The translations under genes and the position numbers were made by a program. Positions 1 through 64,000 of a stretch of 64,000 nt of DNA are shown here, one piece after another; the first letter of the stretch is position 1, and each line of letters opens with the position of its first letter. Below the pieces are notes generated by a model. That model ran no database searches, was not told the origin of the DNA, and saw only the letters and a program-made list of their open reading frames with translations. The stretch spans positions 62,001-126,000 of the forward strand of contig NZ_PRLD01000001.1 in the NCBI RefSeq assembly GCF_003287405.1. The letters are read 5' to 3'. This stretch comes from Faecalibacterium prausnitzii (lineage in GTDB: Bacteria; Bacillota; Clostridia; Oscillospirales; Ruminococcaceae).

Positions 1-79
1 AGCGCCGCTCTGCTTCACAGAAGCATCGCAGCACTTCCTCGTCCACAGGGGTATTGGCAGAATAATCCAGATAAAACAT
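1..79 (-). CDS. Cysteine desulfurase / class V aminotransferase, N-terminal fragment
   Basis: Only the first 26 codons lie in the window; the rest runs off the left edge. The peptide begins MFYLDYSANTPVDEEVL, the typical start of NifS/IscS-type cysteine desulfurases (LDxxAxTP), PLP enzymes that release sulfur from cysteine for Fe-S cluster or thiolation pathways. A good Shine-Dalgarno (AGGAGG at 84-89, minus strand) sits just upstream of the ATG at 77-79, which fixes the start. The catalytic lysine and cysteine are outside the window, so the exact subfamily cannot be told. Confidence 0.75.
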   Translation of the reverse strand, partial: MFYLDYSANTPVDEEVLRCFCEAERR

Positions 80-462
80 AGAACCTCCTGCAATATCAAC
101 ACATCAGTATGATAGGAAATAAGAACAGGCTCTATTATAGGCGATTCTGCCGCAAAGCGCAACCCCCGCAGCTTACGGCGCGGCGCAACAGGCAAGAAAA
201 AGCTGTCAACACCTTGCTGGAAAGCCCAAAATCTGCTATACTTATCAAAAAGGCTGCGGCGTTGCTGCTGCCTTGCCGGAGCGGTTCCGGTTGTTGGAAG
301 GAACACAAAAAGAAGGGGAGGAGCACAATGTTCAAGCGTGAGCGACTGCATAGCGGCTTCTTTCTCCTTTTTGTGTGGAGGTCTTGTTCCTGAAATTCAG
401 AGGCACTGCTGTTTCAACGGCAATGCCTCTTTTTTTGGGAATAACAGTACAGGAGGTTTTCT
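80..462 (+). promoter_or_regulatory. uraA promoter and long leader with attenuator-like hairpins
   Basis: No convincing gene here. A sigma-A promoter is visible: TTGCTG (214-219), 17 bp spacer, TATACT (237-242). Transcription from about 249 gives a leader of about 210 nt before uraA. Within it, CACAAAAAG near 303 can pair with CTTTTTGTG near 368-376. A second hairpin (AGAGGCA at 399-405 with TGCCTCT at 424-430) runs straight into seven or more T residues, an intrinsic terminator only about 27 nt before the uraA ATG. This is the layout of a transcription attenuator. I do not see a clear PyrR-binding loop or a purine riboswitch core, so the effector is unknown. Confidence 0.6.
399..436 (+). terminator. 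Leader terminator (attenuator) before uraA
   Basis: Seven base pairs AGAGGCA/TGCCTCT with a further TGC/GCA pairing inside, followed by an uninterrupted T tract. It lies between the promoter and the gene it would switch off, not after a gene. Confidence 0.65.
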
Positions 463-1824
463 ATGAGCGAAAAGATCGATTACTCCAAAGGCGTATACGA
501 CGCCAAAAAGCTGGGCACAGGCCGGATGTTCATTCTGGGTGTGCAGCACATGTTTGCCATGTTCGGCGCAACGGTTCTGGTGCCGCTGCTCACCGGCCTG
601 AGCGTTTCCACCACTTTGCTGTGTGCCGGTCTGGGCACCCTGCTGTTCCACCTTATCACCAAAAAGAAGGTCCCGGCATTCCTCGGCTCATCCTTTGCGT
701 ATCTGGGCGGCTTTTCCATCGTGGCTCCCATGCTGGCTGATGCTGACGGCAACCTGACCGTTGCCAACACCAAGATGCTGCCCTATGCCTGCGCTGCCAT
801 TGCATTCTCGGGTCTGGTCTATCTGGTGGCCAGCCTGCTGATCTCCACCTTTGGCATCCGCCGCATCATGAAGTTCTTCCCGCCGGTGGTCACTGGCCCC
901 ATCATCATCTCCATCGGCCTGATCCTTGCACCCTCTGCCGTCACCAACTGCCAGTCCAACTGGCTGCTGGCTTTCGTGGCACTGGGCACTGTCATCGTGT
1001 GCAACATCTGGGGCAAGGGCATGGTCAAGATCCTGCCCATCCTCATCGGCGTGCTGGTCTCCTACGCGGTGGCACTGGTCACCGGCGCAGTGGACTTCCA
1101 GAAGATCTCCGAAGCCGCTTGGCTGGGCATCCCCCTGCACAAGGAGGCTATGGGTCTGTTCGCCATTGACGGCAGCCCGGAGTTCATCAGTGCGCTGTTC
1201 ACCATCATCCCCATCGCACTGGCTACCATGATGGAACACGTTGGCGATATTGCCGCCATCAGCGCCACCGTCGGCCACAACTATATCAATGACCCCGGCC
1301 TGAACCGCACCCTGATGGGCGATGGTCTGGCCACTACCATGGCTGGTCTGCTGGGCGGCCCCGCCAACACCACCTACGGCGAGAACACCGGCGTGCTGGC
1401 ACTGAGCAAGATCTACGACCCGCTGGTCATCCGTATTGCCGCTGTGCTGGCCATCATCCTGAGCTTCAGCCCCAAGTTTGAGGCTGTCATCAACACCATC
1501 CCCACCGGCATCATCGGCGGTATCAGCTTTGTGCTGTACGGCATGATCTCTGCCATCGGTGTGCGCAACGTGGTGGAGAACCGCGTGGACTTCACCAACA
1601 GCCGCAACCTGATCGTTGCCGCCGTCATTCTGGTGTGTGCACTGGGCTTCAACTCTGTGGGCGGCGTTGGCTTTACCGTTGGCAGCGTTACTATCAACCT
1701 GTCCGGTCTGGCTGTGGCTGCGATTGCAGGCATCCTGCTCAACGCCATCCTGCCCGGTAACGACTACGAGTTTGACGCTACCGCCGGCTCCGATGCTGCT
1801 ACCAGCGGCAACCTGCAGGTCTGA
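463..1824 (+). CDS. uraA: Uracil/xanthine permease (NCS2 family)
   Basis: A 453-residue integral membrane nucleobase:cation symporter of the NCS2 family, which brings uracil or xanthine into the cell. Family motifs are clear: QHMFAMFG at about 29-35, the GSSFAY loop at 75-80, and the two conserved acidic sites, Glu258 in MMEHVGD and Glu307 in YGENTG, equivalent to the substrate and proton residues of E. coli UraA. Length and about 14 hydrophobic segments are as expected. The start follows AGGAGG at 451-456. It is monocistronic and preceded by a terminator-bearing leader, so expression probably depends on nucleotide supply. Uracil versus xanthine preference cannot be decided from sequence alone. 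Confidence 0.92.
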   Translation: MSEKIDYSKGVYDAKKLGTGRMFILGVQHMFAMFGATVLVPLLTGLSVSTTLLCAGLGTLLFHLITKKKVPAFLGSSFAYLGGFSIVAPMLADADGNLTVANTKMLPYACAAIAFSGLVYLVASLLISTFGIRRIMKFFPPVVTGPIIISIGLILAPSAVTNCQSNWLLAFVALGTVIVCNIWGKGMVKILPILIGVLVSYAVALVTGAVDFQKISEAAWLGIPLHKEAMGLFAIDGSPEFISALFTIIPIALATMMEHVGDIAAISATVGHNYINDPGLNRTLMGDGLATTMAGLLGGPANTTYGENTGVLALSKIYDPLVIRIAAVLAIILSFSPKFEAVINTIPTGIIGGISFVLYGMISAIGVRNVVENRVDFTNSRNLIVAAVILVCALGFNSVGGVGFTVGSVTINLSGLAVAAIAGILLNAILPGNDYEFDATAGSDAATSGNLQV

Positions 1825-1885
1825 TTCCGGTAATTCACCCAGTTTTCTGCAGTGGAATTTGGACATTCTGCCAGATTTTAATAAG

Positions 1886-1938
1886 TAGGAATAATTCTTA
1901 AAAATATACTTGACTAACTAGGAATTATTCGCTATAAT
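1886..1938 (+). promoter_or_regulatory. Rubrerythrin promoter with two PerR/Fur-like boxes
   Basis: Consensus promoter TTGACT (1910-1915), 17 bp, TATAAT (1933-1938). Two 15-bp 7-1-7 elements start with the same half-site TAGGAAT: 1886-1900 (right half ATTCTTA, 6 of 7 complementary) and 1919-1933 (right half ATTCGCT, weaker). The second lies between -35 and -10; the two are 33 bp apart, about three helical turns. PerR and Fur boxes have this 7-1-7 form and PerR controls rubrerythrins in clostridia; the assignment here is inference. Confidence 0.65.
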
Positions 1939-2086
1939 AGAGCCATGGAAAGGGAAGTGCACAAAGCACAAAGCTCCTTCCGTGGCTCTTTCTATACCCG
2001 GCAGCGCAGCTGCCCCGCATAGAAGCAACAGGCGGGTGGTTTCCGTCCTGTGTTATTTTTAACAGATCGAATGGAGGTAAATTCTT

Positions 2087-2638
2087 ATGAAGAAATACGT
2101 TTGCACCGTTTGTGGTTATATCGCTGAGGGTGAGATCCCCGCTCAGTGCCCCGTTTGCAAGGCTCCCGCTTCCGCTTTTGTGGAGAAGACCGGCAACACC
2201 TATGTTACCGAGCACGTTGTTGGCATCGGCAAGGCAGAGGGCGTGCCGCAGGAGATCGTTGATGGTCTGCGCGCTAACTTCGAGGGCGAGTGCAGCGAGG
2301 TCGGTATGTATCTGGCTATGGCTCGCGTGGCAGAGCGTGAGGGCTACCCCGAGATCGCCGAGGCCTACAAGCGCTATGCTTACGAGGAAGCTGACCACGC
2401 ATCCCGCTTTGCAGAGCTGCTGGGCGAGGTCGTGACCGACAGCACCAAGAAGAACCTGATGATGCGTGCCGAGGCCGAGTGCGGTGCCTGCGCCGGCAAG
2501 ATGGATCTGGCCAAGAAGGCTAAGGCGCTGAATCTGGATGCCATCCACGACACCGTCCACGAGATGGCAAAGGATGAAGCCCGTCACGGCCGCGGCTTCG
2601 AGGGCCTGCTGAAGCGCTACTTCAACACCGAAGTCTGA
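2087..2638 (+). CDS. Reverse rubrerythrin (N-terminal rubredoxin, C-terminal ferritin-like)
   Basis: A 183-residue cytoplasmic peroxide-scavenging protein of anaerobes. The rubredoxin-type iron site comes first (Cys6, Cys9, Cys21, Cys24), followed by a four-helix di-iron domain with EEADH (100-104) and DEARH (163-167) ligand motifs. This is the reverse domain order compared with classical rubrerythrin; clostridial reverse rubrerythrins reduce hydrogen peroxide and oxygen with NADH through rubredoxin and a reductase. The start follows a strong GGAGG. It is monocistronic, with its own promoter and terminator. The PerR-like boxes upstream suggest induction by peroxide. Confidence 0.93.
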
Positions 2639-2663
2639 TAAGGGTTCCCCAGTTATCTATGCT

Positions 2664-2702
2664 GCCCGCTGCAAGGACATTCTGCCCTGCAGCGGGCTTT
2701 TT
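2664..2702 (+). terminator. Rubrerythrin terminator
   Basis: Perfect 10-bp inverted repeat GCCCGCTGCA (2664-2673) / TGCAGCGGGC (2688-2697) followed by TTTTT. Confidence 0.9.
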
Positions 2703-2739
2703 GCGTTTCAATCGTGGTGACGACTTCTTTCGTAAAAAT

Positions 2740-2775
2740 GGAGCACCGGAGCGTCCGCAGGCGCTCCGGTGCTCC
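2740..2775. repeat. Perfect 14-bp inverted repeat in the rbr-copA gap
   Basis: GGAGCACCGGAGCG (2740-2753) and its exact complement (2762-2775) around an 8-nt loop. On the minus strand it is followed by CATTTTTACG, so it may be a second, back-up terminator for copA transcripts; on the plus strand there is no T tract. Confidence 0.6.
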
Positions 2776-2842
2776 GAAACAAAATGGGATCTTAAAGATA
2801 CGCAAAGCGAACGCGGCGTACATTCAAAATCGTCCTACTTAC

Positions 2843-2882
2843 AAAAAAGGCAGCTGCGCAGAAATCCACGCAACTGCCTTTT
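2843..2882 (-). terminator. copA terminator
   Basis: Stem AAAAGGCAG (2845-2853) / CTGCCTTTT (2874-2882) with an inner TGCG/CGCA pairing; on the minus strand the stem is followed by a T tract. It starts about 20 nt beyond the copA stop codon. Confidence 0.85.
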
Positions 2883-2902
2883 GCCTTTGCAAGGGCTGTA
2901 CG

Positions 2903-3112
2903 TTACTGAATGCCGGTAACAGGATAATCCTGTGCTTCCACGGCCTTCTTCAGCACCTCATCCTCTACTTCGGCGTTCAGGGTAACGATAGCAGTACCGG
3001 CTTCGTGGCTGACAACAGCCTTGTCCACCTGCGGCAGAGCCTCCAGCGCTTTCTTGACGCGGGCTTCACAGTGGGGGCACATCATGCCTTCTACGGTCAG
3101 GGTCTTTTTCAT
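2903..3112 (-). CDS. Possible internally initiated CopZ-like copper chaperone within copA
   Basis: The last 69 codons of copA, in the same frame, begin with ATG (3110-3112) preceded by AAGGAGGAG with an 8-nt gap, a better Shine-Dalgarno than many gene starts here. The product, [20 protein letters not shown] onward, is a complete CopZ-sized HMA protein with the MxCxxC copper site. The sequence shows only that the site exists. The inference is either a copA-copZ fusion that kept the old start, or a locus making both a long ATPase and a free chaperone. Confidence 0.5.
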
Positions 3113-5467
3113 AGCGGTCTCCTCCTTTTGATTGGATGCAGTTGTATCTTCCTCCGCTGCGGGCTGCACAAGGGCAGCGGGCAGGGCAGGGACGTGTTTG
3201 GGCGGGTGGTCACGCTTTGCGCTGTGCAGGTCAAACAGGTTCAGCCGCAAGGCGTTGCTCACCACGCAGAAGCTGGAAAGGCTCATGGCGGCTGCGCCGA
3301 ACATGGGGTTCAGCGTCAGCCCCAAGGGAATGAACACACCGGCTGCCAGCGGGATACCGATGATGTTGTAGATAAACGCCCAGAATAGGTTTTCGTGGAT
3401 GTTGCGCAGGGAAGCGCGGCTCAGCCGAATGGCGGCGGGCACGTCCGAAAGCTTGGAGTTCATCAGCACTACGTCCGCAGCGTCAATGGCTACGTCCGTG
3501 CCTGCGCCGATGGCAATGCCGGTGTCGGCGCGGGTCAGGGCAGGGGCGTCGTTGATGCCGTCGCCTACCATGGCTACCTTGCCGTACTTTTGCAGCTGCC
3601 GGATAACAGCCTCTTTGCCCTCCGGCAGCACCCCGGCAATCACCTCGTCCACACCGGCCTGCCGGCCAATGGCTTCGGCGGTGCGCTGGTTGTCACCGGT
3701 CAGCATCACCACCCGGATGCCCATATTCCGCAGCTCCCGGATGGCCTGCGGGCTGTCCTCCTTGATGGTATCTGCAACCGCGATAACGCCCAGCAGACGG
3801 TGAGCGCCGCCAAAGAAGAGGGGAGTTTTACCCTGTGCAGCCAGCGCAGCAGCCTGCGTTTGCAGCGCAGCAGGGATAGCGACCTTTGCACCGATAAAGG
3901 CAGCATTGCCGCCAAAGATCTCCTTGCCTTCCAGCTTGGCGGTAAGGCCGTTGCCCGGCAGGGCGGTAAAATCGGTAACAGAGGGCAGCTCCAGCTGCTT
4001 TTCCTCCGCATAGGCCAGCACTGCCCGCGCCAGCGGGTGCTCGCTGCGGCCCTCCAGCGCGGCAGCCAGCGTGAGCAGCTCGGTTTCGGTCACGTCCGCA
4101 GCGGGCAGAAGGTCGGTGACAGTGGGCTCGCCGCAGGTGATAGTGCCGGTCTTGTCCAGCGCTACGATGCGGGTACGGCCAGCTTCTTCCAGCGCCGCAG
4201 CGGTCTTGAACAGGATGCCGTTCTTCGCACCAAGGCCGTTGCCCACCATAATAGCCACCGGCGTTGCCAGCCCCAGCGCACAGGGGCAGCTGATGACCAG
4301 CACCGAGATGCCCCGCGCCAGCGCGTAGCCCACATCCCGCCCCAGCAGCAGCCAGACAAGGGTGGTGACCACCGCAATGCTGATGACCGCAGGCACGAAA
4401 AAGCCGGATACGGTATCGGCGATCTTTGCAATGGGGGCTTTGGTGGCGGCGGCATCGCTGACCATGCGGATGATTTGCGCCAGTGTGGTGTCCTCGCCCA
4501 CGCGGGTGGCGCGGCACTGCAAATAGCCGGACTGGTTGGTGGTGGCGGCGCTTACCTTATCGCCCACGGCCTTGTCCACCGGGATGCTCTCGCCGGTCAG
4601 GGCACTCTCGTTCACGGCGCTGCTGCCCTCCAGCACAATACCGTCCACCGGGATGTTCTCGCCCGGGCGCACCACAAAGATGTCCTCCTTCTGCACCTGT
4701 TCAATGGGTACGGTCACCTCGGTACCGTCCCGCAGCAGGGTGGCAGTTTTGGGGGCAAGCTTCATCAGGCTCTTGAGCGCATCGGTGGTCTTACCCTTAG
4801 AGCGTGCTTCCAGCATCTTGCCCACGGTGATAAGGGTCAGGATCATGGCGGCAGACTCAAAATAGAACTCCATCATGTAGTGCATGACCAGTTCTTCGTT
4901 GCCGTGCAGCTGCGCATCGGTCATGGCAAACAGGGCGTAGGTGCTCCACACAAAGCTTGCCATCGAGCCCATGGCTACCAGTGTATCCATGTTGGGGGAG
5001 CGGTGCACCAGCCCTTTGAAGCCGTTGATGAAAAACTTCTGGTTGATCACCATCACGATGCCCGCCAGCAGCAACTGCACCAGCCCCATGGCAATGTGGT
5101 TGCCGTCAAACCAGCGGGGCAGCGGCCAGCCCCACATCATGTGCCCCATGGAAAAGTACATCAGCACCAGCAAAAAGCCCAGTGAGGCGATGAGCCGCCG
5201 TTTCAGCTTGGGCGTTTCGTGGTCAGCCAGCGCGTCCAGCTCTGCGCTGGTGCTGGCGGCTGCGGCAGCCTTTTTGGGGCTTGCACCGTAACCTGCCTGC
5301 TCCACGGCGCGGATAATGGCGGCATCCTCTGCGGTGCCCTCCACGCCCATGGAGTTTGTCAGCAGGCTTACCGAACAGCCGGTGACGCCCGGCACGCTCT
5401 TTACGGCCTTTTCTACCCGGGCAGAGCAGGCCGCGCAGCTCATGCCGGTAACGTTGAATTGTTCCAT
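2903..5467 (-). CDS. copA: Copper-translocating P1B-type ATPase with N- and C-terminal HMA domains
   Basis: An 854-residue membrane ATPase that exports Cu(I). In order: an N-terminal metal-binding domain (Cys11, Cys14), transmembrane helices, the actuator loop TGES (291-294), the copper-selective CPC motif (394-396) in a transmembrane helix, the phosphorylated Asp438 in DKTGT and the hinge GDGINDAP at about 635. Unusually, after the last membrane pair and a Pro/Ala-rich linker there is a second HMA domain (about 786-854; Cys797, Cys800). That segment begins at an internal ATG with its own ribosome-binding site (see the separate entry). The gene follows csoR after 38 nt and shares its promoter, forming a CsoR-controlled copper operon. 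It could move silver as well. Confidence 0.95.
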
Positions 5468-5505
5468 TGTTGTTTCTCCTTTTGGTCAGTTTGCCCGGCG
5501 GGCGG

Positions 5506-5868
5506 TCATTTCATCAGCTTGGGCAGCAGCCGGAGCAGTTCTTCCAGCTTTTCGTCGCTGCCGGCACGCAGGTCGTCCGCCACGCAGCTGCCGATGTGCT
5601 GCGCCAGCAATTCCCGGGAAAAGCTGTTCAGCGCCGCATTGGCTGCGGCCACCTGTACCAGAATGTCCACGCAGTAGGCTTCCTTTTCCAGCATCCCGCG
5701 GATGCCGCGTACCTGCCCTTCAATGCGGTTCAGGCGGTTGAGCAGGGCCTTGTATTCCTCCGGGCTGCGCTCTTTGTGGCGGCAGCAGCAGGGGACAGCA
5801 GCATCTGCCGCAGCGTCCGCTTCCGGCGCATCATCGCAGCAGCAACAGTGCTTTTGGTTCTCTTCCAT
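5506..5868 (-). CDS. csoR: CsoR-family copper-sensing repressor
   Basis: A 120-residue all-helical metal-sensing repressor that releases its operator when it binds Cu(I). The ligand set is exactly spaced as in known CsoR proteins: Cys66, His91, Cys95 (gaps of 25 and 4). The N-terminal 30 residues carry extra clusters CCCC (8-11) and CCC (27-29), not usual in the family, which may bind or buffer copper. An in-frame ATG exists at 5929-5931, but it lies at the promoter -10 and upstream of the likely transcript start. The ATG at 5866-5868, preceded by GGGAG, is therefore the start. It is first in the operon with copA and probably autoregulated. Confidence 0.9.
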   Translation of the reverse strand: MEENQKHCCCCDDAPEADAAADAAVPCCCRHKERSPEEYKALLNRLNRIEGQVRGIRGMLEKEAYCVDILVQVAAANAALNSFSRELLAQHIGSCVADDLRAGSDEKLEELLRLLPKLMK

Positions 5869-5888
5869 CTCGGAATCGCTCCCTTCAT

Positions 5889-5950
5889 AAACCCCCAAGG
5901 GGTATATTTTCTTGCAACAGCAGTATAGCACACAATATCCGACAATTCAA
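5889..5950 (-). promoter_or_regulatory. csoR-copA promoter and CsoR-type operator
   Basis: On the minus strand: TTGAAT (5945-5950), 17 bp, TATACT (5922-5927). Just downstream of the expected start, 5889-5906 reads ATATACCCCTTGGGGGTTT, a GC-core palindrome in an AT frame matching the ATACCCC-GGGGTAT style of CsoR operators. Binding there would block elongation or open-complex formation. Confidence 0.75.
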
Positions 5951-5987
5951 GTAGGGAATGAAATTTAAATAATGCAGCAGACAAAAA

Positions 5988-6020
5988 TGGTTCAGAAACG
6001 CCGCAGGTGTTTCTGAACCA
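5988..6020. repeat. Perfect 12-bp inverted repeat
   Basis: TGGTTCAGAAAC (5988-5999) and its exact complement (6009-6020), flanked on both sides by AAATTTAAA-type sequence. It may be a second terminator between the esterase-like gene and the csoR promoter; the flanks are too symmetrical to say more. Confidence 0.5.
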
Positions 6021-6050
6021 TAAATTTAAAAGTAAAATTCCGCTGCACAT

Positions 6051-6087
6051 AAGAAAACGAGGGAAGCCCCGCAGGCTTTCCCTCGTT
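6051..6087 (-). terminator. Terminator of the esterase-like gene
   Basis: AACGAGGGAA (6056-6065) pairs with TTCCCTCGTT (6078-6087); on the minus strand a TTTTCTT tract follows. It begins 8 nt after the stop codon. Confidence 0.85.
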
Positions 6088-6094
6088 AAAATTC

Positions 6095-6853
6095 TTACTT
6101 TACTTCCAGAATGCGCGGTGCAAACAAGCTCCACATCTTGCCCCACCAGTACCAGTCGTGGGAAACGTCACCGCCCCAGATTTCCAGATGTGCGGGCATT
6201 CCCTGATCCTTCAGCAGGTCGGCCAGTGCCTGCGTATCGTCCAGTGCGTCGCCCTCGTAGGCGCCCTGACCGGCGCAGAGGATCAGGCGGTTTTCTTCTG
6301 CCTTGGCCAGCGCAGGCTTGTTGGCAATGCCGTTCTCCTGCAGATAGGCAAGGGGAGAGCAGCGCAGCACCATGTCGTCGCTGTCGGTGCCCCAGAAGCG
6401 GGTCAGGTCGTAGATGCCGCCCATGCCCACAGCACCTGCAAACAGGGTGGGACGGCGCAGACGGCAGTGGACGGCGTGGTAAGCGCCCAAGTCCACACCG
6501 GCAGTCCAGATCCGGGTGCCCTTTTTGGCGTTGTTCAGGGTCAGAATGCGGGGAGCCAGCTCTGCGGTCAGGTAGACGAAATACTTTTCCTGCAGCTCGG
6601 CGCGGCGGCGCTGGGGCAGATCACCATTCAAAAGACCCTCGCCGTCCACGGCATCCGCGCAGAACAGCTGCACCTTGCCCTCGTTCAGCAGCTGGGCAAT
6701 GGCATCGGGCATCCCGTTGTTCTCCCAGTCGTAAAAACGGCCGCCGCGGGCGGGCAGTGCCAGCACCGGCACACCGGCATGGCCGTACACCTTAAACTCC
6801 ATCTCACGGCCAAGAACCGTGCTCCACTCTTTGTAATAGGTACCCTGGATCAT
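6095..6853 (-). CDS. Esterase-like alpha/beta hydrolase lacking the usual serine nucleophile
   Basis: A 252-residue cytosolic protein resembling the putative esterase family (esterase D / enterochelin esterase-like). The fold markers are visible: an N-terminal beta sheet region, the nucleophile elbow GVDLGAYHA (119-127), and a C-terminal DVSHDWYWW segment that would give the catalytic histidine. In relatives the elbow reads GxSxG; here the serine position is Asp121. It may be catalytically inactive, or an aspartate-nucleophile hydrolase as in dehalogenases and epoxide hydrolases. Start ATG has a weak ribosome site (AGGAGTGC). Substrate unknown. It is alone between two terminators. Confidence 0.7.
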   Translation of the reverse strand: MIQGTYYKEWSTVLGREMEFKVYGHAGVPVLALPARGGRFYDWENNGMPDAIAQLLNEGKVQLFCADAVDGEGLLNGDLPQRRRAELQEKYFVYLTAELAPRILTLNNAKKGTRIWTAGVDLGAYHAVHCRLRRPTLFAGAVGMGGIYDLTRFWGTDSDDMVLRCSPLAYLQENGIANKPALAKAEENRLILCAGQGAYEGDALDDTQALADLLKDQGMPAHLEIWGGDVSHDWYWWGKMWSLFAPRILEVK

Positions 6854-6932
6854 AAATCAAGCACTCCTTATTTTATCATTCACCGGCCCGGGCACAGTCG
6901 CTGCGCACCGGTGCCGGATTTGGAAGCTATAA

Positions 6933-7109
6933 TCAGACAAACTGGTTGCGCTGCGGGTCGTAATCGTAGCCCACAGCGTGCAGCTTTGCGCACAGACCGG
7001 CCTTGTCGGCCTCCAGATCCTCGCACAGCGCATCGAGATCTTTATACTGATCCCGCAGTTTCAGGTTCACCACGCTCAGCAGCATGATGGGATCAACAGG
7101 CAAAGACAT
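6933..7109 (-). CDS. DUF4250 small protein
   Basis: A 58-residue soluble protein beginning MSLPVDPIMLLSVVNLKLRD, the hallmark of DUF4250, a short family common in Firmicutes. An upstream in-frame start would read through the rpmB terminator, and only the ATG at 7107-7109 has a Shine-Dalgarno (AAGGAG), so the short form is preferred. No function is known. It lies directly downstream of the rpmB terminator, so it depends on readthrough or a promoter I could not see. Confidence 0.75.
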   Translation of the reverse strand: MSLPVDPIMLLSVVNLKLRDQYKDLDALCEDLEADKAGLCAKLHAVGYDYDPQRNQFV

Positions 7110-7133
7110 TTTATTCCACTCCTTGCGGCAAAT

Positions 7134-7165
7134 AAAAAAGCCGGCCACTCGACAAAGTGACCGGC
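7134..7165 (-). terminator. rpmB terminator
   Basis: Stem GCCGGCCACT (7140-7149) / AGTGACCGGC (7156-7165), 9 Watson-Crick pairs plus one G-T, followed on the minus strand by TTTTTTA. Confidence 0.9.
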
Positions 7166-7178
7166 CACATACACCAAA

Positions 7179-7367
7179 TTAGACAGCGCGGGTAACTTTG
7201 CCAGCGCGCAGGCAACGGGAGCATGCGTAGACATACTTGGGAGAGCCCTCCACGACCGCCTTGACACGACGGACATTCGGCTTCCAGGTACGGTTGGAAC
7301 GGCGATGAGAGTGAGAGACCTTGATACCAAAGGTAACACCCTTGCCGCAGCATTCACACTTAGCCAT
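7179..7367 (-). CDS. rpmB: Large ribosomal subunit protein bL28
   Basis: A 62-residue ribosomal protein, MAKCECCGKGVTFG onward, with two CxxC pairs (Cys4/Cys7 and CSRC near the C-terminus): the zinc-binding form of L28. Start taken at the ATG at 7365-7367 after AGGAGGTGC. It has its own promoter and terminator. In Bacillus, rpmB lies next to spoVM; here the two are about 45 kb apart. Confidence 0.95.
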   Translation of the reverse strand: MAKCECCGKGVTFGIKVSHSHRRSNRTWKPNVRRVKAVVEGSPKYVYACSRCLRAGKVTRAV

Positions 7368-7419
7368 GGTAATTGCACCTCCTACAGTGAAGTATGGAAT
7401 CAAAATAATCAGCTTGACT

Positions 7420-7448
7420 ATTTTACCAGAGATGCAGAGAAAAAGCAA
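7420..7448 (-). promoter_or_regulatory. rpmB promoter
   Basis: Minus strand TTGCTT (7443-7448), 17 bp, TAAAAT (7420-7425). Confidence 0.7.
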
Positions 7449-7498
7449 GCCTTTTTTTAAATTTCCTGCAGCTTTTTGTATTCCCGGCGCAGTGGGGC

Positions 7499-7527
7499 TT
7501 GTGCAGGGCGCAAAAAAATAGTATTAT
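7499..7527 (+). promoter_or_regulatory. Promoter of the S2P-scpAB operon
   Basis: TTGTGC (7499-7504), 17 bp, TATTAT (7522-7527), about 30 nt before the ATG of the site-2 protease. Confidence 0.55.
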
Positions 7528-7560
7528 AAAGGAAGAAATTCATTTTGACAGGAGATTTAC

Positions 7561-8235
7561 ATGACCGCACAGGCAACCTATTATATCATCCGCGCACTGG
7601 TGGCGCTGGTGGCCATCCCGTTCCACGAAGCCGGCCATGCGCTGGCAGCATGGCTGCTGGGCGATGCCACCGCCAAACGCGAGGGGCGGCTTTCGCTGAA
7701 TCCCTTTGCCCACTTTGACCTGCTGGGCACGCTGTGCATGGTGTTTGCGGGCGTGGGCTGGGCAAAGCCTGTGTCCACCAACCCCCGCAACTTCAAAAAC
7801 CCCAAGTGGGGTATGGCGCTTACGGCGCTGGCAGGCCCTGTGGCAAACCTTGTGCTGGCTTACCTTGGCATGGTGGCATGGAAGGTGATGTACTACTGGG
7901 CACCGGTCAATAATGCCACCATCTACATTGCCATGTTTTTGCGGTATCTGGTGCTGATGAACGTGAGCCTTGCGGTGTTCAACCTGATCCCCGTGCCGCC
8001 GCTGGACGGCAGCCGCATTTTGCTGGTGGTGCTGCCGCAGCGCATCTATTTTGGCCTGATGCGGTACGAAAAATATATCATGATCGTTATGCTGGCGGCG
8101 GTTTGGGGCGGCTTTCTGGATGTGCCGCTGTACTACCTGAACAACGCGGTGTGGTCGCTTTTGGGTGCGGGCACCGGGTATATCGATAAAATCGCCTACG
8201 CCGTTTACGCCAGCAGCCTTGGGGCGGTGATCTGA
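7561..8235 (+). CDS. Site-2 protease family membrane metalloprotease (M50)
   Basis: A 224-residue polytopic membrane protein. The zinc motif HEAGH (22-26) lies in the first membrane helix and the third ligand in NLIPVPPLDG (141-150, Asp149), the standard S2P core without PDZ domains. Such short M50 proteins cleave transmembrane segments; none of their substrates can be named here. The gene opens an operon and its stop codon is immediately followed by the GTG start of scpA. In many Firmicutes an M50 protease of this type precedes scpA. Confidence 0.9.
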   Translation: MTAQATYYIIRALVALVAIPFHEAGHALAAWLLGDATAKREGRLSLNPFAHFDLLGTLCMVFAGVGWAKPVSTNPRNFKNPKWGMALTALAGPVANLVLAYLGMVAWKVMYYWAPVNNATIYIAMFLRYLVLMNVSLAVFNLIPVPPLDGSRILLVVLPQRIYFGLMRYEKYIMIVMLAAVWGGFLDVPLYYLNNAVWSLLGAGTGYIDKIAYAVYASSLGAVI

Positions 8236-8958
8236 GTGGCAGAGGAATTGACCTTCCATCTGGAAGATTTTGACGGCCCGCTGGAATTATTGCTGGCGCT
8301 GGTGGCCAAGCATAAGATGGATCTGCACAACATCCCCATTTTGCAGCTCATCGACCAGTACACCCGTACCGTGGAGCAGGCCGACCCCGACCCCGAGACT
8401 GCCAGCGCCTTCATTGAGATGGCGGCGCATCTGGTGGAGATGAAAAGCTTTCTGCTGCTGCCCCGCAGCGAAGAGGGCGAGCGCATGAAACAGGAACTCA
8501 CCGGTCAGCTCATCGAGTACGACCAGTGCCGCCACATGGCGGCTCTGCTGCGCGCAAAAGGGGAAGCTGCCCCGGTATTCGTGCGCCGTCCCATGGAGAT
8601 GGAGTTGGACAACACCTACGCGCTGCACCACGCCCCGCAGATACTGGCCGACTACTGGCAGGCACTGGCAGGCCGCACTAAAACCCGCCGTGTGCCCACC
8701 CAGCAGCAGTTCGAGCCGCTGGTCACCGCGCCCATGGTATCGGTCACCAGCCGGGTGGTGTACATCCTGCGCCGGATGCTGGGCGGCACCGTGGCAAAAA
8801 TGGAGCAGCTGTTTTCCCGCAGCCAGAGCCGCAGCACCAACATAGCCACCTTTCTGGCGCTGCTGGAGCTGGTGCGCGGCGGACGCATCGCGCTGGATGA
8901 CCGGGGAGAACTGACCATGCGCCGCACCCGCCCGGAACGCAATAAGGAGAACCCATGA
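8236..8958 (+). CDS. scpA: Segregation and condensation protein A
   Basis: A 240-residue kleisin that joins the two SMC heads and, with ScpB, forms the bacterial condensin compacting the origin region. The N-terminal motif LEDFDGPLELLLALV and a C-terminal winged-helix region identify it. The start is a GTG abutting the preceding stop codon, with translational coupling likely because the ribosome site is weak. The stop overlaps the scpB ATG (ATGA). Confidence 0.95.
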   Translation: MAEELTFHLEDFDGPLELLLALVAKHKMDLHNIPILQLIDQYTRTVEQADPDPETASAFIEMAAHLVEMKSFLLLPRSEEGERMKQELTGQLIEYDQCRHMAALLRAKGEAAPVFVRRPMEMELDNTYALHHAPQILADYWQALAGRTKTRRVPTQQQFEPLVTAPMVSVTSRVVYILRRMLGGTVAKMEQLFSRSQSRSTNIATFLALLELVRGGRIALDDRGELTMRRTRPERNKENP

Positions 8959-9500
8959 ACCAAAAACAAATCCTTGCCGCCGTAGAGGCCATGCTTTTTG
9001 CCTGCGGCGATCCCATAGGGGCCGATAAGCTGGCACAGGCAGTGCAGCTGCCCCAGTCCAGCGTGGATGCTGCGCTGGAAGCCCTGCACACCCGCTATCA
9101 GCGGGAGGACAGCGGCCTGTGTCTGCTGCATCTGAATACCCGGTGGCAGCTGGCCACCAAGACCCAGTGGGCAGACTGTGTGCGCCGCGTGCTGGACAGC
9201 CGCCGCGCTGTGCCGCTTGGCCCTGCGGCCATGGAGACCTTGACCGTCATCGCCTATAACCAGCCGGTGTCCCGCGCTTTTATTGAGCAGGTGCGCGGCG
9301 TGGACTCCTCCTCCAGCGTGTCCGGTCTGCTGGAAAAGGGGCTGATCGAGGAAGCCGGACGTCTGGACCTGCCGGGTCGCCCGGTCAGTTTCCGCACCAC
9401 CGATACATTTTTGCGTGTGTTCGGTCTGTCCAGTCTGGCAGACCTGCCGCCGGTGCACAGCGACGCACCGGCGGATGATCCGACCGAAAGTGAGGGCTGA
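8955..9500 (+). CDS. scpB: Segregation and condensation protein B
   Basis: A 181-residue protein of two winged-helix domains that dimerises and binds the ScpA linker. The SMC-complex signature ETLTVIAYNQPVSRAFIEQV (about 95-114) is clear. It overlaps scpA by 4 nt, which keeps the two subunits in ratio. The smc gene itself is not in the window. Confidence 0.95.
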   Translation: MNQKQILAAVEAMLFACGDPIGADKLAQAVQLPQSSVDAALEALHTRYQREDSGLCLLHLNTRWQLATKTQWADCVRRVLDSRRAVPLGPAAMETLTVIAYNQPVSRAFIEQVRGVDSSSSVSGLLEKGLIEEAGRLDLPGRPVSFRTTDTFLRVFGLSSLADLPPVHSDAPADDPTESEG

Positions 9501-9503
9501 CCC

Positions 9504-10232
9504 ATGGGCATGGTTCTTTCCGCAGTGGGCGCTTGTCTGCTGTTCATCCTCAAGGTGGTGGGCATCCTGCTGCTGATCATTCTGGTGCTGGCGGCGCTGT
9601 TGCTGCTGTGCCCCTTCTGTGCGGATGTCTGCTGGCAAAACGATACGCTTACCGTAAAAGCCGGGGCACTGGGCATCACCTTTCCGGTGTTCCAATATCC
9701 CCAGCCGGAACCGCCCGCCCAGCCGGAGGAGCCCAAGGGCTTTACCGGCAGACTGAAAGCAAAATTCCGCACTTGGCGTGCGGAGCACAAGCGCAAAAAA
9801 GCTGAAAAAAAGGCTGCGCAGCCCGCAAAGCCTAAAGCCGAAAAGCCGCCCCGCCAAAAGGCAAAGCTCACGCTGGATGTGATCTGCACCATGCTGCGGG
9901 GTGTGGGCACGCTGCTGCGGGCAGTGTTTGGCACCATCCGTTTTACAAAGATCTCGGTCTGCCTTGGCGTGCGCGGGGACGACCCCGCTGCAGCTGCCCG
10001 CAATTACGGCAAGCTGCAGGCATGGCTGTATCCGACCCTTGGCGTGTTGGATCACTGTTTCTTTCTGGAATTTGACCAGCTGCGCGTTCTGCCGGACTTC
10101 GGCAGCGCCCAGCCCACTGTGCAGGATAGAGTGTCCTTCCGGGTCAGTGCGCAGGCGCTGTTCATCGTCATTGCCGCTGTGCGGGTGCTGTACGAGTTCT
10201 GGCGTAAAAAAGTATTGGACATATTCCTATAA
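9504..10232 (+). CDS. DUF2953 membrane-anchored protein
   Basis: 242 residues: a hydrophobic N-terminus (about 8-40), a Lys/Ala/Pro-rich charged stretch (about 75-125), then a globular domain containing TKISVCLGVRGDDPAAAARNYG, typical of DUF2953. Family members always sit between scpB and ytfJ in clostridia and are annotated only by that context. It follows scpB by 3 nt. The function is unknown; the context suggests a link to sporulation or the envelope. Confidence 0.75.
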   Translation: MGMVLSAVGACLLFILKVVGILLLIILVLAALLLLCPFCADVCWQNDTLTVKAGALGITFPVFQYPQPEPPAQPEEPKGFTGRLKAKFRTWRAEHKRKKAEKKAAQPAKPKAEKPPRQKAKLTLDVICTMLRGVGTLLRAVFGTIRFTKISVCLGVRGDDPAAAARNYGKLQAWLYPTLGVLDHCFFLEFDQLRVLPDFGSAQPTVQDRVSFRVSAQALFIVIAAVRVLYEFWRKKVLDIFL

Positions 10233-10245
10233 AGTGTGGTACACT
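10216..10245 (+). promoter_or_regulatory. ytfJ promoter
   Basis: TGGACA (10216-10221), 18 bp, TACACT (10240-10245), overlapping the end of the DUF2953 gene. Confidence 0.55.
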
Positions 10246-10311
10246 AAATCCATATCAGAATGCTTTCCGGCGGGCTGTTGCCTGCACGGATGAATAAAGG
10301 AGAGTTGTTTT

Positions 10312-10716
10312 ATGGCAGAGCATCCTATTCAGGGTCTGATGAACGTTACAATGGAAAAGATCCACCAGATGGTGGACTCCAACACCATTATCGGCAAGCC
10401 CATCACCACCGAGGATGGCATCACCATCCTGCCGGTGTCCAAGGTGAGCTTCGGCTTCGCTTCCGGCGGTACCGATTTTAACGGCAAGAACGCTGCCAAC
10501 AAGGATCTGTTCGGCGGCGGCTCCGGTGCCGGTGTCAACATCCAGCCGGTGGCATTTCTGGTCATCAAGGATGGCTGCGTGCGCACCATCCAGCTGTCGG
10601 ATAGCTCCAACAGCATCGACCGCGCCCTGACCATGCTGCCCGAGCTGGTGGAAAAGCTCACCACGCTGGTCAAAAAGGACGATAAGGCACCCGCAGAGGA
10701 GCCCAAGGCAGAGTAA
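10312..10716 (+). CDS. ytfJ: GerW/YtfJ family spore protein
   Basis: A 134-residue protein with the YtfJ signature: PISTEDG-like KPITTEDGITILPVSKVSFG (about 24-43), a Gly-rich loop GGGSGAGVNIQPVAFLVI and a Lys/Glu-rich tail. In Bacillus subtilis YtfJ/GerW is a spore inner-membrane-associated protein needed for normal germination. The start follows AAGGAGAG. A promoter lies just upstream and two terminators follow, so it can be expressed apart from scpAB. Confidence 0.88.
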   Translation: MAEHPIQGLMNVTMEKIHQMVDSNTIIGKPITTEDGITILPVSKVSFGFASGGTDFNGKNAANKDLFGGGSGAGVNIQPVAFLVIKDGCVRTIQLSDSSNSIDRALTMLPELVEKLTTLVKKDDKAPAEEPKAE

Positions 10717-10740
10717 CCCTTTATACAAATCAAGCCGCAG

Positions 10741-10765
10741 CCGCAGACCTTTTGGTCTGCGGTTT
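10741..10765 (+). terminator. ytfJ terminator 1
   Basis: Perfect 9-bp stem CCGCAGACC / GGTCTGCGG with a TTTT loop, followed by TTTATAT. Confidence 0.8.
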
Positions 10766-10773
10766 ATATAGCC

Positions 10774-10815
10774 GCGCACCGTGCCCTGCAAAAGCAGGGG
10801 AGCGGTGCGCGTTTT
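10774..10815 (+). terminator. ytfJ terminator 2 / rluB leader hairpin
   Basis: GCGCACCG (10774-10781) pairs with CGGTGCGC (10803-10810), with inner CCCTGC/GCAGGG, followed by GTTTTG. Tandem with the first hairpin and just before rluB. Confidence 0.7.
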
Positions 10816-10846
10816 GAGCGCCGTGAGGCGCACAAGGAGTAATATT

Positions 10847-11674
10847 ATGGCAGAAGAACGTATTCAGAAGATCATGGCCGAGCAGGGTCTGTGCTCCCGC
10901 CGCGCCGCCGAGCAGATCATTGCTGAGGGCCGCGTCAAGGTGAACGGCCACCCGGTAAAGGTGGGCGACAAAATGGACCCCAACCGTGACGTGCTCCATG
11001 TGGATGACGAGCGCATCTACATCCAGAAGAACCAGCAGCTGTATTATCTGGCGCTGTACAAGCCCCGTGGCTATGTGACCACCGCCAGCGATGAACTGGG
11101 CCGCAAGACCGTGATGGACCTAGTCAGCGACATCCCCGCTCGCCTGTACCCGGTGGGACGATTGGATAAGGACAGCGAGGGTCTGCTGCTGATGACCAAC
11201 GATGGTGCCTTTGCGCAGGCTGTCACCCATCCGTCCGGCGGCATCTCCAAGCTGTACCGCGTTACCGTGCAGCCCCGCGCCGACGAGGCCACCATCCTCA
11301 AGCTGAGCAGCGGCGTCGTGCTGGATGACGGCACCAAGACCATGCCCTGTGCCATCAATGTGGTCACCGACGAGCCCGGCCGCACCGTGATGGAAATGAC
11401 CCTGAAAGAGGGCAAGAACCGCGAGATCCGCCGGATGTGCGAGAGCGTGGGTCTTGAGGTGGTGCGCCTGAAGCGCAACGCTGAGGGTGTGGTCAAACTG
11501 GGTATGCTCAAGCCCGGCACCTACCGCGAGCTGACCAAGGCCGAGGTGAACGGTCTGCGCGCCGCAGCCGTCAAGGGCCGTGCACAGACCCGCAGTGCTG
11601 CCCAGCAGTCCAAGGCTGCCGAGCGCCGTCCCCGCGGCCCTGTGGGCAAAAACGCACCCCGGAAGCAGAAGTAA
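10847..11674 (+). CDS. rluB: rRNA pseudouridine synthase, RluB/RsuA family
   Basis: 275 residues: N-terminal S4 RNA-binding domain (about 1-60, MAEERIQKIMAEQGLCSRR), then the pseudouridine synthase core with catalytic Asp in GRLDKDSEGLLLMTNDG (about 102-118), and a basic C-terminal tail rich in Arg, Lys and Ala. Family members modify helix 89 of 23S rRNA. A longer in-frame form starting at 10781 would begin inside the terminator hairpin; the ATG at 10847 has AAGGAG and is used. It lies next to ytfJ as in other clostridia. Confidence 0.92.
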   Translation: MAEERIQKIMAEQGLCSRRAAEQIIAEGRVKVNGHPVKVGDKMDPNRDVLHVDDERIYIQKNQQLYYLALYKPRGYVTTASDELGRKTVMDLVSDIPARLYPVGRLDKDSEGLLLMTNDGAFAQAVTHPSGGISKLYRVTVQPRADEATILKLSSGVVLDDGTKTMPCAINVVTDEPGRTVMEMTLKEGKNREIRRMCESVGLEVVRLKRNAEGVVKLGMLKPGTYRELTKAEVNGLRAAAVKGRAQTRSAAQQSKAAERRPRGPVGKNAPRKQK

Positions 11675-11688
11675 GGAGTTATCGAATC

Positions 11689-13059
11689 ATGGAACGAGAA
11701 ACTCTGAAATCCCGTCTTGGCTTTATTTTGCTTTCCGCAGGCTGCGCCATCGGCATCGGCAATGTGTGGAAGTTCCCGTATATCGCCGGTCAGGGCGGCG
11801 GCGGTGCTTTTGTACTGTTCTACCTGATCTTTCTGGTCATTCTGGGTCTGCCCATCATGACCATGGAGTTTGCCGTGGGACGCGCCTCCCGCAAAAGCCC
11901 GGTGCGGGCGTATCAGGCGCTGGAAAAGCCGGGGCAGAAGTGGCACATCCACGGCTACTTTACCCTCATCGGCTGCTACTTGCTGATGATGTTCTACACC
12001 ACCGTAGCGGGCTGGATGCTGCACTATTTCTACATGACTGCCGCCGGCAAGCTGGCAGGGCTCAACGCAGAGCAGGTAGCTGGTAAGTTTACCGAAATGC
12101 TGGCCAGCCCCGCCACCATGACCTTCTGGATGGTATTCGTGGTGGTAGTGGGCATTCTGGTGTGCGCCAAGGGGCTGCAAAGCGGTCTGGAGCGTGTGAC
12201 TAAGGGCATGATGATCGCCCTGCTTCTCATTATGGTGGTGCTGGCTGTCAACAGCCTGTTCATGCCCGGGGCAAAGGAAGGCCTTTCTTTCTTCCTTGTG
12301 CCGGACTTTACCCGGATGCAGGAAGTGGGCGTGGTCAACACGCTGGTCTCCGCTATGAATCAGGCGTTCTTCACCCTCAGCCTTGGCATCGGTGCCATGT
12401 CCATCTTCGGCAGCTATATCGGCAAGGAACACTCCCTGCTGGGCGAGTCTGTCCGCATCGTGGTGCTGGATACCTTCGTAGCTATCACCGCCGGTCTGAT
12501 CATTTTCCCGGCCTGCTTTACCTATCATGTGGACCAGACCAGCGGTCCCAGCCTGATCTTTATCACCCTGCCCAACATCTTTGCCAATATGTCCATGGGT
12601 CGGCTGTGGGGCAGCCTGTTCTTTTTGTTCATGGCCTTTGCAGCCATGTCCACCGTGCTGGCAGTGTTCGAAAATATTATCTGCTGCGGCATGGAGCTGA
12701 CCGGATGCAGCCGCAAAAAGTCCAGTCTGGTGAACCTTGTGCTCATCATCCTGCTGTCCATGCCCTGCGTGCTGGGCTATAACCTGTGGACATGGGATGG
12801 CTTTGCGGTATTCGGCGGTGCTGTGCTGGATGTGGAGGATTTTCTGGTCAGCAACCTGTTCCTGCCGCTGGGCAGCTTGGTGTATCTGCTGTTCTGTGTT
12901 ACCCGCTACGGCTGGGGCTGGCAGAACTACAAAAAAGAGGTCAACACCGGCGAGGGTCTCAAGGTGCAGGACTGGATGCGCGGCTACCTGACCTATGTGC
13001 TGCCGCTTATCGTAGTGTTCATCTTTGCGTTTGGACTCTACGACAAATTCCTAGCATAA
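11689..13059 (+). CDS. Sodium-dependent amino-acid transporter, NSS (SNF) family
   Basis: 456 residues with about 11-12 membrane helices. The first helix SAGCAIGIGNVWKFPYI is the sodium/substrate site of the neurotransmitter:sodium symporter family (LeuT fold). Bacterial relatives such as MhsT and TnaT import hydrophobic or aromatic amino acids. The start follows AAGGAG, 14 nt after rluB, so it may be partly co-transcribed. A terminator at 13109-13160 ends it. The substrate cannot be assigned. Confidence 0.9.
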   Translation: MERETLKSRLGFILLSAGCAIGIGNVWKFPYIAGQGGGGAFVLFYLIFLVILGLPIMTMEFAVGRASRKSPVRAYQALEKPGQKWHIHGYFTLIGCYLLMMFYTTVAGWMLHYFYMTAAGKLAGLNAEQVAGKFTEMLASPATMTFWMVFVVVVGILVCAKGLQSGLERVTKGMMIALLLIMVVLAVNSLFMPGAKEGLSFFLVPDFTRMQEVGVVNTLVSAMNQAFFTLSLGIGAMSIFGSYIGKEHSLLGESVRIVVLDTFVAITAGLIIFPACFTYHVDQTSGPSLIFITLPNIFANMSMGRLWGSLFFLFMAFAAMSTVLAVFENIICCGMELTGCSRKKSSLVNLVLIILLSMPCVLGYNLWTWDGFAVFGGAVLDVEDFLVSNLFLPLGSLVYLLFCVTRYGWGWQNYKKEVNTGEGLKVQDWMRGYLTYVLPLIVVFIFAFGLYDKFLA

Positions 13060-13079
13060 GACGCCTGCTCTGTCTTTGA

Positions 13080-13108
13080 TTGACGAACGGGCGGAACAAG
13101 TGTAATAT
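13080..13108 (+). promoter_or_regulatory. Promoter of the LytTR two-component operon
   Basis: TTGACG (13080-13085), 17 bp, TAATAT (13103-13108). Its start point would fall within the left arm of the terminator that follows. Confidence 0.6.
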
Positions 13109-13160
13109 AAAAGCATATAGGGTGCTTCTCCCGGCGGGGGACACTGCTATATGCTTTTTT
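13109..13160 (+). terminator. NSS transporter terminator overlapping the next promoter
   Basis: Perfect 12-bp stem AAAAGCATATAG (13109-13120) / CTATATGCTTTT (13147-13158) with a T tract. Transcripts from upstream form the full stem; transcripts from the embedded promoter would lack part of the left arm and could escape. Confidence 0.8.
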
Positions 13161-13185
13161 GTATTCAGAAGGAGGAAATACCCCC

Positions 13186-13908
13186 ATGCACATTCTGGTC
13201 TGTGACGTTGATGCGGTCTTTGCTGCGCAGATGGACGAGTATATCTCGGAATGGTTCCGCGCACGGGAGATCCAGGTGCAGAGCACTGTCTGCACCAGCG
13301 GCGAGCAGCTGTTGGCTACCCCGGAGCTGGAACGCTACCAGCTGGCGTTTCTGGATGTAGACCTGAAAACCACAGATGGCATTGCGCTGGGACGCAGGCT
13401 GCGGCAGGTCGCGCCGGATATCGTGCTGGTGTACATCTCGGCGTATCTGGAATTTGCCCCGCAGGGCTACACGGTCAATGCCTACCGCTATCTGCTCAAG
13501 CGGGATATTGCCGCCCAGCTGCCCAGCTGTCTGGAGGATATCTTTGCCGGCATGACCGACCCTAAAAAGACGTTGGAGGTGCGCCACAACCGTACCACCA
13601 GCGAGATACCTCTCGACCAGATTTATTATCTGGAAAGTGATCTGCGGCAGATCAATGTCTACGGCGATATCCCGCACCAGCCCATCTGCACCTTTTACGG
13701 CAAAATCGCCGATTTGCCCGCCATGCTGTACGAAAACGGTTTTTTGCAGGTAGGGCGCAGCGATGTGGTCAATCTGCAATATGTGCGTTCCATCCGCAAC
13801 TATAAGGTAGAACTGCGCAGCGGGGTAGAACTGAACGCAAGCCGACAGGATTTTCCGGCTATTCGCAGCGCATGGCTGGAATGGAAGGGGCAGTTCGGCG
13901 ATGAATGA
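13186..13908 (+). CDS. LytTR-family response regulator (AgrA-like)
   Basis: 240 residues: receiver domain (1-120) with phosphoacceptor Asp57 in AFLDVDL, the conserved lysine in YLLKRD (about 102-107), and a LytTR DNA-binding domain (about 135-235). LytTR regulators bind direct repeats about 21-22 bp apart. An upstream in-frame start exists, but the ATG at 13186 follows AAGGAGG and gives the canonical receiver N-terminus. It overlaps the sensor kinase by 8 nt. No auto-inducing peptide gene or AgrB is in the window. The likely target is the untranslated locus just downstream (see 15191-15252). Confidence 0.88.
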   Translation: MHILVCDVDAVFAAQMDEYISEWFRAREIQVQSTVCTSGEQLLATPELERYQLAFLDVDLKTTDGIALGRRLRQVAPDIVLVYISAYLEFAPQGYTVNAYRYLLKRDIAAQLPSCLEDIFAGMTDPKKTLEVRHNRTTSEIPLDQIYYLESDLRQINVYGDIPHQPICTFYGKIADLPAMLYENGFLQVGRSDVVNLQYVRSIRNYKVELRSGVELNASRQDFPAIRSAWLEWKGQFGDE

Positions 13909-15193
13909 AGAATTCTGGCGCTGGTATATGTACGGCCACTGGGTCTGCCTGACCCAATGGATCGGCTTTATCATGGTGGAATATGCTTACCTTGGCAAGG
14001 GCAAGGTAAAGCACCCTCTGGTGTGGTCCGGTGTTATAACCATGCTTACGATGACCCTTTCGGTCGTGCACAACTATGGCTTTTTTACGCCGATGGCAGT
14101 GGCTCTCACACTTCTTTTTCTGTTCATCACCGTCATGCTATTTGGCGGCACACCGGGTCAGAAGTTTACTGCCTGCCTGATCAACGGTACCATGTGCCTG
14201 TTGGTTGAAAACAGTATGCGGTATGTCATATCGTGGATCCTGAAGTGTGAACTGCAGCAGGTCATCCAACGCGCAGACTGTCTAATCATCATAGCGGTGG
14301 CAAATATGGTGGTGGGCGCAGCTGTGGCCTTTTTGGTAGGCAAGTGGCGCAGGCGCAATGCGCTGGAGCCCTTGCAGGCGCTGACCATGAGCTTTTTTCC
14401 GGGTGTGGTCGTGGTGCTGAACATCCTGCTCATGCTCACAGATAACAACAAAAGGGCCACCATGGCCACAATGGGGATGACAGTGGGGCTTACGGTGGCT
14501 GTCATGGTGCATCTGTGTATCGTGGCGATGTTCAATGATCAGGTCATGCAGCGGCGCAGCCTGCATTTTCAGGCCGAGCTGGAGCAGCAGCGGGCCTCGG
14601 CTCTGCTGGATTCCTACACCGCCCAGCGCCGTCTGACCCATGAGTTCACCAACCACATCAGTGCGCTGCGTGCCTTGCTGGAACAGGGAGATGTGGCTGG
14701 TGCACAGAACTATATTGCCGGTGTAGATAAGGCTGTGGCGGCCAGCACCACCATTATGGATACCCACAACCCGCTGCTGGATTCCATCCTGACCCGCAAA
14801 TACGAGGAAGCCGCCCGGCAGGGCGTAAGCGTGTATTTTGACCTTTGTGATTTGCGGAATTTTCCCTTAAGCGGGGTGGATATGGTCACCGTGCTGGCAA
14901 ATCTGCTGGATAACGCCATCTGTGCCGCAGCGCAGGCGTACCCACCGGAGGTCTATGTACGGGTGCGCAAAACGGGGGAGGAATACCTTCTCTCGGTGCG
15001 CAATCGGGTGCAACGGGATGTGGAGCTGCCGCCGGATGGGCAGCTGCCCCGCACCACCCGCAAGGAGCCCGGCCACGGCATGGGGCTTTCCAACGTGCGG
15101 GACGTTCTGCTGCGCCATGGTGCGGAGTATACCCTGAGCTGCCGGGACAATTGGTTCCGCTTTACCTGTGCGGTGCCCACCGACAATTCATGA
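13901..15193 (+). CDS. AgrC-like (HPK10) sensor histidine kinase
   Basis: 430 residues: about six N-terminal membrane helices (1-205) with no large extracellular domain, a short linker helix, the phosphorylated His247 in RRLTHEFTNHISAL, an N box LANLLDNAI (about 333) and a G box GHGMGLSNV of the GHKL ATPase. This is the arrangement of AgrC/ComD-type peptide receptors. Its signal is unknown. It partners the preceding LytTR regulator (8-nt overlap). I see no peptide precursor gene nearby, so the ligand may come from elsewhere or not be a peptide. Confidence 0.88.
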   Translation: MNEEFWRWYMYGHWVCLTQWIGFIMVEYAYLGKGKVKHPLVWSGVITMLTMTLSVVHNYGFFTPMAVALTLLFLFITVMLFGGTPGQKFTACLINGTMCLLVENSMRYVISWILKCELQQVIQRADCLIIIAVANMVVGAAVAFLVGKWRRRNALEPLQALTMSFFPGVVVVLNILLMLTDNNKRATMATMGMTVGLTVAVMVHLCIVAMFNDQVMQRRSLHFQAELEQQRASALLDSYTAQRRLTHEFTNHISALRALLEQGDVAGAQNYIAGVDKAVAASTTIMDTHNPLLDSILTRKYEEAARQGVSVYFDLCDLRNFPLSGVDMVTVLANLLDNAICAAAQAYPPEVYVRVRKTGEEYLLSVRNRVQRDVELPPDGQLPRTTRKEPGHGMGLSNVRDVLLRHGAEYTLSCRDNWFRFTCAVPTDNS

Positions 15194-15252
15194 CATCTGC
15201 ACCGTCAGAATATGACAGTTTTTGTGCAACACAAGCGTAACTCTGCTATACT
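15191..15252 (+). promoter_or_regulatory. Promoter with LytTR-like direct repeats
   Basis: TATACT (15247-15252) has only a poor -35: TTGTGC at 15222-15227 is 19 bp away. Such wide spacing is typical of activator-dependent promoters, including those of AgrA. Upstream, TGACATCTG (15191) and TGACAGTTT (15213) form a direct repeat with a 22-bp period; the second copy ACAGTT matches the AgrA half-site core. The repeat is short, so this is suggestive only. Confidence 0.45.
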
Positions 15253-15258
15253 AAAGCC

Positions 15259-15625
15259 AGTAAAGGAAGCCTTCCGTGCGGACATGGTCACGTTGCGGTG
15301 GGAGGGTAACACCCTTCTTTTTAAGAGCTTTGTTGCTGGATGGAAAACGGCCTGCGGTGCGTGTAAGCGGGCTGTCTACCTTTGCTTTTTGGGTTGCGCA
15401 TAGATGCGCAGACCTCTGCTGACGGAACTTTCTGCGGCGGGCCTTTTGGGGGTTGCAGTCGATAAAGTTACTCGATGCGTCGCAATTCCGGCTCTGCTTG
15501 CTGTATGGGAATGGCGTAGGCAGGTCGGGGTATCGTGCGCTGCAAAGAGTTCCGTCAGCTCTCTTTTGTGCAAAAAAGGACTGCTCTACATGGGTTTTGC
15601 CCAGTATAGCAGTCCTTTTTGTATA
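15259..15625 (+). ncRNA. Candidate structured RNA of about 365 nt next to the LytTR system
   Basis: A stretch with promoter and terminator but no credible coding sequence. The strongest structure is a long-range helix: 15418-15439 pairs with 15538-15559 over about 22 positions, the outer 12 perfect (GCTGACGGAACT / AGTTCCGTCAGC), closing a domain of about 98 nt. There is also a hairpin GGTTGCGCA/TGCGCAGACC at 15392-15414, and AAGAGCT (15323) could pair alternatively with AGCTCT (15557). I find no RNase P, tmRNA, SRP or 6S hallmarks. The reading frames present lack ribosome sites. Whether it is a regulatory RNA like Agr RNAIII is inference. Confidence 0.5.
15565..15625 (+). terminator. Terminator of the candidate RNA
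   Basis: AAAAAGGACTGCT (from 15573) pairs with AGCAGTCCTTTTT (15608-15620), with inner GGG/CCC, giving a long stem ending in a T tract. Confidence 0.9.
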
Positions 15626-15700
15626 CTCGACCCTCTCAGTCATCGCAGCGCTCTGCCGATTTCCTCAAAGAAAAACTTTGACTCTATAAGCCAACGAATG

Positions 15701-15741
15701 AAAAAGCAGCTCAGCCAAGCCCGCAGGCTTGGCTGAGCTGC
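15701..15741 (-). terminator. pyrBI operon terminator
   Basis: Perfect 16-bp inverted repeat GCAGCTCAGCCAAGCC (15706-15721) / 15726-15741 with a CGCA loop; the minus strand continues into TTTTTCATT. Between it and pyrI lies a shorter stem (ATGCGC/GCGCAT, 15768-15792). Confidence 0.88.
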
Positions 15742-15824
15742 AAAATTAAAATGCAATTCCTTGAGCTATGCGCAGAGCGAAGCGGAGCGCATTTGAAATC
15801 GTTTTGCTTCGGGCAAAAATGCAG

Positions 15825-16262
15825 TTACTCCGGCTTTACCTGCAGCTCCTGCTCGCAGTAGATGCAGCGGTACTTGCCGTTGGAACTCAGCTCAAAGATC
15901 TGGTCGCACTCCTCTTCAATGCTGGAGATGCAGCGAGGGTTCTTGCACCGCACAATGTTCACCAGACGCTTGGGCGGCTTGGGCTGCTCCTTGCGGACAG
16001 CCTTGCCGTTTTCAATAATGGTCACGCTGATGTTCGGGTCCAGATAAGCCAGCACATCCAGGTTCAGCCACGAAGCGTCGCCCTCCACCTTGATGATATC
16101 CTTGCGGCCGCTGGCCGTTTTTTTGCTGCGTGCGTTCTGGATCAGCGCCACGCTGGCGGTGCGGTTGCCCGCAATGCCCAGCAGATCCATCAGACCAATG
16201 GCAGTGCCTGCCTTGATGTGGTCGATGACAATACCGTTCTGAATCTCGTCAATATTCAACAT
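15825..16262 (-). CDS. pyrI: Aspartate carbamoyltransferase regulatory subunit
   Basis: 145 residues: N-terminal allosteric domain that binds nucleotides, and C-terminal zinc domain with Cys106, Cys111, Cys133 and Cys136, which contacts the catalytic subunit. With PyrB it makes the ATCase holoenzyme, committing step of pyrimidine synthesis, feedback-controlled by CTP. Start ATG at 16260-16262 after AAGGAGGAG; a longer in-frame start upstream would overlap pyrB and is not needed. It is 1 nt from the pyrB stop. Confidence 0.95.
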   Translation of the reverse strand: MLNIDEIQNGIVIDHIKAGTAIGLMDLLGIAGNRTASVALIQNARSKKTASGRKDIIKVEGDASWLNLDVLAYLDPNISVTIIENGKAVRKEQPKPPKRLVNIVRCKNPRCISSIEEECDQIFELSSNGKYRCIYCEQELQVKPE

Positions 16263-16263
16263 A

Positions 16264-17205
16264 TCAGTTCTCCTCCTTCGGTGCTTTGGGGTCTGCAAGC
16301 CCCAGCAGGGTCATGATCAGTGCCATGCGGACGTAAACGCCGTTCTGCACCTGTTCAAAATAAGCGGCGCGCGGGTCGTCGTCCACGTCCAGCGCGATCT
16401 CGTTCACACGGGGCAGGGGGTGCAACACCGCCATGGTGGGCTTGGCCTGCGCCATCTTTTCGCGGGTCAGCACATAGCTGTTCTTCAGGCGGATATAGTC
16501 CTCCTCGTTGAAGAAGCGCTCCTTCTGCACGCGGGTCATATACAGGATGTCCAGTTCCGGCATGGATTCCTCCAGACTGCGGGTCTCCTTGTAGGGGATG
16601 CCGTTGGCCTCCAGCACGTCGTTGATGATATAATCCGGCACCCGCAGTTCCTCCGGGCTGATCAGCACAAAGCGGACATTCTTGCAGCGCGCCATGGTCT
16701 TGAGCAGGGAGTGGACGGTGCGGCCAAATTTCAGGTCGCCGCACAGACCGATGGTCAGATCATCCAGTCTGCCCATGCGGCGGCGGATGGTCATCAGGTC
16801 GGTCAGGGTCTGGGTGGGGTGCTGGTGGCCGCCGTCACCGGCGTTGATCACCGGAATGCGGGAATAGCGGGAAGCACGCAGCGGTGCGCCCTCCTTGGGG
16901 TGGCGCATGGCAACGATGTCGGCATAGCAGGACACCACCCGGATGGTGTCGGCCACGCTCTCGCCCTTGGTGGCGCTGGACACGTTCTCGCTGGGGAAGC
17001 CCAGCACATGACCGCCTAAGTTCAGCATGGCCGCTTCAAAGGACAGCCGGGTGCGGGTGGAGGGCTCGTAGAACAAGGTAGCCAGCTTTTTGTGGTTGGC
17101 CACCTCCTGATAGGCGGCGGGGTCGGCGCAGATACGGTCGGCAAGATCAAGCAGCTGTGTGATCTCCTGCTGGGTAAGATCCAAGGGATCGATCAGATGA
17201 CGCAT
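16264..17205 (-). CDS. pyrB: Aspartate carbamoyltransferase catalytic subunit
   Basis: 313 residues. Joins carbamoyl phosphate and aspartate to N-carbamoylaspartate. Carbamoyl phosphate site STRTR (about 49-53), HPTQ (about 129-132), and the 230s-240s loop with MTRVQKERF are present; length is as for E. coli PyrB. It lies between gntR (17 nt upstream) and pyrI. Pairing with pyrI marks it as the allosteric rather than the Bacillus-type unregulated enzyme. Confidence 0.96.
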
Positions 17206-17222
17206 AGATAGGATACCTCCGT

Positions 17223-17978
17223 TTAAAGCAGTTTGCGTAAGATGGAAAAATCAAAAAAGTTCGTGTAGTAGCTCAGCGAGCGCATCACCGGCTTGCACAA
17301 ACGATTGAAACATACTTCGTCCAGCAGCAGCATGGCCTCGCCCGGGGCAAGCCGCATGGCTGCGCGGATGGCTTCATCGCCGCAGCTGGCCTTCAGGTGC
17401 GCCACGTTGGAAGAGATCTGCTGGTGGCACTCCTGCTCCAAGATCTCAAAGATGTCGCCGGTCAGGTCGATGCGGGTGTAGTCCCGGTTGCCGAACAGGC
17501 TGCGGGGCAGGTAGTCGATGGAATAGATCACCGGGGTCGTATCGGCAAGGATACGCTTTTTGATGCAGATCACCTCGTCACCGACTTCCAGCGCCAGCGC
17601 GTGCGCCATCTCCTCGCCTGCACGAAGAAGCATCACCTGAATGCCGTCGGCATGGGGGTAGCTGCCAAAGCTGCGGATCAAAGGGTAATACTCCAGCTTC
17701 TGGTCCAAGCGGCTGCGCAGCCCCAGCACAGCGCGGTTCACCACCGTGCCAATGCCGCGCACCCGTTCCACATAACCGGCGCGCTCCATCTCGCTCAGCG
17801 CGTCACGGATCACGGTGCGGCTCACCCCCAGCTCGGTGGCAAGGTCTACCTCGGCGGGCAGACGGTCGGCTTGGGCATAGCGCCCGTTGGACAGCTCCTC
17901 CAGCAGGCTTGCAACAACGCGGTCGCTGATCACAGCGCCGCCCAAGCGGCTGGACGATGCCAGTGCGGGATCTTTCAT
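17223..17978 (-). CDS. GntR-family regulator with UTRA ligand domain
   Basis: 251 residues: N-terminal winged helix ([20 protein letters not shown], about 43-62) and a UTRA-type effector domain (about 100-245). A longer in-frame form extends 56 codons upstream across its own promoter; the ATG at 17976-17978 has GGAGG and is used. It is co-directional with pyrB, 17 nt apart, so it probably forms a gntR-pyrB-pyrI operon. Control of pyrimidine synthesis is inference, as UTRA ligands vary widely. Its promoter overlaps a divergent promoter for the GNAT gene. Confidence 0.85.
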
Positions 17979-18065
17979 GGATGGTTCCTCCGTTTCCGGG
18001 CGGCAGGCCGCCCCGAACTTCATACGAACGGGCAGGGAGGATTCCTCCACAGCCCCTTCTCTCCT

Positions 18066-18107
18066 ATTATAGCATAATTTGACATTTAGAAAAGCGTCAT
18101 TTATACT
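18066..18107. promoter_or_regulatory. Overlapping divergent promoters, gntR-pyrBI and GNAT gene
   Basis: Plus strand: TTGACA (18079-18084), 17 bp, TATACT (18102-18107), near consensus, for the acetyltransferase. Minus strand: TATAAT (18066-18071) with only a poor -35 (TTTTCT). The two overlap, so occupancy of one would exclude the other. Confidence 0.7.
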
Positions 18108-18153
18108 GGAATCTGCTGAAAAGTACGATTTTATTTTGGAGGGCATAGTACAG

Positions 18154-18696
18154 ATGGACTATTTTCTGCAAAAAGTATGCGGCAAGCCCGCCCGGCAGGC
18201 TGTTACCCTGCGGCGCTGCACCCCCGCCGAGGCATCGGCGGTGTTCGCGCTGCAAAACGAAGTGCGCGCCGCCATGCCGCACCCGGAGCAGTTCGTGCCG
18301 GATACGCTGGAAAACATCACCGGCTATCTGCGCACTGGGATATGTATCGGCGCATGGCAGCAACGGCGGCTGGGTGCGTACCTCATCCTGCGCCTGTGCG
18401 GGCAGAGCGATGAAAACTACGCCGCCTTTCTGGGTGTGCCGCAAAGCCAGTGGCAGCACTGGGCGAACGCAGACAGCGCGGTAGTGCACCCGGACTGGCG
18501 GGGCAACGGCCTGCAGCGCGCCATGCTGGAAGCAGCCCTGCCGCTGCTGCCGCCGCAGATCACCCATCTGGGCGCTACCGTCAGCCCGGATAACAGCTAC
18601 AGCCTGCGCAACGCACAGGCCGGCGGCTTCGTCATCCGCTGCCGCCGGGAGATGTACGGCGGCTACGACCGCTATCTGCTGGAAAAGCAGTTGTAA
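18154..18696 (+). CDS. GNAT-family acetyltransferase
   Basis: 180 residues with the GNAT acetyl-CoA motif HPDWRGNGLQRAMLEAAL (about 113-130). The ATG at 18154 lies about 40 nt downstream of a near-consensus promoter, with GGAGG 11 nt before it; an earlier in-frame TTG lies inside the promoter and cannot be used. It is transcribed away from the pyr genes. Substrate unknown. Confidence 0.8.
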   Translation: MDYFLQKVCGKPARQAVTLRRCTPAEASAVFALQNEVRAAMPHPEQFVPDTLENITGYLRTGICIGAWQQRRLGAYLILRLCGQSDENYAAFLGVPQSQWQHWANADSAVVHPDWRGNGLQRAMLEAALPLLPPQITHLGATVSPDNSYSLRNAQAGGFVIRCRREMYGGYDRYLLEKQL

Positions 18697-18712
18697 CTCC
18701 ATGCAGTTTTGG

Positions 18713-18741
18713 TGTACAACCTTTTCGAAATGTGTTATACT
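18713..18741 (+). promoter_or_regulatory. Promoter of the pcrA operon
   Basis: TGTACA (18713-18718), 17 bp, TATACT (18736-18741); 39 nt before the pcrA ATG. Confidence 0.5.
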
Positions 18742-18779
18742 ATACGGTATGAATAACAGCGAAGGAAACAGGTGAAACC

Positions 18780-21458
18780 ATGGCAGCATCTCTCGGGCAG
18801 GAATTCTGCACCCTGCGTGATACTTACATTGAAAAGCAATTCGGCCGCCTGAACGATATGCAGCGGCAGGCTGTGTTTACCACGGATGGCCCGCTGCTCA
18901 TCCTTGCCGGTGCCGGCAGCGGCAAGACCACCGTGCTGGTCAACCGCATTGCCAACCTCATCCGGTTCGGCTCGGCGCACGGCTCCAAAGAAACGCCCCG
19001 CCCGGTGACCGAGGAGGACGTCAAAGCCCTGCGCACCGCCATCATGACCGGTACGGATGCCCCCAGCTGGCTGGACGGGATGCTGCGCCGCAACGCGGTG
19101 CGCAGCTGGAACGTGATGGCCATTACCTTTACCAACAAGGCGGCAGGGGAACTGAAGGAACGCCTGCGCCGGATGCTGGGCAGCGAGGAAGGGGACGAGG
19201 TGTTCGCCTCTACCTTCCACTCGGCCTGTGTGCGCATTCTGCGCCGCTGGGCGGAGGAGATCGGCTACCCCCGCAGCTTTACCATCTATGACACCGACGA
19301 TGCCCAGCGCGTGATGAAAACGGTGTATAAAGAACTGAGCATCGATGATAAATTCCTGCCCATCAAGGCCGCCATCAACCAGATGAGCCGCTGGAAGGAT
19401 CAGCTGGTCAGCCCAGAACAGGCGCTTGCAGACCACGCCAGAGACGTGAAGAGCACCCAGACCGCCCGCATCTACGCAGCTTACGAGAAAAAGCTGAAAG
19501 AGGCCGGTGCGTTCGATTTTGACGATCTGATTTATCAGACCGTGCAGCTGCTGGCCGACCACCCGGACGTGCGGGAGTTCTACCAGAACAAGTACCGCTA
19601 CCTGCTGGTGGACGAGTATCAGGACACCAGCGTGGCGCAGTTCCGTCTGGTCAGTCTGCTCACCGGACCGGAGCGCAACATCTGCGTGGTGGGCGATGAC
19701 GACCAGAGCATCTACCGTTTCCGCGGCGCTACCATTGAAAATATCCTCAACTTTGAAAAACTCTACCCCGGCACCAAGACCATCCGTCTGGAGCAGAACT
19801 ACCGCTCTACCTCCAACATCCTCAACGCAGCCAACTGTGTCATCCAGCACAACACCGAGCGCAAGGGCAAGACCCTGTGGACGGATAATGGCGAGGGTGA
19901 TAAGGTGCAGGTGTATACCGCCGAGAATGAGCAGGACGAAGCCAGCCACATTGCGGACGTCATCGGACAGCACCTGAAGGCGGGCGGGCATCTGGCAGAC
20001 CACGCCATCCTCTACCGCATGAACGCCCAGTCGGCTCCCATCGAAAGCTACTTCACCCGCGCGGGCATCCCGCATAAGATCGTGGGCGGGCAGCGCTTCA
20101 ACGACCGCAAGGAGGTCAAGGACATCCACTCCTATATGTCCATCATGGCCAACCCCCGGGACGATGTGCGGCTGCGCCGCATCATCAACGAGCCCGCCCG
20201 CAAGATCGGTGCCACCACCGTTGACGTCATTGCAGACCTTGCCGGGCAGCAGGGGGTCAGTATGCTGGATGTTATCAGCCATGCCGACCAGTACGCCAAG
20301 CTCTCCCGCGCGGTCATGCCGCTGCTCAAGTTCTGGCAGATCTACCAGCGCCTGCAGGATTCCCTTGCCACCCGCACGCTGGATGAGTTCGCTTCCGATG
20401 TTATTGAACTGACCGGCTACAAGGCCATGCTGGAAGCAGACGCCGCCAAGGGGCACGAGGATGCCGCCGACCGTCTGCAGAACTTGGGTCAGTTGGTAAA
20501 CAACGTCAAAAACTACTGCGATCAGCACGGCGAGGAAGCCACACTGGAAGGCTATCTGGAGGATATCGCCCTCATCAGTGATATCGACAGCTACAACGAA
20601 AGCAGCGATCAGGTGGTGCTGATGACCATCCACTCTGCCAAGGGTCTGGAGTTTCCCTACGTGTTCCTTATCGGCATGGAGGAGGGCGTTTTCCCCAGCG
20701 AGATGAGCAAGTACTCCGAAGCAGATCTGGAAGAGGAGCGCCGTCTGGCTTACGTTGGCATCACCCGCGCCAAAAAGGAGCTGTACATCTCCAACAGCGT
20801 TACGCGGATGCTGTACGGCCGCACCCAGCGCAACGAGCCCAGCCGCTTTCTGCGGGAGATCGAGCCGGAATATATCGAGGAGACCCGCAGCCCGGTGCTG
20901 GAACAGCGTTCCCGCATGGGCGGTTGGGGCAGTAGTTACAGCGATACCGTGCCCGGCGGGGCATCCGGCTACTCCGGCCCCTCCGGTTACAGCCGCAGCA
21001 GCTACGGCGGCGGTTATGGCTCGGGTTACAGCTCGGGCAACCGCAGCGGCTACCTGAACCGGGAATATAACGCCGGTGAAAGCCGTGGCTTTGGCTCCTC
21101 TTACGGCGGAAGAAGTACCGTTTCCTCCGGTTTTGGTAGTCACTATGGCAACAGCTCCACTCAGCCGACTACCAGAAGCGGCGGATTTGGTTCTGGATAT
21201 TCCAGCGGAAATGCGACGAAAAATACTGTAAAGCAAACAGCCTTTACAGCAAATTCTGCCGTAAAATCGGTGGCTTTCGACGCAAAGCACTATGAACCGG
21301 GCGACATCGTGGAGCACAAAGTGTTTGGCCGCGGCACGGTGCTGAAGGTAAAGCCTGCTGCCGGGGATCAGATCGTGGAGATCAACTTTGAAAAAGTGGG
21401 CATCAAGAAAACGATGGCCAATTTTGCGCCCCTGACCAAGATTACGGAGGAAGAATGA
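18780..21458 (+). CDS. pcrA: UvrD/PcrA-type superfamily 1 DNA helicase with a Gly/Ser/Tyr-rich tail
   Basis: 892 residues. A 3'-5' ATP-dependent DNA helicase for repair and clearing of replication conflicts. Walker A GAGSGKTT (44-51), DEYQDTS Walker B, and the late motif YVGITRAKKELY are present. Domain 1A has an insertion of about 40 residues after the Walker A helix. After the helicase core, about 713-815 is low-complexity sequence with Gly, Ser and at least 11 Tyr in repeats such as SSYGGGYGSGYSSG, followed by the usual C-terminal Tudor-like domain (about 830-890, EPGDIVEHKVFGRGTVL). Relatives have a linker there, but this composition is striking. First gene of an operon with thyX and tmk. 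Confidence 0.95.
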   Translation: MAASLGQEFCTLRDTYIEKQFGRLNDMQRQAVFTTDGPLLILAGAGSGKTTVLVNRIANLIRFGSAHGSKETPRPVTEEDVKALRTAIMTGTDAPSWLDGMLRRNAVRSWNVMAITFTNKAAGELKERLRRMLGSEEGDEVFASTFHSACVRILRRWAEEIGYPRSFTIYDTDDAQRVMKTVYKELSIDDKFLPIKAAINQMSRWKDQLVSPEQALADHARDVKSTQTARIYAAYEKKLKEAGAFDFDDLIYQTVQLLADHPDVREFYQNKYRYLLVDEYQDTSVAQFRLVSLLTGPERNICVVGDDDQSIYRFRGATIENILNFEKLYPGTKTIRLEQNYRSTSNILNAANCVIQHNTERKGKTLWTDNGEGDKVQVYTAENEQDEASHIADVIGQHLKAGGHLADHAILYRMNAQSAPIESYFTRAGIPHKIVGGQRFNDRKEVKDIHSYMSIMANPRDDVRLRRIINEPARKIGATTVDVIADLAGQQGVSMLDVISHADQYAKLSRAVMPLLKFWQIYQRLQDSLATRTLDEFASDVIELTGYKAMLEADAAKGHEDAADRLQNLGQLVNNVKNYCDQHGEEATLEGYLEDIALISDIDSYNESSDQVVLMTIHSAKGLEFPYVFLIGMEEGVFPSEMSKYSEADLEEERRLAYVGITRAKKELYISNSVTRMLYGRTQRNEPSRFLREIEPEYIEETRSPVLEQRSRMGGWGSSYSDTVPGGASGYSGPSGYSRSSYGGGYGSGYSSGNRSGYLNREYNAGESRGFGSSYGGRSTVSSGFGSHYGNSSTQPTTRSGGFGSGYSSGNATKNTVKQTAFTANSAVKSVAFDAKHYEPGDIVEHKVFGRGTVLKVKPAAGDQIVEINFEKVGIKKTMANFAPLTKITEEE

Positions 21459-21462
21459 CCCT

Positions 21463-22242
21463 ATGATGACTGTTCGTTTGATCGCCCACACCCCGGAACC
21501 GGAAAAGGTGGTAGCGGCTGCCGCAAAGCTCTGTTACTCCGACGCCCATATCACCGACCTTCTGGACGGGTTGGACGAGGAAAAAACTGCAAAATTTCTG
21601 ACCATGCTCAGTGACCTTGGACATGCAAGCCCCATCGAGCACGCCAGCTTTACCTTTGGTATCGAGGGGGTCAGCCGCACCCTGCTTGCCCAGATCACCC
21701 GGCACCGCATTGCGTCCTTCAGCGTGCAGAGCCAGCGCTATGTGCGTCTGGATGATTTCCGCTATGTGACGCCCCCGGAGATCGAAGCCATCCCGGAAGC
21801 AAAAGCCGCTTTCCTTGCCAGCATGGAAGAGGACGCCCAGCGTTATCTTGACCTCGCTCATAAGCTGGAGGAGGGGCACACCGCCCGTCTGATGGCTGAG
21901 GGAATGCCGGAAAAGCAGGCCCGCGCCAAGGCGTCTAAACAGGCCAACGAGGACGCCCGCTTTGTGCTGCCCAATGCCTGCGAGACCAAAATGGTAGTCA
22001 CCATGAACGCCCGCAGCCTGATGAACTTCTTCCAGCTGCGCTGCTGCAACCGCGCCCAGTGGGAGATCCGGGAACTGGCTGAAAAGATGTTCGCGCTGGT
22101 GTACCCGGTAGCACCCCATATCTTTGCCAAGGCCGGCCCTGCCTGCCTGTGCGGTGCCTGCCCGGAGGGCAAGATGTGCTGCGGCAAAACCGCTGAGGTG
22201 CGCGCAAAATATGCTGCCATTAAAGAAGGTGCCGCCGTATGA
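21463..22242 (+). CDS. thyX: FAD-dependent thymidylate synthase
   Basis: 259 residues. Makes dTMP from dUMP with methylenetetrahydrofolate and FADH2. The ThyX motif RHRx7S is intact (Arg80, His81, Arg82, Ser90). The C-terminus carries a cysteine cluster CLCGACPEGKMCCG (about 226-239), seen in other clostridial ThyX proteins. The start follows GGAGGAAG, 4 nt after pcrA; the stop overlaps tmk (ATGA), coupling dTMP synthesis to its phosphorylation. Confidence 0.95.
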   Translation: MMTVRLIAHTPEPEKVVAAAAKLCYSDAHITDLLDGLDEEKTAKFLTMLSDLGHASPIEHASFTFGIEGVSRTLLAQITRHRIASFSVQSQRYVRLDDFRYVTPPEIEAIPEAKAAFLASMEEDAQRYLDLAHKLEEGHTARLMAEGMPEKQARAKASKQANEDARFVLPNACETKMVVTMNARSLMNFFQLRCCNRAQWEIRELAEKMFALVYPVAPHIFAKAGPACLCGACPEGKMCCGKTAEVRAKYAAIKEGAAV

Positions 22243-22910
22243 GCAAAGGCAAACTGATCGTGCTGGAAGGGCTGGACGGCAGCGGCAAGGCCACCCAGGC
22301 AAAGCTGCTGGCAGAGCATCTTGCCGCGCAGGGTGTACCGGTGCAGAAGATCACCTTCCCGGATTATGCCAGCGATTCCAGCGCACTGGTCAAGATGTAT
22401 CTGGCAGGGCAGTTCGGCCAGCACCCGGATGATGTAAACGCCTATGCGGCTTCCAGCTTTTACGCGGTGGACCGCTATGCCAGCTATAAAACCAGCTGGG
22501 GCAGCTTTTATGAGCAGGGCGGTGTGATCATCGCCGACCGGTACACCACCTCCAACGCGGTGCACCAGTGCTCGAAGCTTCCGCAGAAGCAGTGGGAGGA
22601 ATATCTGCACTGGCTGTTTGATTATGAGTTCCGTCTGCTGGGTCTGCCCGCACCGGACAGGGTCATCTATTTGCAGGTAGACCCGGCGGTCAGCCAGCGC
22701 CTGATGACCCAGCGCTACCACGGCGACGAGAGCAAAAAGGACCTGCACGAGAAGGATACAGCCTATCTGGCGCGCAGCCGCGCCGCTGCCGAGTTCTGCG
22801 CCCGGCATCTTGGCTGGGACACCGTGCACTGCACCAGCGGGGACGCCATGCGCAGCATTGAAGAGATCCAGCAAGAGGTACAGCAGCTTGCCCGGAAAAC
22901 ACTGGGCTGA
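22239..22910 (+). CDS. tmk: Thymidylate kinase
   Basis: 223 residues. Phosphorylates dTMP to dTDP. P-loop GLDGSGKATQ (11-20), the DRY motif in ADRYTTSN (about 98) and a lid region around QRYHGDESKKDLHEKD. Start ATG overlaps the thyX stop by 4 nt. Confidence 0.93.
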   Translation: MSKGKLIVLEGLDGSGKATQAKLLAEHLAAQGVPVQKITFPDYASDSSALVKMYLAGQFGQHPDDVNAYAASSFYAVDRYASYKTSWGSFYEQGGVIIADRYTTSNAVHQCSKLPQKQWEEYLHWLFDYEFRLLGLPAPDRVIYLQVDPAVSQRLMTQRYHGDESKKDLHEKDTAYLARSRAAAEFCARHLGWDTVHCTSGDAMRSIEEIQQEVQQLARKTLG

Positions 22911-22945
22911 ACGATAAAATATGATAAGAGGGGGCATCCTGAACG

Positions 22946-23758
22946 ATGTATCGTCTGATGCAGCCGTCCGACGAGGCGGCAGTGCTGGCTTTGTGGCAGA
23001 GCCAGCATCATGATACCGAAGATTTTGCAAAAATGGTACTGGAACGTTTTGCCGGTGTGCAGAACATTTATGTGGCCGATGAAAACGACACCATCGTGGC
23101 GGCTGCGCTGGCTGTGCCGGTCACCCTGCAGGGGCGCACGGGCAATTACCTGTGCCTGTGCGGCGAGGGCAGTCTGCTGCTGGCGGGTCTGCTGGATACC
23201 CTGTGCGCCCAGCAAAAGCTGCGGGGCGCAGGCTTTACGGTGGCAGTCCCGGCAGATGCAGCACAGGCAGCGCTGCTGCAGGATAAGGGCTTTGCGCAGG
23301 CTTTTGCGCTGCGCTGCCTGCCCCGCGAGGTAAGCCGCAACCTGTGGAGCCAGGCGGAATTTGACACCGTTACGGCCAAAAAGCTGTGCGAGCTGCGGGA
23401 GCAGTTCTGGAAGGATACCGTGCAGCTCAGCCCGGAGCGCATGGCGGTGGTGCTGCAGGAGCTGTACGCCCGGGGCGCTACCATCGTGTCCAACGAGCAT
23501 GGCTACGGCATCTACTTCCGCAAGGAGGACACCTTGTATTTTGTGGAGATGATGGCCGACAGCGACCGCGCCGCCGAGATCCTGATGGAAGCCGCCCGCG
23601 AGAAGGAAGTCATCGTGGAAAAGGCGGTCATCACGGTAGGCGCTGCCCAGCCGCTTTTTCTGGGCGAGGGCACCCGGCAGGAATACGGCATGATCCGCTT
23701 TGACGCAGAGCCTTTTGACGTGAGCGAGAGCTATCTGCGTCTGATGCTGGAAAACTGA
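22946..23758 (+). CDS. GNAT-related acetyltransferase-like protein
   Basis: 270 residues, soluble. The N-terminal half resembles a GNAT fold (MYRLMQPSDEAAVLALW at the start, RGAGFTVAVPADAAQ in the middle), and the second half looks like a second, degenerate GNAT or sterol-carrier-like domain. No catalytic residue can be named. It lies between tmk and mltG, 36 nt after tmk. Function unknown. Confidence 0.6.
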   Translation: MYRLMQPSDEAAVLALWQSQHHDTEDFAKMVLERFAGVQNIYVADENDTIVAAALAVPVTLQGRTGNYLCLCGEGSLLLAGLLDTLCAQQKLRGAGFTVAVPADAAQAALLQDKGFAQAFALRCLPREVSRNLWSQAEFDTVTAKKLCELREQFWKDTVQLSPERMAVVLQELYARGATIVSNEHGYGIYFRKEDTLYFVEMMADSDRAAEILMEAAREKEVIVEKAVITVGAAQPLFLGEGTRQEYGMIRFDAEPFDVSESYLRLMLEN

Positions 23759-23774
23759 AAAAAGGAAGGTGCGT

Positions 23775-24911
23775 ATGGCACACAACGATACACACGCAGC
23801 CCGCAAAAAGGGCGGTGCAGGCAAAATTCTGCTGGTGGTGCTTCTGCTGCTTCTACTGGCCGCGGGCGCAACGGTGCTGTTTGCCCGCAGCGAGATCCAC
23901 GGCAGCAGTAAGCCCGGCACGGCGGTCACCGTAAGCATTCAGCAGGGCAGCGGCGTAGCCACGATCGCCAACAAGCTGAAGGACGCAGGCGTCATCCGCT
24001 CTGCCTACCTGTTCCGCTGGTATGTGGGGGAAAAGGGTGCTGCCGCAAAGCTGCAATACGGCGATTTTGAGCTGACCACTGGCAGCTCCTACGATGCACT
24101 CATCAGCACCCTTTCCCAGTACGCCAAGGCAGAAACAGTGCGGGTGACCATTCCGGAGGGCACCACGGCCATTGCCATTGCCCAGAAGATGGAAGCCGCT
24201 GGTCTGTGCACCGCCGAGGAGTTTTTGAAGGAAGCCAACGAGGGCGATTTCAGCGCATATACCTTCTGGCAGTATGTCCCGGAGGATAAAGATGCTCCGA
24301 ACCGCTTCATGAAGTGTGAGGGCTATCTTTTCCCTGAGACCTACGAGTTTTTGAAGGGTGATACGGTGCACAACTATGTGGCTACCTTCTACGCCCAGTT
24401 CGATGCACAATTTACCAAGGAAATGTACGCAGCGCTCAAAAAGCAGGACATGACCCTGCCGGAGCTTGTCACTCTTTCCTCCTTTGTGCAGGAGGAAGCG
24501 GGCAACAGTCAGGACTCCAACGTGGCGCAGGTGTTCCGCAACCGTCTGGCGGAGGGCTCGCCCTATCCCCGGCTGCAAAGCAACACCTCCAGCCATATCC
24601 AGAGCGACGCCGACAATAACTATCTCTGGAACTGGGTCGCACCCTACTACGGCGGCTGGGATGATATCCCGGAAAATATCCTTGCAGCCTACGACACTTA
24701 CAGCTGCACCGGCCTGCCCGCTGGCCCCATCTCGAACCCCGGTCTTGCCGCCATCAAAGCGGCGCTGGAGCCGCAGCCCGATGAGGAAGCCAAGGACGCT
24801 TACTTCTTTGTGACCGACCTCAAGGGCAATTACTACTACGCCCACACGCTGGCAGAGCATAACGCAAACTGCAAAACTGCCGCAGCTGTGAACAAAAGCC
24901 TGAAAAACTGA
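23775..24911 (+). CDS. mltG: Endolytic murein transglycosylase
   Basis: 378 residues: short cytoplasmic N-terminus, one membrane helix (about 15-38), then the periplasm-side YceG domain. MltG cuts nascent glycan strands near the membrane and sets their length. The catalytic glutamate region SSFVQEEAGN (Glu240/Glu241) and YSCTGLPAGPISNPGLAAI near the C-terminus are typical. A GTG lies 6 nt earlier, but the ATG at 23775 has GGAAGG at proper distance. A hairpin (24917-24948) follows. In Bacillus the same neighbour order mltG-yrrN/O occurs. Confidence 0.93.
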   Translation: MAHNDTHAARKKGGAGKILLVVLLLLLLAAGATVLFARSEIHGSSKPGTAVTVSIQQGSGVATIANKLKDAGVIRSAYLFRWYVGEKGAAAKLQYGDFELTTGSSYDALISTLSQYAKAETVRVTIPEGTTAIAIAQKMEAAGLCTAEEFLKEANEGDFSAYTFWQYVPEDKDAPNRFMKCEGYLFPETYEFLKGDTVHNYVATFYAQFDAQFTKEMYAALKKQDMTLPELVTLSSFVQEEAGNSQDSNVAQVFRNRLAEGSPYPRLQSNTSSHIQSDADNNYLWNWVAPYYGGWDDIPENILAAYDTYSCTGLPAGPISNPGLAAIKAALEPQPDEEAKDAYFFVTDLKGNYYYAHTLAEHNANCKTAAAVNKSLKN

Positions 24912-24916
24912 GGAAA

Positions 24917-24953
24917 GGCCGCTGCACAAAAAACACGGTGCAGCGGCCCCTTT
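24917..24953 (+). terminator. mltG terminator
   Basis: Perfect 11-bp stem GGCCGCTGCAC / GTGCAGCGGCC (24938-24948) followed by CCTTT; weak T tract. Confidence 0.7.
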
Positions 24954-24992
24954 CCCGTTAAAAACTGTGATACATAAGAGAGGAACCTACAA

Positions 24993-26216
24993 ATGTTACA
25001 GATCCCGGAACTGCTTGCCCCGGCGGGCGATGCAGAACGTCTGCGTTATGCCATCAACTACGGTGCCGATGCCGTTTACTGCGGTCTGCCGGAGTTTGGT
25101 ATGCGCTCTGCCCCGGCCAATTTTACCCCGGAGCAGCTGACGGAAAGCGTCATCTACGCCCATGCCCGCGGCCGCAAGGTCTACCTGACCATGAACACCC
25201 TGCCCACCAACGAGGAAGCCGACCGCCTGCCGGAGGCCATCAAGGAAGCCGCCAAGGCCGGTGTGGATGCTTTTATCGTGGCAGACCTTGGTGTGCTGGA
25301 TGCCTGCAAGACCTTTGCCCCGGACATTGATGTGCATCTTTCCACCCAGACCGGCATCACCAACTGGGCAGCCGCCCGCGCCGCCTACAAAATGGGCGCA
25401 AAGCGCGTGGTGCTGGCCCGGGAGATGACCTTGCAGGATATTGCCATCCTGCGCGATAAGACCCCGCCGGAGCTGGAGATCGAGGCCTTTGTGCACGGTG
25501 CGATGTGCATGAGCGTGTCCGGCCGGTGCCTGCTGTCCAACTACATGGCAGGGCGTGACGCCAACCGCGGCCAGTGCGCCCAGCCCTGTCGCTGGAAGTA
25601 CTACCTGAGCGAGGAGACCCGCCCCGGTCAGCTGTACGAGATCGGCGAAAACGAGAACGGCAGCTACATCCTTAACGCCAACGATCTGTGCACCGCACCC
25701 TTCATCGACCTGATCTGCAAGGCGGGCGTGGACAGCCTGAAGATCGAAGGCCGCGCCAAGACCTTCTACTATGTTGCCAGCGTTACCGCTGCCTACCGCA
25801 AGGCACTGGACGCCTATCTGGCCGACCCGGCAAACGATAACTTTGAGCTGCCGCCGGAGGTGTACGCAGAGCTTACCCGCACCAGCCACCGGCACTATTC
25901 TCCCGGCTTCTATTTTGGCCGCGAACAGGCCAAACAGGCCACCGACAGCGCCACCTACATCCGCGAGTGGGAGTTCGTTGGCACGGTGGACAGCTGGGAA
26001 AACGGCATCGCCCATTGCCAGCAGCGCGGCAAATGGAGCCTTGGAGATACGCTGGAGGCACTGTGCCCGGACGGACGCAGCATCCCGCTTACCCCGGAAT
26101 GGATTGAAAACGAAGCAGGGGAGCGGGTGGAAAGCACCCCTCACGCCATGGAAAAATACACCATGCCCACCCCGGAACTGCCGCCCATGAGCCTGCTGCG
26201 CCGCAAAACGGTGTAA
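24993..26216 (+). CDS. U32 family peptidase-like protein (TrhP/YrrO type)
   Basis: 407 residues. TIM-barrel N-terminus (ELLAPAGDAERLRYAINYGADAVYCG in the first 40 residues) and the family cysteine signature at about 167-205 with CMSVSGRCLLSN and GQCAQPCRW, which would bind an Fe-S cluster. U32 proteins of this branch (E. coli TrhP/YegQ, Bacillus YrrO) hydroxylate tRNA uridine 34 rather than act as proteases. The place after mltG matches yrrL-yrrM-yrrN-yrrO of Bacillus, with yrrM and yrrN missing. Start ATG after AGAGAGGA. Confidence 0.85.
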   Translation: MLQIPELLAPAGDAERLRYAINYGADAVYCGLPEFGMRSAPANFTPEQLTESVIYAHARGRKVYLTMNTLPTNEEADRLPEAIKEAAKAGVDAFIVADLGVLDACKTFAPDIDVHLSTQTGITNWAAARAAYKMGAKRVVLAREMTLQDIAILRDKTPPELEIEAFVHGAMCMSVSGRCLLSNYMAGRDANRGQCAQPCRWKYYLSEETRPGQLYEIGENENGSYILNANDLCTAPFIDLICKAGVDSLKIEGRAKTFYYVASVTAAYRKALDAYLADPANDNFELPPEVYAELTRTSHRHYSPGFYFGREQAKQATDSATYIREWEFVGTVDSWENGIAHCQQRGKWSLGDTLEALCPDGRSIPLTPEWIENEAGERVESTPHAMEKYTMPTPELPPMSLLRRKTV

Positions 26217-26244
26217 CAGCGTGACAAAAAGGAAGGAAAACGCC

Positions 26245-27000
26245 GTGAAGTACAATAACACTTCTGCCCGCTACGCCATTCTGGATGAGCTGCGCGGACT
26301 GGATTTAGTTAGTATGATGCTCTATCACGGCTGCTGGGATCTGGTCAATCTGTTCGGCATTCAGGCAGACTGGTATTATGGCTTGCCCGGGCATCTGTGG
26401 CAGCAGAGCATCTGCTGGGTGTTTATTCTATTGTCCGGCTTCTGTGTGCAGCTTGGGCATCATACCCTGCGCCGGGGCGCACAGGTGTTTGGGGCGGGGG
26501 CGCTTGTCACGGCAGTCACGCTGCTTTTTATGCCGGATGACAGGGTCGTTTTTGGCGTGCTGACCCTGCTGGGCAGCGCTATGCTGCTGACCGGCCTTTT
26601 GGAAAAGCCGCTGCGGCGCATTCCACCCGCAGCAGGGTTTGCTATCTCCGCAGTGCTGTTCGCCCTGACCCGCAATGTTTCGGCAGGCTATTTGGGTTTT
26701 GGCAGCCTGCGCCTCTGGCTGCCGCAGACACTGTATGCAAACTACGTTACAGCGTACTTTGGCTTTTATCCGTGGTGGTTCTATTCTACGGATTATTTCG
26801 CCCTTCTGCCGTGGCTGTTTCTGTTCTGGGCGGGGTACTTTCTCTACGGAGTTGTAGGGCGGCAGCGCATGGAGCCCTTGCACTGCTCGGTCTGCCCGCC
26901 GCTGGGCTGGCTTGGACGGCACTCGCTGCTGCTGTATCTGTTGCACCAGCCGGTCATCTACGGGGCGCTTCTGGCAGTGTTCCGCGTATTGGGCAGCTGA
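26245..27000 (+). CDS. DUF1624 / HGSNAT-like membrane acyltransferase
   Basis: 251 residues with about seven membrane helices. The N-terminus RYAILDELRGLDLVSMMLYH matches the heparan-alpha-glucosaminide N-acetyltransferase catalytic family, whose bacterial members transfer acyl groups to sugars across the membrane. Start chosen as the GTG at 26245 because GGAAGG is 8 nt upstream; the GTG at 26221 has no ribosome site. It follows the U32 gene closely and is probably co-transcribed. Substrate unknown. Confidence 0.75.
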   Translation: MKYNNTSARYAILDELRGLDLVSMMLYHGCWDLVNLFGIQADWYYGLPGHLWQQSICWVFILLSGFCVQLGHHTLRRGAQVFGAGALVTAVTLLFMPDDRVVFGVLTLLGSAMLLTGLLEKPLRRIPPAAGFAISAVLFALTRNVSAGYLGFGSLRLWLPQTLYANYVTAYFGFYPWWFYSTDYFALLPWLFLFWAGYFLYGVVGRQRMEPLHCSVCPPLGWLGRHSLLLYLLHQPVIYGALLAVFRVLGS

Positions 27001-27066
27001 AACGCACGCTCTGTGCGCTTTAGAAAAGGTGGCATTGTTGTGCCGTGCAAACATTGCGCCAATGCC

Positions 27067-27096
27067 TTGACAAGCGGGGCAGGGCTGTGGTATCCT
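27067..27096 (+). promoter_or_regulatory. Flavodoxin promoter
   Basis: TTGACA (27067-27072), 18 bp, TATCCT (27091-27096). Confidence 0.65.
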
Positions 27097-27103
27097 GTTG
27101 ACG

Positions 27104-27182
27104 GTTAGAAAATGCTAACTACAAAAATGCGTCATGAAACACGGACGCATTTTTACAGAGCATGAAGTTAAACGAAACTAAC
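27104..27182 (+). promoter_or_regulatory. Two palindromic operators and a hairpin in the flavodoxin leader
   Basis: GTTAG-N6-CTAAC at 27104-27119 lies just downstream of the -10; GTTAA-N6-CTAAC (one mismatch) at 27167-27182 lies before the ribosome site. Between them is AAAATGCGT (27124-27132) / ACGCATTTT (27145-27153), a perfect 9-bp hairpin ending in T residues. The same motif recurs upstream of the YgbA_NO gene (27716-27739). The half-site resembles those of DtxR-type iron regulators. Confidence 0.65.
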
Positions 27183-27207
27183 TACACAGAGAAAGAGGTA
27201 GAGTTTT

Positions 27208-27630
27208 ATGAGCAAAGTAGCAATCGTATTCTGGAGCGCCACCGGCAATACCGAGACCATGGCAAACTGCATCGCCGAGGGCGCAGGTGCCAACGGCACC
27301 ATCGTGTCCTGCGCCGAGATGACCCCCGCAAAGCTGGCAGAGTTTGATGTGGTGGCCTTTGGCTGCCCGGCTATGGGTGCAGAGCAGCTGGAGGAGAGCG
27401 AGTTCGAGCCTATGTTTGCTGCACTGGAAGGCTCTCTGAACGGCAAAAAGATCGCACTGTTCGGCTCCTACGGCTGGGGTGACGGTCAGTGGATGCGCGA
27501 CTGGGTACAGCGCGCACAGGATGATGGCGCACAGCTGTTCAGCGAGGAAGGGCTCATCTGCAACGAAACACCTGATGATGACGTGCAGGCTGCCTGCCGT
27601 AAGCTGGGCGCAGATCTGGCGGCATGGTGA
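27208..27630 (+). CDS. Short-chain flavodoxin
   Basis: 140 residues. FMN-binding electron carrier; the phosphate loop WSATGNTE (9-16) and aromatic loops FGSYGWGDGQW (about 88-98) are typical of clostridial flavodoxins. Flavodoxin replaces ferredoxin when iron is short, which fits the putative metal-regulator operators before it. The start follows AAGAGGTAGAG. Monocistronic, followed by a small hairpin (GAGAG/CTCTC, 27638-27652). Confidence 0.93.
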   Translation: MSKVAIVFWSATGNTETMANCIAEGAGANGTIVSCAEMTPAKLAEFDVVAFGCPAMGAEQLEESEFEPMFAALEGSLNGKKIALFGSYGWGDGQWMRDWVQRAQDDGAQLFSEEGLICNETPDDDVQAACRKLGADLAAW

Positions 27631-27652
27631 GCTTTACGAGAGGGAAACTCTC

Positions 27653-27739
27653 TTGACAAAAATGGTTTGCTGCGCTAAACTATAACTTGCCGTGTTTCGG
27701 CATTTTTATAGAAACAAAAGTTAGAAAGCACTAACTTTT
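27653..27739 (+). promoter_or_regulatory. Promoter and 24-bp palindromic operator upstream of the YgbA_NO locus
   Basis: TTGACA (27653-27658), 17 bp, TAAACT (27676-27681). A small hairpin TGCCG/CGGCA with TTTTT follows (27688-27707). Then AAAAGTTAG-N6-CTAACTTTT (27716-27739), a perfect 9-6-9 palindrome sharing the GTTAG-N6-CTAAC core with the flavodoxin leader. Confidence 0.75.
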
Positions 27740-27786
27740 AGAAGTGCAGCAGCCGTTATGCAGAGTATCGTAAAAATGCAGAATTT

Positions 27787-27833
27787 ACGGCAGGAGAAAG
27801 CGGACGAAATATCCGTCAACTCCTGCCGTTTTT
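27787..27833 (+). terminator. Leader terminator before the small-ORF/YgbA_NO genes
   Basis: Stem ACGGCAGGAG (27787-27796) / CTCCTGCCGT (27820-27829) with inner CGGA/TCCG, followed by TTTTT. It sits between the promoter and the first gene, so it acts as an attenuator or ends a short leader RNA of about 145 nt. Confidence 0.8.
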
Positions 27834-27849
27834 GGTAAAGGCGGTGTAT

Positions 27850-27948
27850 ATGGAAATGGCTGTGGCACTTGGCGTTACAGTAGGCTTTGCGTTTTTGCGC
27901 AGTGCAGTACGCCGTGCTGCGCGCCGGTCAGGCCGTAAAAGAGAATAA
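27850..27948 (+). CDS. Small 32-residue membrane peptide
   Basis: MEMAVALGVTVGFAFLRSAV followed by a basic tail rich in Arg and Lys. One hydrophobic helix and a positive C-terminus suggest a small membrane protein with its tail in the cytoplasm. A moderate ribosome site (AAGGCGG) precedes the ATG, and the next gene follows after 24 nt. It resembles in form, but not in cysteine content, the small proteins beside feoB genes. I do not recognise it. Confidence 0.5.
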   Translation: MEMAVALGVTVGFAFLRSAVRRAARRSGRKRE

Positions 27949-27972
27949 GAATGATCAGGAGGAACGGACCCG

Positions 27973-28332
27973 ATGCAGCAGACCCCCAAAAACTTGGATA
28001 AAAAGCGTGCAGATGAAAAACTGCTTGTCAGCGAGATGATCGCACTCTACTGCCGCAAACAGCATGACACTCCCAAAGGCACTTTATGCCCGGAGTGCCG
28101 GCAGCTGCACGATTATGCGCTTGCGCGCATTGAAAAGTGTCCGTTTATGGAAACAAAGACCTTCTGTTCCGCCTGCAAGGTCCATTGCTATAAACCGGAA
28201 ATGCGGGAGAAAATTCGTGCAGTCATGCGCTGGGCGGGCCCGCGTATGCTGCCGGTGCATCCGGTATTGTCTATCAGGCACGTGGCGGTCACGCTCAAAT
28301 CCAAGCGGGAAGCCAAAAAGGCAAACGGATAA
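27973..28332 (+). CDS. YgbA_NO family protein (nitrous-oxide-stimulated promoter family)
   Basis: 119 residues, soluble, with conserved cysteines in LCPEC, KCPF and CSACKVHCY and a C-terminal basic region. Matches the YgbA_NO family, first seen in nitric-oxide-induced genes (E. coli ygbA is under NsrR control). The biochemical role is not established; the cysteine pattern suggests metal or Fe-S binding. Start follows AGGAGGAAC. The upstream operator shared with flavodoxin suggests iron or nitrosative control. Confidence 0.85.
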   Translation: MQQTPKNLDKKRADEKLLVSEMIALYCRKQHDTPKGTLCPECRQLHDYALARIEKCPFMETKTFCSACKVHCYKPEMREKIRAVMRWAGPRMLPVHPVLSIRHVAVTLKSKREAKKANG

Positions 28333-28389
28333 AATCCATGTATAAACCCTTGCTCCACAGGGCAACCTATGGACAAAGAGGTGATAAGC

Positions 28390-28548
28390 ATGGAAAACAT
28401 CGGCGTGACCTGTGATGTCTGCGCGTGCTGCCACAATGTGGACGGCTGCAAATGTGATCTGCCGCAGATCAAGGTGACGGAGCAGTGCAGCTGCACCACC
28501 CAGCAGGTGGAGACCCCGCACTACTGCCAGAGCTACGAAGAAAAGTAA
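28390..28548 (+). CDS. DUF1540 small cysteine-rich protein
   Basis: 52 residues with nine cysteines (8, 11, 13, 14, 20, 22, 33, 35, 46) and the phrase VTCDVCACCHNVDGCKC, the DUF1540 pattern of one or two small metal-binding modules. Start after AGAGGTG. It is 57 nt after the YgbA_NO gene and before a strong terminator, so the two are likely co-transcribed. DUF1540 proteins are common in clostridia; their role is unknown, though metal storage is plausible. Confidence 0.8.
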   Translation: MENIGVTCDVCACCHNVDGCKCDLPQIKVTEQCSCTTQQVETPHYCQSYEEK

Positions 28549-28564
28549 GTTCCTACCAGCGCAA

Positions 28565-28610
28565 AGCAGCCCCTGCCGGAACGGCTTTCCGGCAGGGGCT
28601 GCTGCGTTTT
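28565..28610 (+). terminator. Terminator of the YgbA_NO/DUF1540 operon
   Basis: Perfect 17-bp stem, 28565-28581 with 28587-28603, five-base loop, followed by GCGTTTT. Confidence 0.9.
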
Positions 28611-28623
28611 ACGGTATCAATGC

Positions 28624-29238
28624 TCAGCGCAGCGTCACGTTACAGGTGGCAAGGCTGCGGATCAGTGTACCGACGCTGTCCTTCATCTGGATACCGGCAA
28701 AGCCCAGCGCGAAGGCGGCCTGCACGTTTTCCAGTCTGTCATCGATAAATACGCACTCGCTGGCCTTCAGCTGATACTTCTTCAGCAAAGCTTTGTAGAT
28801 CTGCGGGTCGGGCTTGTTCACCTGTACCTCACAGGAGGCTACGCCGCCGTCAAACTGAGCCAGCACGCCGCGTTCGATCAGCAATTCCAGCACATCCTGC
28901 GGAATGTTGCTCAGGTAATACACGCAATAGCCGTGGCTCTTCAGCCGCCGCACCAGTTCCAGCATCCGCAGACGCGGGCGCAGAATGTGCATCCAGTCGT
29001 CCAGCACGCCCTGCACCTCAAAGGCGCAGCCCTCGGCGCGGGCGTGCTCCAGCATACGCTGGTTGCCGTCATAGCGGGAAAGCTTGCCCGCGTCCAGCAG
29101 CTGCCACTCCTCGCTGCCAAAGGTCAAATCGTAGACCTTCTCCTCCATTTCGGCGTTGCACAGCCGGTCTACAAGGTACGCCTTGGGGTCAAAATCCACC
29201 AGCACACCGCCGATATCAAAAATAATGCTTTTATACAT
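28624..29238 (-). CDS. HAD-superfamily hydrolase
   Basis: 204 residues. Motif I is FDIGGVLVDFD (7-17), motif II in YYLSNIP, the lysine in VNKPDPQIY and the acidic motif FIDDRLENV, so a complete HAD phosphatase of the YihX/haloacid-dehalogenase-like subgroup. An earlier in-frame start exists, but the ATG at 29236-29238 gives the family N-terminus with GAGG upstream. Substrate unknown, probably a sugar phosphate. It converges on the DUF1540 gene. Confidence 0.85.
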   Translation of the reverse strand: MYKSIIFDIGGVLVDFDPKAYLVDRLCNAEMEEKVYDLTFGSEEWQLLDAGKLSRYDGNQRMLEHARAEGCAFEVQGVLDDWMHILRPRLRMLELVRRLKSHGYCVYYLSNIPQDVLELLIERGVLAQFDGGVASCEVQVNKPDPQIYKALLKKYQLKASECVFIDDRLENVQAAFALGFAGIQMKDSVGTLIRSLATCNVTLR

Positions 29239-29374
29239 AACTGCTGCCTCGCTTGTATTGGATGTTTTTCTCAGATATTTTCCATAGTATACCACAACCG
29301 GGCGGGTGCTTTCCACCCCTTTGGCATAGAAAATGCCGCCCCGGCGTATGCTGTGGCAGAAAGGGGAGAGTGCC

Positions 29375-29668
29375 GTGACGATCCGGGAACTGTGCGAGAA
29401 AGAGGTCGTTCAGTTGGAGCAGGGGGTGTGCCTTGGCCGCGCGGATGATCTGGAACTTGACCCCGCAACGGCGCAGCTGCAAAGCCTGATCTTACTGGGC
29501 AGGCCACGATTTTTTGGTCTGCTGGGTCGGGACGAGAGTCTGACCATCCCTTGGAGGGAGATTGAGACCATTGGCACGGATGCCATTCTGGTGCATACCG
29601 CCGTGCCAAAAGCACCGGCAGCACCTCACGGCTTCTGGCAGCAGCTGCGTGCAAAGCTGGGTCTGTGA
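29375..29668 (+). CDS. YlmC/YmxH family sporulation-associated PRC-barrel protein
   Basis: 97 residues: IRELCEKEVVQLEQGVCLGRADDLELD followed by IPWREIETIGTDAILV, the PRC-barrel pattern of YlmC/YmxH. The GTG at 29375 follows GGGGAG and begins VTIRELCEKEVV, as in relatives; an upstream in-frame ATG has no ribosome site. Bacillus ymxH is a mother-cell gene of unknown function. It stands alone here. Confidence 0.8.
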   Translation: MTIRELCEKEVVQLEQGVCLGRADDLELDPATAQLQSLILLGRPRFFGLLGRDESLTIPWREIETIGTDAILVHTAVPKAPAAPHGFWQQLRAKLGL

Positions 29669-29721
29669 AAAATAGGGGAATATTTTGAAAAATAAAACCA
29701 TAATTTTTGTAAAATCATGAA

Positions 29722-29749
29722 TGGACATTTTCGGCAAAGTGACTATAAT
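29722..29749 (+). promoter_or_regulatory. Promoter of the LtaS-like gene
   Basis: TGGACA (29722-29727), 16 bp, TATAAT (29744-29749). A small stem GGCTTGTGC/GCACAGCC follows in the leader. Confidence 0.65.
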
Positions 29750-29823
29750 AAGCACGAAAGGCTTGTGCAAATAGCACAGCCACTCTGGAAATAGGGTTCG
29801 GGACGTGGAAAGGGATATCAACT

Positions 29824-31761
29824 ATGAAAACATCCAAACCGCTGTTGACCCTGCGGATGCTCTTCCCGGCGGCAGTTTCTCTTATCGTGCTGCTGCTGGG
29901 CGAGTGGATCGCGCGTGGGTCGCTGACCGCTGATACCTTTATCAGCTTTATTTTTCCCCATTTCGGGGCATACCTGCTGGCATGGCTGCTGCTGTTTCTG
30001 GTGTGGGAACTGCTGGACTGGGTGCTGCGCATCCCGCCGCTTGCTACGCTGGGCATGGCTGTTCTGGGCTGCGCACCCTGCGCAGTAAACTTTTACACCA
30101 TGCAGCTGCGGGGTGAGCCCTTTCTGCCGTGGGATCTGATGCAGGTGTCCGAAGCCGCCGGTGTGGCCTCTGCTGCCGGGCTCAAGTTGCAGACCAGCAT
30201 GGTGGTCTCCATTGTGCTGGTGCTGGCGCTTACGGTGGCAAGCTTCTTTGTTTATCGCGGGCGGCTGCGTCAGCGCTGGCTGCCAAGGCTTGCGGGCACC
30301 GGTGCTTCGGCGGCGGCGCTGTGTCTGCTGATCTTCGGCGTTTACTTACAGCCCGCAGTCACGCAGGTTTTGGGCATCACGCCGGATGCGTGGATGCAGG
30401 ACCGCTACTATCGTTACTACGGTGTACTTACCGGTTTTATGACCAACCTCACCAATCTGGAGATCGACAAGCCCGAGGGCTACTCGGAGCAGGCGGTGGA
30501 CGATATTCTGGATAACGTAGCTGAGAGCGAGAAATTCTCCACCGGCCCCATGTATGCGGGCAGTTATGCCGCTACTACCCCCAAGGAGGAGCAGGCAAAG
30601 CAGCCTACCATTATTTATGTGATGGACGAGTCCTACTGGGATGTTTCGGAGTTAGAGCAGTACGGCATCACCTTTGATACCGATGTATCGCAGAACCTCC
30701 ACGCTTTGCAGCAGACCAGCGCCTACGGCAGAGCCTACAGCCCCAGCTTTGGCGGCGGCACCTGTGATGTGGAATTTGAAGCCCTGACCGGCTACTCGGT
30801 GTCCTTCCTGCCCAGCGGCAGCAAGCCCTACCAGCAGCACGTCACAAAGCCCATGTTCGCCCTGCCCAACTACCTCAAACTCAAGGGCTATCAGACCGCT
30901 GCGGTGCACTGCTTCTGGGCAAAATACTGGAGCCGCGATAAGGCGTATCCCAACCTCGGTTTCAGTGATTTTATCAGTCTGGAAGATATGCACGGCGTGA
31001 CCAAGGTGCGCAAGCACTACTGGACCAGCGGCCTTGTGACCGATGACTCTATGGCCGACCAGATCATTCAGCAGTACGAAAAGATGAGCACTTCCTCTGA
31101 TAAGCCCATCTTCCTGCACGCGGTCACCATGCAGAACCATACCAATTATAATAGAGACAACTACCCAGATGACGAGCGGGTGCACGTCGTATCCCATCCG
31201 GTGGGGCTCAAGAGCAGCACCGTGGGTGCGCTGGAAGATTTCGCTACCGGCATCCGGGATGCAGACGCCATGTTGGGCAAGCTGACGGCGTATTTTTCTC
31301 AGGTGGACGAGCCGGTTATTCTGGTGTTCTGGGGCGACCACTATAACCCCATCGATTCCAACTACGATGTCTACACCACTACCGGTTATGCAAGCGGCTC
31401 CAGCACCGACCCCCGTCTGCACCAGACCACGCTGCTGATGTGGTCGAATTACAGCCAGCAGCCGGTGGACTTTGGCACCATTGCCGCTTACGATATCTCC
31501 CCGGTGATGATGGAACTGTTCGGGCTGGAGCAGCCGCTGTACTTCCAGTTCCTCAACCGGCAGCTGCGGGTCGCCAGCCGCAGCTGCACCCGCGGCACTA
31601 CCATGAACTTGGACGGCACCACCACCCAGCAGCCCACGGAGTTCCAGCAGCGCTGGACAAACGAGCACTGGATGCTGCAATACGACCTGATGTTCGGCAA
31701 GGGATATGCCCTCAACCGCATGGGCGTTGCGGGCTTAAGCGGGATGAATACGGGCAAATAA
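29824..31761 (+). CDS. LtaS-family phosphoglycerol transferase (sulfatase fold)
   Basis: 645 residues: five membrane helices (about 8-190), a linker, then an extracellular alkaline-phosphatase/sulfatase domain. The nucleophile is Thr313 in GGGTCDVEFEALTG, matching the LtaS threonine; later metal ligands are seen in FWGDHYNP. Such enzymes polymerise glycerol phosphate on the membrane for lipoteichoic acid or related polymers. It is monocistronic with its own promoter. Confidence 0.88.
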   Translation: MKTSKPLLTLRMLFPAAVSLIVLLLGEWIARGSLTADTFISFIFPHFGAYLLAWLLLFLVWELLDWVLRIPPLATLGMAVLGCAPCAVNFYTMQLRGEPFLPWDLMQVSEAAGVASAAGLKLQTSMVVSIVLVLALTVASFFVYRGRLRQRWLPRLAGTGASAAALCLLIFGVYLQPAVTQVLGITPDAWMQDRYYRYYGVLTGFMTNLTNLEIDKPEGYSEQAVDDILDNVAESEKFSTGPMYAGSYAATTPKEEQAKQPTIIYVMDESYWDVSELEQYGITFDTDVSQNLHALQQTSAYGRAYSPSFGGGTCDVEFEALTGYSVSFLPSGSKPYQQHVTKPMFALPNYLKLKGYQTAAVHCFWAKYWSRDKAYPNLGFSDFISLEDMHGVTKVRKHYWTSGLVTDDSMADQIIQQYEKMSTSSDKPIFLHAVTMQNHTNYNRDNYPDDERVHVVSHPVGLKSSTVGALEDFATGIRDADAMLGKLTAYFSQVDEPVILVFWGDHYNPIDSNYDVYTTTGYASGSSTDPRLHQTTLLMWSNYSQQPVDFGTIAAYDISPVMMELFGLEQPLYFQFLNRQLRVASRSCTRGTTMNLDGTTTQQPTEFQQRWTNEHWMLQYDLMFGKGYALNRMGVAGLSGMNTGK

Positions 31762-31804
31762 GAGAAAAAGTGAGAGTTTCTTTATACAAAACAGAGAAAA
31801 CCAC

Positions 31805-31833
31805 TTGCAACCGCATTCTTTTTGTGCTATTAT
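31805..31833 (+). promoter_or_regulatory. rpsB-tsf promoter
   Basis: TTGCAA (31805-31810), 17 bp, TATTAT (31828-31833). The leader to the rpsB ATG is about 122 nt, long enough to hold an S2 autoregulatory structure, though none is obvious. Confidence 0.7.
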
Positions 31834-31962
31834 AACAAAGCATTACACACGCATCACTATGCCCTTTTGTGCCCTTTTGGGTTGAGGGCAGTCCGCCGGT
31901 ACCCGATGTACTGTGCAGATCACGGTGTGCGGAGGCAAAACAATATCTGGAGGTATTTTATT

Positions 31963-32685
31963 ATGGCAGTCGTTTCTATGAAGCAGCTTCTCGAGGCAGG
32001 TGTGCACTTCGGTCACCAGACCCGCCGCTGGAACCCCAAGATGGCTAAATACATCTTCACCGAGCGCAATGGTATCTATATCATTGACCTGCAGAAGACC
32101 GTGAAGAAGCTGGACGAGGCTTACAACTACGTGAAGGAAGTTGCAGCTGAGGGCGGCGACATCCTGTTCGTTGGCACCAAGAAGCAGGCTCAGGAGTCCA
32201 TCCGTGACGAGGCTCTGCGCTGCGGCATGCACTACGTCAACGCTCGTTGGCTGGGCGGCATGATGACCAACTTCCGCACCATCCGTAAGCGCATCGACCG
32301 TATGGATCAGCTGGCTAAGATGAAGGAGAACGGCACCTTCGAGCTGCTGCCCAAGAAGGAAGTGGCTAAGCTGGAGCTGGAGATGGAGAAGCTGGACAAG
32401 TATCTGGGCGGCGTCAAGAACATGAAGACCCTGCCGAAGGCTATGTTCATTGTCGATCCTCACAAGGAGCGCATCGCTGTTGCCGAGGCTCGCAAGCTGA
32501 ACATCCCCATCGTTGCTATCGTTGATACCAACTGCAACCCCGATGAGATCGACTACGTGATCCCCGGCAACGACGACGCTATCCGCGCTGTCAAGCTGAT
32601 CGCCGGCGCTATGGCTGACGCTGTGCTGGAAGGCAAGCAGGGCAACCAGGAGGCCGCTCCCGCCGAGGACGCAGCAAACGCCTGA
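31963..32685 (+). CDS. rpsB: Small ribosomal subunit protein uS2
   Basis: 240 residues, beginning [20 protein letters not shown], with [12 protein letters not shown] and the conserved FVGTKKQAQ block. Start taken at 31963 after TGGAGG; earlier in-frame starts lie in the leader. Paired with tsf, the standard operon. The last 15 residues are an acidic/Ala tail. Confidence 0.98.
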
Positions 32686-32733
32686 TTTCCCATTCCGCAA
32701 CCAATCAAATAACGTGTAAGGGAGAAAACAAAA

Positions 32734-33657
32734 ATGGCTATTTCTGCAAAGGACGTTATGGAACTGCGCAAGCAGACCGACTGCGGCATGATGGAGTGCA
32801 AGAAGGCTCTGACCGAGGCTGACGGCAACTTCGAGAAGGCAATCGAGATCCTGCGCGAGCGCGGTCTGGCTACCGCCGCCAAGAAGGCAAGCCGCGTTGC
32901 TGCCGAGGGTATGGTCTACGCTGACTACTGCCCCGCCTGCAAGGTCGGTGTTGTCATCGAGGTCAACGCTGAGACCGACTTCGTTGCCAAGAACGACAAG
33001 TTCGTTGACTTCGTCAAGGAGGCTACCAAGGTCATCATGAAGCAGAACCCCGCTGATGTCGAGGCTCTGATGGCTTGCAAGACCGAGGCTGGTGAGACCG
33101 TTGACGAGGCTCTGAAGAACCTGATCCTGGTCATCAAGGAGAACATCAAGGTTCGCCGCTTCACCCGTTACGAGGGCGTCTGCTCTGCATACGTCCACGG
33201 CGGCGGCACCCACGGCATTCTGGTCAACTTCGAGACCACCAACGACATCGATGCTAAGGACGAGTTCGTTGCTTACGGCAAGGACATCGCTATGCAGGTC
33301 GCTGCTGCTAACCCCGGCTACGTCGACGAGGCTTCTGTCCCCGCCGAGGTCGTGGCTAAGGAGAAGGAGATCATGCTGGCTCAGATGGCTCAGGATCCCA
33401 AGACCGCTAACAAGCCTGAGGCTGTGAAGGAGAAGATGATCGAGGGCAAGATCAAGAAGTTCTTCAAGGAGAACTGCCTGGTCGATCAGGAGTTCGTCAA
33501 GGACGGCGACCTGACCGTTGCTCAGTACACCGCTAAGGTCGCTAAGGACCTGGGCGGCGAGATCAAGATCGTCAAGTTCGCCCGCTTTGTCAAGGGCGAG
33601 GGTCTGGAGAAGCGTGCTGACGACTTCGCATCTGAAGTTGCAAGCATGGTGAAGTAA
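32734..33657 (+). CDS. tsf: Elongation factor Ts
   Basis: 307 residues. Guanine-nucleotide exchange factor for EF-Tu. N-terminal UBA-like domain ISAKDVMELRKQTDCGMMEC, then NAETDFVAKND (about 75-85), the EF-Tu contact. Codon use is strongly biased, as expected for a highly expressed gene. Follows rpsB by 48 nt and ends in a strong terminator. Confidence 0.98.
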   Translation: MAISAKDVMELRKQTDCGMMECKKALTEADGNFEKAIEILRERGLATAAKKASRVAAEGMVYADYCPACKVGVVIEVNAETDFVAKNDKFVDFVKEATKVIMKQNPADVEALMACKTEAGETVDEALKNLILVIKENIKVRRFTRYEGVCSAYVHGGGTHGILVNFETTNDIDAKDEFVAYGKDIAMQVAAANPGYVDEASVPAEVVAKEKEIMLAQMAQDPKTANKPEAVKEKMIEGKIKKFFKENCLVDQEFVKDGDLTVAQYTAKVAKDLGGEIKIVKFARFVKGEGLEKRADDFASEVASMVK

Positions 33658-33679
33658 TTTAAACTTCCAAAGACAAAAT

Positions 33680-33720
33680 AGGAGCCGCAGTACCTGTAAC
33701 AGGGTGCTGCGGCTCCTTTT
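33680..33720 (+). terminator. tsf terminator
   Basis: Perfect 11-bp stem AGGAGCCGCAG (33680-33690) / CTGCGGCTCCT (33707-33717) ending in TTTT. Confidence 0.92.
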
Positions 33721-33730
33721 GATTTGCGTG

Positions 33731-33770
33731 AAAAGGCAAATACCGGGCAGCCCGCAGACTGCCCGGTATT
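33731..33770 (-). terminator. Terminator of the glycerophosphodiesterase gene
   Basis: Perfect 12-bp stem AATACCGGGCAG (33739-33750) / CTGCCCGGTATT (33759-33770); on the minus strand GCCTTTTC follows. Confidence 0.85.
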
Positions 33771-33788
33771 GCTGTATAAATCTTCTGC

Positions 33789-35765
33789 TTATGCTTCGTC
33801 CAAAACCTCTTCGGGATCCTCAATGGCGTCCTCGATAGTCTCCTCAACCTCCATCGTTTCTTCAGCGTCCGGGGCGGCAAACAACTCCTGAATCTGATCC
33901 CGCAGCCAGAGCAGACGGTTATCCAAAGCCTTGTCCCGTGCCAGCAGCGGCGCAATGATCTCGGGTTTGTCAGTGATCAGGTCATCCACGCCCAGCTGCA
34001 GCAGCTTTTCGGCATCCTGCTGACGGTTGATGGTCCATGCGGAGATGGTCTTGCCGCGCAGATGGATCTGCTGCACCATACCGGCGGTGATAAAGGTGGA
34101 TTCTACGCTGAAAAAGTCTGCGGCAGGCAGATCGTAGTAGGTGCCTACGCCCAGCGCCAGAATATACCCGGTGGTAATGTCCGGGTCCAGTTCCTTCACC
34201 TTGCACAGGGTCTCGTAGCTCTGGGAGGTGACCACGCAGTCTGAACCGTAGTCGTATGCGTGAATCAGCCGTACCGTTTCGGCTTCCAATGTCGGCGTAA
34301 AGGTGCTGGGCTTGATCTCAATGTTCAGTTCTGCCTTGCCCTTGCACAGCGCCAGAACCTCTTCCAGCGTGGGAATATAGGAACCCGTGAACTGCCGATG
34401 GAACCAGCGTCCGGCATCCAGCTGCTGCACCTGTACATAGGGCAGGTCGTAGATGTTGGCGTTGCAGCCGGTACACCGGCGCAGGCTGGTGTCGTGGGTC
34501 ACCACGGCTACGCCGTCAGCGGTCATCTGCACGTCCAACTCAATGCGGGGGCTGCCGTGCTCCAGCGCGGTCTCGAAGGCAGCCATGGTGTTCTCCGGTG
34601 CACGGGAAGAATAGCCACGGTGATAGGTGATCACCGGGTCGGCAAGGCCCAGCACGCTTTGCAGCGGCTGCGTTTGCGGGAACAGCAGGTATACCGCCGC
34701 TACGCCGCAGGTAACCAGTGCGGCGCAGGCCATCATCCCGGCCAGCACCGTCTGCTCACGGTGCAGGGCAGGGAGTACATCGGAAATGGTCGGCTGCGCT
34801 GCATCGGACTGCCGGGGCGCTTCGTACAGTACCTCTGTAAGGGTGCTCTGCGCCGCCGTCATGGCACAGTCCATAAGCAGGCAAAGGAACGGTAACTCGA
34901 TCAGCAGTGCCGCGCGGGAAAGTGCCAGCAGGGCAGCAGTGCTGGCAAAGCCGACACCTAGGATGACGCAATAGAACAGCGCTGCCCCGCACAGCAGCAT
35001 CAGCCCGGTGCGCACGGCGGCGGTCAGCATCCAGTGCAGTGCCAGCCCAAGCAGCTGCCCGGTGCGGCTGCGCAAAATGTGCAGGCTCTCCGCAAACGCA
35101 CAGCCAAAGCTTTTGCGCTCCAGCAGAAATTTTGGCAGAACCACAAGCCCGTCCAGCAGCAGTGCCAGCACAAAAAGCACCGCCAGAGCAAATAGAAAAC
35201 GATTGGAGGAACGCGCCTTCAGCAGCCCCCAGAGATATTCCGGCACGGCAAACTGGGTCAGATGGTTTGCAGCCAGAAAAAAGTTCGTCAGCGGGATCAG
35301 GGCAGCGCCATACAGCAGCAGTGGGAGGTTCTGCGGCAGAAACACCCGCACAAGGCTGCAAAAGGCATCCCGGAACACCGCCCACGCCCGCAGGGGCTCG
35401 CCGTGCCGTATCCGTGTCAGCAGATGCAGCATTGTGGCGACCTCGTACAGGTTCCAGAAGGCTGCCAGCACCGCCAGCACGGCGATGCACCCAATGATGG
35501 CAGGGGAGGCAAAGATGCGGGAAGCGGTCTTATTGTTGAGGTAGCGGATGGGTGCGAACCGCAGCGTCAGTGCCCAGATCAGCTGCAACGCCGGTACGAA
35601 CAAGAGGTTTGTCAGTACCTTATAAAACAGCAGAAAAAACAGAAATACCCGCCCCTTTGGCGAAAGCAGGGAACGGGCGGCATCATGCAGAGAGCGGTAG
35701 GCCTGCTCCTGCTGCCGGAGCTTTGCGGAAAATCGCTTCAAGATAGCTTCAACCTCTTTTTTCAT
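33789..35765 (-). CDS. Membrane glycerophosphodiester phosphodiesterase
   Basis: 658 residues. About eight membrane helices (1-370) form the GPDPase_memb region; then a GDPD TIM barrel with YHRGYSSRAPENT (catalytic His and Glu-Asn) and ELDVQMTADGVAVVTHD. It hydrolyses glycerophosphodiesters to glycerol-3-phosphate and an alcohol at the membrane. The C-terminal 30 residues are a run of Glu, Asp and Val. The start is uncertain: the ATG at 35763-35765 is preferred; an in-frame TTG at 35820 also lacks a clear ribosome site. Together with the nearby LtaS-like gene it may serve polyglycerolphosphate turnover. Confidence 0.85.
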   Translation of the reverse strand: MKKEVEAILKRFSAKLRQQEQAYRSLHDAARSLLSPKGRVFLFFLLFYKVLTNLLFVPALQLIWALTLRFAPIRYLNNKTASRIFASPAIIGCIAVLAVLAAFWNLYEVATMLHLLTRIRHGEPLRAWAVFRDAFCSLVRVFLPQNLPLLLYGAALIPLTNFFLAANHLTQFAVPEYLWGLLKARSSNRFLFALAVLFVLALLLDGLVVLPKFLLERKSFGCAFAESLHILRSRTGQLLGLALHWMLTAAVRTGLMLLCGAALFYCVILGVGFASTAALLALSRAALLIELPFLCLLMDCAMTAAQSTLTEVLYEAPRQSDAAQPTISDVLPALHREQTVLAGMMACAALVTCGVAAVYLLFPQTQPLQSVLGLADPVITYHRGYSSRAPENTMAAFETALEHGSPRIELDVQMTADGVAVVTHDTSLRRCTGCNANIYDLPYVQVQQLDAGRWFHRQFTGSYIPTLEEVLALCKGKAELNIEIKPSTFTPTLEAETVRLIHAYDYGSDCVVTSQSYETLCKVKELDPDITTGYILALGVGTYYDLPAADFFSVESTFITAGMVQQIHLRGKTISAWTINRQQDAEKLLQLGVDDLITDKPEIIAPLLARDKALDNRLLWLRDQIQELFAAPDAEETMEVEETIEDAIEDPEEVLDEA

Positions 35766-36213
35766 TTTTACCGGGCTTTTCTCGTGCACTGCATAGGTAC
35801 AGTTTGGCAGACTGCCCGGCAAATATGATTTTTAATATTTTATCGCAAGTCAAGAAATTAGTACAACATCTAAACAGCATATTTGCGATATGCAATTCAA
35901 CGCTGTTGCTGTTGCATTAAAAAGTTGAATTGCTATAATATAGTGTAACATAAACGCAACGGAAAGAAAACGCAGCAGACGGGTGCAGTTTCGCCAAAAA
36001 AACCGGAAAAATTTCTACATCCGCAAAAAGGGCGTGCGATAGCAGTTGCCCAGATAAAACGCGCAAAACGATGAATCGTTAAAAATTTGGCTTTCCATAA
36101 GCGATGGATGTTGAATCACATGGATTTTTATAGAATCCCTTGCATTTTTTTGCCAGCTTCTGTATAATAAATATAATTTTGAAAGCTCACACAGACAACC
36201 AGGAGGTCTAATT
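35766..36213 (+). promoter_or_regulatory. Regulatory region between the glycerophosphodiesterase and carboxyltransferase genes
   Basis: No gene seen. Two plus-strand promoters: TTGCAT (35912-35917), 16 bp, TATAAT (35934-35939), and TTGCAT (36140-36145), 17 bp, TATAAT (36163-36168), about 45 nt before the ATG at 36214. A perfect 10-bp inverted repeat GCAATTCAAC (35892-35901) / GTTGAATTGC (35924-35933) covers the distal promoter; its right arm fills the spacer up to the -10, as an operator would. The rest (35940-36139) is A-rich with nothing recognisable. Confidence 0.65.
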
Positions 36214-37533
36214 ATGGCTTCAAAGATCAATAAGGGAGAAATCCTCGCCAAGTTCTTCGATGACGGGGAGTATACTGCGCTGTTTGCTGATGGTGCAGTG
36301 AGCGCTGCCTGCGGTTATGCCGCAGGTCAGCAGGCTTACGCTGTTTATCAGAACGGCGAGGCTGTTACCGTAAAGGATGTTGAAAAGAACATCAAGGTTC
36401 TGGAAATGGCTGCACAGACCGGCTGCCCGGTGGTCACCTTCTATAACTCGGTTGGTGCAAAGCTGGCTGAGGGTCTGGACGTGCTGACTGTCAGCGCAAA
36501 GCTGAATGCACAGATCGCAAAGGTCTCCGGTGTTATTCCGCAGGTGGCCGTTGTTCTGGGTGTCTGCGGCGGCACCAGCGCTCTGAGCGCTGCCAACGCA
36601 GACGTCTGCATCATGGCCGAGGGCGCAGAGCTGTTCTTCACCGCTCCGTTCACCTCCGCTGCCAAGGGCGATAAGGTCGCCGATGCAGGCAGCGCTGCTG
36701 CTGCCGCCAAGGCAGGTGTGGCTTCCATCGTGGCTGCCGATGCCGCAGAGGCTGCTGAAAAGGCCGCTCACATCGTGGGTCTGCTGCCCGCCAACAACCT
36801 GACCGGCCCGGCGATCTTCGAGTTCGAGCAGCCCGCCGCTGTTCTGGCTGCCGGTGCCGAGCCCGCAAAGGCTGCTGCCGCTGTGATCGATAAGGACAGC
36901 GCTGTGGAGCTGTACGCAGGCTTTGGTAAGGCTGTCTACACTGCATTTGCAACCATCGGCGGCAACGCCGTGGGCGTTGTGGCAACCGGCAAGCAGCTGT
37001 GCCACAACTGCGTAGCCAAGGCTTCCCGCTTTGTGCGCTTGTGCGATGCTTTCAGCGTGCCTGTGGTCACCATCGTGGACACCGAGGGCTTTGTGCCCAG
37101 CGTTACCGATGACGTGGCTGGCGGCATCCGCGAGGCTGCCCGTCTGGCCGCTACCTATGCCGATGCTACCACCGCAAAGGTGGCTGTGCTGGCCGGCAAG
37201 GCTGTGGGTCCTGTGTACACCGCTCTGGCTGCTGCCGACCTGCGCATCGCTGTGACCGGCTGCACCGTCAGCGCACTGGAGCCCAGCGCCGCTGTCAGCG
37301 TGCTGTACAAGGACGAGATCGATGCTTCCGACAACATCATTGCCGCCACCAAGGCCAAGGCTGCTGCTTACACCGCTGAGGTGTGCAGCGCTGCCAGCGC
37401 AGTGGCTGCCGGTGCTGCCGATATGAGCTGCGATGCCGCCAATGTGCGTGCCAGCGTTGTGGCTGCACTGGAGCTGCTGAGCACCAAGCGTGCCGCCCGC
37501 CTGCCCAAGAAGCATGGCAATATGGCTCTGTAA
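36214..37533 (+). CDS. Biotin-dependent carboxyltransferase subunit (12S / MmdA-like)
   Basis: 439 residues of crotonase-like carboxyltransferase fold. The N half has VVLGVCGGTSALSAANADVCIM (acyl-CoA oxyanion region, about 111-132), the C half has SVPVVTIVDTEGFVPS and the AVLAGKAVGPVYTALAAADLR block that matches the second oxyanion loop of PccB/MmdA. It is shorter than typical (about 510) and very Ala-rich. With the next two genes it forms the 12S-1.3S-5S set of a transcarboxylase, or the soluble part of a decarboxylase. It starts after AGGAGG. Confidence 0.8.
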   Translation: MASKINKGEILAKFFDDGEYTALFADGAVSAACGYAAGQQAYAVYQNGEAVTVKDVEKNIKVLEMAAQTGCPVVTFYNSVGAKLAEGLDVLTVSAKLNAQIAKVSGVIPQVAVVLGVCGGTSALSAANADVCIMAEGAELFFTAPFTSAAKGDKVADAGSAAAAAKAGVASIVAADAAEAAEKAAHIVGLLPANNLTGPAIFEFEQPAAVLAAGAEPAKAAAAVIDKDSAVELYAGFGKAVYTAFATIGGNAVGVVATGKQLCHNCVAKASRFVRLCDAFSVPVVTIVDTEGFVPSVTDDVAGGIREAARLAATYADATTAKVAVLAGKAVGPVYTALAAADLRIAVTGCTVSALEPSAAVSVLYKDEIDASDNIIAATKAKAAAYTAEVCSAASAVAAGAADMSCDAANVRASVVAALELLSTKRAARLPKKHGNMAL

Positions 37534-37584
37534 GCGTCCGAATGTAAGTTAATTGAGTTCGATTTTGAATTGGAGGATCCTTCC

Positions 37585-37965
37585 ATGAAGTACTACAATA
37601 TTACTGTCAATGGTGTTGCTTACAGCGTTTCCGTTGAGGAAACTGCCGCAGGCGCTGCTCCTGTTGCTGCTGCTCCCGTTGCAGCACCCGCCGCACCCAA
37701 GGCCGCTCCCGCACCCGCAGCTGCTCCCAAGGCAGCCGCCGGTGCAGCCGGTGCAGTTGCCGTCAAGGCTCCCATGCCCGGCAACATTCTGGATGTCAAG
37801 GTCGCTGCCGGTGCTTCTGTCAAGGCCGGCGACGTGCTGGTCATCCTCGAGGCCATGAAGATGGAGAACGAGATCGTTGCTCCGCAGGATGGCACCGTGG
37901 CTTCCATCAACGTGAACAAGGGCGATACCGTCAACTCCGGTGACGTTCTGGTTTCCATGAACTAA
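37585..37965 (+). CDS. Biotin carboxyl carrier protein (1.3S type)
   Basis: 126 residues: N-terminal anchor MKYYNITVNGVAYSVSVEE, a Pro/Ala linker (about 26-60), and the biotinyl domain with the EAMKMEN site (biotinylated lysine about 96). The swinging arm carries carboxyl groups between the carboxyltransferase partners. Start ATG at 37585 after GGAGG. Middle gene of the three-gene set. Confidence 0.93.
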   Translation: MKYYNITVNGVAYSVSVEETAAGAAPVAAAPVAAPAAPKAAPAPAAAPKAAAGAAGAVAVKAPMPGNILDVKVAAGASVKAGDVLVILEAMKMENEIVAPQDGTVASINVNKGDTVNSGDVLVSMN

Positions 37966-37981
37966 GGAAGAGGTGACAACC

Positions 37982-39385
37982 ATGGCAAAAAAGCCGATCA
38001 AGGTGACCGAGGTCGTCCTGCGTGATGCGCACCAGTCTTTGCTGGCCACCCGTATGACCATGGACGAGATGCGCCCCATCCTGCCCGAAATGGACAAGAT
38101 CAACTACTTCTCTGTGGAGTGCTGGGGCGGCGCTACGTTCGACAGCTGCATCCGCTTCCTGGACGAGGATCCTTGGGAGCGTCTGCGCATCCTGCGCAAG
38201 GAGCTGCCGCACCAGAAGCTGCAGATGCTGTTCCGCGGCCAGAATATGCTGGGCTACCGTCCCTACGCAGATGACGCTGTGGAGTACTTTGTACAGAAAT
38301 CTGTTGCCAACGGCATCGACGTTATCCGCATCTTCGACGCTCTGAATGATCCCCGCAACCTGCAGACCGCCATCAAGTCTGCCAACAAGGAAGGCGCTCA
38401 TGTGCAGGGCTGCATCAGCTACACCCTGAGCCCCGTGCACAACAACGAGTACTTTGCATCCTACGCCAAGACTCTGGAGGAGATGGGTGCAAACTCTATC
38501 TGCATCAAGGATATGGCCGGTCTGCTCACCCCCTATACCTGCTATGATCTGGTCAGGAAGCTGAAGGAGACCGTCAGCATCCCTGTGGATATCCACAGCC
38601 ACTACACTGCAGGTCTGGCTTCCATGTCCATCCTCAAGGGCATCGAAGCAGGTGCCGACATCGTCGATACCGCTATGAGCCCCCTGAGCCTTGGCACTAG
38701 CCATATGCCCACTGAGAGTCTGGTTGCTGCCCTGCAGGGCACCGACTACGACACCGGTCTGGATCTGAAGCAGCTGAATGTCGTGCGCGCTTATTTTGCA
38801 AAGCTGCGAGAGAAGTACATCGCCAACGGTCAGATCAGCCCCAAGAGCCTTGGCGTGGACGCCAACACCCTGCTGTATCAGGTGCCGGGCGGTATGTTCT
38901 CCAATATGCTCAAGCAGCTGAAGGATGCCGGCAAGGAGGATAAGCTGGACGAAGTGCTGGCCGAGATCCCCCGCGTCCGTGAGGATGCAGGTTATCCGCC
39001 GCTGGTCACCCCCACCAGCCAGATCGTTGGCACGCAGGCTGTGTTCAATGTCATCATGGGCGAGCGCTACAAGATGGTCACCAAGGAGTTCAAGGGTCTG
39101 GTCCACGGCGACTACGGCAAGACTCCCGCTCCCATCAAGCCCGAGTTCACCAAGAAGATCCTTGGTGACGAGCAGCCCATCACCTGCCGCTTTGCCGACA
39201 CGCTGGCTCCCGAAATGGACAAGCTGAAGGCCGAAGCTGCCAAGTGGGCAACGCAGGAAGAAGACGTGCTGACCTACGCCATGTTCCCGCAGGTCGCACC
39301 CAAGTTCTTCGATAAGCGCAATGCTAAAAAGCAGGGCGTGGACGGTGACCATGTGGATTACACCAACCAGTCCCATCCTGTCTGA
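37982..39385 (+). CDS. Pyruvate/oxaloacetate carboxyltransferase subunit (5S / OadA / PycB type)
   Basis: 467 residues. TIM-barrel carboxyltransferase with LRDAHQSLLATRM (about 12-24), the carboxylated lysine in CIKDMAGLL (about 177), and metal ligands in DIHSHYTAGLA. It moves carboxyl between oxaloacetate or pyruvate and biotin. Start ATG at 37982 with AAGGAAGAG upstream; a GTG 9 nt earlier is less likely. No OadB/GcdB-type membrane subunit and no biotin carboxylase is adjacent, which favours a soluble transcarboxylase. Confidence 0.9.
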   Translation: MAKKPIKVTEVVLRDAHQSLLATRMTMDEMRPILPEMDKINYFSVECWGGATFDSCIRFLDEDPWERLRILRKELPHQKLQMLFRGQNMLGYRPYADDAVEYFVQKSVANGIDVIRIFDALNDPRNLQTAIKSANKEGAHVQGCISYTLSPVHNNEYFASYAKTLEEMGANSICIKDMAGLLTPYTCYDLVRKLKETVSIPVDIHSHYTAGLASMSILKGIEAGADIVDTAMSPLSLGTSHMPTESLVAALQGTDYDTGLDLKQLNVVRAYFAKLREKYIANGQISPKSLGVDANTLLYQVPGGMFSNMLKQLKDAGKEDKLDEVLAEIPRVREDAGYPPLVTPTSQIVGTQAVFNVIMGERYKMVTKEFKGLVHGDYGKTPAPIKPEFTKKILGDEQPITCRFADTLAPEMDKLKAEAAKWATQEEDVLTYAMFPQVAPKFFDKRNAKKQGVDGDHVDYTNQSHPV

Positions 39386-39402
39386 TAAATAAGCTTCTTT
39401 CA

Positions 39403-39439
39403 GGGCTGCTGCACAAAAAGCTGTGCGGCAGCCCTTTTT
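39403..39439 (+). terminator. Terminator of the carboxyltransferase operon
   Basis: GGGCTGC (39403-39409) / GCAGCCC (39428-39434) with inner GCAC/GTGC, ending in TTTTT. Confidence 0.9.
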
Positions 39440-39504
39440 GTATATCCGGCAAAGGCACAAAACAGGCTGCGCCGGGCAATGCCGGAAAAACTTCTGCATA
39501 CACA

Positions 39505-39533
39505 TTGACTTGCTGCCCAATACATTTTATAAT
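39505..39533 (+). promoter_or_regulatory. Promoter of the HTH gene
   Basis: TTGACT (39505-39510), 17 bp, TATAAT (39528-39533), near consensus. Confidence 0.8.
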
Positions 39534-39581
39534 GAAAGAAATGATCCCGGCAATACAATAAATGATGTGGAGGAAAATGCT

Positions 39582-39923
39582 ATGCGAAGCATCCCGGAAC
39601 AGCGCATTGCTGAGTTTCAGGAGCAGGACTATCAACGGTATTTTGGCATTTCAAAACTGGAATTTGACCGGATGCTTAAGGCTCTGCAGGAGGCTTACCG
39701 TCAGGAGCACAAACGTAAGACCCGCTTTACCAAGATCTCCATGATGGACAAGCTTATTCTGACCTTGATCTATCGCTACGAATACCGCACAATGGAAAGC
39801 ATTGCCAAGGAATACGAGGTCTCTCTGGATACCATTGCCGACAACATCCATTGGGTGGAGCGCACGCTGCTCAACGCAGATATCCTGCAAACCAGCGTGA
39901 CCTGCGTTTATAAGACGAACTGA
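39582..39923 (+). CDS. Stand-alone helix-turn-helix protein related to transposase N-terminal domains
   Basis: 113 residues. The phrase TLIYRYEYRTMESIAKEYEVSLDTIADNIHWVERTL closely follows the HTH domain found at the N-terminus of IS5-like DDE transposases (in which EYRTYFHIGQDYGVS is typical). The DDE catalytic domain is missing: the frame closes at a normal stop, then a hairpin. With a strong promoter, GGAGG ribosome site and terminator of its own, it is either a recent transposase stump or a captured DNA-binding protein. No terminal repeats or target duplication seen. Confidence 0.65.
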   Translation: MRSIPEQRIAEFQEQDYQRYFGISKLEFDRMLKALQEAYRQEHKRKTRFTKISMMDKLILTLIYRYEYRTMESIAKEYEVSLDTIADNIHWVERTLLNADILQTSVTCVYKTN

Positions 39924-39931
39924 TGTTATGA

Positions 39932-39962
39932 CCCTGCGTGAAAACGCGGGGTTATAATTTTT
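39932..39962 (+). terminator. Terminator after the HTH gene
   Basis: CCCTGCGT / ACGCGGGG around GAAA, then TTATAATTTTT. Confidence 0.65.
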
Positions 39963-40077
39963 CAGGGGGGAGCTTCTAAAAAGCGGTAACTGCCGCAGCC
40001 ATGTTGTTTTGACTGCGGACGGATGCACAGCAGTAAAAAATGGAAATCGTGTTTTTTGCGCGGATGCAGTCTGCACC

Positions 40078-40106
40078 TTGAATTTTTCAGAAAAGAATAG
40101 TAAAAT
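40078..40106 (+). promoter_or_regulatory. Promoter of the yicC-remA-gmk string
   Basis: TTGAAT (40078-40083), 17 bp, TAAAAT (40101-40106), 94 nt before yicC. A small hairpin GGGCTTGTGTGCCC lies in the leader. Confidence 0.65.
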
Positions 40107-40199
40107 GATGCTATATGTATCGTAACATGGGCTTGTGTGCCCAAAGCGGATACCTATACAGAAAAAACGAAGTTAAACCGCAAAAGAATAGGAGCTAGT

Positions 40200-41078
40200 A
40201 TGATCTTAAGCATGACCGGTTTCGGCAGGGGGACTGCCGTGCTCAATGGCCGTGAGATCACTGTGGAGCTGCGCAGCGTGAACTCCCGCTATTTCGAGTA
40301 TTCCTCCCGCATCCCGCGCACCTGCAGTTCTCTGGACAGCCGCCTGAAAAAGCAGCTCAACCAGCGGATCTCCCGCGGCAAGGTGGAGCTTAGCATGACC
40401 GTGCAGAACGTGGACGCAGCGGATACTGTGGTCGCCGTCAATATGGAGCTTGCCCGCAGCTATCAGCAGGCGATGCGGACCTTGTCTGAGCAGCTGGGGG
40501 TCAAAAATGATGTGTCTACCGCCGTTCTGACCCGTTTCCCGGATGTGCTGACCACCCGCCACGCCGATGTGGACGAGGAGCAGCTGTGGCAGGATGTGTC
40601 TGCCGTCACCGCGCAGGCGCTGGATCGCTTTGTGGAGATGCGCGCCGCCGAGGGTGCCAAGATGAAGGCAGACGTGGAAAGCCGCCTTGCGTTTCTGGAA
40701 CAGTGCGTCGGCAAGGTGGAAGCTTTGAGTGCAGGCCGGGTAGAGAACTACACCAACCGCCTGTACGAAAAACTCAAGGTCATCCTGCAGGATCGTGATA
40801 TCGATGATGCCCGTGTGCTGACCGAGGCCGCCATCTTTGGCGATAAGACCGCCGTGGATGAGGAGACTGTCCGTCTGCGCAGCCACATTGCGCAGTACCG
40901 CGATATCCTGCAGCTGGACGAGCCCGTGGGCCGCAAGCTGGATTTCCTGACGCAGGAGCTGAACCGCGAGACCAACACCATTGGCTCCAAGTGTCAGGAT
41001 CTGGATATCACACGCATCGTGGTGGATATGAAAGCGGAGATCGAAAAGATCCGCGAGCAGATCCAGAATCTGGAATAA
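40200..41078 (+). CDS. yicC: YicC family endoribonuclease-like protein
   Basis: 292 residues: MILSMTGFGRG at the start and the C-terminal DUF1732 block NRETNTIGSKCQDLDITRIVVDMKAEIEKIREQ. E. coli YicC is an endoribonuclease with a role in small-RNA turnover. The ATG at 40200 follows AGGAGC. It heads the conserved yicC-remA-gmk-priA-def-fmt string known from Bacillus (yloC). Confidence 0.9.
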   Translation: MILSMTGFGRGTAVLNGREITVELRSVNSRYFEYSSRIPRTCSSLDSRLKKQLNQRISRGKVELSMTVQNVDAADTVVAVNMELARSYQQAMRTLSEQLGVKNDVSTAVLTRFPDVLTTRHADVDEEQLWQDVSAVTAQALDRFVEMRAAEGAKMKADVESRLAFLEQCVGKVEALSAGRVENYTNRLYEKLKVILQDRDIDDARVLTEAAIFGDKTAVDEETVRLRSHIAQYRDILQLDEPVGRKLDFLTQELNRETNTIGSKCQDLDITRIVVDMKAEIEKIREQIQNLE

Positions 41079-41096
41079 TATGTTGTGGAGGAGCCT

Positions 41097-41375
41097 ATGA
41101 AACTCATCAACATCGGCTTTGGCAATATGGTCAGTGCGGGGCGCGTGGTGGCAGTCGTCAGCCCGGACTCTGCACCGGTCAAGCGTCTGGTGAAGGAAGC
41201 ACGCGAGCGCGGGATGCTGATCGATGCCTCTTACGGCCGCAGCACCCGGGCTGTGCTCATCATGGACTCCGATCATGTCGTGCTGTCCGCCCTTCAGCCC
41301 GAAACGGTGGCAAGCCGCGCTGCCGGGCAGGAGGGCAGAGCATCAATGGAGGAAGAAGCATCTCATGGCGAATGA
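41097..41375 (+). CDS. remA: RemA/DUF370 extracellular-matrix regulator homologue
   Basis: 92 residues; [31 protein letters not shown] is the DUF370 signature. In Bacillus subtilis RemA is an octameric DNA-binding protein that activates matrix and osmoprotectant genes. Start at 41097 after GGAGGAGC. Overlaps gmk by 11 nt. The last 20 residues are acidic and not conserved. Confidence 0.88.
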
Positions 41376-41937
41376 TAAATTTCTGTTTGTAGTTTCCGGC
41401 GCAGCCGGCACCGGCAAGGACAGCGTGGTCAAGGCACTGCGCGAGGCACACCCCGAGATCGAAAAGACCGTCTCTGCTACCACCCGCACCCCGCGCCCCG
41501 GCGAGCAGGAGGGTGTGGACTACTACTACCGCACCCGCGAGCAGTTCCAGCAGCTGCTGGAAAACGATCAGGTGGTGGAGCACAACTTCTATAACGGCAA
41601 CTACTACGGCACCCTGAAGTCTGAGGTGGAGAAGCGGCTGGAAGCCGGCAAGGTGGTCGTGCTGGTCATCGATGTGCACGGCGCTGCCAATATCCGCCGG
41701 ATGTTCCCGGGCGCTACCACCGTGTTTCTGCTGCCGCCCTCTGTGGAGGAGTTGGAGCACCGTCTGCGCGGCCGCGGCACTGAGACCGAGGAAAGCATTC
41801 AGGAACGTCTTGCCACCGCCCGGCAGGAGCTGGCTGAGCAGGATAAGTTTACCGTAAAGCTGGTCAACAACCAGATCGAGCCCTGCGCCGCAGAGCTGTA
41901 TCAGGTCATCTGCCAGCGCACCGGGCTGCAAGGCTAA
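41365..41937 (+). CDS. gmk: Guanylate kinase
   Basis: 190 residues. Phosphorylates GMP to GDP. P-loop is [10 protein letters not shown] (about 9-18), a variant of the usual SGPSGAGKST; the GMP-binding block [19 protein letters not shown] (about 39-57) is intact. Start overlaps the remA end by 11 nt. In Bacillus rpoZ and coaBC follow; here priA comes next after 27 nt. Confidence 0.94.
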
Positions 41938-41964
41938 AAATCAAGCGTTGAAGGAGTTGGACGA

Positions 41965-44226
41965 ATGCCCAAAACGGTAGGCGTTGCCGTCAGCAATGCG
42001 ACCTTCCATTTTGATAAGCTGTACACCTACGCTGTTCTGCCGGAGCACCAGAATGCGGTGCGTCTGGGCAGCATGGTGCTGGTGCCCTTTGGCAAGGGCA
42101 GCCGCGCCCGCATGGGCGTGGTGCTGGCCTGCGATGCCGAGCCAGAGCACTCCAAGCTGAAATATCTGTTCGATGTAGCCCCGGCTTCGGCCTGTCTGAC
42201 ACCGGAGCTGCTGCGGCTGGTGCATTTTTTAAAGGAGCGCACCTTCTGCACCTACTACGAGGCCGTCAAGGCGGTCATTCCGTATGGTGCGCAGTATAAG
42301 CCCGCCGTGGCGGCAGACGGTGTGACCCCGGTACTGCAAAAGCAGCTTACCCGCCACACCGAAAATGCCTACAAGCTTGTGAGCACGCTGCCGCAAAAGC
42401 CAAAGCCTACGGCAAAGCAGCTGGCAGCGGTGGCATTGCTGAGCGGCGGCCCTCGCACCCTGAACGAGTTGGAGGATAAGGGCATCAGCCGCGCGGTGCT
42501 GGATAATCTGTGCACCAAGGGCGTGCTGGAATGCAGCAAGGTGAATAAGTCCATCGACCTGTACGCCTCCATTCCGCTGCGCAACGACCCCATTACCCTC
42601 ACCGAACAGCAGCAAGCTGCTTACGACACGCTGCTGCCCAAGCTAGAAGATGCCGCACCCCATTCGGCGCTGCTGTACGGCGTGACCGGCAGCGGCAAGA
42701 CGCTGGTATTTTTAAAATTGATTGCCCGCTGTCTGGAGCTTGGCCGCAAGGCGCTGGTGCTGGTGCCGGAGATCAGCCTGACCCCGCAGATGATCCTGCG
42801 GTTAAAGGGGCAGTTCGGCCGCCGGGTGGCGGTGCAGCACTCCGCACTCAACCACACCGAACGCCTGCTGCAATGGCAGATGATCCAGGATGGTGGTGCA
42901 GATATCGTGGTTGGTACCCGCAGCGCAGTGTTTTCGCCGTTGGAAAACATCGGTCTTATCATCATTGACGAAGAGCAGGAGCACACCTACCGGTCGGAAT
43001 CCGCACCGCGCTACTCCGCCCACGAGGTCGCCCGGCAGCGTGCCGCCGAAAACGGCGCACTGCTGCTTCTGGCCAGCGCCACCCCCAGCACCGAGAGCTT
43101 TTACGCTGCGCAGAATGGCCGCACCCAGCTGGTGCGGCTGACCAAGCGCTACGGCGGCAACCCGCTGCCCAGTGTGCAGATCGTGGATATGCGGGCAGAA
43201 CTGGCTGCGGGCAATCCCCGCGAGATCAGCCTTGCGCTGGAAGATGCCATCCGCCGCAATCTGGACGCGGAAAAGCAGACCATCCTTTTGCTCAACCGCC
43301 GGGGCTATCAGACCATTGCCCAGTGCGAGGACTGCCGCGAGGTGCTCAAGTGCCCCAAGTGCAGCGTGCCCATGGTGTACCACAAATCAGCGCATAAGGT
43401 GCTGTGCCACTACTGCGGCTCCCAGCAGGAGCCGCCGCCCACCCTTTGCCCGGCCTGCGGCGGCAAGCTGCAGTACCGGGGCTTTGGCACCCAGAAGGCC
43501 GAGGAGGAACTGGCAAAGCTCTTCCCGGAGGCACGGGTGCTGCGCATGGATCAGGACTCTACCGCCGCCAAGGACGCCCACGAAAAGCTGCTTGCCAAAT
43601 TTGCAGCGCATGAATACGACATCATGGTGGGTACCCAGATGGTGGCAAAAGGGCTGGACTTCGAGGATGTGACCCTTGTGGGCGTTCTGGGCATTGATTC
43701 GCTGCTGTTTGCACAGGGTTTCCGGGCATACGAGAACGTGTTCAGCCTGATCACGCAGGTGGTGGGACGCAGCGGCCGCGCAAAAGAGCCCGGCTTTGCC
43801 ATCATCCAGACCACCGACCCGGACAACCCGGTGCTCACCCTTGCCGCCGCGCAGGATTACGATGCTTTCTATGAGCAGGAGATCGACTACCGCAGGCTGG
43901 GCTTGTACCCGCCCTTCTGCGGGCTGTGCGTCATCGGCTTTGCCGGTGCAAAGGAGAACGAGGTGGCGCGCGCCGCTGCCCGTTTCTCGGTGCTTTTAGG
44001 GCAGCAGGCGGCCAAGCAGCCGGATCTGCCCCTGCGCATTCTGGGTCCTACGCCCGGCAGCATTGAAAAGATCAACGACACCTACCGCTATAAGCTCACC
44101 GTCAAGTGCCGCAACGACCGCCGCTTCCGCGACCTTGTGCGTGCTGCACTGGCACTGTATGAAAAAGAAAAACTGCCGTCCAAGGCATCGGTCATCGTAG
44201 ACCTGCACTCGGATGGTGACATCTGA
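41965..44226 (+). CDS. priA: Primosomal replication restart helicase PriA
   Basis: 753 residues. N-terminal DNA-binding domain, helicase core with YGVTGSGKT (about 233) and DEEQEHTYRSE, the zinc region with CEDCREVLKCPKC and CHYCGSQQEPPPTLCPACGG (about 455-500), and the C-terminal domain. Reloads the replisome at stalled forks. All zinc cysteines are present. Starts 27 nt after gmk. Confidence 0.96.
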   Translation: MPKTVGVAVSNATFHFDKLYTYAVLPEHQNAVRLGSMVLVPFGKGSRARMGVVLACDAEPEHSKLKYLFDVAPASACLTPELLRLVHFLKERTFCTYYEAVKAVIPYGAQYKPAVAADGVTPVLQKQLTRHTENAYKLVSTLPQKPKPTAKQLAAVALLSGGPRTLNELEDKGISRAVLDNLCTKGVLECSKVNKSIDLYASIPLRNDPITLTEQQQAAYDTLLPKLEDAAPHSALLYGVTGSGKTLVFLKLIARCLELGRKALVLVPEISLTPQMILRLKGQFGRRVAVQHSALNHTERLLQWQMIQDGGADIVVGTRSAVFSPLENIGLIIIDEEQEHTYRSESAPRYSAHEVARQRAAENGALLLLASATPSTESFYAAQNGRTQLVRLTKRYGGNPLPSVQIVDMRAELAAGNPREISLALEDAIRRNLDAEKQTILLLNRRGYQTIAQCEDCREVLKCPKCSVPMVYHKSAHKVLCHYCGSQQEPPPTLCPACGGKLQYRGFGTQKAEEELAKLFPEARVLRMDQDSTAAKDAHEKLLAKFAAHEYDIMVGTQMVAKGLDFEDVTLVGVLGIDSLLFAQGFRAYENVFSLITQVVGRSGRAKEPGFAIIQTTDPDNPVLTLAAAQDYDAFYEQEIDYRRLGLYPPFCGLCVIGFAGAKENEVARAAARFSVLLGQQAAKQPDLPLRILGPTPGSIEKINDTYRYKLTVKCRNDRRFRDLVRAALALYEKEKLPSKASVIVDLHSDGDI

Positions 44227-44245
44227 TAAAACTGGAGGTACCATT

Positions 44246-44782
44246 ATGGCTATCCGTAATATTGTTAAAGAAGGCGACCCCATCCTGAACAAGGTCTGCC
44301 GCCCTGTGACCAATTTTGACGACCGTCTGGCTACTCTGTTGGACGATATGCGCGAGACCATGATCGCCGCCGATGGCGTGGGTCTGGCTGGCCCGCAGGT
44401 AGGCATGATGCGCCGCCTGTTCGTGGTGTGGGACACCACCGATGCCCCGGAGGAGATCCCCGAGGATTACGAGTACAAGTTCATTGACTTCGTCAACCCT
44501 GAGATCCTTGCCGTTTCCGAGGAAGAGGAGACCGCCTACGAGGGCTGCCTGTCCTTCCCAGGACATAACGGCGCTGTGACTCGCCCGGTTGCCGTCAAGG
44601 TGCGTGCGCAGGACCGCAACGGCGAATGGTTCGAGCTGGAAGCTGACGGTCTGCTGGGCCGCTGCATCCAGCACGAGAACGACCATCTGGACGGCATCAC
44701 CATCATGGAGTCCAGCGAGTACTTCTATGAGGATACCGAGGAAGGCAAAAAGGCTGCCCGCGAAGCGAAAGGAAACAACTGA
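44246..44782 (+). CDS. def: Peptide deformylase
   Basis: 178 residues. Removes the formyl group from nascent proteins. The three motifs are GVGLAGPQVG (about 45-54), EGCLSFPG (about 103-110) and QHENDHLDG (about 145-153), carrying the metal ligands Cys, His, His and catalytic Glu. Start ATG after GGAGGTACC. Its stop overlaps the fmt start (TGATG). Confidence 0.96.
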   Translation: MAIRNIVKEGDPILNKVCRPVTNFDDRLATLLDDMRETMIAADGVGLAGPQVGMMRRLFVVWDTTDAPEEIPEDYEYKFIDFVNPEILAVSEEEETAYEGCLSFPGHNGAVTRPVAVKVRAQDRNGEWFELEADGLLGRCIQHENDHLDGITIMESSEYFYEDTEEGKKAAREAKGNN

Positions 44783-45702
44783 TGCGCATTTTGTTCATGG
44801 GCACGCCGGATATTGCCGCCGAGTGCCTGAAAGCCCTATATGCCGCCGGGCACGATATCTGTGCCGTGTACACCCGGCGGGATAAGCCGGTCGGCCGCAA
44901 GCAGGTGCTCACCGCGCCGCCGGTCAAGGAGGTTGCTCTGGCGCACGGCACACCTGTGTTCCAGCCCCGCACCCTGCGGGACGGCAGCGAGGATGAAAAC
45001 ATCCGTGCCCTCGCCCCGGAGCTGATCGTGGTGGTGGCCTATGGCTGCATCCTGCCGAAGTCCGTGCTGGAAATGCCCCGCTATGGCTGCATCAACCTGC
45101 ACGTTTCGCTGCTGCCGAAGTATCGCGGCAGCGCCCCGGTGCAGTGGTCGGTGCTGAACGGTGACGCCGAGACCGGCGTTTCCATCATGCAGATGGACGA
45201 AGGGCTGGATACCGGCGATGTACTGTACTGTAAAAAAATCGCTATTGACCCCGAGGAGACCAGCGGCGAATTGTTTGACCGCGTTACCGCTGTGGGCGCC
45301 GAAGCTCTGTGCGAGACTATTCCCCAAATCGCCGCAGGTACCCTGACGGCTGTGCCGCAAGACTACGAAAACGCCACCCTTGCCCCCATGCTGAACAAGG
45401 AGATGGCAGAGTTCCACCTTACAGACTCTGCCGCCCATATCCATAACTGGGTGCGCGGCATGAATCCTTGGCCGGGTGCGTGGTTTATCACTTCCGGCGG
45501 CAAAAAACTTAAGGTGATGTCCTGCCGCGTGGCTGCCGCCAACGGTGAAGCCCCCGGCACTGTGCTGGCCACAAAGCCCCTGACCGTAGCCTGCGGCGAG
45601 GGTGCTATCCAGCTGCTGGAAGTTGTGCCGGAGGGCAAAAAGCCCATGGATGGCACCGCCTTTGCAGCGGGTCTGCGCCTGAAAACGGGGGATAACCTCT
45701 GA
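44782..45702 (+). CDS. fmt: Methionyl-tRNA formyltransferase
   Basis: 306 residues. Formylates initiator Met-tRNA from 10-formyltetrahydrofolate. Motif GCINLHVSLLPKYRGSAPVQ (about 100-119) is the catalytic region and MGTPDIAAECL the start of the Rossmann fold; C-terminal OB-like domain present. Overlaps def and rsmB by 1 nt each (TGATG), so the three are translationally coupled. Confidence 0.96.
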   Translation: MRILFMGTPDIAAECLKALYAAGHDICAVYTRRDKPVGRKQVLTAPPVKEVALAHGTPVFQPRTLRDGSEDENIRALAPELIVVVAYGCILPKSVLEMPRYGCINLHVSLLPKYRGSAPVQWSVLNGDAETGVSIMQMDEGLDTGDVLYCKKIAIDPEETSGELFDRVTAVGAEALCETIPQIAAGTLTAVPQDYENATLAPMLNKEMAEFHLTDSAAHIHNWVRGMNPWPGAWFITSGGKKLKVMSCRVAAANGEAPGTVLATKPLTVACGEGAIQLLEVVPEGKKPMDGTAFAAGLRLKTGDNL

Positions 45703-47033
45703 TGGCGGCAAATCCGCGTGCGGCGGCAGTTGCCGCACTGATACGGCAGGAGCAGGACGGCTTTTCCAATCTGGTGCTGGACGCAGAGCTCAAGCGCCAG
45801 AAGCTGGAAGGCCGGGATAAGGGCTTTGCAAGCGCCATCTTCTACACCGTATTGGAGCACCGGGGCACGCTGGACTATATTCTGGAGCAGTTTCTGCCCA
45901 AGGGTCTGGCGAAGCTGGATGCCCCCGTGCGGGAGATTCTGCGCGCTGCACTGGCACAGGCGCGCTATATGCAGGTGCCTGTCTCCGCTGCGGTGAACGA
46001 AGCGGTCAAGCTGACCCGCACCTTTAAAAAATCCAGCGCTTCCGGCCTTGTCAACGCTGTGCTGCGCAAGGCCTGCGGCTATGATTTAGACGCTGCCGTC
46101 TTTACAGACGAGATCCAGCGCCTGATGGTGCTTGGCTCTGCCGGGCGGGATGTGGCGGAATTCCTCCACAAAAACTACCCGGATGAAGCACTGGGCATCC
46201 TGACCTATCAGGCCGATGGAGGTTTGACCAGCCTGCGCGCAAATCCCATCAAGGCCAACGCTGCACAGCTGTGTGCGCTGCTCACAGAGCAGGGCGCAGC
46301 AGAGGTGCGGCAGGGCATCGTGCCCGGCAGTGTGCTGGCACGGTTTGCGGGCAGCCCGGCAGACAACGAGCTGTTCCGGCAGGGGTACTACCATGTGGAG
46401 GGGCAGGCCAGTCAGCTGGCAGCTCTTTGCGTAGGTGCAGCCCCCGGCGAGACGGTGCTGGATCTGTGTGCTGCCCCCGGCGGCAAGACCATTCTGCTGG
46501 CCGAGCAGATGCAGGGCACAGGAGAACTGTACAGCTGTGATGCGGCAGAAAACCGTGTAGGGCTGATCCGAACCGCTGTGGATCGCATGGGCTTTGCCGG
46601 GGTGCATACCCTGTGCAACGATGCCACCAAGCCGAACCCTGCACTGCCCATGGCAGACCGCATCCTGACGGATGTGCCTTGCAGCGGCTTGGGCATTCTG
46701 GCAAAAAAGCCGGATCTCCGCTATAAAAAGCTGGAAGCTGCCCGGCAGGCAGAACTGCTTGCCACACAGGCGGCAATTCTGGATACCGCTGCGGCGCTGC
46801 TCAAGGCGGGCGGGCGGTTGGTCTACTCCACCTGCACCATCGACCCGGCAGAAAATCAGCAGCAAATCGCAGCCTTTTTGCAGCGTCACCCGGAATTTGA
46901 GGTCTGCGCGCCGGATGTACCGCTGCCCGCCGGGATGACGGCAGGGGAGCACGGCTGCCTTTCGGTGCCCACCCGTACCGGCATGGACGGTTTTTTCCTG
47001 TGTGTGCTGCAAAAAGCCGCCGCAACGCAATAA
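45702..47033 (+). CDS. rsmB: 16S rRNA (cytosine-967 C5) methyltransferase
   Basis: 443 residues: N-terminal NusB-like RNA-binding domain (1-130), then an SAM methyltransferase with DLCAAPGGKT (about 253), DVPCSGLGILAKKPDLRYKK (about 323) and the second cysteine in YSTCTIDPAENQ (about 377), both catalytic cysteines. Overlaps fmt by 1 nt. Confidence 0.94.
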   Translation: MAANPRAAAVAALIRQEQDGFSNLVLDAELKRQKLEGRDKGFASAIFYTVLEHRGTLDYILEQFLPKGLAKLDAPVREILRAALAQARYMQVPVSAAVNEAVKLTRTFKKSSASGLVNAVLRKACGYDLDAAVFTDEIQRLMVLGSAGRDVAEFLHKNYPDEALGILTYQADGGLTSLRANPIKANAAQLCALLTEQGAAEVRQGIVPGSVLARFAGSPADNELFRQGYYHVEGQASQLAALCVGAAPGETVLDLCAAPGGKTILLAEQMQGTGELYSCDAAENRVGLIRTAVDRMGFAGVHTLCNDATKPNPALPMADRILTDVPCSGLGILAKKPDLRYKKLEAARQAELLATQAAILDTAAALLKAGGRLVYSTCTIDPAENQQQIAAFLQRHPEFEVCAPDVPLPAGMTAGEHGCLSVPTRTGMDGFFLCVLQKAAATQ

Positions 47034-47074
47034 GCACGACCTTTGTGGGTCGTATCCTCTTATAGGAGAACAGA

Positions 47075-48115
47075 ATGGAACAAAAACGCTGTATTTCTTC
47101 CCTGACGCTGGCAGAATTGACTGCTGAACTGAAAGCGCTGGGACAGCCGGGTTTCCGGGCAAAGCAGATCTTCCACTGGGTGCACCAGAAACTGGTCACC
47201 GAGTTTTCTGCCATGACCGACCAGCCCAAGACCCTGCTGGCAAAGCTGGAAGAAACCTTTTATATCGCTGCACCGCAGATCGAACGCCGTCAGGAAGCTA
47301 AGGACGGTACTGTGAAGTATCTGCTGCGCATGGCAGACGGCAACTGCATCGAGACTGTTGTCATGCGTTACCACTACGGCAATACCGTGTGCGTGTCCAC
47401 GCAGGTGGGCTGCCGCATGGGCTGCCGGTTCTGCGCTTCCACGCAGGCGGGGCGGGTGCGTAACCTTGAAGCAGGCGAGATCTGCTCCGAGATCTACACT
47501 GCCCAGAAGGATATCGGCGAGCGCATCTCGCATATCGTGCTCATGGGCATCGGCGAGCCGCTGGATAACTTTGACGAGGTGATGCGCTTTTTGGAGAACA
47601 TCACCTCGCCCGAGGGCGTCAATATCGGGATGCGCAATATCAGCCTTTCCACCTGCGGCCTTGTGCCTAAGATCGACCAGCTGGCGGAAAAAAAGCTGCA
47701 GCTTACCCTTTCCATCTCGCTGCACGCACCCACCAACCAGATCCGCAGCAGCATGATGCCGGTCAACGATGCCTACCCGGTGGAGCAGCTGATCCAGACC
47801 GTGCGCCGGTATCAGGAGACCACCGGCCGCCGGGTCAGCTTTGAATATTCCATGGTGCGCGGTGTCAATGATTCTGATATCTGCGCAAAGCAGCTGGCAG
47901 ATCTGATCCGGGGCATGGGCGCTCATGTAAATCTGATCCCCATCAACCCGGTGGACGGCAGTCCGTACTCCGCTACGGATGCAGCCAATGTGCGCCGGTT
48001 CCAGCAAAAGCTTGAAAGCCTTGGCGTAAACGCCACGGTGCGCCGCCGCCTTGGCAGCGAGATCAGTGCCGCCTGCGGCCAGCTACGCCGCGACGAAATG
48101 AACGGCAAGGCATAA
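47075..48115 (+). CDS. rlmN: Dual-specificity 23S rRNA/tRNA C2-adenosine methyltransferase (radical SAM)
   Basis: 346 residues. The radical SAM motif CRMGCRFC (about 113-120) binds the 4Fe-4S cluster; MGIGEPLDNFDEV and the cysteine near the end (AACGQL, about 335) are the methyl-carrying residues of RlmN. Methylates A2503 of 23S rRNA and A37 of some tRNAs. Start after TAGGAGA; a short hairpin (47037-47052) lies before it. Confidence 0.96.
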   Translation: MEQKRCISSLTLAELTAELKALGQPGFRAKQIFHWVHQKLVTEFSAMTDQPKTLLAKLEETFYIAAPQIERRQEAKDGTVKYLLRMADGNCIETVVMRYHYGNTVCVSTQVGCRMGCRFCASTQAGRVRNLEAGEICSEIYTAQKDIGERISHIVLMGIGEPLDNFDEVMRFLENITSPEGVNIGMRNISLSTCGLVPKIDQLAEKKLQLTLSISLHAPTNQIRSSMMPVNDAYPVEQLIQTVRRYQETTGRRVSFEYSMVRGVNDSDICAKQLADLIRGMGAHVNLIPINPVDGSPYSATDAANVRRFQQKLESLGVNATVRRRLGSEISAACGQLRRDEMNGKA

Positions 48116-48131
48116 ATAGAGGGAGAAACCT

Positions 48132-48881
48132 ATGAAACTTGCAGGAAAAACGGATGTAGGACGCGTCCGGCAGGACAATCAGGATGACTACCGTGCCGGG
48201 GAGCTGCCCGGCGATGCAGCCTGGGCGCTGGTGTGCGATGGCATGGGCGGCGCACGCGGCGGGCGGGAAGCCTCGCAGTGTGCGTGCAGCGTCATCGAGC
48301 GCTGCTTTCAGGAGCAGTACAGCCAGTGCATCCCCGGCGAAGAGGAGACCTTTTTAAAGAAGGCGCTGCTCAGCGCCAACCGCTATGTGTTCCAGAAGGC
48401 GCTGCGGGAGGAGTCTCTGGCCGGTATGGGCACCACTGCCGTCTGCGCTCTGGTGCGTGGCGGCAAGGCCTATCTGAGCCACGCGGGCGATTCCCGCGCC
48501 TACCTGTACCGGGACGGTAAGCTGGCGCAGCTGACCCACGACCACTCCTATGTGCAGGAGCTGGTGGACTGCGGCACCATCACGCAGGAGCAGGCAGAGC
48601 ATCACCCGCAGAAAAACATCATCACCCGGGCGCTGGGTGTGGATTACCGGCTGGAGCCGGAGTTCACCACCGTGGCGCTGCAGGCAGGGGACGTTCTGCT
48701 GCTGTGCACGGATGGCCTGACCAATGCCGTGCCCACAGAGCAGCTGGAGCAGCTGCTGCGCAGCGGGTCTTTTTATGATCTGCCGGATGTTCTGATCCGC
48801 ACCGCCAACGAAAACGGCGGCCCGGACAATATCACCGCCCTGCTGGTGGGGGTAGAGCCGATGGAGGTGCGCCATGGATAA
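48132..48881 (+). CDS. prpC: PP2C-type serine/threonine phosphatase
   Basis: 249 residues. Metal motifs DNQDDY (about 16-21), CDGMGGARGG (about 35-44), HAGDSRAYLY (about 117) and GGPDNITALLVG (about 233) of PPM phosphatases. Opposes the kinase encoded next, with which it overlaps by 8 nt. In Bacillus the same pair controls cell-wall and germination signalling. Confidence 0.95.
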   Translation: MKLAGKTDVGRVRQDNQDDYRAGELPGDAAWALVCDGMGGARGGREASQCACSVIERCFQEQYSQCIPGEEETFLKKALLSANRYVFQKALREESLAGMGTTAVCALVRGGKAYLSHAGDSRAYLYRDGKLAQLTHDHSYVQELVDCGTITQEQAEHHPQKNIITRALGVDYRLEPEFTTVALQAGDVLLLCTDGLTNAVPTEQLEQLLRSGSFYDLPDVLIRTANENGGPDNITALLVGVEPMEVRHG

Positions 48882-50757
48882 CCTGATCGGTAAAAGACTG
48901 GACGGCCTATACGAGGTGCAGGAACTGATCGGCTCCGGCGGCATGGCCAATGTGTATAAGGCGGTCATGCGGGGACAGAACGGCCCCGTGCCCGCCGGGA
49001 CTGTGGTGGCCGTCAAGGTGCTGCGGCAGGAATATATGCACGACCCGGATCTTGTGCGCCGCTTTAAAAACGAATCCAAGGCCATCTCCCTGCTGAACCA
49101 CCCCAATATCGTCAAGGTGTACGATGTTTCGGTCAATGACCATCTGCAATATATCGTCATGGAGTATGTGGATGGCATGACCCTGCGGGAGTACCTCAAC
49201 GAGCGGGGCGGCAAGCTTTCCAGCCGGGAGACCGTGCACTTCATCTCCCAGATCCTCAAGGCGCTGGAGCACGCCCACGCCAACGGCATCGTGCACCGGG
49301 ATATCAAGCCCCAGAACATTATGCTGCTGGATAATGGCCAGCTGCGCATGATGGACTTCGGCATCGCCCGCATTTCCCGGGCAGATAACCAGATGCTGGC
49401 CGGCAAGGCGATGGGCAGTGTGCATTATATCAGCCCGGAACAGGCCAAAGGCGACGAGACCGACCGCACCAGCGACATCTACTCGGTAGGCGTCATGATG
49501 TACGAGATGCTCTCTGGTCATCTGCCCTTTGACGCCGATGATGTGGTGGAGGTTGCCATCAAGCAGATCTCGGACGAGCCCCGCTCGCTGCACGAGCTGG
49601 CACCGGAGGTGCCCTATGCGCTGGTGGAGATCACAGAAAAGGCTATGGCGAAGCTCCCCCAGAACCGCTACCCCTCGGCACGGGCGATGCTGGAAGCTCT
49701 GGATACCTATGTGCAGAACCCCTCCGTGCTGTTTGAATATCAGTATATTACAGAAGAAGCACCCGAAAAGGTGGTGAAACGTACCATGAATCAGAACCGC
49801 GCGATCCGTCAGAACGAACAGCCTGCCCCCCGCAAAAACGGCAAGAATAAGCCTGTCAAAAAGCGCCGCACCGTCTTTTTGCCGGCCTTGTTCGGCATCA
49901 CCATTGCCTTTGCACTGGCCTGCATGGCGCTGTGCTGGATGATCCTGAACGACTCCTCTAACCTGATGAACAACAAGGCTGATGTCACCCTTGGGGACTA
50001 TATCGGCATGACCAAGGATCAGGCCATGGCCACGGATCAGATCGCATCCGGCCAGATCTCCCCGGAGTGGGAAGAAGAATATAACAGCAACTATGCTGCC
50101 GGTTATATCTATAAGCAGTCGCCGGTGTCCGGCCGCACCGTCCGCGAGGGTCAGAGCGTAACGCTGACCGTCAGTCTGGGCACCCAGTATGTCACGGTGC
50201 CGGACTTGACCAACTATGTGCAGACCGACGCAGAGCAGCAGCTCAAGGCACTGGGCGTTTCGGTGCTGGTCACACAGGCTGTGGATACCTCGGTGGCCTC
50301 CGGTGCGGTCATCCGCACCGACCCTGCCGCCGGTACGCAGGTGGCGGCAGGCTCTACGGTCATCCTTTATATCAGCCGTCCGCAGGTGTCCACCACCACC
50401 AAGGTGCCCTCGCTTACCGGCATGAGCGTGGATGATGCCCGCACCCTGCTGGTGCAGAACCATCTGGGTCTTGGCAGCCAGAGCGAAGAATACAGCGACC
50501 AGCCCGCAGGCACGGTGCTCAGCCAGAACCCTGCAGCAGGTACCACCGCGAAGCTGAACAGCCGCGTAAACGTTGTGGTCAGCGCAGGCGCTGCACCGGC
50601 GCAGGAACCGGAGCAGCCGGGCAGTGACGGTACTTCCGGCACTACTGGTGAAGGCTCTACCGGCGGCGAGAGCACCGGCAGCAGCAGCGAGCCGAGCTCC
50701 AGCAGCAGCTCCACAGGCGGCGGTATTCTGGACTGGTGGTCCTCGCTGCTGGGTTGA
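48874..50757 (+). CDS. prkC: PASTA-domain serine/threonine kinase (PrkC/Stk1 type)
   Basis: 627 residues: cytoplasmic kinase domain (1-270) with GSGGMANVYKA, VAVKVL lysine and HRDIKPQN; a basic juxtamembrane stretch; one membrane helix (about 331-352); three extracellular PASTA repeats (about 365-440, 441-510, 511-575); and a Ser/Gly/Thr-rich tail. Binds muropeptides or lipid II and phosphorylates cell-wall and translation proteins. Overlaps prpC. Confidence 0.96.
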   Translation: MDNLIGKRLDGLYEVQELIGSGGMANVYKAVMRGQNGPVPAGTVVAVKVLRQEYMHDPDLVRRFKNESKAISLLNHPNIVKVYDVSVNDHLQYIVMEYVDGMTLREYLNERGGKLSSRETVHFISQILKALEHAHANGIVHRDIKPQNIMLLDNGQLRMMDFGIARISRADNQMLAGKAMGSVHYISPEQAKGDETDRTSDIYSVGVMMYEMLSGHLPFDADDVVEVAIKQISDEPRSLHELAPEVPYALVEITEKAMAKLPQNRYPSARAMLEALDTYVQNPSVLFEYQYITEEAPEKVVKRTMNQNRAIRQNEQPAPRKNGKNKPVKKRRTVFLPALFGITIAFALACMALCWMILNDSSNLMNNKADVTLGDYIGMTKDQAMATDQIASGQISPEWEEEYNSNYAAGYIYKQSPVSGRTVREGQSVTLTVSLGTQYVTVPDLTNYVQTDAEQQLKALGVSVLVTQAVDTSVASGAVIRTDPAAGTQVAAGSTVILYISRPQVSTTTKVPSLTGMSVDDARTLLVQNHLGLGSQSEEYSDQPAGTVLSQNPAAGTTAKLNSRVNVVVSAGAAPAQEPEQPGSDGTSGTTGEGSTGGESTGSSSEPSSSSSSTGGGILDWWSSLLG

Positions 50758-50769
50758 CGGAGGATATGC

Positions 50770-51648
50770 ATGAACGGTTATATCGTAAAAGGCATTGGCG
50801 GCTTTTACTATGTAAAAACGCCGGATGGCATCGTGGAGTGCAAGCCCCGCGGCATCTTCCGCAAGCAGAAGATCACCCCTGTGGCAGGAGATGAGGTAAC
50901 GCTGGAGACCGAAAACGGTGCGGCGGTCATTGCACAGATCGCCCCCCGTAAAAACGTTTTTGTGCGCCCGCCGGTGGCAAATCTGGATGTGCTGTTTCTT
51001 GTGGCAAGCACTACCCAGCCCACCCCCAGCACGCTGGTGCTGGATAAGCTTTCCGCCATTGCGGTGGATAAGGGCGTACAGCCGGTGGTGGTGTGCACCA
51101 AAAGCGACCTTGCCGAGGCGGATTTTCTGGCAAACGCCTATGCAAAGTCCACTCTGCCATTTATCCGTATCGACTACGAAAGCGGTACCGGGCTGGACGA
51201 AGTGAAGCAGTGGATCAACGGCAGGCTGTGCGCTTTCTGCGGCAACTCCGGCGTGGGAAAATCCACCCTGCTGAATGCACTGCTGCCGGACGCTGCCCGC
51301 GAGACCAGCGCCATCAGCCAGAAGCTGGGACGCGGCCGACACACCACCCGTGAGGTGACCGTCTTTGAAGCCTACGGCGGACGCATTGCCGACACCCCGG
51401 GCTTTGCCAGCTTGGAAGCCAACCGTGCCGGGTTCATCCCCAAGGAGAATCTGGAACACGCCTTCCCGGAGTTCGGTCCTTATCTGGGTCAGTGCCAGTT
51501 TACCGGCTGCTCCCACCGCAGCGAAAAAGGCTGTGCTGTGCGGGCAGCGCTGGCAGAGGGCAAACTTTCCCAGACCCGGTACGACAGCTACTGCGCCATG
51601 TACGACGAGGTAAAGGATGTCAAGGACTGGCAGCGCCCGAAAGTGTAA
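50770..51648 (+). CDS. rsgA: Ribosome small-subunit GTPase A
   Basis: 292 residues. Circularly permuted GTPase: the G4 motif TKSD (about 111) comes before G1 GNSGVGKST (about 158-166) and G3 DTPG. N-terminal OB fold and C-terminal zinc knuckle (CQFTGCSHRSEKGC). Checks maturation of the 30S subunit. It is 12 nt after prkC. In Bacillus rpe follows rsgA; here thiN follows directly. Confidence 0.95.
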   Translation: MNGYIVKGIGGFYYVKTPDGIVECKPRGIFRKQKITPVAGDEVTLETENGAAVIAQIAPRKNVFVRPPVANLDVLFLVASTTQPTPSTLVLDKLSAIAVDKGVQPVVVCTKSDLAEADFLANAYAKSTLPFIRIDYESGTGLDEVKQWINGRLCAFCGNSGVGKSTLLNALLPDAARETSAISQKLGRGRHTTREVTVFEAYGGRIADTPGFASLEANRAGFIPKENLEHAFPEFGPYLGQCQFTGCSHRSEKGCAVRAALAEGKLSQTRYDSYCAMYDEVKDVKDWQRPKV

Positions 51649-51666
51649 TACGGAAGGAAGAATATA

Positions 51667-52302
51667 ATGTCCCGTTGTGTGATCCTTTCCGCCTGCCCGG
51701 TGCAGCCGGAGCTCAAGCGCCTGCTGCGCAGCGATGATTTTATCATTGCCTGCGATGCGGGCTACCGCAACTGTGTGCGGCTGGGCTGTAAACCAGATAT
51801 CATTGTAGGCGACTTTGATTCCGCTCCCTGTCCGCAGCAGGATACGGACGATATCGTTGTTCTTCCCCACGTCAAGGACGACACCGATACCGAGTATGCC
51901 GCAAAGCTTGCTGCACAGAAGGGCTTTGACGAGGTGCTTTTGCTGGGTGCACTGGGCGGCAGGCGGGTGGAGCATACCCTTGCAAACCTGTGCACCGGCC
52001 TTGGGCTGGAGCAGCGCGGCATCCGTGCCGCCTTGCAGGACGAGCGCTCCCGCATCACCTTTGTGCTGCCGGGCGAGAGCCGCAGCTATCCCAGGGAGGA
52101 GTTCTTCTACTTTTCAGCCTTCCCCATGGAAGGGCGCGCCGAGGGCGTGTATGAAAAAGGCTCCTTCTACGAGCTGGAGGATGCCGTACTCACAGCAGGC
52201 TATCCGCTGGGCGTAAGCAACGAGTACGCCGAAGGTTCAAGCTGCATCACCATCAGCACCCGGCAGGGCGCGCTGGTGGTGGTGGAGACCATCGCGGATT
52301 GA
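51667..52302 (+). CDS. thiN: Thiamine diphosphokinase
   Basis: 211 residues. Transfers pyrophosphate from ATP to thiamine to make ThDP. IVGDFDSAP (about 46-54) and VKDDTDTEYA (about 69-78) are the diagnostic motifs; the C-terminal beta domain is present. Start after GGAAGGAAGA. Followed by spoVM, as in Bacillus. Confidence 0.94.
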   Translation: MSRCVILSACPVQPELKRLLRSDDFIIACDAGYRNCVRLGCKPDIIVGDFDSAPCPQQDTDDIVVLPHVKDDTDTEYAAKLAAQKGFDEVLLLGALGGRRVEHTLANLCTGLGLEQRGIRAALQDERSRITFVLPGESRSYPREEFFYFSAFPMEGRAEGVYEKGSFYELEDAVLTAGYPLGVSNEYAEGSSCITISTRQGALVVVETIAD

Positions 52303-52335
52303 ACCATTCCCGGAACATTTTTGCCTGTCAGACGC

Positions 52336-52341
52336 TATAAT
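52336..52341 (+). promoter_or_regulatory. spoVM -10 region
   Basis: TATAAT 31 nt upstream of spoVM. The -35 side (GAACAT, 17 bp away) is not sigma-A-like. Mother-cell sigma-E control is likely from knowledge of Bacillus spoVM, but not shown by the sequence. Confidence 0.4.
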
Positions 52342-52372
52342 GGGGTAAACATGAGCGAAAGGCGGGGTGGAG

Positions 52373-52453
52373 ATGCAGGTAGTGGTCATTCGCAGCCCGA
52401 AAGCGCTGTGCGGCATTCTGCGCAAGCTGTTCGGCATCCGCAAAGAGAACTGA
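52373..52453 (+). CDS. spoVM: Stage V sporulation protein M (26-residue amphipathic peptide)
   Basis: MQVVVIRSPKALCGILRKLF followed by GIRKEN: exactly 26 residues, the length of Bacillus subtilis SpoVM, with the same layout: a hydrophobic N-end, a Pro at position 9, an amphipathic helix with Gly and Leu, and a basic tail. SpoVM senses the positive curvature of the forespore and anchors SpoIVA, the base of the spore coat. Position after thiN and before a sipL-like gene supports it. A GGGGTGGAG ribosome site precedes the ATG. Confidence 0.85.
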   Translation: MQVVVIRSPKALCGILRKLFGIRKEN

Positions 52454-52461
52454 ATCCATAA

Positions 52462-52499
52462 AAGGCCGGTGTGTGGCAGCTGCTGCACACCGGTCTTTT
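52462..52499 (+). terminator. spoVM terminator
   Basis: CCGGTGTG (52466-52473) / CACACCGG (52486-52493) with AAAAGG/TCTTTT flanks and a GCAGCTGC core. Confidence 0.85.
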
Positions 52500-52571
52500 G
52501 CTGTCGGCATACCGTCGTCTGCTGCCGCATACACTCTTACGGAAACGGACAGGGAAAGGAGCGCACTGCAC

Positions 52572-54089
52572 ATGGAACTGAAGATATTCCGGGACACGCT
52601 GCCGCAGGGCGGGGCGGGCTGTACCGTAAAGGCAGAACTTCCGCTGGAGACCGAGATCCGCATTTCGGACGATTTGCCGCCGGTGGGTAAGCTGGTAAAG
52701 TGCTTTGTCCACCCGGTGGTGCTGCAGCGGCAGCTGCAGCCGGGCAGACTTACCTTAGAGGGCTATCTGCGATGCACAGTGTTTTACCAGAGCGAAGCGG
52801 AAAAAGGCTTGTGCCAGACCGAGCAAAAGCTGCCCTTCACCCGGCAGCTGGAACTGCCGGAGCTGGCTTTTACCGCATGGACAGCCGTGGTGGAAGGGCA
52901 GACAGAGTACCTCAACACCCGCGCGGCAGACCCGCGCCGCATCGAGGTGCGAGGTGCCTATGGGCTGGTGGTCACGGTACACACACAGTGCAAGACCGAG
53001 GTCATTACGGCGCTGGCAGATGGCGGTATCGAGCAGCAGCTGCGCACACTGCAAGGCGTGCGCAGCGTGGCCGTGCTGGATAAGCTGGTCACTTTGGAGG
53101 GCGAGCTTGTCTTTGCAAAGCCTCCGGCGGCTGTACTGGATATTACCGGCAACGCCTGTGTGGCAGAGGTAAAGCTGCTTGCCGGTAAAGCTGTGGTCAA
53201 GGGGGAGTTGCGGGTGCAGTGCGCGTGGCGGGCAGAAGGGGATACTGCCCTGCAAAGTCAGGCGGCGGCGCTGCCCTTCCAGCAGGTGATAGATCTAGAG
53301 GGCATCACCGAGGACTGCCATTGCTTATGTGTGGCAGAGCCGGTGGGGTTTACCCTGTCGCAGGCAGAAAGCGCCGCTGCCCAGCTGACGGCAAACGTCA
53401 TGCTGCATCTGCGGGCATGGCGCAGCTATCAGCTGCAAGTAGCGGTGGATGCTTTTTCCACCCGGTTTGAAACGGAGCTCACACCGCAGCCGCTTGTCAC
53501 GGAGCAGCTGCTCTGCACCCTGAACGATACCGCCACCGCCACAGGCTCCGGCCCGCTGCCGGATGCAGGGGCGCAGCTGCGGGCCTGCTTTGTGCACTAC
53601 GGTCCGCAGCAGACCGTCCAAAAAGGGGAGGGCTGGGTGCTTACCGCCAAAGCAGTGGTAACAGCCCTCGCAGAAAATACCCTCGGCGAGCTGGAAAGCT
53701 ACGAGAAAACCTTGGAGGTCAATATCCCGCTGCCCATCACACCGCCGGAAGGAACTATGCTTGTGCCGGAATGCTGGCTCAGCACTGAGAACGTGCAATG
53801 CACCTGTGCGGGCGGTACGCTGGAAGCAACGATTACAGTCCGGGCAGAGGGCACGATCTTAGGCTGTGCCACAAGCCCGGTCATCGGCAGTATCATCCTT
53901 GGTGACCCGCTGCCCGACACCGACCCCGAGATCGCCTTGCGCATCTACTACGCGCAGGCGGGGGAGGAGGTGTTTGCGGTGGCCCGGCGGTTCCATGTGG
54001 CCCCGGCGCAGATCCTTGCGGCAAACCAGCTGGAGGAAGAGCTTACCAGCCTGCCGCAGGCACAGCGGCTGCTGATCCCAGTCACCTGA
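52572..54089 (+). CDS. sipL: DUF3794/SPOCS and LysM protein, SipL-like
   Basis: 505 residues. Repeated SPOCS (DUF3794) domains occupy most of the protein, and a LysM domain ends it (about 455-505, YYAQAGEEVFAVARRFHVAP). The only LysM/DUF3794 protein with a known role is Clostridioides difficile SipL, which binds SpoIVA and helps coat assembly on the mother-cell side. The neighbour spoVM, whose product also works with SpoIVA, agrees. Start ATG at 52572 after AAAGGAGCG; an upstream in-frame start lies in the spoVM terminator. Confidence 0.82.
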   Translation: MELKIFRDTLPQGGAGCTVKAELPLETEIRISDDLPPVGKLVKCFVHPVVLQRQLQPGRLTLEGYLRCTVFYQSEAEKGLCQTEQKLPFTRQLELPELAFTAWTAVVEGQTEYLNTRAADPRRIEVRGAYGLVVTVHTQCKTEVITALADGGIEQQLRTLQGVRSVAVLDKLVTLEGELVFAKPPAAVLDITGNACVAEVKLLAGKAVVKGELRVQCAWRAEGDTALQSQAAALPFQQVIDLEGITEDCHCLCVAEPVGFTLSQAESAAAQLTANVMLHLRAWRSYQLQVAVDAFSTRFETELTPQPLVTEQLLCTLNDTATATGSGPLPDAGAQLRACFVHYGPQQTVQKGEGWVLTAKAVVTALAENTLGELESYEKTLEVNIPLPITPPEGTMLVPECWLSTENVQCTCAGGTLEATITVRAEGTILGCATSPVIGSIILGDPLPDTDPEIALRIYYAQAGEEVFAVARRFHVAPAQILAANQLEEELTSLPQAQRLLIPVT

Positions 54090-56523
<2,434 letters not shown>

Positions 56524-56558
56524 AGTGACCTTCCGAATGTCAAAATACAAATAATTTC

Positions 56559-56595
56559 AAAAGCTTCTGCAACGCTGTTGCAGGGGCTTTTTTGT
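56559..56595 (+). terminator. ligA terminator
   Basis: AAAAGC-CTGCAAC (56559-56573) / GTTGCAG-GCTTTT (56577-56591), long T tract. Confidence 0.85.
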
Positions 56596-56629
56596 TTGAT
56601 TGTTCCCAGTTCTAAGAACGCGCAAAGCG

Positions 56630-56637
56630 CATACAAT
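56630..56637 (+). promoter_or_regulatory. spoIIIA operon sigma-E-like -10
   Basis: CATACAAT fits the sigma-E -10 consensus CATACAnT and lies 35 nt before the spoIIIAA GTG; the -35 side (around 56609-56615) is poor. In Bacillus this operon is sigma-E dependent. Confidence 0.5.
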
Positions 56638-56672
56638 GCTAGCACAAAGCTTTCGTGGAAGGAGAAACCAAA

Positions 56673-57563
56673 GTGGACGAGTATTACCGGGCTGTCAAAG
56701 CCCTTCCCGCTTGGCTGGCAGCACCGCTGGCACAGTTGCCTGCACAAACGGCAGTGCGCGTGCAGGAGCTGCGGCTGCGTATAGGCTGTGCGGTCACTTT
56801 TGCCGTACAAGGACGGCAATGCGCTGCTTCAGTTTTGCCGGGTTGTCCACCGGCATTGGCTGCAATGCGGCTGGATGCGCTGCAGATAGAGGAGATCTTC
56901 CACACCCTTTGCAACGGCTCGGTACACACCCATGAAAGGGAGCTTGCCGAGGGCTACCTGACCACTGCCGCCGGCAACCGTGTGGGCGTAGCGGGACAGT
57001 TCGTGCAGCGGGAAGGGCAGAGCATTGCGCTGCAAAAGGTCACCTCGCTCAACCTGCGAATCGCACGCAGCTGCGCCATCTGCCTGCCGCCCGCGCTGGA
57101 CAAGCTGTTGGAGCAGCATTTTACCGGGCTGCTGGTGGTGGGAGAACCCGGCAGCGGCAAGACCACCCTGCTGCGCACCATCGCCCTGACGCTGGCCGAG
57201 CGGCAGCGTCTGGTGGCAGTGGTGGACGAGCGGGGGGAACTTTTCCCGCCGGAGCAGCCCCTGCCGCCGTTGGAGCGCATTGGCGGGGTGGATAAAGCCC
57301 GTGCCGTCCAGATGGCGCTGCGCACACTGGCACCGCAAGTGATCCTGCTGGACGAGCTGGGCAGTCTGGAGGAAACGATGGCACTGGAACAGGGCTTTTT
57401 CAGCGGGGTGGACTTTATTGCCAGCATCCATGCGCCGGATGCCGCACAGGCGCAGTGCCGCCCACAGGTGCAGACCCTGCTGCAACGCGGGATGCTGCGG
57501 CAGCTGGTCGTCCTTGCCGGGCGGGAGACGCCGGGCTGCATCCGGGAGGTGCGTGCCGTATGA
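56673..57563 (+). CDS. spoIIIAA: Stage III sporulation protein AA
   Basis: 296 residues. Secretion-type ATPase: Walker A VVGEPGSGKTTLLRT (about 157-171) and Walker B VILLDELG (about 226). Thought to power the SpoIIIA-SpoIIQ channel between mother cell and forespore. Start is the GTG at 56673 with AAGGAG 8 nt before; the GTG at 56655 has no ribosome site. Overlaps spoIIIAB (ATGA). Confidence 0.95.
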   Translation: MDEYYRAVKALPAWLAAPLAQLPAQTAVRVQELRLRIGCAVTFAVQGRQCAASVLPGCPPALAAMRLDALQIEEIFHTLCNGSVHTHERELAEGYLTTAAGNRVGVAGQFVQREGQSIALQKVTSLNLRIARSCAICLPPALDKLLEQHFTGLLVVGEPGSGKTTLLRTIALTLAERQRLVAVVDERGELFPPEQPLPPLERIGGVDKARAVQMALRTLAPQVILLDELGSLEETMALEQGFFSGVDFIASIHAPDAAQAQCRPQVQTLLQRGMLRQLVVLAGRETPGCIREVRAV

Positions 57564-58024
57564 GCAGCCTTCTGCGCGGGTTTAGTCTGCTTTTGCTCCC
57601 GCTGTGCGGCTGGCTGGCGGGGGACGCAGTACAAGCCAAAACCACCCTGCATCTTGCCGCCTTGCAGCGCACCATCGCGTTATTACAGCGCATCCGGCAG
57701 GAGATACAGTACCGCCGGGCAGACCTGCAAAGCCTCTACCGGCAGCTTTGCCGCGAGGGGGTGTTAGCGCAAACTCACGATGGCACATTGCAGCAGCTGC
57801 CTGCACCGGGGCAGCTTTCGGCGACAGAACGCGCCTGCTTCACAGAATGTTTTGGCGGTCTTGGCCGTGCAGAGGCCGCACAGGAATGCGAACGGCTGGA
57901 TTACTATACGGCGCGGTTCGAGGACTATTTGCAGCAGGCACGCCGCGCAGCACAGCGGCAGGCCGGTCTGCCGCACCGTCTGGGATTGGCAGGCGGCATG
58001 ATGCTGGCGCTGCTCTTTTTGTAA
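57560..58024 (+). CDS. spoIIIAB: Stage III sporulation protein AB
   Basis: 154 residues with N- and C-terminal membrane helices and a GspF-like central region (LHLAALQRTIALLQRIRQEIQYRRADL). Part of the SpoIIIA complex. Overlaps spoIIIAA by 4 nt. Confidence 0.9.
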   Translation: MSSLLRGFSLLLLPLCGWLAGDAVQAKTTLHLAALQRTIALLQRIRQEIQYRRADLQSLYRQLCREGVLAQTHDGTLQQLPAPGQLSATERACFTECFGGLGRAEAAQECERLDYYTARFEDYLQQARRAAQRQAGLPHRLGLAGGMMLALLFL

Positions 58025-58051
58025 AGGCTGTATGGGACAAAGGAGAAACGG

Positions 58052-58246
58052 ATGGATATCGAGCTTGTGTTCAAAATTGCGGCCATCGGCATCATAGTCG
58101 CGGTGCTCAATCAGCTGCTCATCCGCTCCGGGCGGGAGGATCAGGCCATGATGACCACGCTGGCCGGGCTTGTAGTGGTGCTCTCCATTCTCGTCAAGCA
58201 GATCAGTACCCTGTTTGCTACCATCCGGTCTTTGTTTGCGCTATGA
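58052..58246 (+). CDS. spoIIIAC: Stage III sporulation protein AC
   Basis: 64 residues, two membrane helices, MDIELVFKIAAIGIIVAVLN typical of SpoIIIAC. Membrane subunit of the feeding channel. Overlaps spoIIIAD by 4 nt. Confidence 0.93.
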   Translation: MDIELVFKIAAIGIIVAVLNQLLIRSGREDQAMMTTLAGLVVVLSILVKQISTLFATIRSLFAL

Positions 58247-58626
58247 GCGCGGCAGTTCCGGTACTGACGGCGCTGTTGCTGGCAGCCTTTGCAGGCATTC
58301 TATTGCAGCGGTACTCCCCGGCGTTTACACTGCTGCTTTCGCTGGGTGCTGCGGTGTGGCTGCTGCTCCGTCTGGCACAGCCGCTGCGCGGGGTACTGCA
58401 AGCATTCGTGCAGCTGGGGCAGCGCACCAATGCGCAAGCATTTTCCTGCCTTTTGCGCAGCGCTGGGATTTTGCTGCTGGCAGATTACGTCCGTACTCTC
58501 TGCGAGGAAGCCGGAGCGGATGCCCTTGCATGGTGCGCCGGGCTGGCGGGGCGGTGTCTTGTACTGGCGGCAGTATGGCCGCTGCTGGAACAGATATTCC
58601 AGACGATCTGGGGGCTGGTGGGATGA
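58243..58626 (+). CDS. spoIIIAD: Stage III sporulation protein AD
   Basis: 127 residues with four membrane helices; SAGILLLADYVRTLCEEAG is the SpoIIIAD block. Starts inside the spoIIIAC stop (ATGA) and overlaps spoIIIAE the same way. Confidence 0.92.
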   Translation: MSAAVPVLTALLLAAFAGILLQRYSPAFTLLLSLGAAVWLLLRLAQPLRGVLQAFVQLGQRTNAQAFSCLLRSAGILLLADYVRTLCEEAGADALAWCAGLAGRCLVLAAVWPLLEQIFQTIWGLVG

Positions 58627-59681
58627 AAAAACGCAGCCTTATCATTTGCGTGGTAATACTGAGCATTCTGTGCAGCAAAACTACTCTGAAAGCTGCGGCT
58701 GCAGAAGTCGCACCGTGGCAGACTTATCTCGAAAAAGCACCTGTGCAGGCCGAGCAGTTTGCGGCAGACCCGCTGGGCACCCTGCTGCGTTTGTTTGCCG
58801 CCGAGCCGGTGCAATTGCTGCGGGATGCGCTGCAACAATATGCCGCTATTCTGCTTTTTTTATCGCTTGCAGCCGGGCTGGCATTTCTCTTGCAGGACAC
58901 TGCCGACAAAGCACTGCTGGAACTGGCTGCTGCCGGTGGCTGTGGCGTTTTATTGTGGCAGGAACTGGACAAGCTTGCCGCCGCGCTGTGTACCCGGATG
59001 GCCGGGTGGAAAAGCTATCTGCTGGGCTTTTTGCCGGTATATAGCGGCGTACTGGCGGCTGGCGGGGAGTGGAACGCCGGAGCGGCTGCAAACGGCTTTC
59101 TGCTCACGGTGCTGTGTTTTATCGCACAGGCGGTCACTCTCTGGCTGCAGCCGCTGCTGCGCAGCTACCTTGCCATCAGCATGGCCTGCGGCATCAGCTC
59201 CCGCAAAAGCCTGTCCGAGGGCTGCACCCTGACCGGGCGGCTGCTGCGGCAGGCCATCGGCTGGGCGGGCAAAGCGTTTGCCGCCCTGATGAGTATTCAG
59301 CGCGTGGTAACGGTGCAGCTGGATCGTTCTACCTCTCGTCTGGGGCAGCTGCTGACCGGCAGCGTGCCCATCGTGGGGCAGGCGCTGAGCAGCGCGGCAG
59401 ACGCGGTGTTGGCCGGGATGCAGCTGCTCAAAAGCACCCTTGGTATTGCCGCATTGCTCAGCATCGGGGCAGAGTTTGCGCCCTTGTATCTCGGGCTGCT
59501 GGTACATCTGTTTTTTCTGTCCTGCTGTAGCTGGCTTGCCGGGATCGGCGGGCTGGAGCAATGCCATAAGCTGCTGCAATGCTTTGCTGAAGCCGCGCGC
59601 TGTATGGCGGCAGTCACGGCCTTGTTTTTCATGTTGTTTGTGGTGGGCATCGTGCTGCTGATGCTGACAGGGGGTGGTTAG
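58623..59681 (+). CDS. spoIIIAE: Stage III sporulation protein AE
   Basis: 352 residues: N-terminal signal-like helix, then about seven membrane helices, the largest membrane subunit of the SpoIIIA complex. Motifs QRVVTVQLDRSTSRLGQLL and GSVPIVGQALSSAADAVLAG fit the family. Overlaps spoIIIAD by 4 nt. Confidence 0.93.
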   Translation: MKKRSLIICVVILSILCSKTTLKAAAAEVAPWQTYLEKAPVQAEQFAADPLGTLLRLFAAEPVQLLRDALQQYAAILLFLSLAAGLAFLLQDTADKALLELAAAGGCGVLLWQELDKLAAALCTRMAGWKSYLLGFLPVYSGVLAAGGEWNAGAAANGFLLTVLCFIAQAVTLWLQPLLRSYLAISMACGISSRKSLSEGCTLTGRLLRQAIGWAGKAFAALMSIQRVVTVQLDRSTSRLGQLLTGSVPIVGQALSSAADAVLAGMQLLKSTLGIAALLSIGAEFAPLYLGLLVHLFFLSCCSWLAGIGGLEQCHKLLQCFAEAARCMAAVTALFFMLFVVGIVLLMLTGGG

Positions 59682-60161
59682 ATGCAGGCATTTCAGCGGG
59701 CTGCGGCAGTGTTCTGCATGGCGTGCATCGGGGCGGAGCTGGTCAGTCTTTTTGGCGGACAAGGCTGGGCTGGCCGGTGCATAAAAGCCGTAGCCGGGCT
59801 ATATATTTTAGCAGTCCTTCTTGCGCAGCTGCCGCACCTGCCGGGCAGGGTTGCGGCCGCTTTTTCGGGCAATACAGCCCCGGCGGCTCTGTCTGCTATA
59901 CAGTCGGATGTACTGGAAACGGAGATCTTGACCCAGACCAAAGCCCGGCTGGAGGAGTATTGCGCCGTACAGTGCCGTCAACAGTTCGGGCTGGATATTC
60001 GTGTGACAGTCACACTGGAAAAAGCCGGGCAGCAGGTCGTGGTAAAAAAGGCTGTTGCTGCTTTCCCGGCGGGCTGCACCGCAGCCCAAAAGCAGGCAGC
60101 GCTCAGCTTTTTGCAGCAGACGCTGGGTGCTCCAACGGCAGCGGAGGAGAGCACACCATGA
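59682..60161 (+). CDS. spoIIIAF: Stage III sporulation protein AF
   Basis: 159 residues: two N-terminal helices, then a soluble ring-building domain (about 70-150). Starts directly after the spoIIIAE stop and overlaps spoIIIAG by 4 nt. Confidence 0.9.
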   Translation: MQAFQRAAAVFCMACIGAELVSLFGGQGWAGRCIKAVAGLYILAVLLAQLPHLPGRVAAAFSGNTAPAALSAIQSDVLETEILTQTKARLEEYCAVQCRQQFGLDIRVTVTLEKAGQQVVVKKAVAAFPAGCTAAQKQAALSFLQQTLGAPTAAEESTP

Positions 60162-60670
60162 AAAAGAACGAATTGCTTTCCGTTTTTCGCTCTCTGCAAA
60201 GCAGCAAGGGCCGCACTTCGCTGGCGGTGGCTGTCGGTGTACTGGCAATGCTGCTGCTTTTGCTGTCGGAACTTTTACCCGGTGGCGATACGCAGAAAGC
60301 AGCGGCATCCACCGCCCAAACAGCCACCGTCAGCCAGTATCAGACCCAGCTGGAGCAGCAACTGGAAGGGCTTATCAGTCAATTGCAGGGAGCGGGGCGC
60401 ACCACGGTCATGGTCACCCTGACCACCGGAGAGGAGACCGTCTATGCGGTGGACACCCAGACCGGGGAGCTGCAGCAGCAGGAGACCCATGTTCTTTTGC
60501 AGGATGGCTCTGCGCTTGCCGAGACAACCTATCTGCCGCAGGTCTGCGGGGTCGCCGTGCTGTGTGAGGGCGGGGGAGATGTCCGCATTGCAGCCCGCAT
60601 CACCGAGCTGTTGCATTCGCTGCTGAATCTGCCCACGAACCGCATCTGTGTGGAACAGCGCAAGCGCTGA
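60158..60670 (+). CDS. spoIIIAG: Stage III sporulation protein AG
   Basis: 170 residues: one membrane helix (about 21-41) and an extracytoplasmic RBM domain with LEGLISQLQGAGRTTVMVTL and CGVAVLCEGGGDVRIAARIT. In Bacillus SpoIIIAG forms a large ring channel in the intermembrane space. Confidence 0.92.
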   Translation: MKKNELLSVFRSLQSSKGRTSLAVAVGVLAMLLLLLSELLPGGDTQKAAASTAQTATVSQYQTQLEQQLEGLISQLQGAGRTTVMVTLTTGEETVYAVDTQTGELQQQETHVLLQDGSALAETTYLPQVCGVAVLCEGGGDVRIAARITELLHSLLNLPTNRICVEQRKR

Positions 60671-60731
60671 GCCGCTGCTTTGATCAAGTACCGAAATAGT
60701 TTTACCGAAAACCCAAAGGAGGAAGCGTTTT

Positions 60732-61355
60732 ATGAGAGCACTTTCCAGAAACACCCGCAGGGTCACCGCCCTGACACTGGCGGCGGCACTGGTCATTGCC
60801 GTCTACTTAAACTGGCAGTATGCCCGGGCGGACATCACCCCGCAGACAGAGGACGACACCCTCATGGTCTCGGCAGAGCCGGTGGAAGCAGATGCCGAGA
60901 CCACCATCACGGATGCGCTGCCCACAGAAGCAGAAGCGGCCTCCGGTGCCAGCAAAAACTACGGCGAAGCACAGCTTGTCAGCGTTGCAAACGACAGCGG
61001 CACCCGCTTTTTTGAACAGGCCCGTCTCAAGCGGGAAAAGGCACACGATGAAGCCATGGACACCCTGCAAAAGAGTCTGAAGTCCTCCTCCCTGACAGCG
61101 GAGGAGAAAAAGGAGTACACCGCACAAATGGCGGCAGGGCTGGAAGATCTGAACGCAGAAAATGAGATCGAGACACTGGTGCGCGCCAAGGGCTTTGCGG
61201 ACTGCCTGTGCTTTTTACAAGCAGGGAGGGCAGACCTGACCGTGATGACGGCAGGCGAGCCGCTTACGGCGGCACAGGTGGCGCAGATCCGGGATGTAGT
61301 GATGAACAAAAGCAGTGTGACCGCCCAGAATATCACGGTGGTGGAGGTAAAGTAA
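60732..61355 (+). CDS. spoIIIAH: Stage III sporulation protein AH
   Basis: 207 residues: membrane helix (about 10-28), acidic linker, then a YscJ/FliF-like domain with FFEQARLKREKAHDEAMDTLQ, which binds SpoIIQ across the intermembrane space. Last gene of the operon; I see no clear terminator after it in 61356-61470. Confidence 0.93.
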   Translation: MRALSRNTRRVTALTLAAALVIAVYLNWQYARADITPQTEDDTLMVSAEPVEADAETTITDALPTEAEAASGASKNYGEAQLVSVANDSGTRFFEQARLKREKAHDEAMDTLQKSLKSSSLTAEEKKEYTAQMAAGLEDLNAENEIETLVRAKGFADCLCFLQAGRADLTVMTAGEPLTAAQVAQIRDVVMNKSSVTAQNITVVEVK

Positions 61356-61477
61356 TCGCACTCTATTTATGCGGACACCCCGGCGGCGCAGGTGCAGTTT
61401 TTCTTGCAGGCAGAAAGCTGTATGCGCTGCCGGGATGCCATTCCGTGCTGATTTCCATCTTCTTTTCCAAACAAGTA

Positions 61478-61507
61478 TTGAAATTGCCCCCGCATTGATG
61501 GTATAAT
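61478..61507 (+). promoter_or_regulatory. asp23 promoter
   Basis: TTGAAA (61478-61483), 18 bp, TATAAT (61502-61507). The leader to the asp23 ATG is about 130 nt. Confidence 0.65.
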
Positions 61508-61644
61508 AACTCTATCAAAAATGAATGCTGCGTGCCTTTATGCACCGCACAAGGGCGCGTTTGAACACAAAAGGCGGGCACGGCAGACCGGTTCCAACAA
61601 TTTGAGACCGCCGCCGGAGCAGCCTTTGGATGGAGGACAGCACA

Positions 61645-62004
61645 ATGGATTTACAGAACATGGATCTTCAGGGCGGCAGCCTTCAGATTTCGACCGAGGT
61701 CGTGGGTAAGATCGCCCGCTGCGCCGCACTGGAAGTGGATGGCGTTGCCGAGGTATCCTGCGGCGTGCAGAACAAAAAGCTGAAAAGCCTGCTGGAATCT
61801 GCCAGCATCCAGCCGCCTGTGGTGGTGGAGATGCGGGACGGCACAGCCAGCATCACCCTGCACCTGATGATGCAGTTCGGCGCACGGATCCCCTCTGTGG
61901 CTGAAAAGGTACAGGAGAACGTCAAGTCTGCTGTACAGAACATGACCAATGTGACGGTCAGCCGCGTGGATCTGGTCATTGCAGGCCTTACCGAAGCGCA
62001 GTAA
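61645..62004 (+). CDS. Asp23/Gls24 family envelope stress protein
   Basis: 119 residues, DUF322: STEVVGKIARCAALEVDGVAEVS and ITLHLMMQFGARIPSVAEKVQENVKSAV. In clostridia this gene precedes nusB (Bacillus yqhY). A link between envelope or acetyl-CoA carboxylase control and growth is suspected. ATG at 61645 with GGAGG 8 nt upstream. Confidence 0.9.
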   Translation: MDLQNMDLQGGSLQISTEVVGKIARCAALEVDGVAEVSCGVQNKKLKSLLESASIQPPVVVEMRDGTASITLHLMMQFGARIPSVAEKVQENVKSAVQNMTNVTVSRVDLVIAGLTEAQ

Positions 62005-62035
62005 CAAATTCAGCAAAAAATCATATCAGAAACGA

Positions 62036-62068
62036 TCCTCCTCCCGGCACGCCCGGCGGGGAGGGTTT
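62036..62068 (+). terminator. Hairpin between asp23 and nusB
   Basis: CCTCCCGGC / GCGGGGAGG with GTTTG; imperfect and with a short T run, so termination is probably partial. Confidence 0.5.
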
Positions 62069-62087
62069 GTATTGCGAAAGGAACATT

Positions 62088-62534
62088 ATGGAAAATATTC
62101 TGCCCCGTAGAGAAGCCCGTGAAAACGCCTTTTTGCTGGCGTTTTCGCAGACCTTTGGTGACATTCCTCTTGCCGAGGCACTGTCCAACCATGCCGAGAA
62201 CGATGAAGAACATCCTGTGGATGCATTCAGCCGTCTGCTGCTGAATGCCTACTATGATCATTCCGCAGAGGTGGATGACGAGATCCGTGCCCATCTGCGT
62301 AACTGGACCATGGAGCGTCTGCCCCGCGTCAGCCTGACCGTGCTGCGTCTGGCTGTGGCCGAGATGCTGTTCGGCGGCGAGAACAAGCCCGGCGTTGCCA
62401 TCAATGAGGCTGTGGAGCTGACCAAGAAGTACGGCGCGGGCGAGGACTACCAGTTTGTGAATGGCCTGCTGGGTACTGTGGCACGCGACCATGGTCTGAG
62501 TGATGAAGCCGTCGCGGAGTCGGCTGAACAGTGA
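62088..62534 (+). CDS. nusB: Transcription antitermination factor NusB
   Basis: 148 residues, all-helical. RREARENAFLLAFSQTF at the start and VAINEAVELTKKYGAGEDYQFVNGLLG near the end are the NusB signatures. With NusE it binds boxA of rRNA operons. Stop overlaps the next gene start (GTGA). Confidence 0.94.
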   Translation: MENILPRREARENAFLLAFSQTFGDIPLAEALSNHAENDEEHPVDAFSRLLLNAYYDHSAEVDDEIRAHLRNWTMERLPRVSLTVLRLAVAEMLFGGENKPGVAINEAVELTKKYGAGEDYQFVNGLLGTVARDHGLSDEAVAESAEQ

Positions 62535-63472
62535 GCCGTTATACGCTCGGGGTCGATACAAGCAACTATGCAACCTCTCTGGCAGTTTTTGATACAGCCG
62601 GGGAGGTTGTTTGCGCAAAAAAGCGCTTTTTGCCGGTAAAAGCCGGACAGCTTGGCCTGCGGCAGAGCGATGCACTGTTCCATCATACGGCGGCTCTGCC
62701 GGAGATGCTGCAGGAATTGGCGCAGGAATTCGACCTGACAAAAATAGATGCCGTAGGCGTTTCGCAAAAGCCACGCCCGGTGGAGGGCAGCTATATGCCC
62801 TGTTTTCTGGCTGGTGTCAGCGCCGCAACTGCCTTTGCGGCGGCGCGGGACATTCCGCTGATCTACACCACCCATCAGCAGGGACACGCTGCGGCGGCGC
62901 TGTATGCCGCAAAGGGCGAGGCGCTGTTCTCCCAGAAGGTGCTGTTGTTCCATATCTCCGGCGGCACCACGGATCTTTTGCTGTGCGATCAGGTGCGTAC
63001 CATCACCACCCTTGGCACCAGTACCGATCTGTACGCCGGTCAGGCGGTGGACCGCGTAGGCGTACGACTGGGCTTTGGCTTCCCCGCAGGTGCCGAGGTC
63101 TCGCGCCTTGCTGCGCAGTGCACCGAGGAGATCCGCCCAAAATCCAGCGTAAAGGGGCTGCAATGCAGCCTTTCCGGGCTGGAAAACCAATGCAACGCCC
63201 TGCTTGCGGCCGGAAAAGCACCGGAATACGTCTGCAAGTACTGCCTGCTCTGCGTAGCGGATACTGTTGCCCGCATGACGAAGGCTGCGCAGAAGGAATA
63301 CCCCGGCTTGCCGGTGGTCTGTGCCGGCGGCGTGATGAGCAGCGATATCATCCGCACATGGGTGCAGCAGCGTCTGCCGCAGGTCTATTTTGTGCCGGGG
63401 CAGTATTCCAGCGATAACGCCATCGGCGTATCCATTCTTGCTGCGCGGGAGGCCGGGCTATGGCTGATGTGA
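62531..63472 (+). CDS. TsaD/Kae1-family paralogue (M22 peptidase-like)
   Basis: 313 residues. ASKHA ATP-binding fold with the metal ligands His115 and His119 (THQQGH), phosphate loop SGGTTDLLL (about 143-151) and Asp295 in SSDNAIGV, as in TsaD, but shorter and with divergent surrounding loops (TsaD has HHLEGH and SGGHT). TsaD makes the N6-threonylcarbamoyl group of tRNA A37; this paralogue may do something else. Start is GTG overlapping nusB. It lies between nusB and xseA. Confidence 0.75.
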   Translation: MSRYTLGVDTSNYATSLAVFDTAGEVVCAKKRFLPVKAGQLGLRQSDALFHHTAALPEMLQELAQEFDLTKIDAVGVSQKPRPVEGSYMPCFLAGVSAATAFAAARDIPLIYTTHQQGHAAAALYAAKGEALFSQKVLLFHISGGTTDLLLCDQVRTITTLGTSTDLYAGQAVDRVGVRLGFGFPAGAEVSRLAAQCTEEIRPKSSVKGLQCSLSGLENQCNALLAAGKAPEYVCKYCLLCVADTVARMTKAAQKEYPGLPVVCAGGVMSSDIIRTWVQQRLPQVYFVPGQYSSDNAIGVSILAAREAGLWLM

Positions 63473-64000
63473 TCTCGGTATCAGAGCTGAACCATTATGT
63501 CAAAACGCTTCTGGACGTCAACGACGGTCTGTTTGATCTTGCCCTGCGCGGCGAGATCGCAAACTTTGTGCAGAACGCCCGCAGCGGACACTGTTATTTT
63601 TCTCTGCGGGACGAAGCCTGCAGCGTAAAAGCAGTGATGTTTCGCACCGATGCCCGCCGTATGGCGTTTCGCCCAGAGGAAGGGATGCGGGTGGTGGTGC
63701 GCTGCCGTGCTACCCTTTACGAGAGGGACGGCGCGTTTCAGGTCTATGTGAACGAAATGTTCCCGGACGGTCTGGGCGCGGCACAGCTTGCGCTGGAACA
63801 GCTGAAGGCTCGGTTGGAAAAGGAAGGTCTGTTCGACCCCGCACATAAAAAGCCGCTGCCTGCGTACCCCAAATGTATTGGTGTCGTCACCAGTAAAACC
63901 GGGGCGGCGCTGCAGGATATCCGCAACGTGATCAGCCGCCGCTGGCCGTCTGTCCGGCTGCTGCTGTGCCCGGTAACGGTGCAGGGCTTTGAAGCCGCCC
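63460..64000 (+). CDS. xseA: Exonuclease VII large subunit, N-terminal part
   Basis: The first 180 residues; the gene runs off the right edge. MADVISVSELNHYVKTLLD, LRGEIANFVQNARSGHCYFS and IGVVTSKTGAALQDI are typical of the OB fold and start of the catalytic domain of XseA. ExoVII degrades single-stranded DNA. Start ATG at 63460 overlaps the preceding gene by 13 nt. Confidence 0.95.
   Translation, partial: MADVISVSELNHYVKTLLDVNDGLFDLALRGEIANFVQNARSGHCYFSLRDEACSVKAVMFRTDARRMAFRPEEGMRVVVRCRATLYERDGAFQVYVNEMFPDGLGAAQLALEQLKARLEKEGLFDPAHKKPLPAYPKCIGVVTSKTGAALQDIRNVISRRWPSVRLLLCPVTVQGFEAA

Follow-up and report, generated by a model that had tools for sequence, protein, structure and literature searches.

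What is encoded in the ~630 bp that separate the end of a histidine-kinase gene (15193) from the end of pyrI (15825, minus strand) in the 64,000-nucleotide stretch of Faecalibacterium prausnitzii DNA analyzed here (hereafter, the window)? Upstream of this gap, on the plus strand, are genes for a transporter of the SNF/NSS sodium:neurotransmitter symporter family (11689–13059; Pfam PF00209, E 7.9e-52, and synteny), a response regulator with a LytTR DNA-binding domain (13186–13908; PF04397, E 7.6e-12; PF00072, E 4.8e-9), and a histidine kinase with a GHKL ATPase domain and hydrophobic N-terminal segments (13901–15193; PF14501, E 7.3e-13; hydropathy); downstream, in the opposite orientation, are pyrI, pyrB, and a gene for a GntR/UTRA regulator. 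A preliminary description of this DNA proposed that the gap encodes a regulatory RNA that is the main output of the adjacent, Agr-like regulator/kinase pair. The Agr-like designation fits the pair itself, a GHKL kinase and a LytTR regulator, but not the locus: no agrB was found at the RNA locus, AgrB matches occur at other places in 10 of the 12 genomes (with no match in the other two), and an agr locus proper is rejected, the neighbors being the SNF transporter and, mostly, pyrI. The reading that we favor, and consider probable, is that the gap encodes a non-coding, two-domain, structured regulatory RNA of ~360 nt that has its own weak promoter, serves as the main output of the pair, and acts in trans. 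Its conservation, structure, promoter layout, and co-occurrence with the pair are observed by comparison.

The predicted RNA occupies ~362 nt of the plus strand (15259–15620, with inferred ends). The segment 15255–15625 folds at −165.8 kcal/mol, compared with a shuffled mean of −128.9 kcal/mol (sd 6.2; z −5.98; 0 of 100 shuffles as low). The strong terminator reported previously corresponds to an inverted repeat at 15574–15620 (plus strand) that folds into a hairpin and ends in TTTTT; a simple terminator scan did not list it. In four relatives (L019–L022), the long helix described below itself runs, by eye, into a T run and could serve as the terminator; the extracted sequences of two of these RNAs, L019 and L020, extend past the RNA and probably include promoter sequence of the following gene, such that their lengths, 320 and 319, are too high. 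A search of the whole window with Rfam 15 at gathering scores yielded 0 matches. At E ≤ 10, the sole match within the RNA in a search of 15150–15800 was a CRISPR repeat on the other strand (E 1.5), and all Rfam matches at this threshold were weak, far below family thresholds. A known RNA class is rejected by the failure of Rfam to match, in agreement with the preliminary description, and the conserved, folded RNA that the region appears to specify would belong to a family not yet described.

To define the distribution of the RNA we used a covariance model of its 3' domain (R1), built from 11 of the 12 RNAs (all except L013), which match by construction; a plain DNA search recovered the region in only 7 of 31 genus genomes. 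With 102 first-look candidates scored per genome, R1 finds the RNA in 12 of the 31 Faecalibacterium genomes, in one copy each, and scores 130.7 bits on the plus strand of the window vs. 22.1 bits on the minus strand. These 12 are the same genomes that have a kinase orthologue of at least 51% identity (51–100%); distant orthologues (37–41%) are present in nine more. Downstream of the close kinases the RNA is present in 12 of 12 cases, and downstream of the nine distant kinases it is not seen in seven; at the other two, L028 (225 nt) and L030 (131 nt), the sequence downstream is too short, and absence of the RNA rests on the R1 search. At four loci with a distant kinase and no RNA (L024, L026, L027, and L029), the next open reading frame (ORF) looks, by eye, flavodoxin- or ferredoxin-like and is possibly a different partner of a related pair.

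The order transporter, regulator, kinase, RNA, with the transporter as upstream neighbor of the pair, is shared by the window and 11 RNA-bearing relatives. The transporter occurs in 27 of the 31 genus genomes (E 1e-150). Two distant-kinase genomes that were fetched (G016 and G001) have the pair with no transporter within the 9 kb taken; in two other genomes (G012 and G002), whose transporter has 89% identity, neither regulator nor kinase was found in the surrounding 12 kb, and R1 did not find the RNA in these genomes. In a tree of 20 of the 27 transporters, G012 and G002 fall among the RNA bearers with weak support, and two changes, such as a single gain with a joint loss, are required on this tree. 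The adjacency of the transporter hints, as a guess, at an amino-acid-like substrate as the signal.

Searches with R1 in the family (3 of 396 genomes) and in the order (2 of 394 genomes) matched only members of the genus and one further genome, G092, with strict filters and eight candidates scored per genome, so that weak relatives could be missed. The G092 match (L053; E 0.005, 25 bits) is probably due to chance. At E 1e-60, the kinase was found in 5 of the 396 family genomes. A pattern scan of genome contigs gave nine loci, of which the five from Faecalibacterium score above 90 bits with R1; the remaining loci, from Acidimicrobiaceae, Bathyarchaeota, an uncultured Clostridia bacterium, and Chryseobacterium, scored below 11 bits or were not listed by R1. 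Beyond the genus, the family and order searches thus yielded no convincing match.

The 3' domain of the RNA comprises 27 pairs that, in a structure-blind alignment of 11 sequences (A1; L013 left out), are paired in 91.0% of cells, vs. 84.5% in shuffled alignments and 38–45% when slid. Thirteen of the 27 pairs change on both sides, a number reached by 0 of 500 shuffles; the number of further pair types, one of five measures, was equaled in 179 of 500 shuffles and is not beyond shuffles. The compensatory changes all lie within one genus, the shuffles ignore relatedness, and independent events are few. The long helix of the preliminary description, 15418–15439 with 15538–15559, is present: in the blind alignment its outer 14 positions pair in 9–11 of 11 sequences and its five innermost positions (15435–15439) in 8–11, whereas pairing at 15432–15434 is limited to 7, 7, and 5 sequences, respectively. 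The outer part, P2 (15418–15431 with 15546–15559, plus strand), is paired in 96% of cells over the nine pairs counted, and five of these nine changed on both sides, providing the compensatory changes for which the relatives were to be checked, an outcome in favor of the proposed RNA. P5 is a hairpin (15494–15523, plus strand) with a conserved GGGAA apex (GGGA tetraloop); its two helices are paired in 71% and 91% of cells, the lower figure reflecting a shift of P5 by one base in some rows of the blind alignment. A linker hairpin (15392–15414, plus strand) folds in the long forms only and is gapped in L019–L022. Invariant or nearly so are the letters UUGCGG, the GGGG before UUGC, AUA-AG, and GGGAA, of which GGGAA is invariant.

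The 5' domain is closed by helix P1, in which GUAAAGG (15260–15266) pairs with CCUUUGC (15379–15385), both on the plus strand. Across the 12 sequences all 84 cells of P1 are paired, a value reached by 1 of 2000 strand shuffles, and its strands change together, as from GUAAAGG/CCUUUGC to ACAAGGC/GCCUUGU. Within the domain, a UUGCGG motif (15293–15298, plus strand) is invariant in 12 of 12 sequences, and hairpin A (15349–15373, plus strand) combines a changing stem with a loop whose GCGUGU (15359–15364) is likewise invariant in 12 of 12. The stem of hairpin A is paired in 70 of 70 cells in 10 of the 12 sequences (L019 and L021 left out; 0 of 2000 strand shuffles); the counts for P1 and hairpin A, for which strands were named by hand, lean towards structure. 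In a blind alignment of all 12 sequences, hairpin A is paired in 67.9% of cells vs. 56.8% when shuffled (1 of 500 as high) and 32–60% when slid, and part of the loss of pairing is due to loop-length shifts left ungapped. A further helix, P1b, identified by eye, is fully paired in 5 of 10 sequences and bulged or mismatched in the others. In one relative (L018) the GCGUGU motif is present a second time, near the P5 apex.

Positions 15428–15439 can pair in two ways. In a local arm (15428–15467, plus strand), a CUUU/AAAG closing helix and hairpin B form, to the exclusion of pairing of 15428–15439 with 15538–15549. The local pairing, with 15453–15467, is kept in 97.3% of 110 cells (slid controls 37–58%), the far pairing, with 15538–15549, is kept in 93.9% of 99 cells (slid controls 40–70%), and the tetramer CUYU is paired in 44 of 44 cells in either state. 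Two-sided change is confined to one pair in the local fold (15430/15465, in four sequences; 457 of 500 shuffles reach that number) and to one pair in the far fold (15438/15539, in two sequences; 203 of 500 shuffles). Covariation thus is thin for both folds, and the case for two folds rests on kept complementarity. The energy gap between the two states of the tetramer ranges from 0.3 to 13 kcal/mol, and the free minimum is the far state in 8 of 11 sequences, the local state in two, and neither in one. The kept dual pairing may reflect a switch, an intermediate in folding, or nothing more than conservation of the sequence. A tentative extension of the favored reading, to which we attach rather low probability, is that this genus-restricted new RNA family combines the role of dedicated, single output of a two-component system with that of a conformational switch, alternating between a three-way junction with a GGGG loop and a long helix, and refolding upon binding of a target or ligand.

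Two LytTR-type repeats, ATGACA at 15190–15195 and ATGACA at 15212–15217, and a −10 box, TATACT at 15247–15252, are present on the plus strand, in agreement with the TGACA repeat and TATACT promoter of the preliminary description. The repeats are found in 12 of 12 sequences, and their period of 22 bp (start to start) and the placement of the −10 box, 35 nt downstream of where repeat 2 begins, are identical in 12 of 12, though the RNA has diverged. The −10 box reads TATACT in seven sequences, TATAAT in three, TACAAT in one, and TATGAT in one. The −35 is poor, as described: no good one is seen by eye, and a consensus promoter scan does not call a promoter. Relative to the inferred start at 15259, the repeats are centered at ~−66 and ~−44. 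The layout is that of a LytTR-activated promoter, with two direct repeats about 21–22 bp apart upstream of a weak promoter. In 12 of 12 loci (L011–L022), repeat 1 shares bases with the stop codon of the kinase gene (ATGA), placing a predicted regulator site within the end of the kinase gene.

The window contains a single exact match to ATGACA-N16-ATGACA; with up to two mismatches, it contains seven matches vs. 3.6 expected, and 12 of 100 shuffles have as many. The count in the window therefore is near chance, and the case for the repeat rests on conservation and not on the window alone. Across the 12 genomes, the pattern with up to one mismatch occurs at 29 sites, 12 at the RNA and 17 elsewhere; a reversed-pattern control gives 23, and matches away from the RNA are at background level. 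One kind of match shared between genomes away from the RNA was examined, common to G000, G008, and G015, and lies inside a coding frame; two further kinds are common to 2–3 genomes. The RNA promoter thus appears to be the only conserved promoter site for the repeat pattern; the genome-wide search covers near-exact repeats only, so a wider regulon is possible. The repeat kept in 12 of 12 sequences and the background level of other matches fit the proposal that the RNA is the main output of the pair, and the pair probably switches the RNA on. Separately, three loci in three Faecalibacterium genomes (L090, L099, and L100) have near-identical DNA for one gene, while the other genes of these genomes have diverged more, which is suggestive of a mobile gene.

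Other readings of the region must be weighed against a separate non-coding transcript. RNAIII encodes delta-haemolysin, and the RNA here could likewise encode a small peptide, or an autoinducer; every sequence has short ORFs, and the gap has ORFs up to 130 aa. However, none is kept open in relatives, inspection of ORFs of at least 12 aa found none common to the 12 sequences on either strand, and the four closest relatives have indels of 1–2 bases along the RNA. The two longest frames considered, of 130 aa on the minus strand and 110 aa on the plus strand, are matched chiefly in the three relatives closest to the window, where they are interrupted by stops or breaks in the frame; protein identity over the long matches is 42–74% for the former and 36–91% for the latter, mostly below the 88–95% identity of the RNA at the DNA level. 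A coding region is rejected on these grounds, the frames being unshared and broken by stops and indels; a peptide product is highly improbable, and the earlier claim that 630 bp hold no plausible protein gene stands; the absence of a conserved reading frame on either strand likewise favors the proposed RNA. That the RNA is instead the 3' untranslated region of the kinase mRNA, stabilized or processed, would accord with the stretch that joins the end of the kinase gene to the RNA, in which no terminator is seen by eye, so that read-through is possible; we regard this as unlikely, given that the constant spacing of a −10 box from a constant repeat, seen in all 12 sequences, argues for a promoter here. 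The two alternative pairings kept in relatives recall riboswitches, and would suit a cis-acting leader of a downstream gene. A leader, however, is very hard to reconcile with the downstream genes: in the window and nine of the 11 relatives pyrI is encoded on the opposite strand, in G014 and G015 it was not found within the 9 kb taken, and the sequence directly 3' of the RNA varies, L019 and L020 having an ORF that looks cupin-like by eye and L015 and L022 having other sequence.

According to the favored reading, the GHKL kinase would phosphorylate the LytTR regulator, which would bind both ATGACA repeats and compensate for the poor −35; the RNA would then be made and would fold into two domains, the 5' one with P1 and the hairpin whose loop has the invariant GCGUGU, the 3' one with P2, hairpin B (GGGG loop), and P5 (GGGA loop); synthesis would end at the terminator; and the invariant loops would let the RNA act in trans, either on mRNAs or on a partner protein. 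In this scheme, the transcript, its activation by the regulator, and its action in trans are predictions. In a rival reading, the RNA is a sponge or scaffold whose invariant loops bind protein and not mRNAs. This reading accommodates loop letters, GCGUGU, GGGG, and GGGAA, that are invariant or nearly so while stems vary, as expected of a protein site, and G-rich loops that differ from the C-rich loops of many Gram-positive small RNAs. Against it, CsrA, the best-known partner of GGA loops, is absent from six of six genomes checked (3 of 14 control genomes were positive), and Hfq is absent from the same number, six of six, in a search that included positive control genomes; there is therefore no familiar RNA partner in these six genomes. 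A sponge of the CsrB type is rejected for a host without CsrA (0 of 6 genomes), and we consider the sponge or scaffold reading in general doubtful. Also rejected is a feedback in which the conserved loops would pair with the mRNA of the transporter or the regulator: a small check for loop complements at the transporter and regulator starts gave no shared site in 12 loci (in one of which, L070, no regulator start was located).

The system proposed for Faecalibacterium has counterparts in which a two-component system drives a regulatory RNA. The staphylococcal agr kinase is of the GHKL type, and VirR is a LytTR regulator; the letters of the staphylococcal agr repeats differ from those of the ATGACA repeat. 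AgrA promoters have spacers that are too long and promoter-proximal direct repeats centered near −60 (PMC4227749). The Faecalibacterium RNA resembles RNAIII, a long regulatory RNA with an ill-spaced promoter activated by a LytTR regulator from direct repeats (PMC4227749), the same arrangement being predicted here; it differs from RNAIII and agr in that Rfam gives no match, no ORF is conserved, and no agrB was found beside the pair. VirR acts directly on two direct repeats that immediately precede the −35 to stimulate regulatory RNAs (PMC2838878), and the VR-RNA/VirS-VirR system of Clostridium perfringens thus shares a regulatory-RNA promoter with a direct-repeat pair. VirR also drives protein genes directly, whereas here no other conserved promoter site is seen. 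As in RNAs of the RNAIII and VR-RNA type, driven by two-component systems, the region here encodes a conserved structured RNA with covariation and no conserved ORF. By analogy, the Faecalibacterium RNA may work like RNAIII and VR-RNA, with no kinship detectable by Rfam; the likeness to VR-RNA drawn here is one of regulation.

Faecalibacterium ranks among the most abundant bacteria of the human gut. If the favored reading is true, the genus has a regulator resembling RNAIII that functions in the absence of Hfq (0 of 6 genomes), together with a sensor system for which one RNA is the sole conserved output seen, making signal and targets directly testable. Among titles and abstract openings we found nothing on this RNA, nor on any regulatory RNA of Faecalibacterium. 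A comparative screen of intergenic regions in human-associated bacteria reported 3161 intergenic candidates (PMC8040213); its main text names neither Faecalibacterium, LytTR, nor histidine kinase, and its supplementary candidate lists may contain the Faecalibacterium RNA.

Two further hairpins are present near these genes. A strong, terminator-like hairpin of 16 pairs on the minus strand at 15706–15741 probably marks where the pyrB-pyrI transcript ends. A second terminator-like hairpin, seen by eye at 13108–13162 (GCATATAG...CTATATGC, then a T run), separates the stop codon of the transporter gene from the regulator's ribosome-binding site and has promoter-like letters directly upstream; read-through or attenuation of the regulator-kinase operon may occur at this hairpin.
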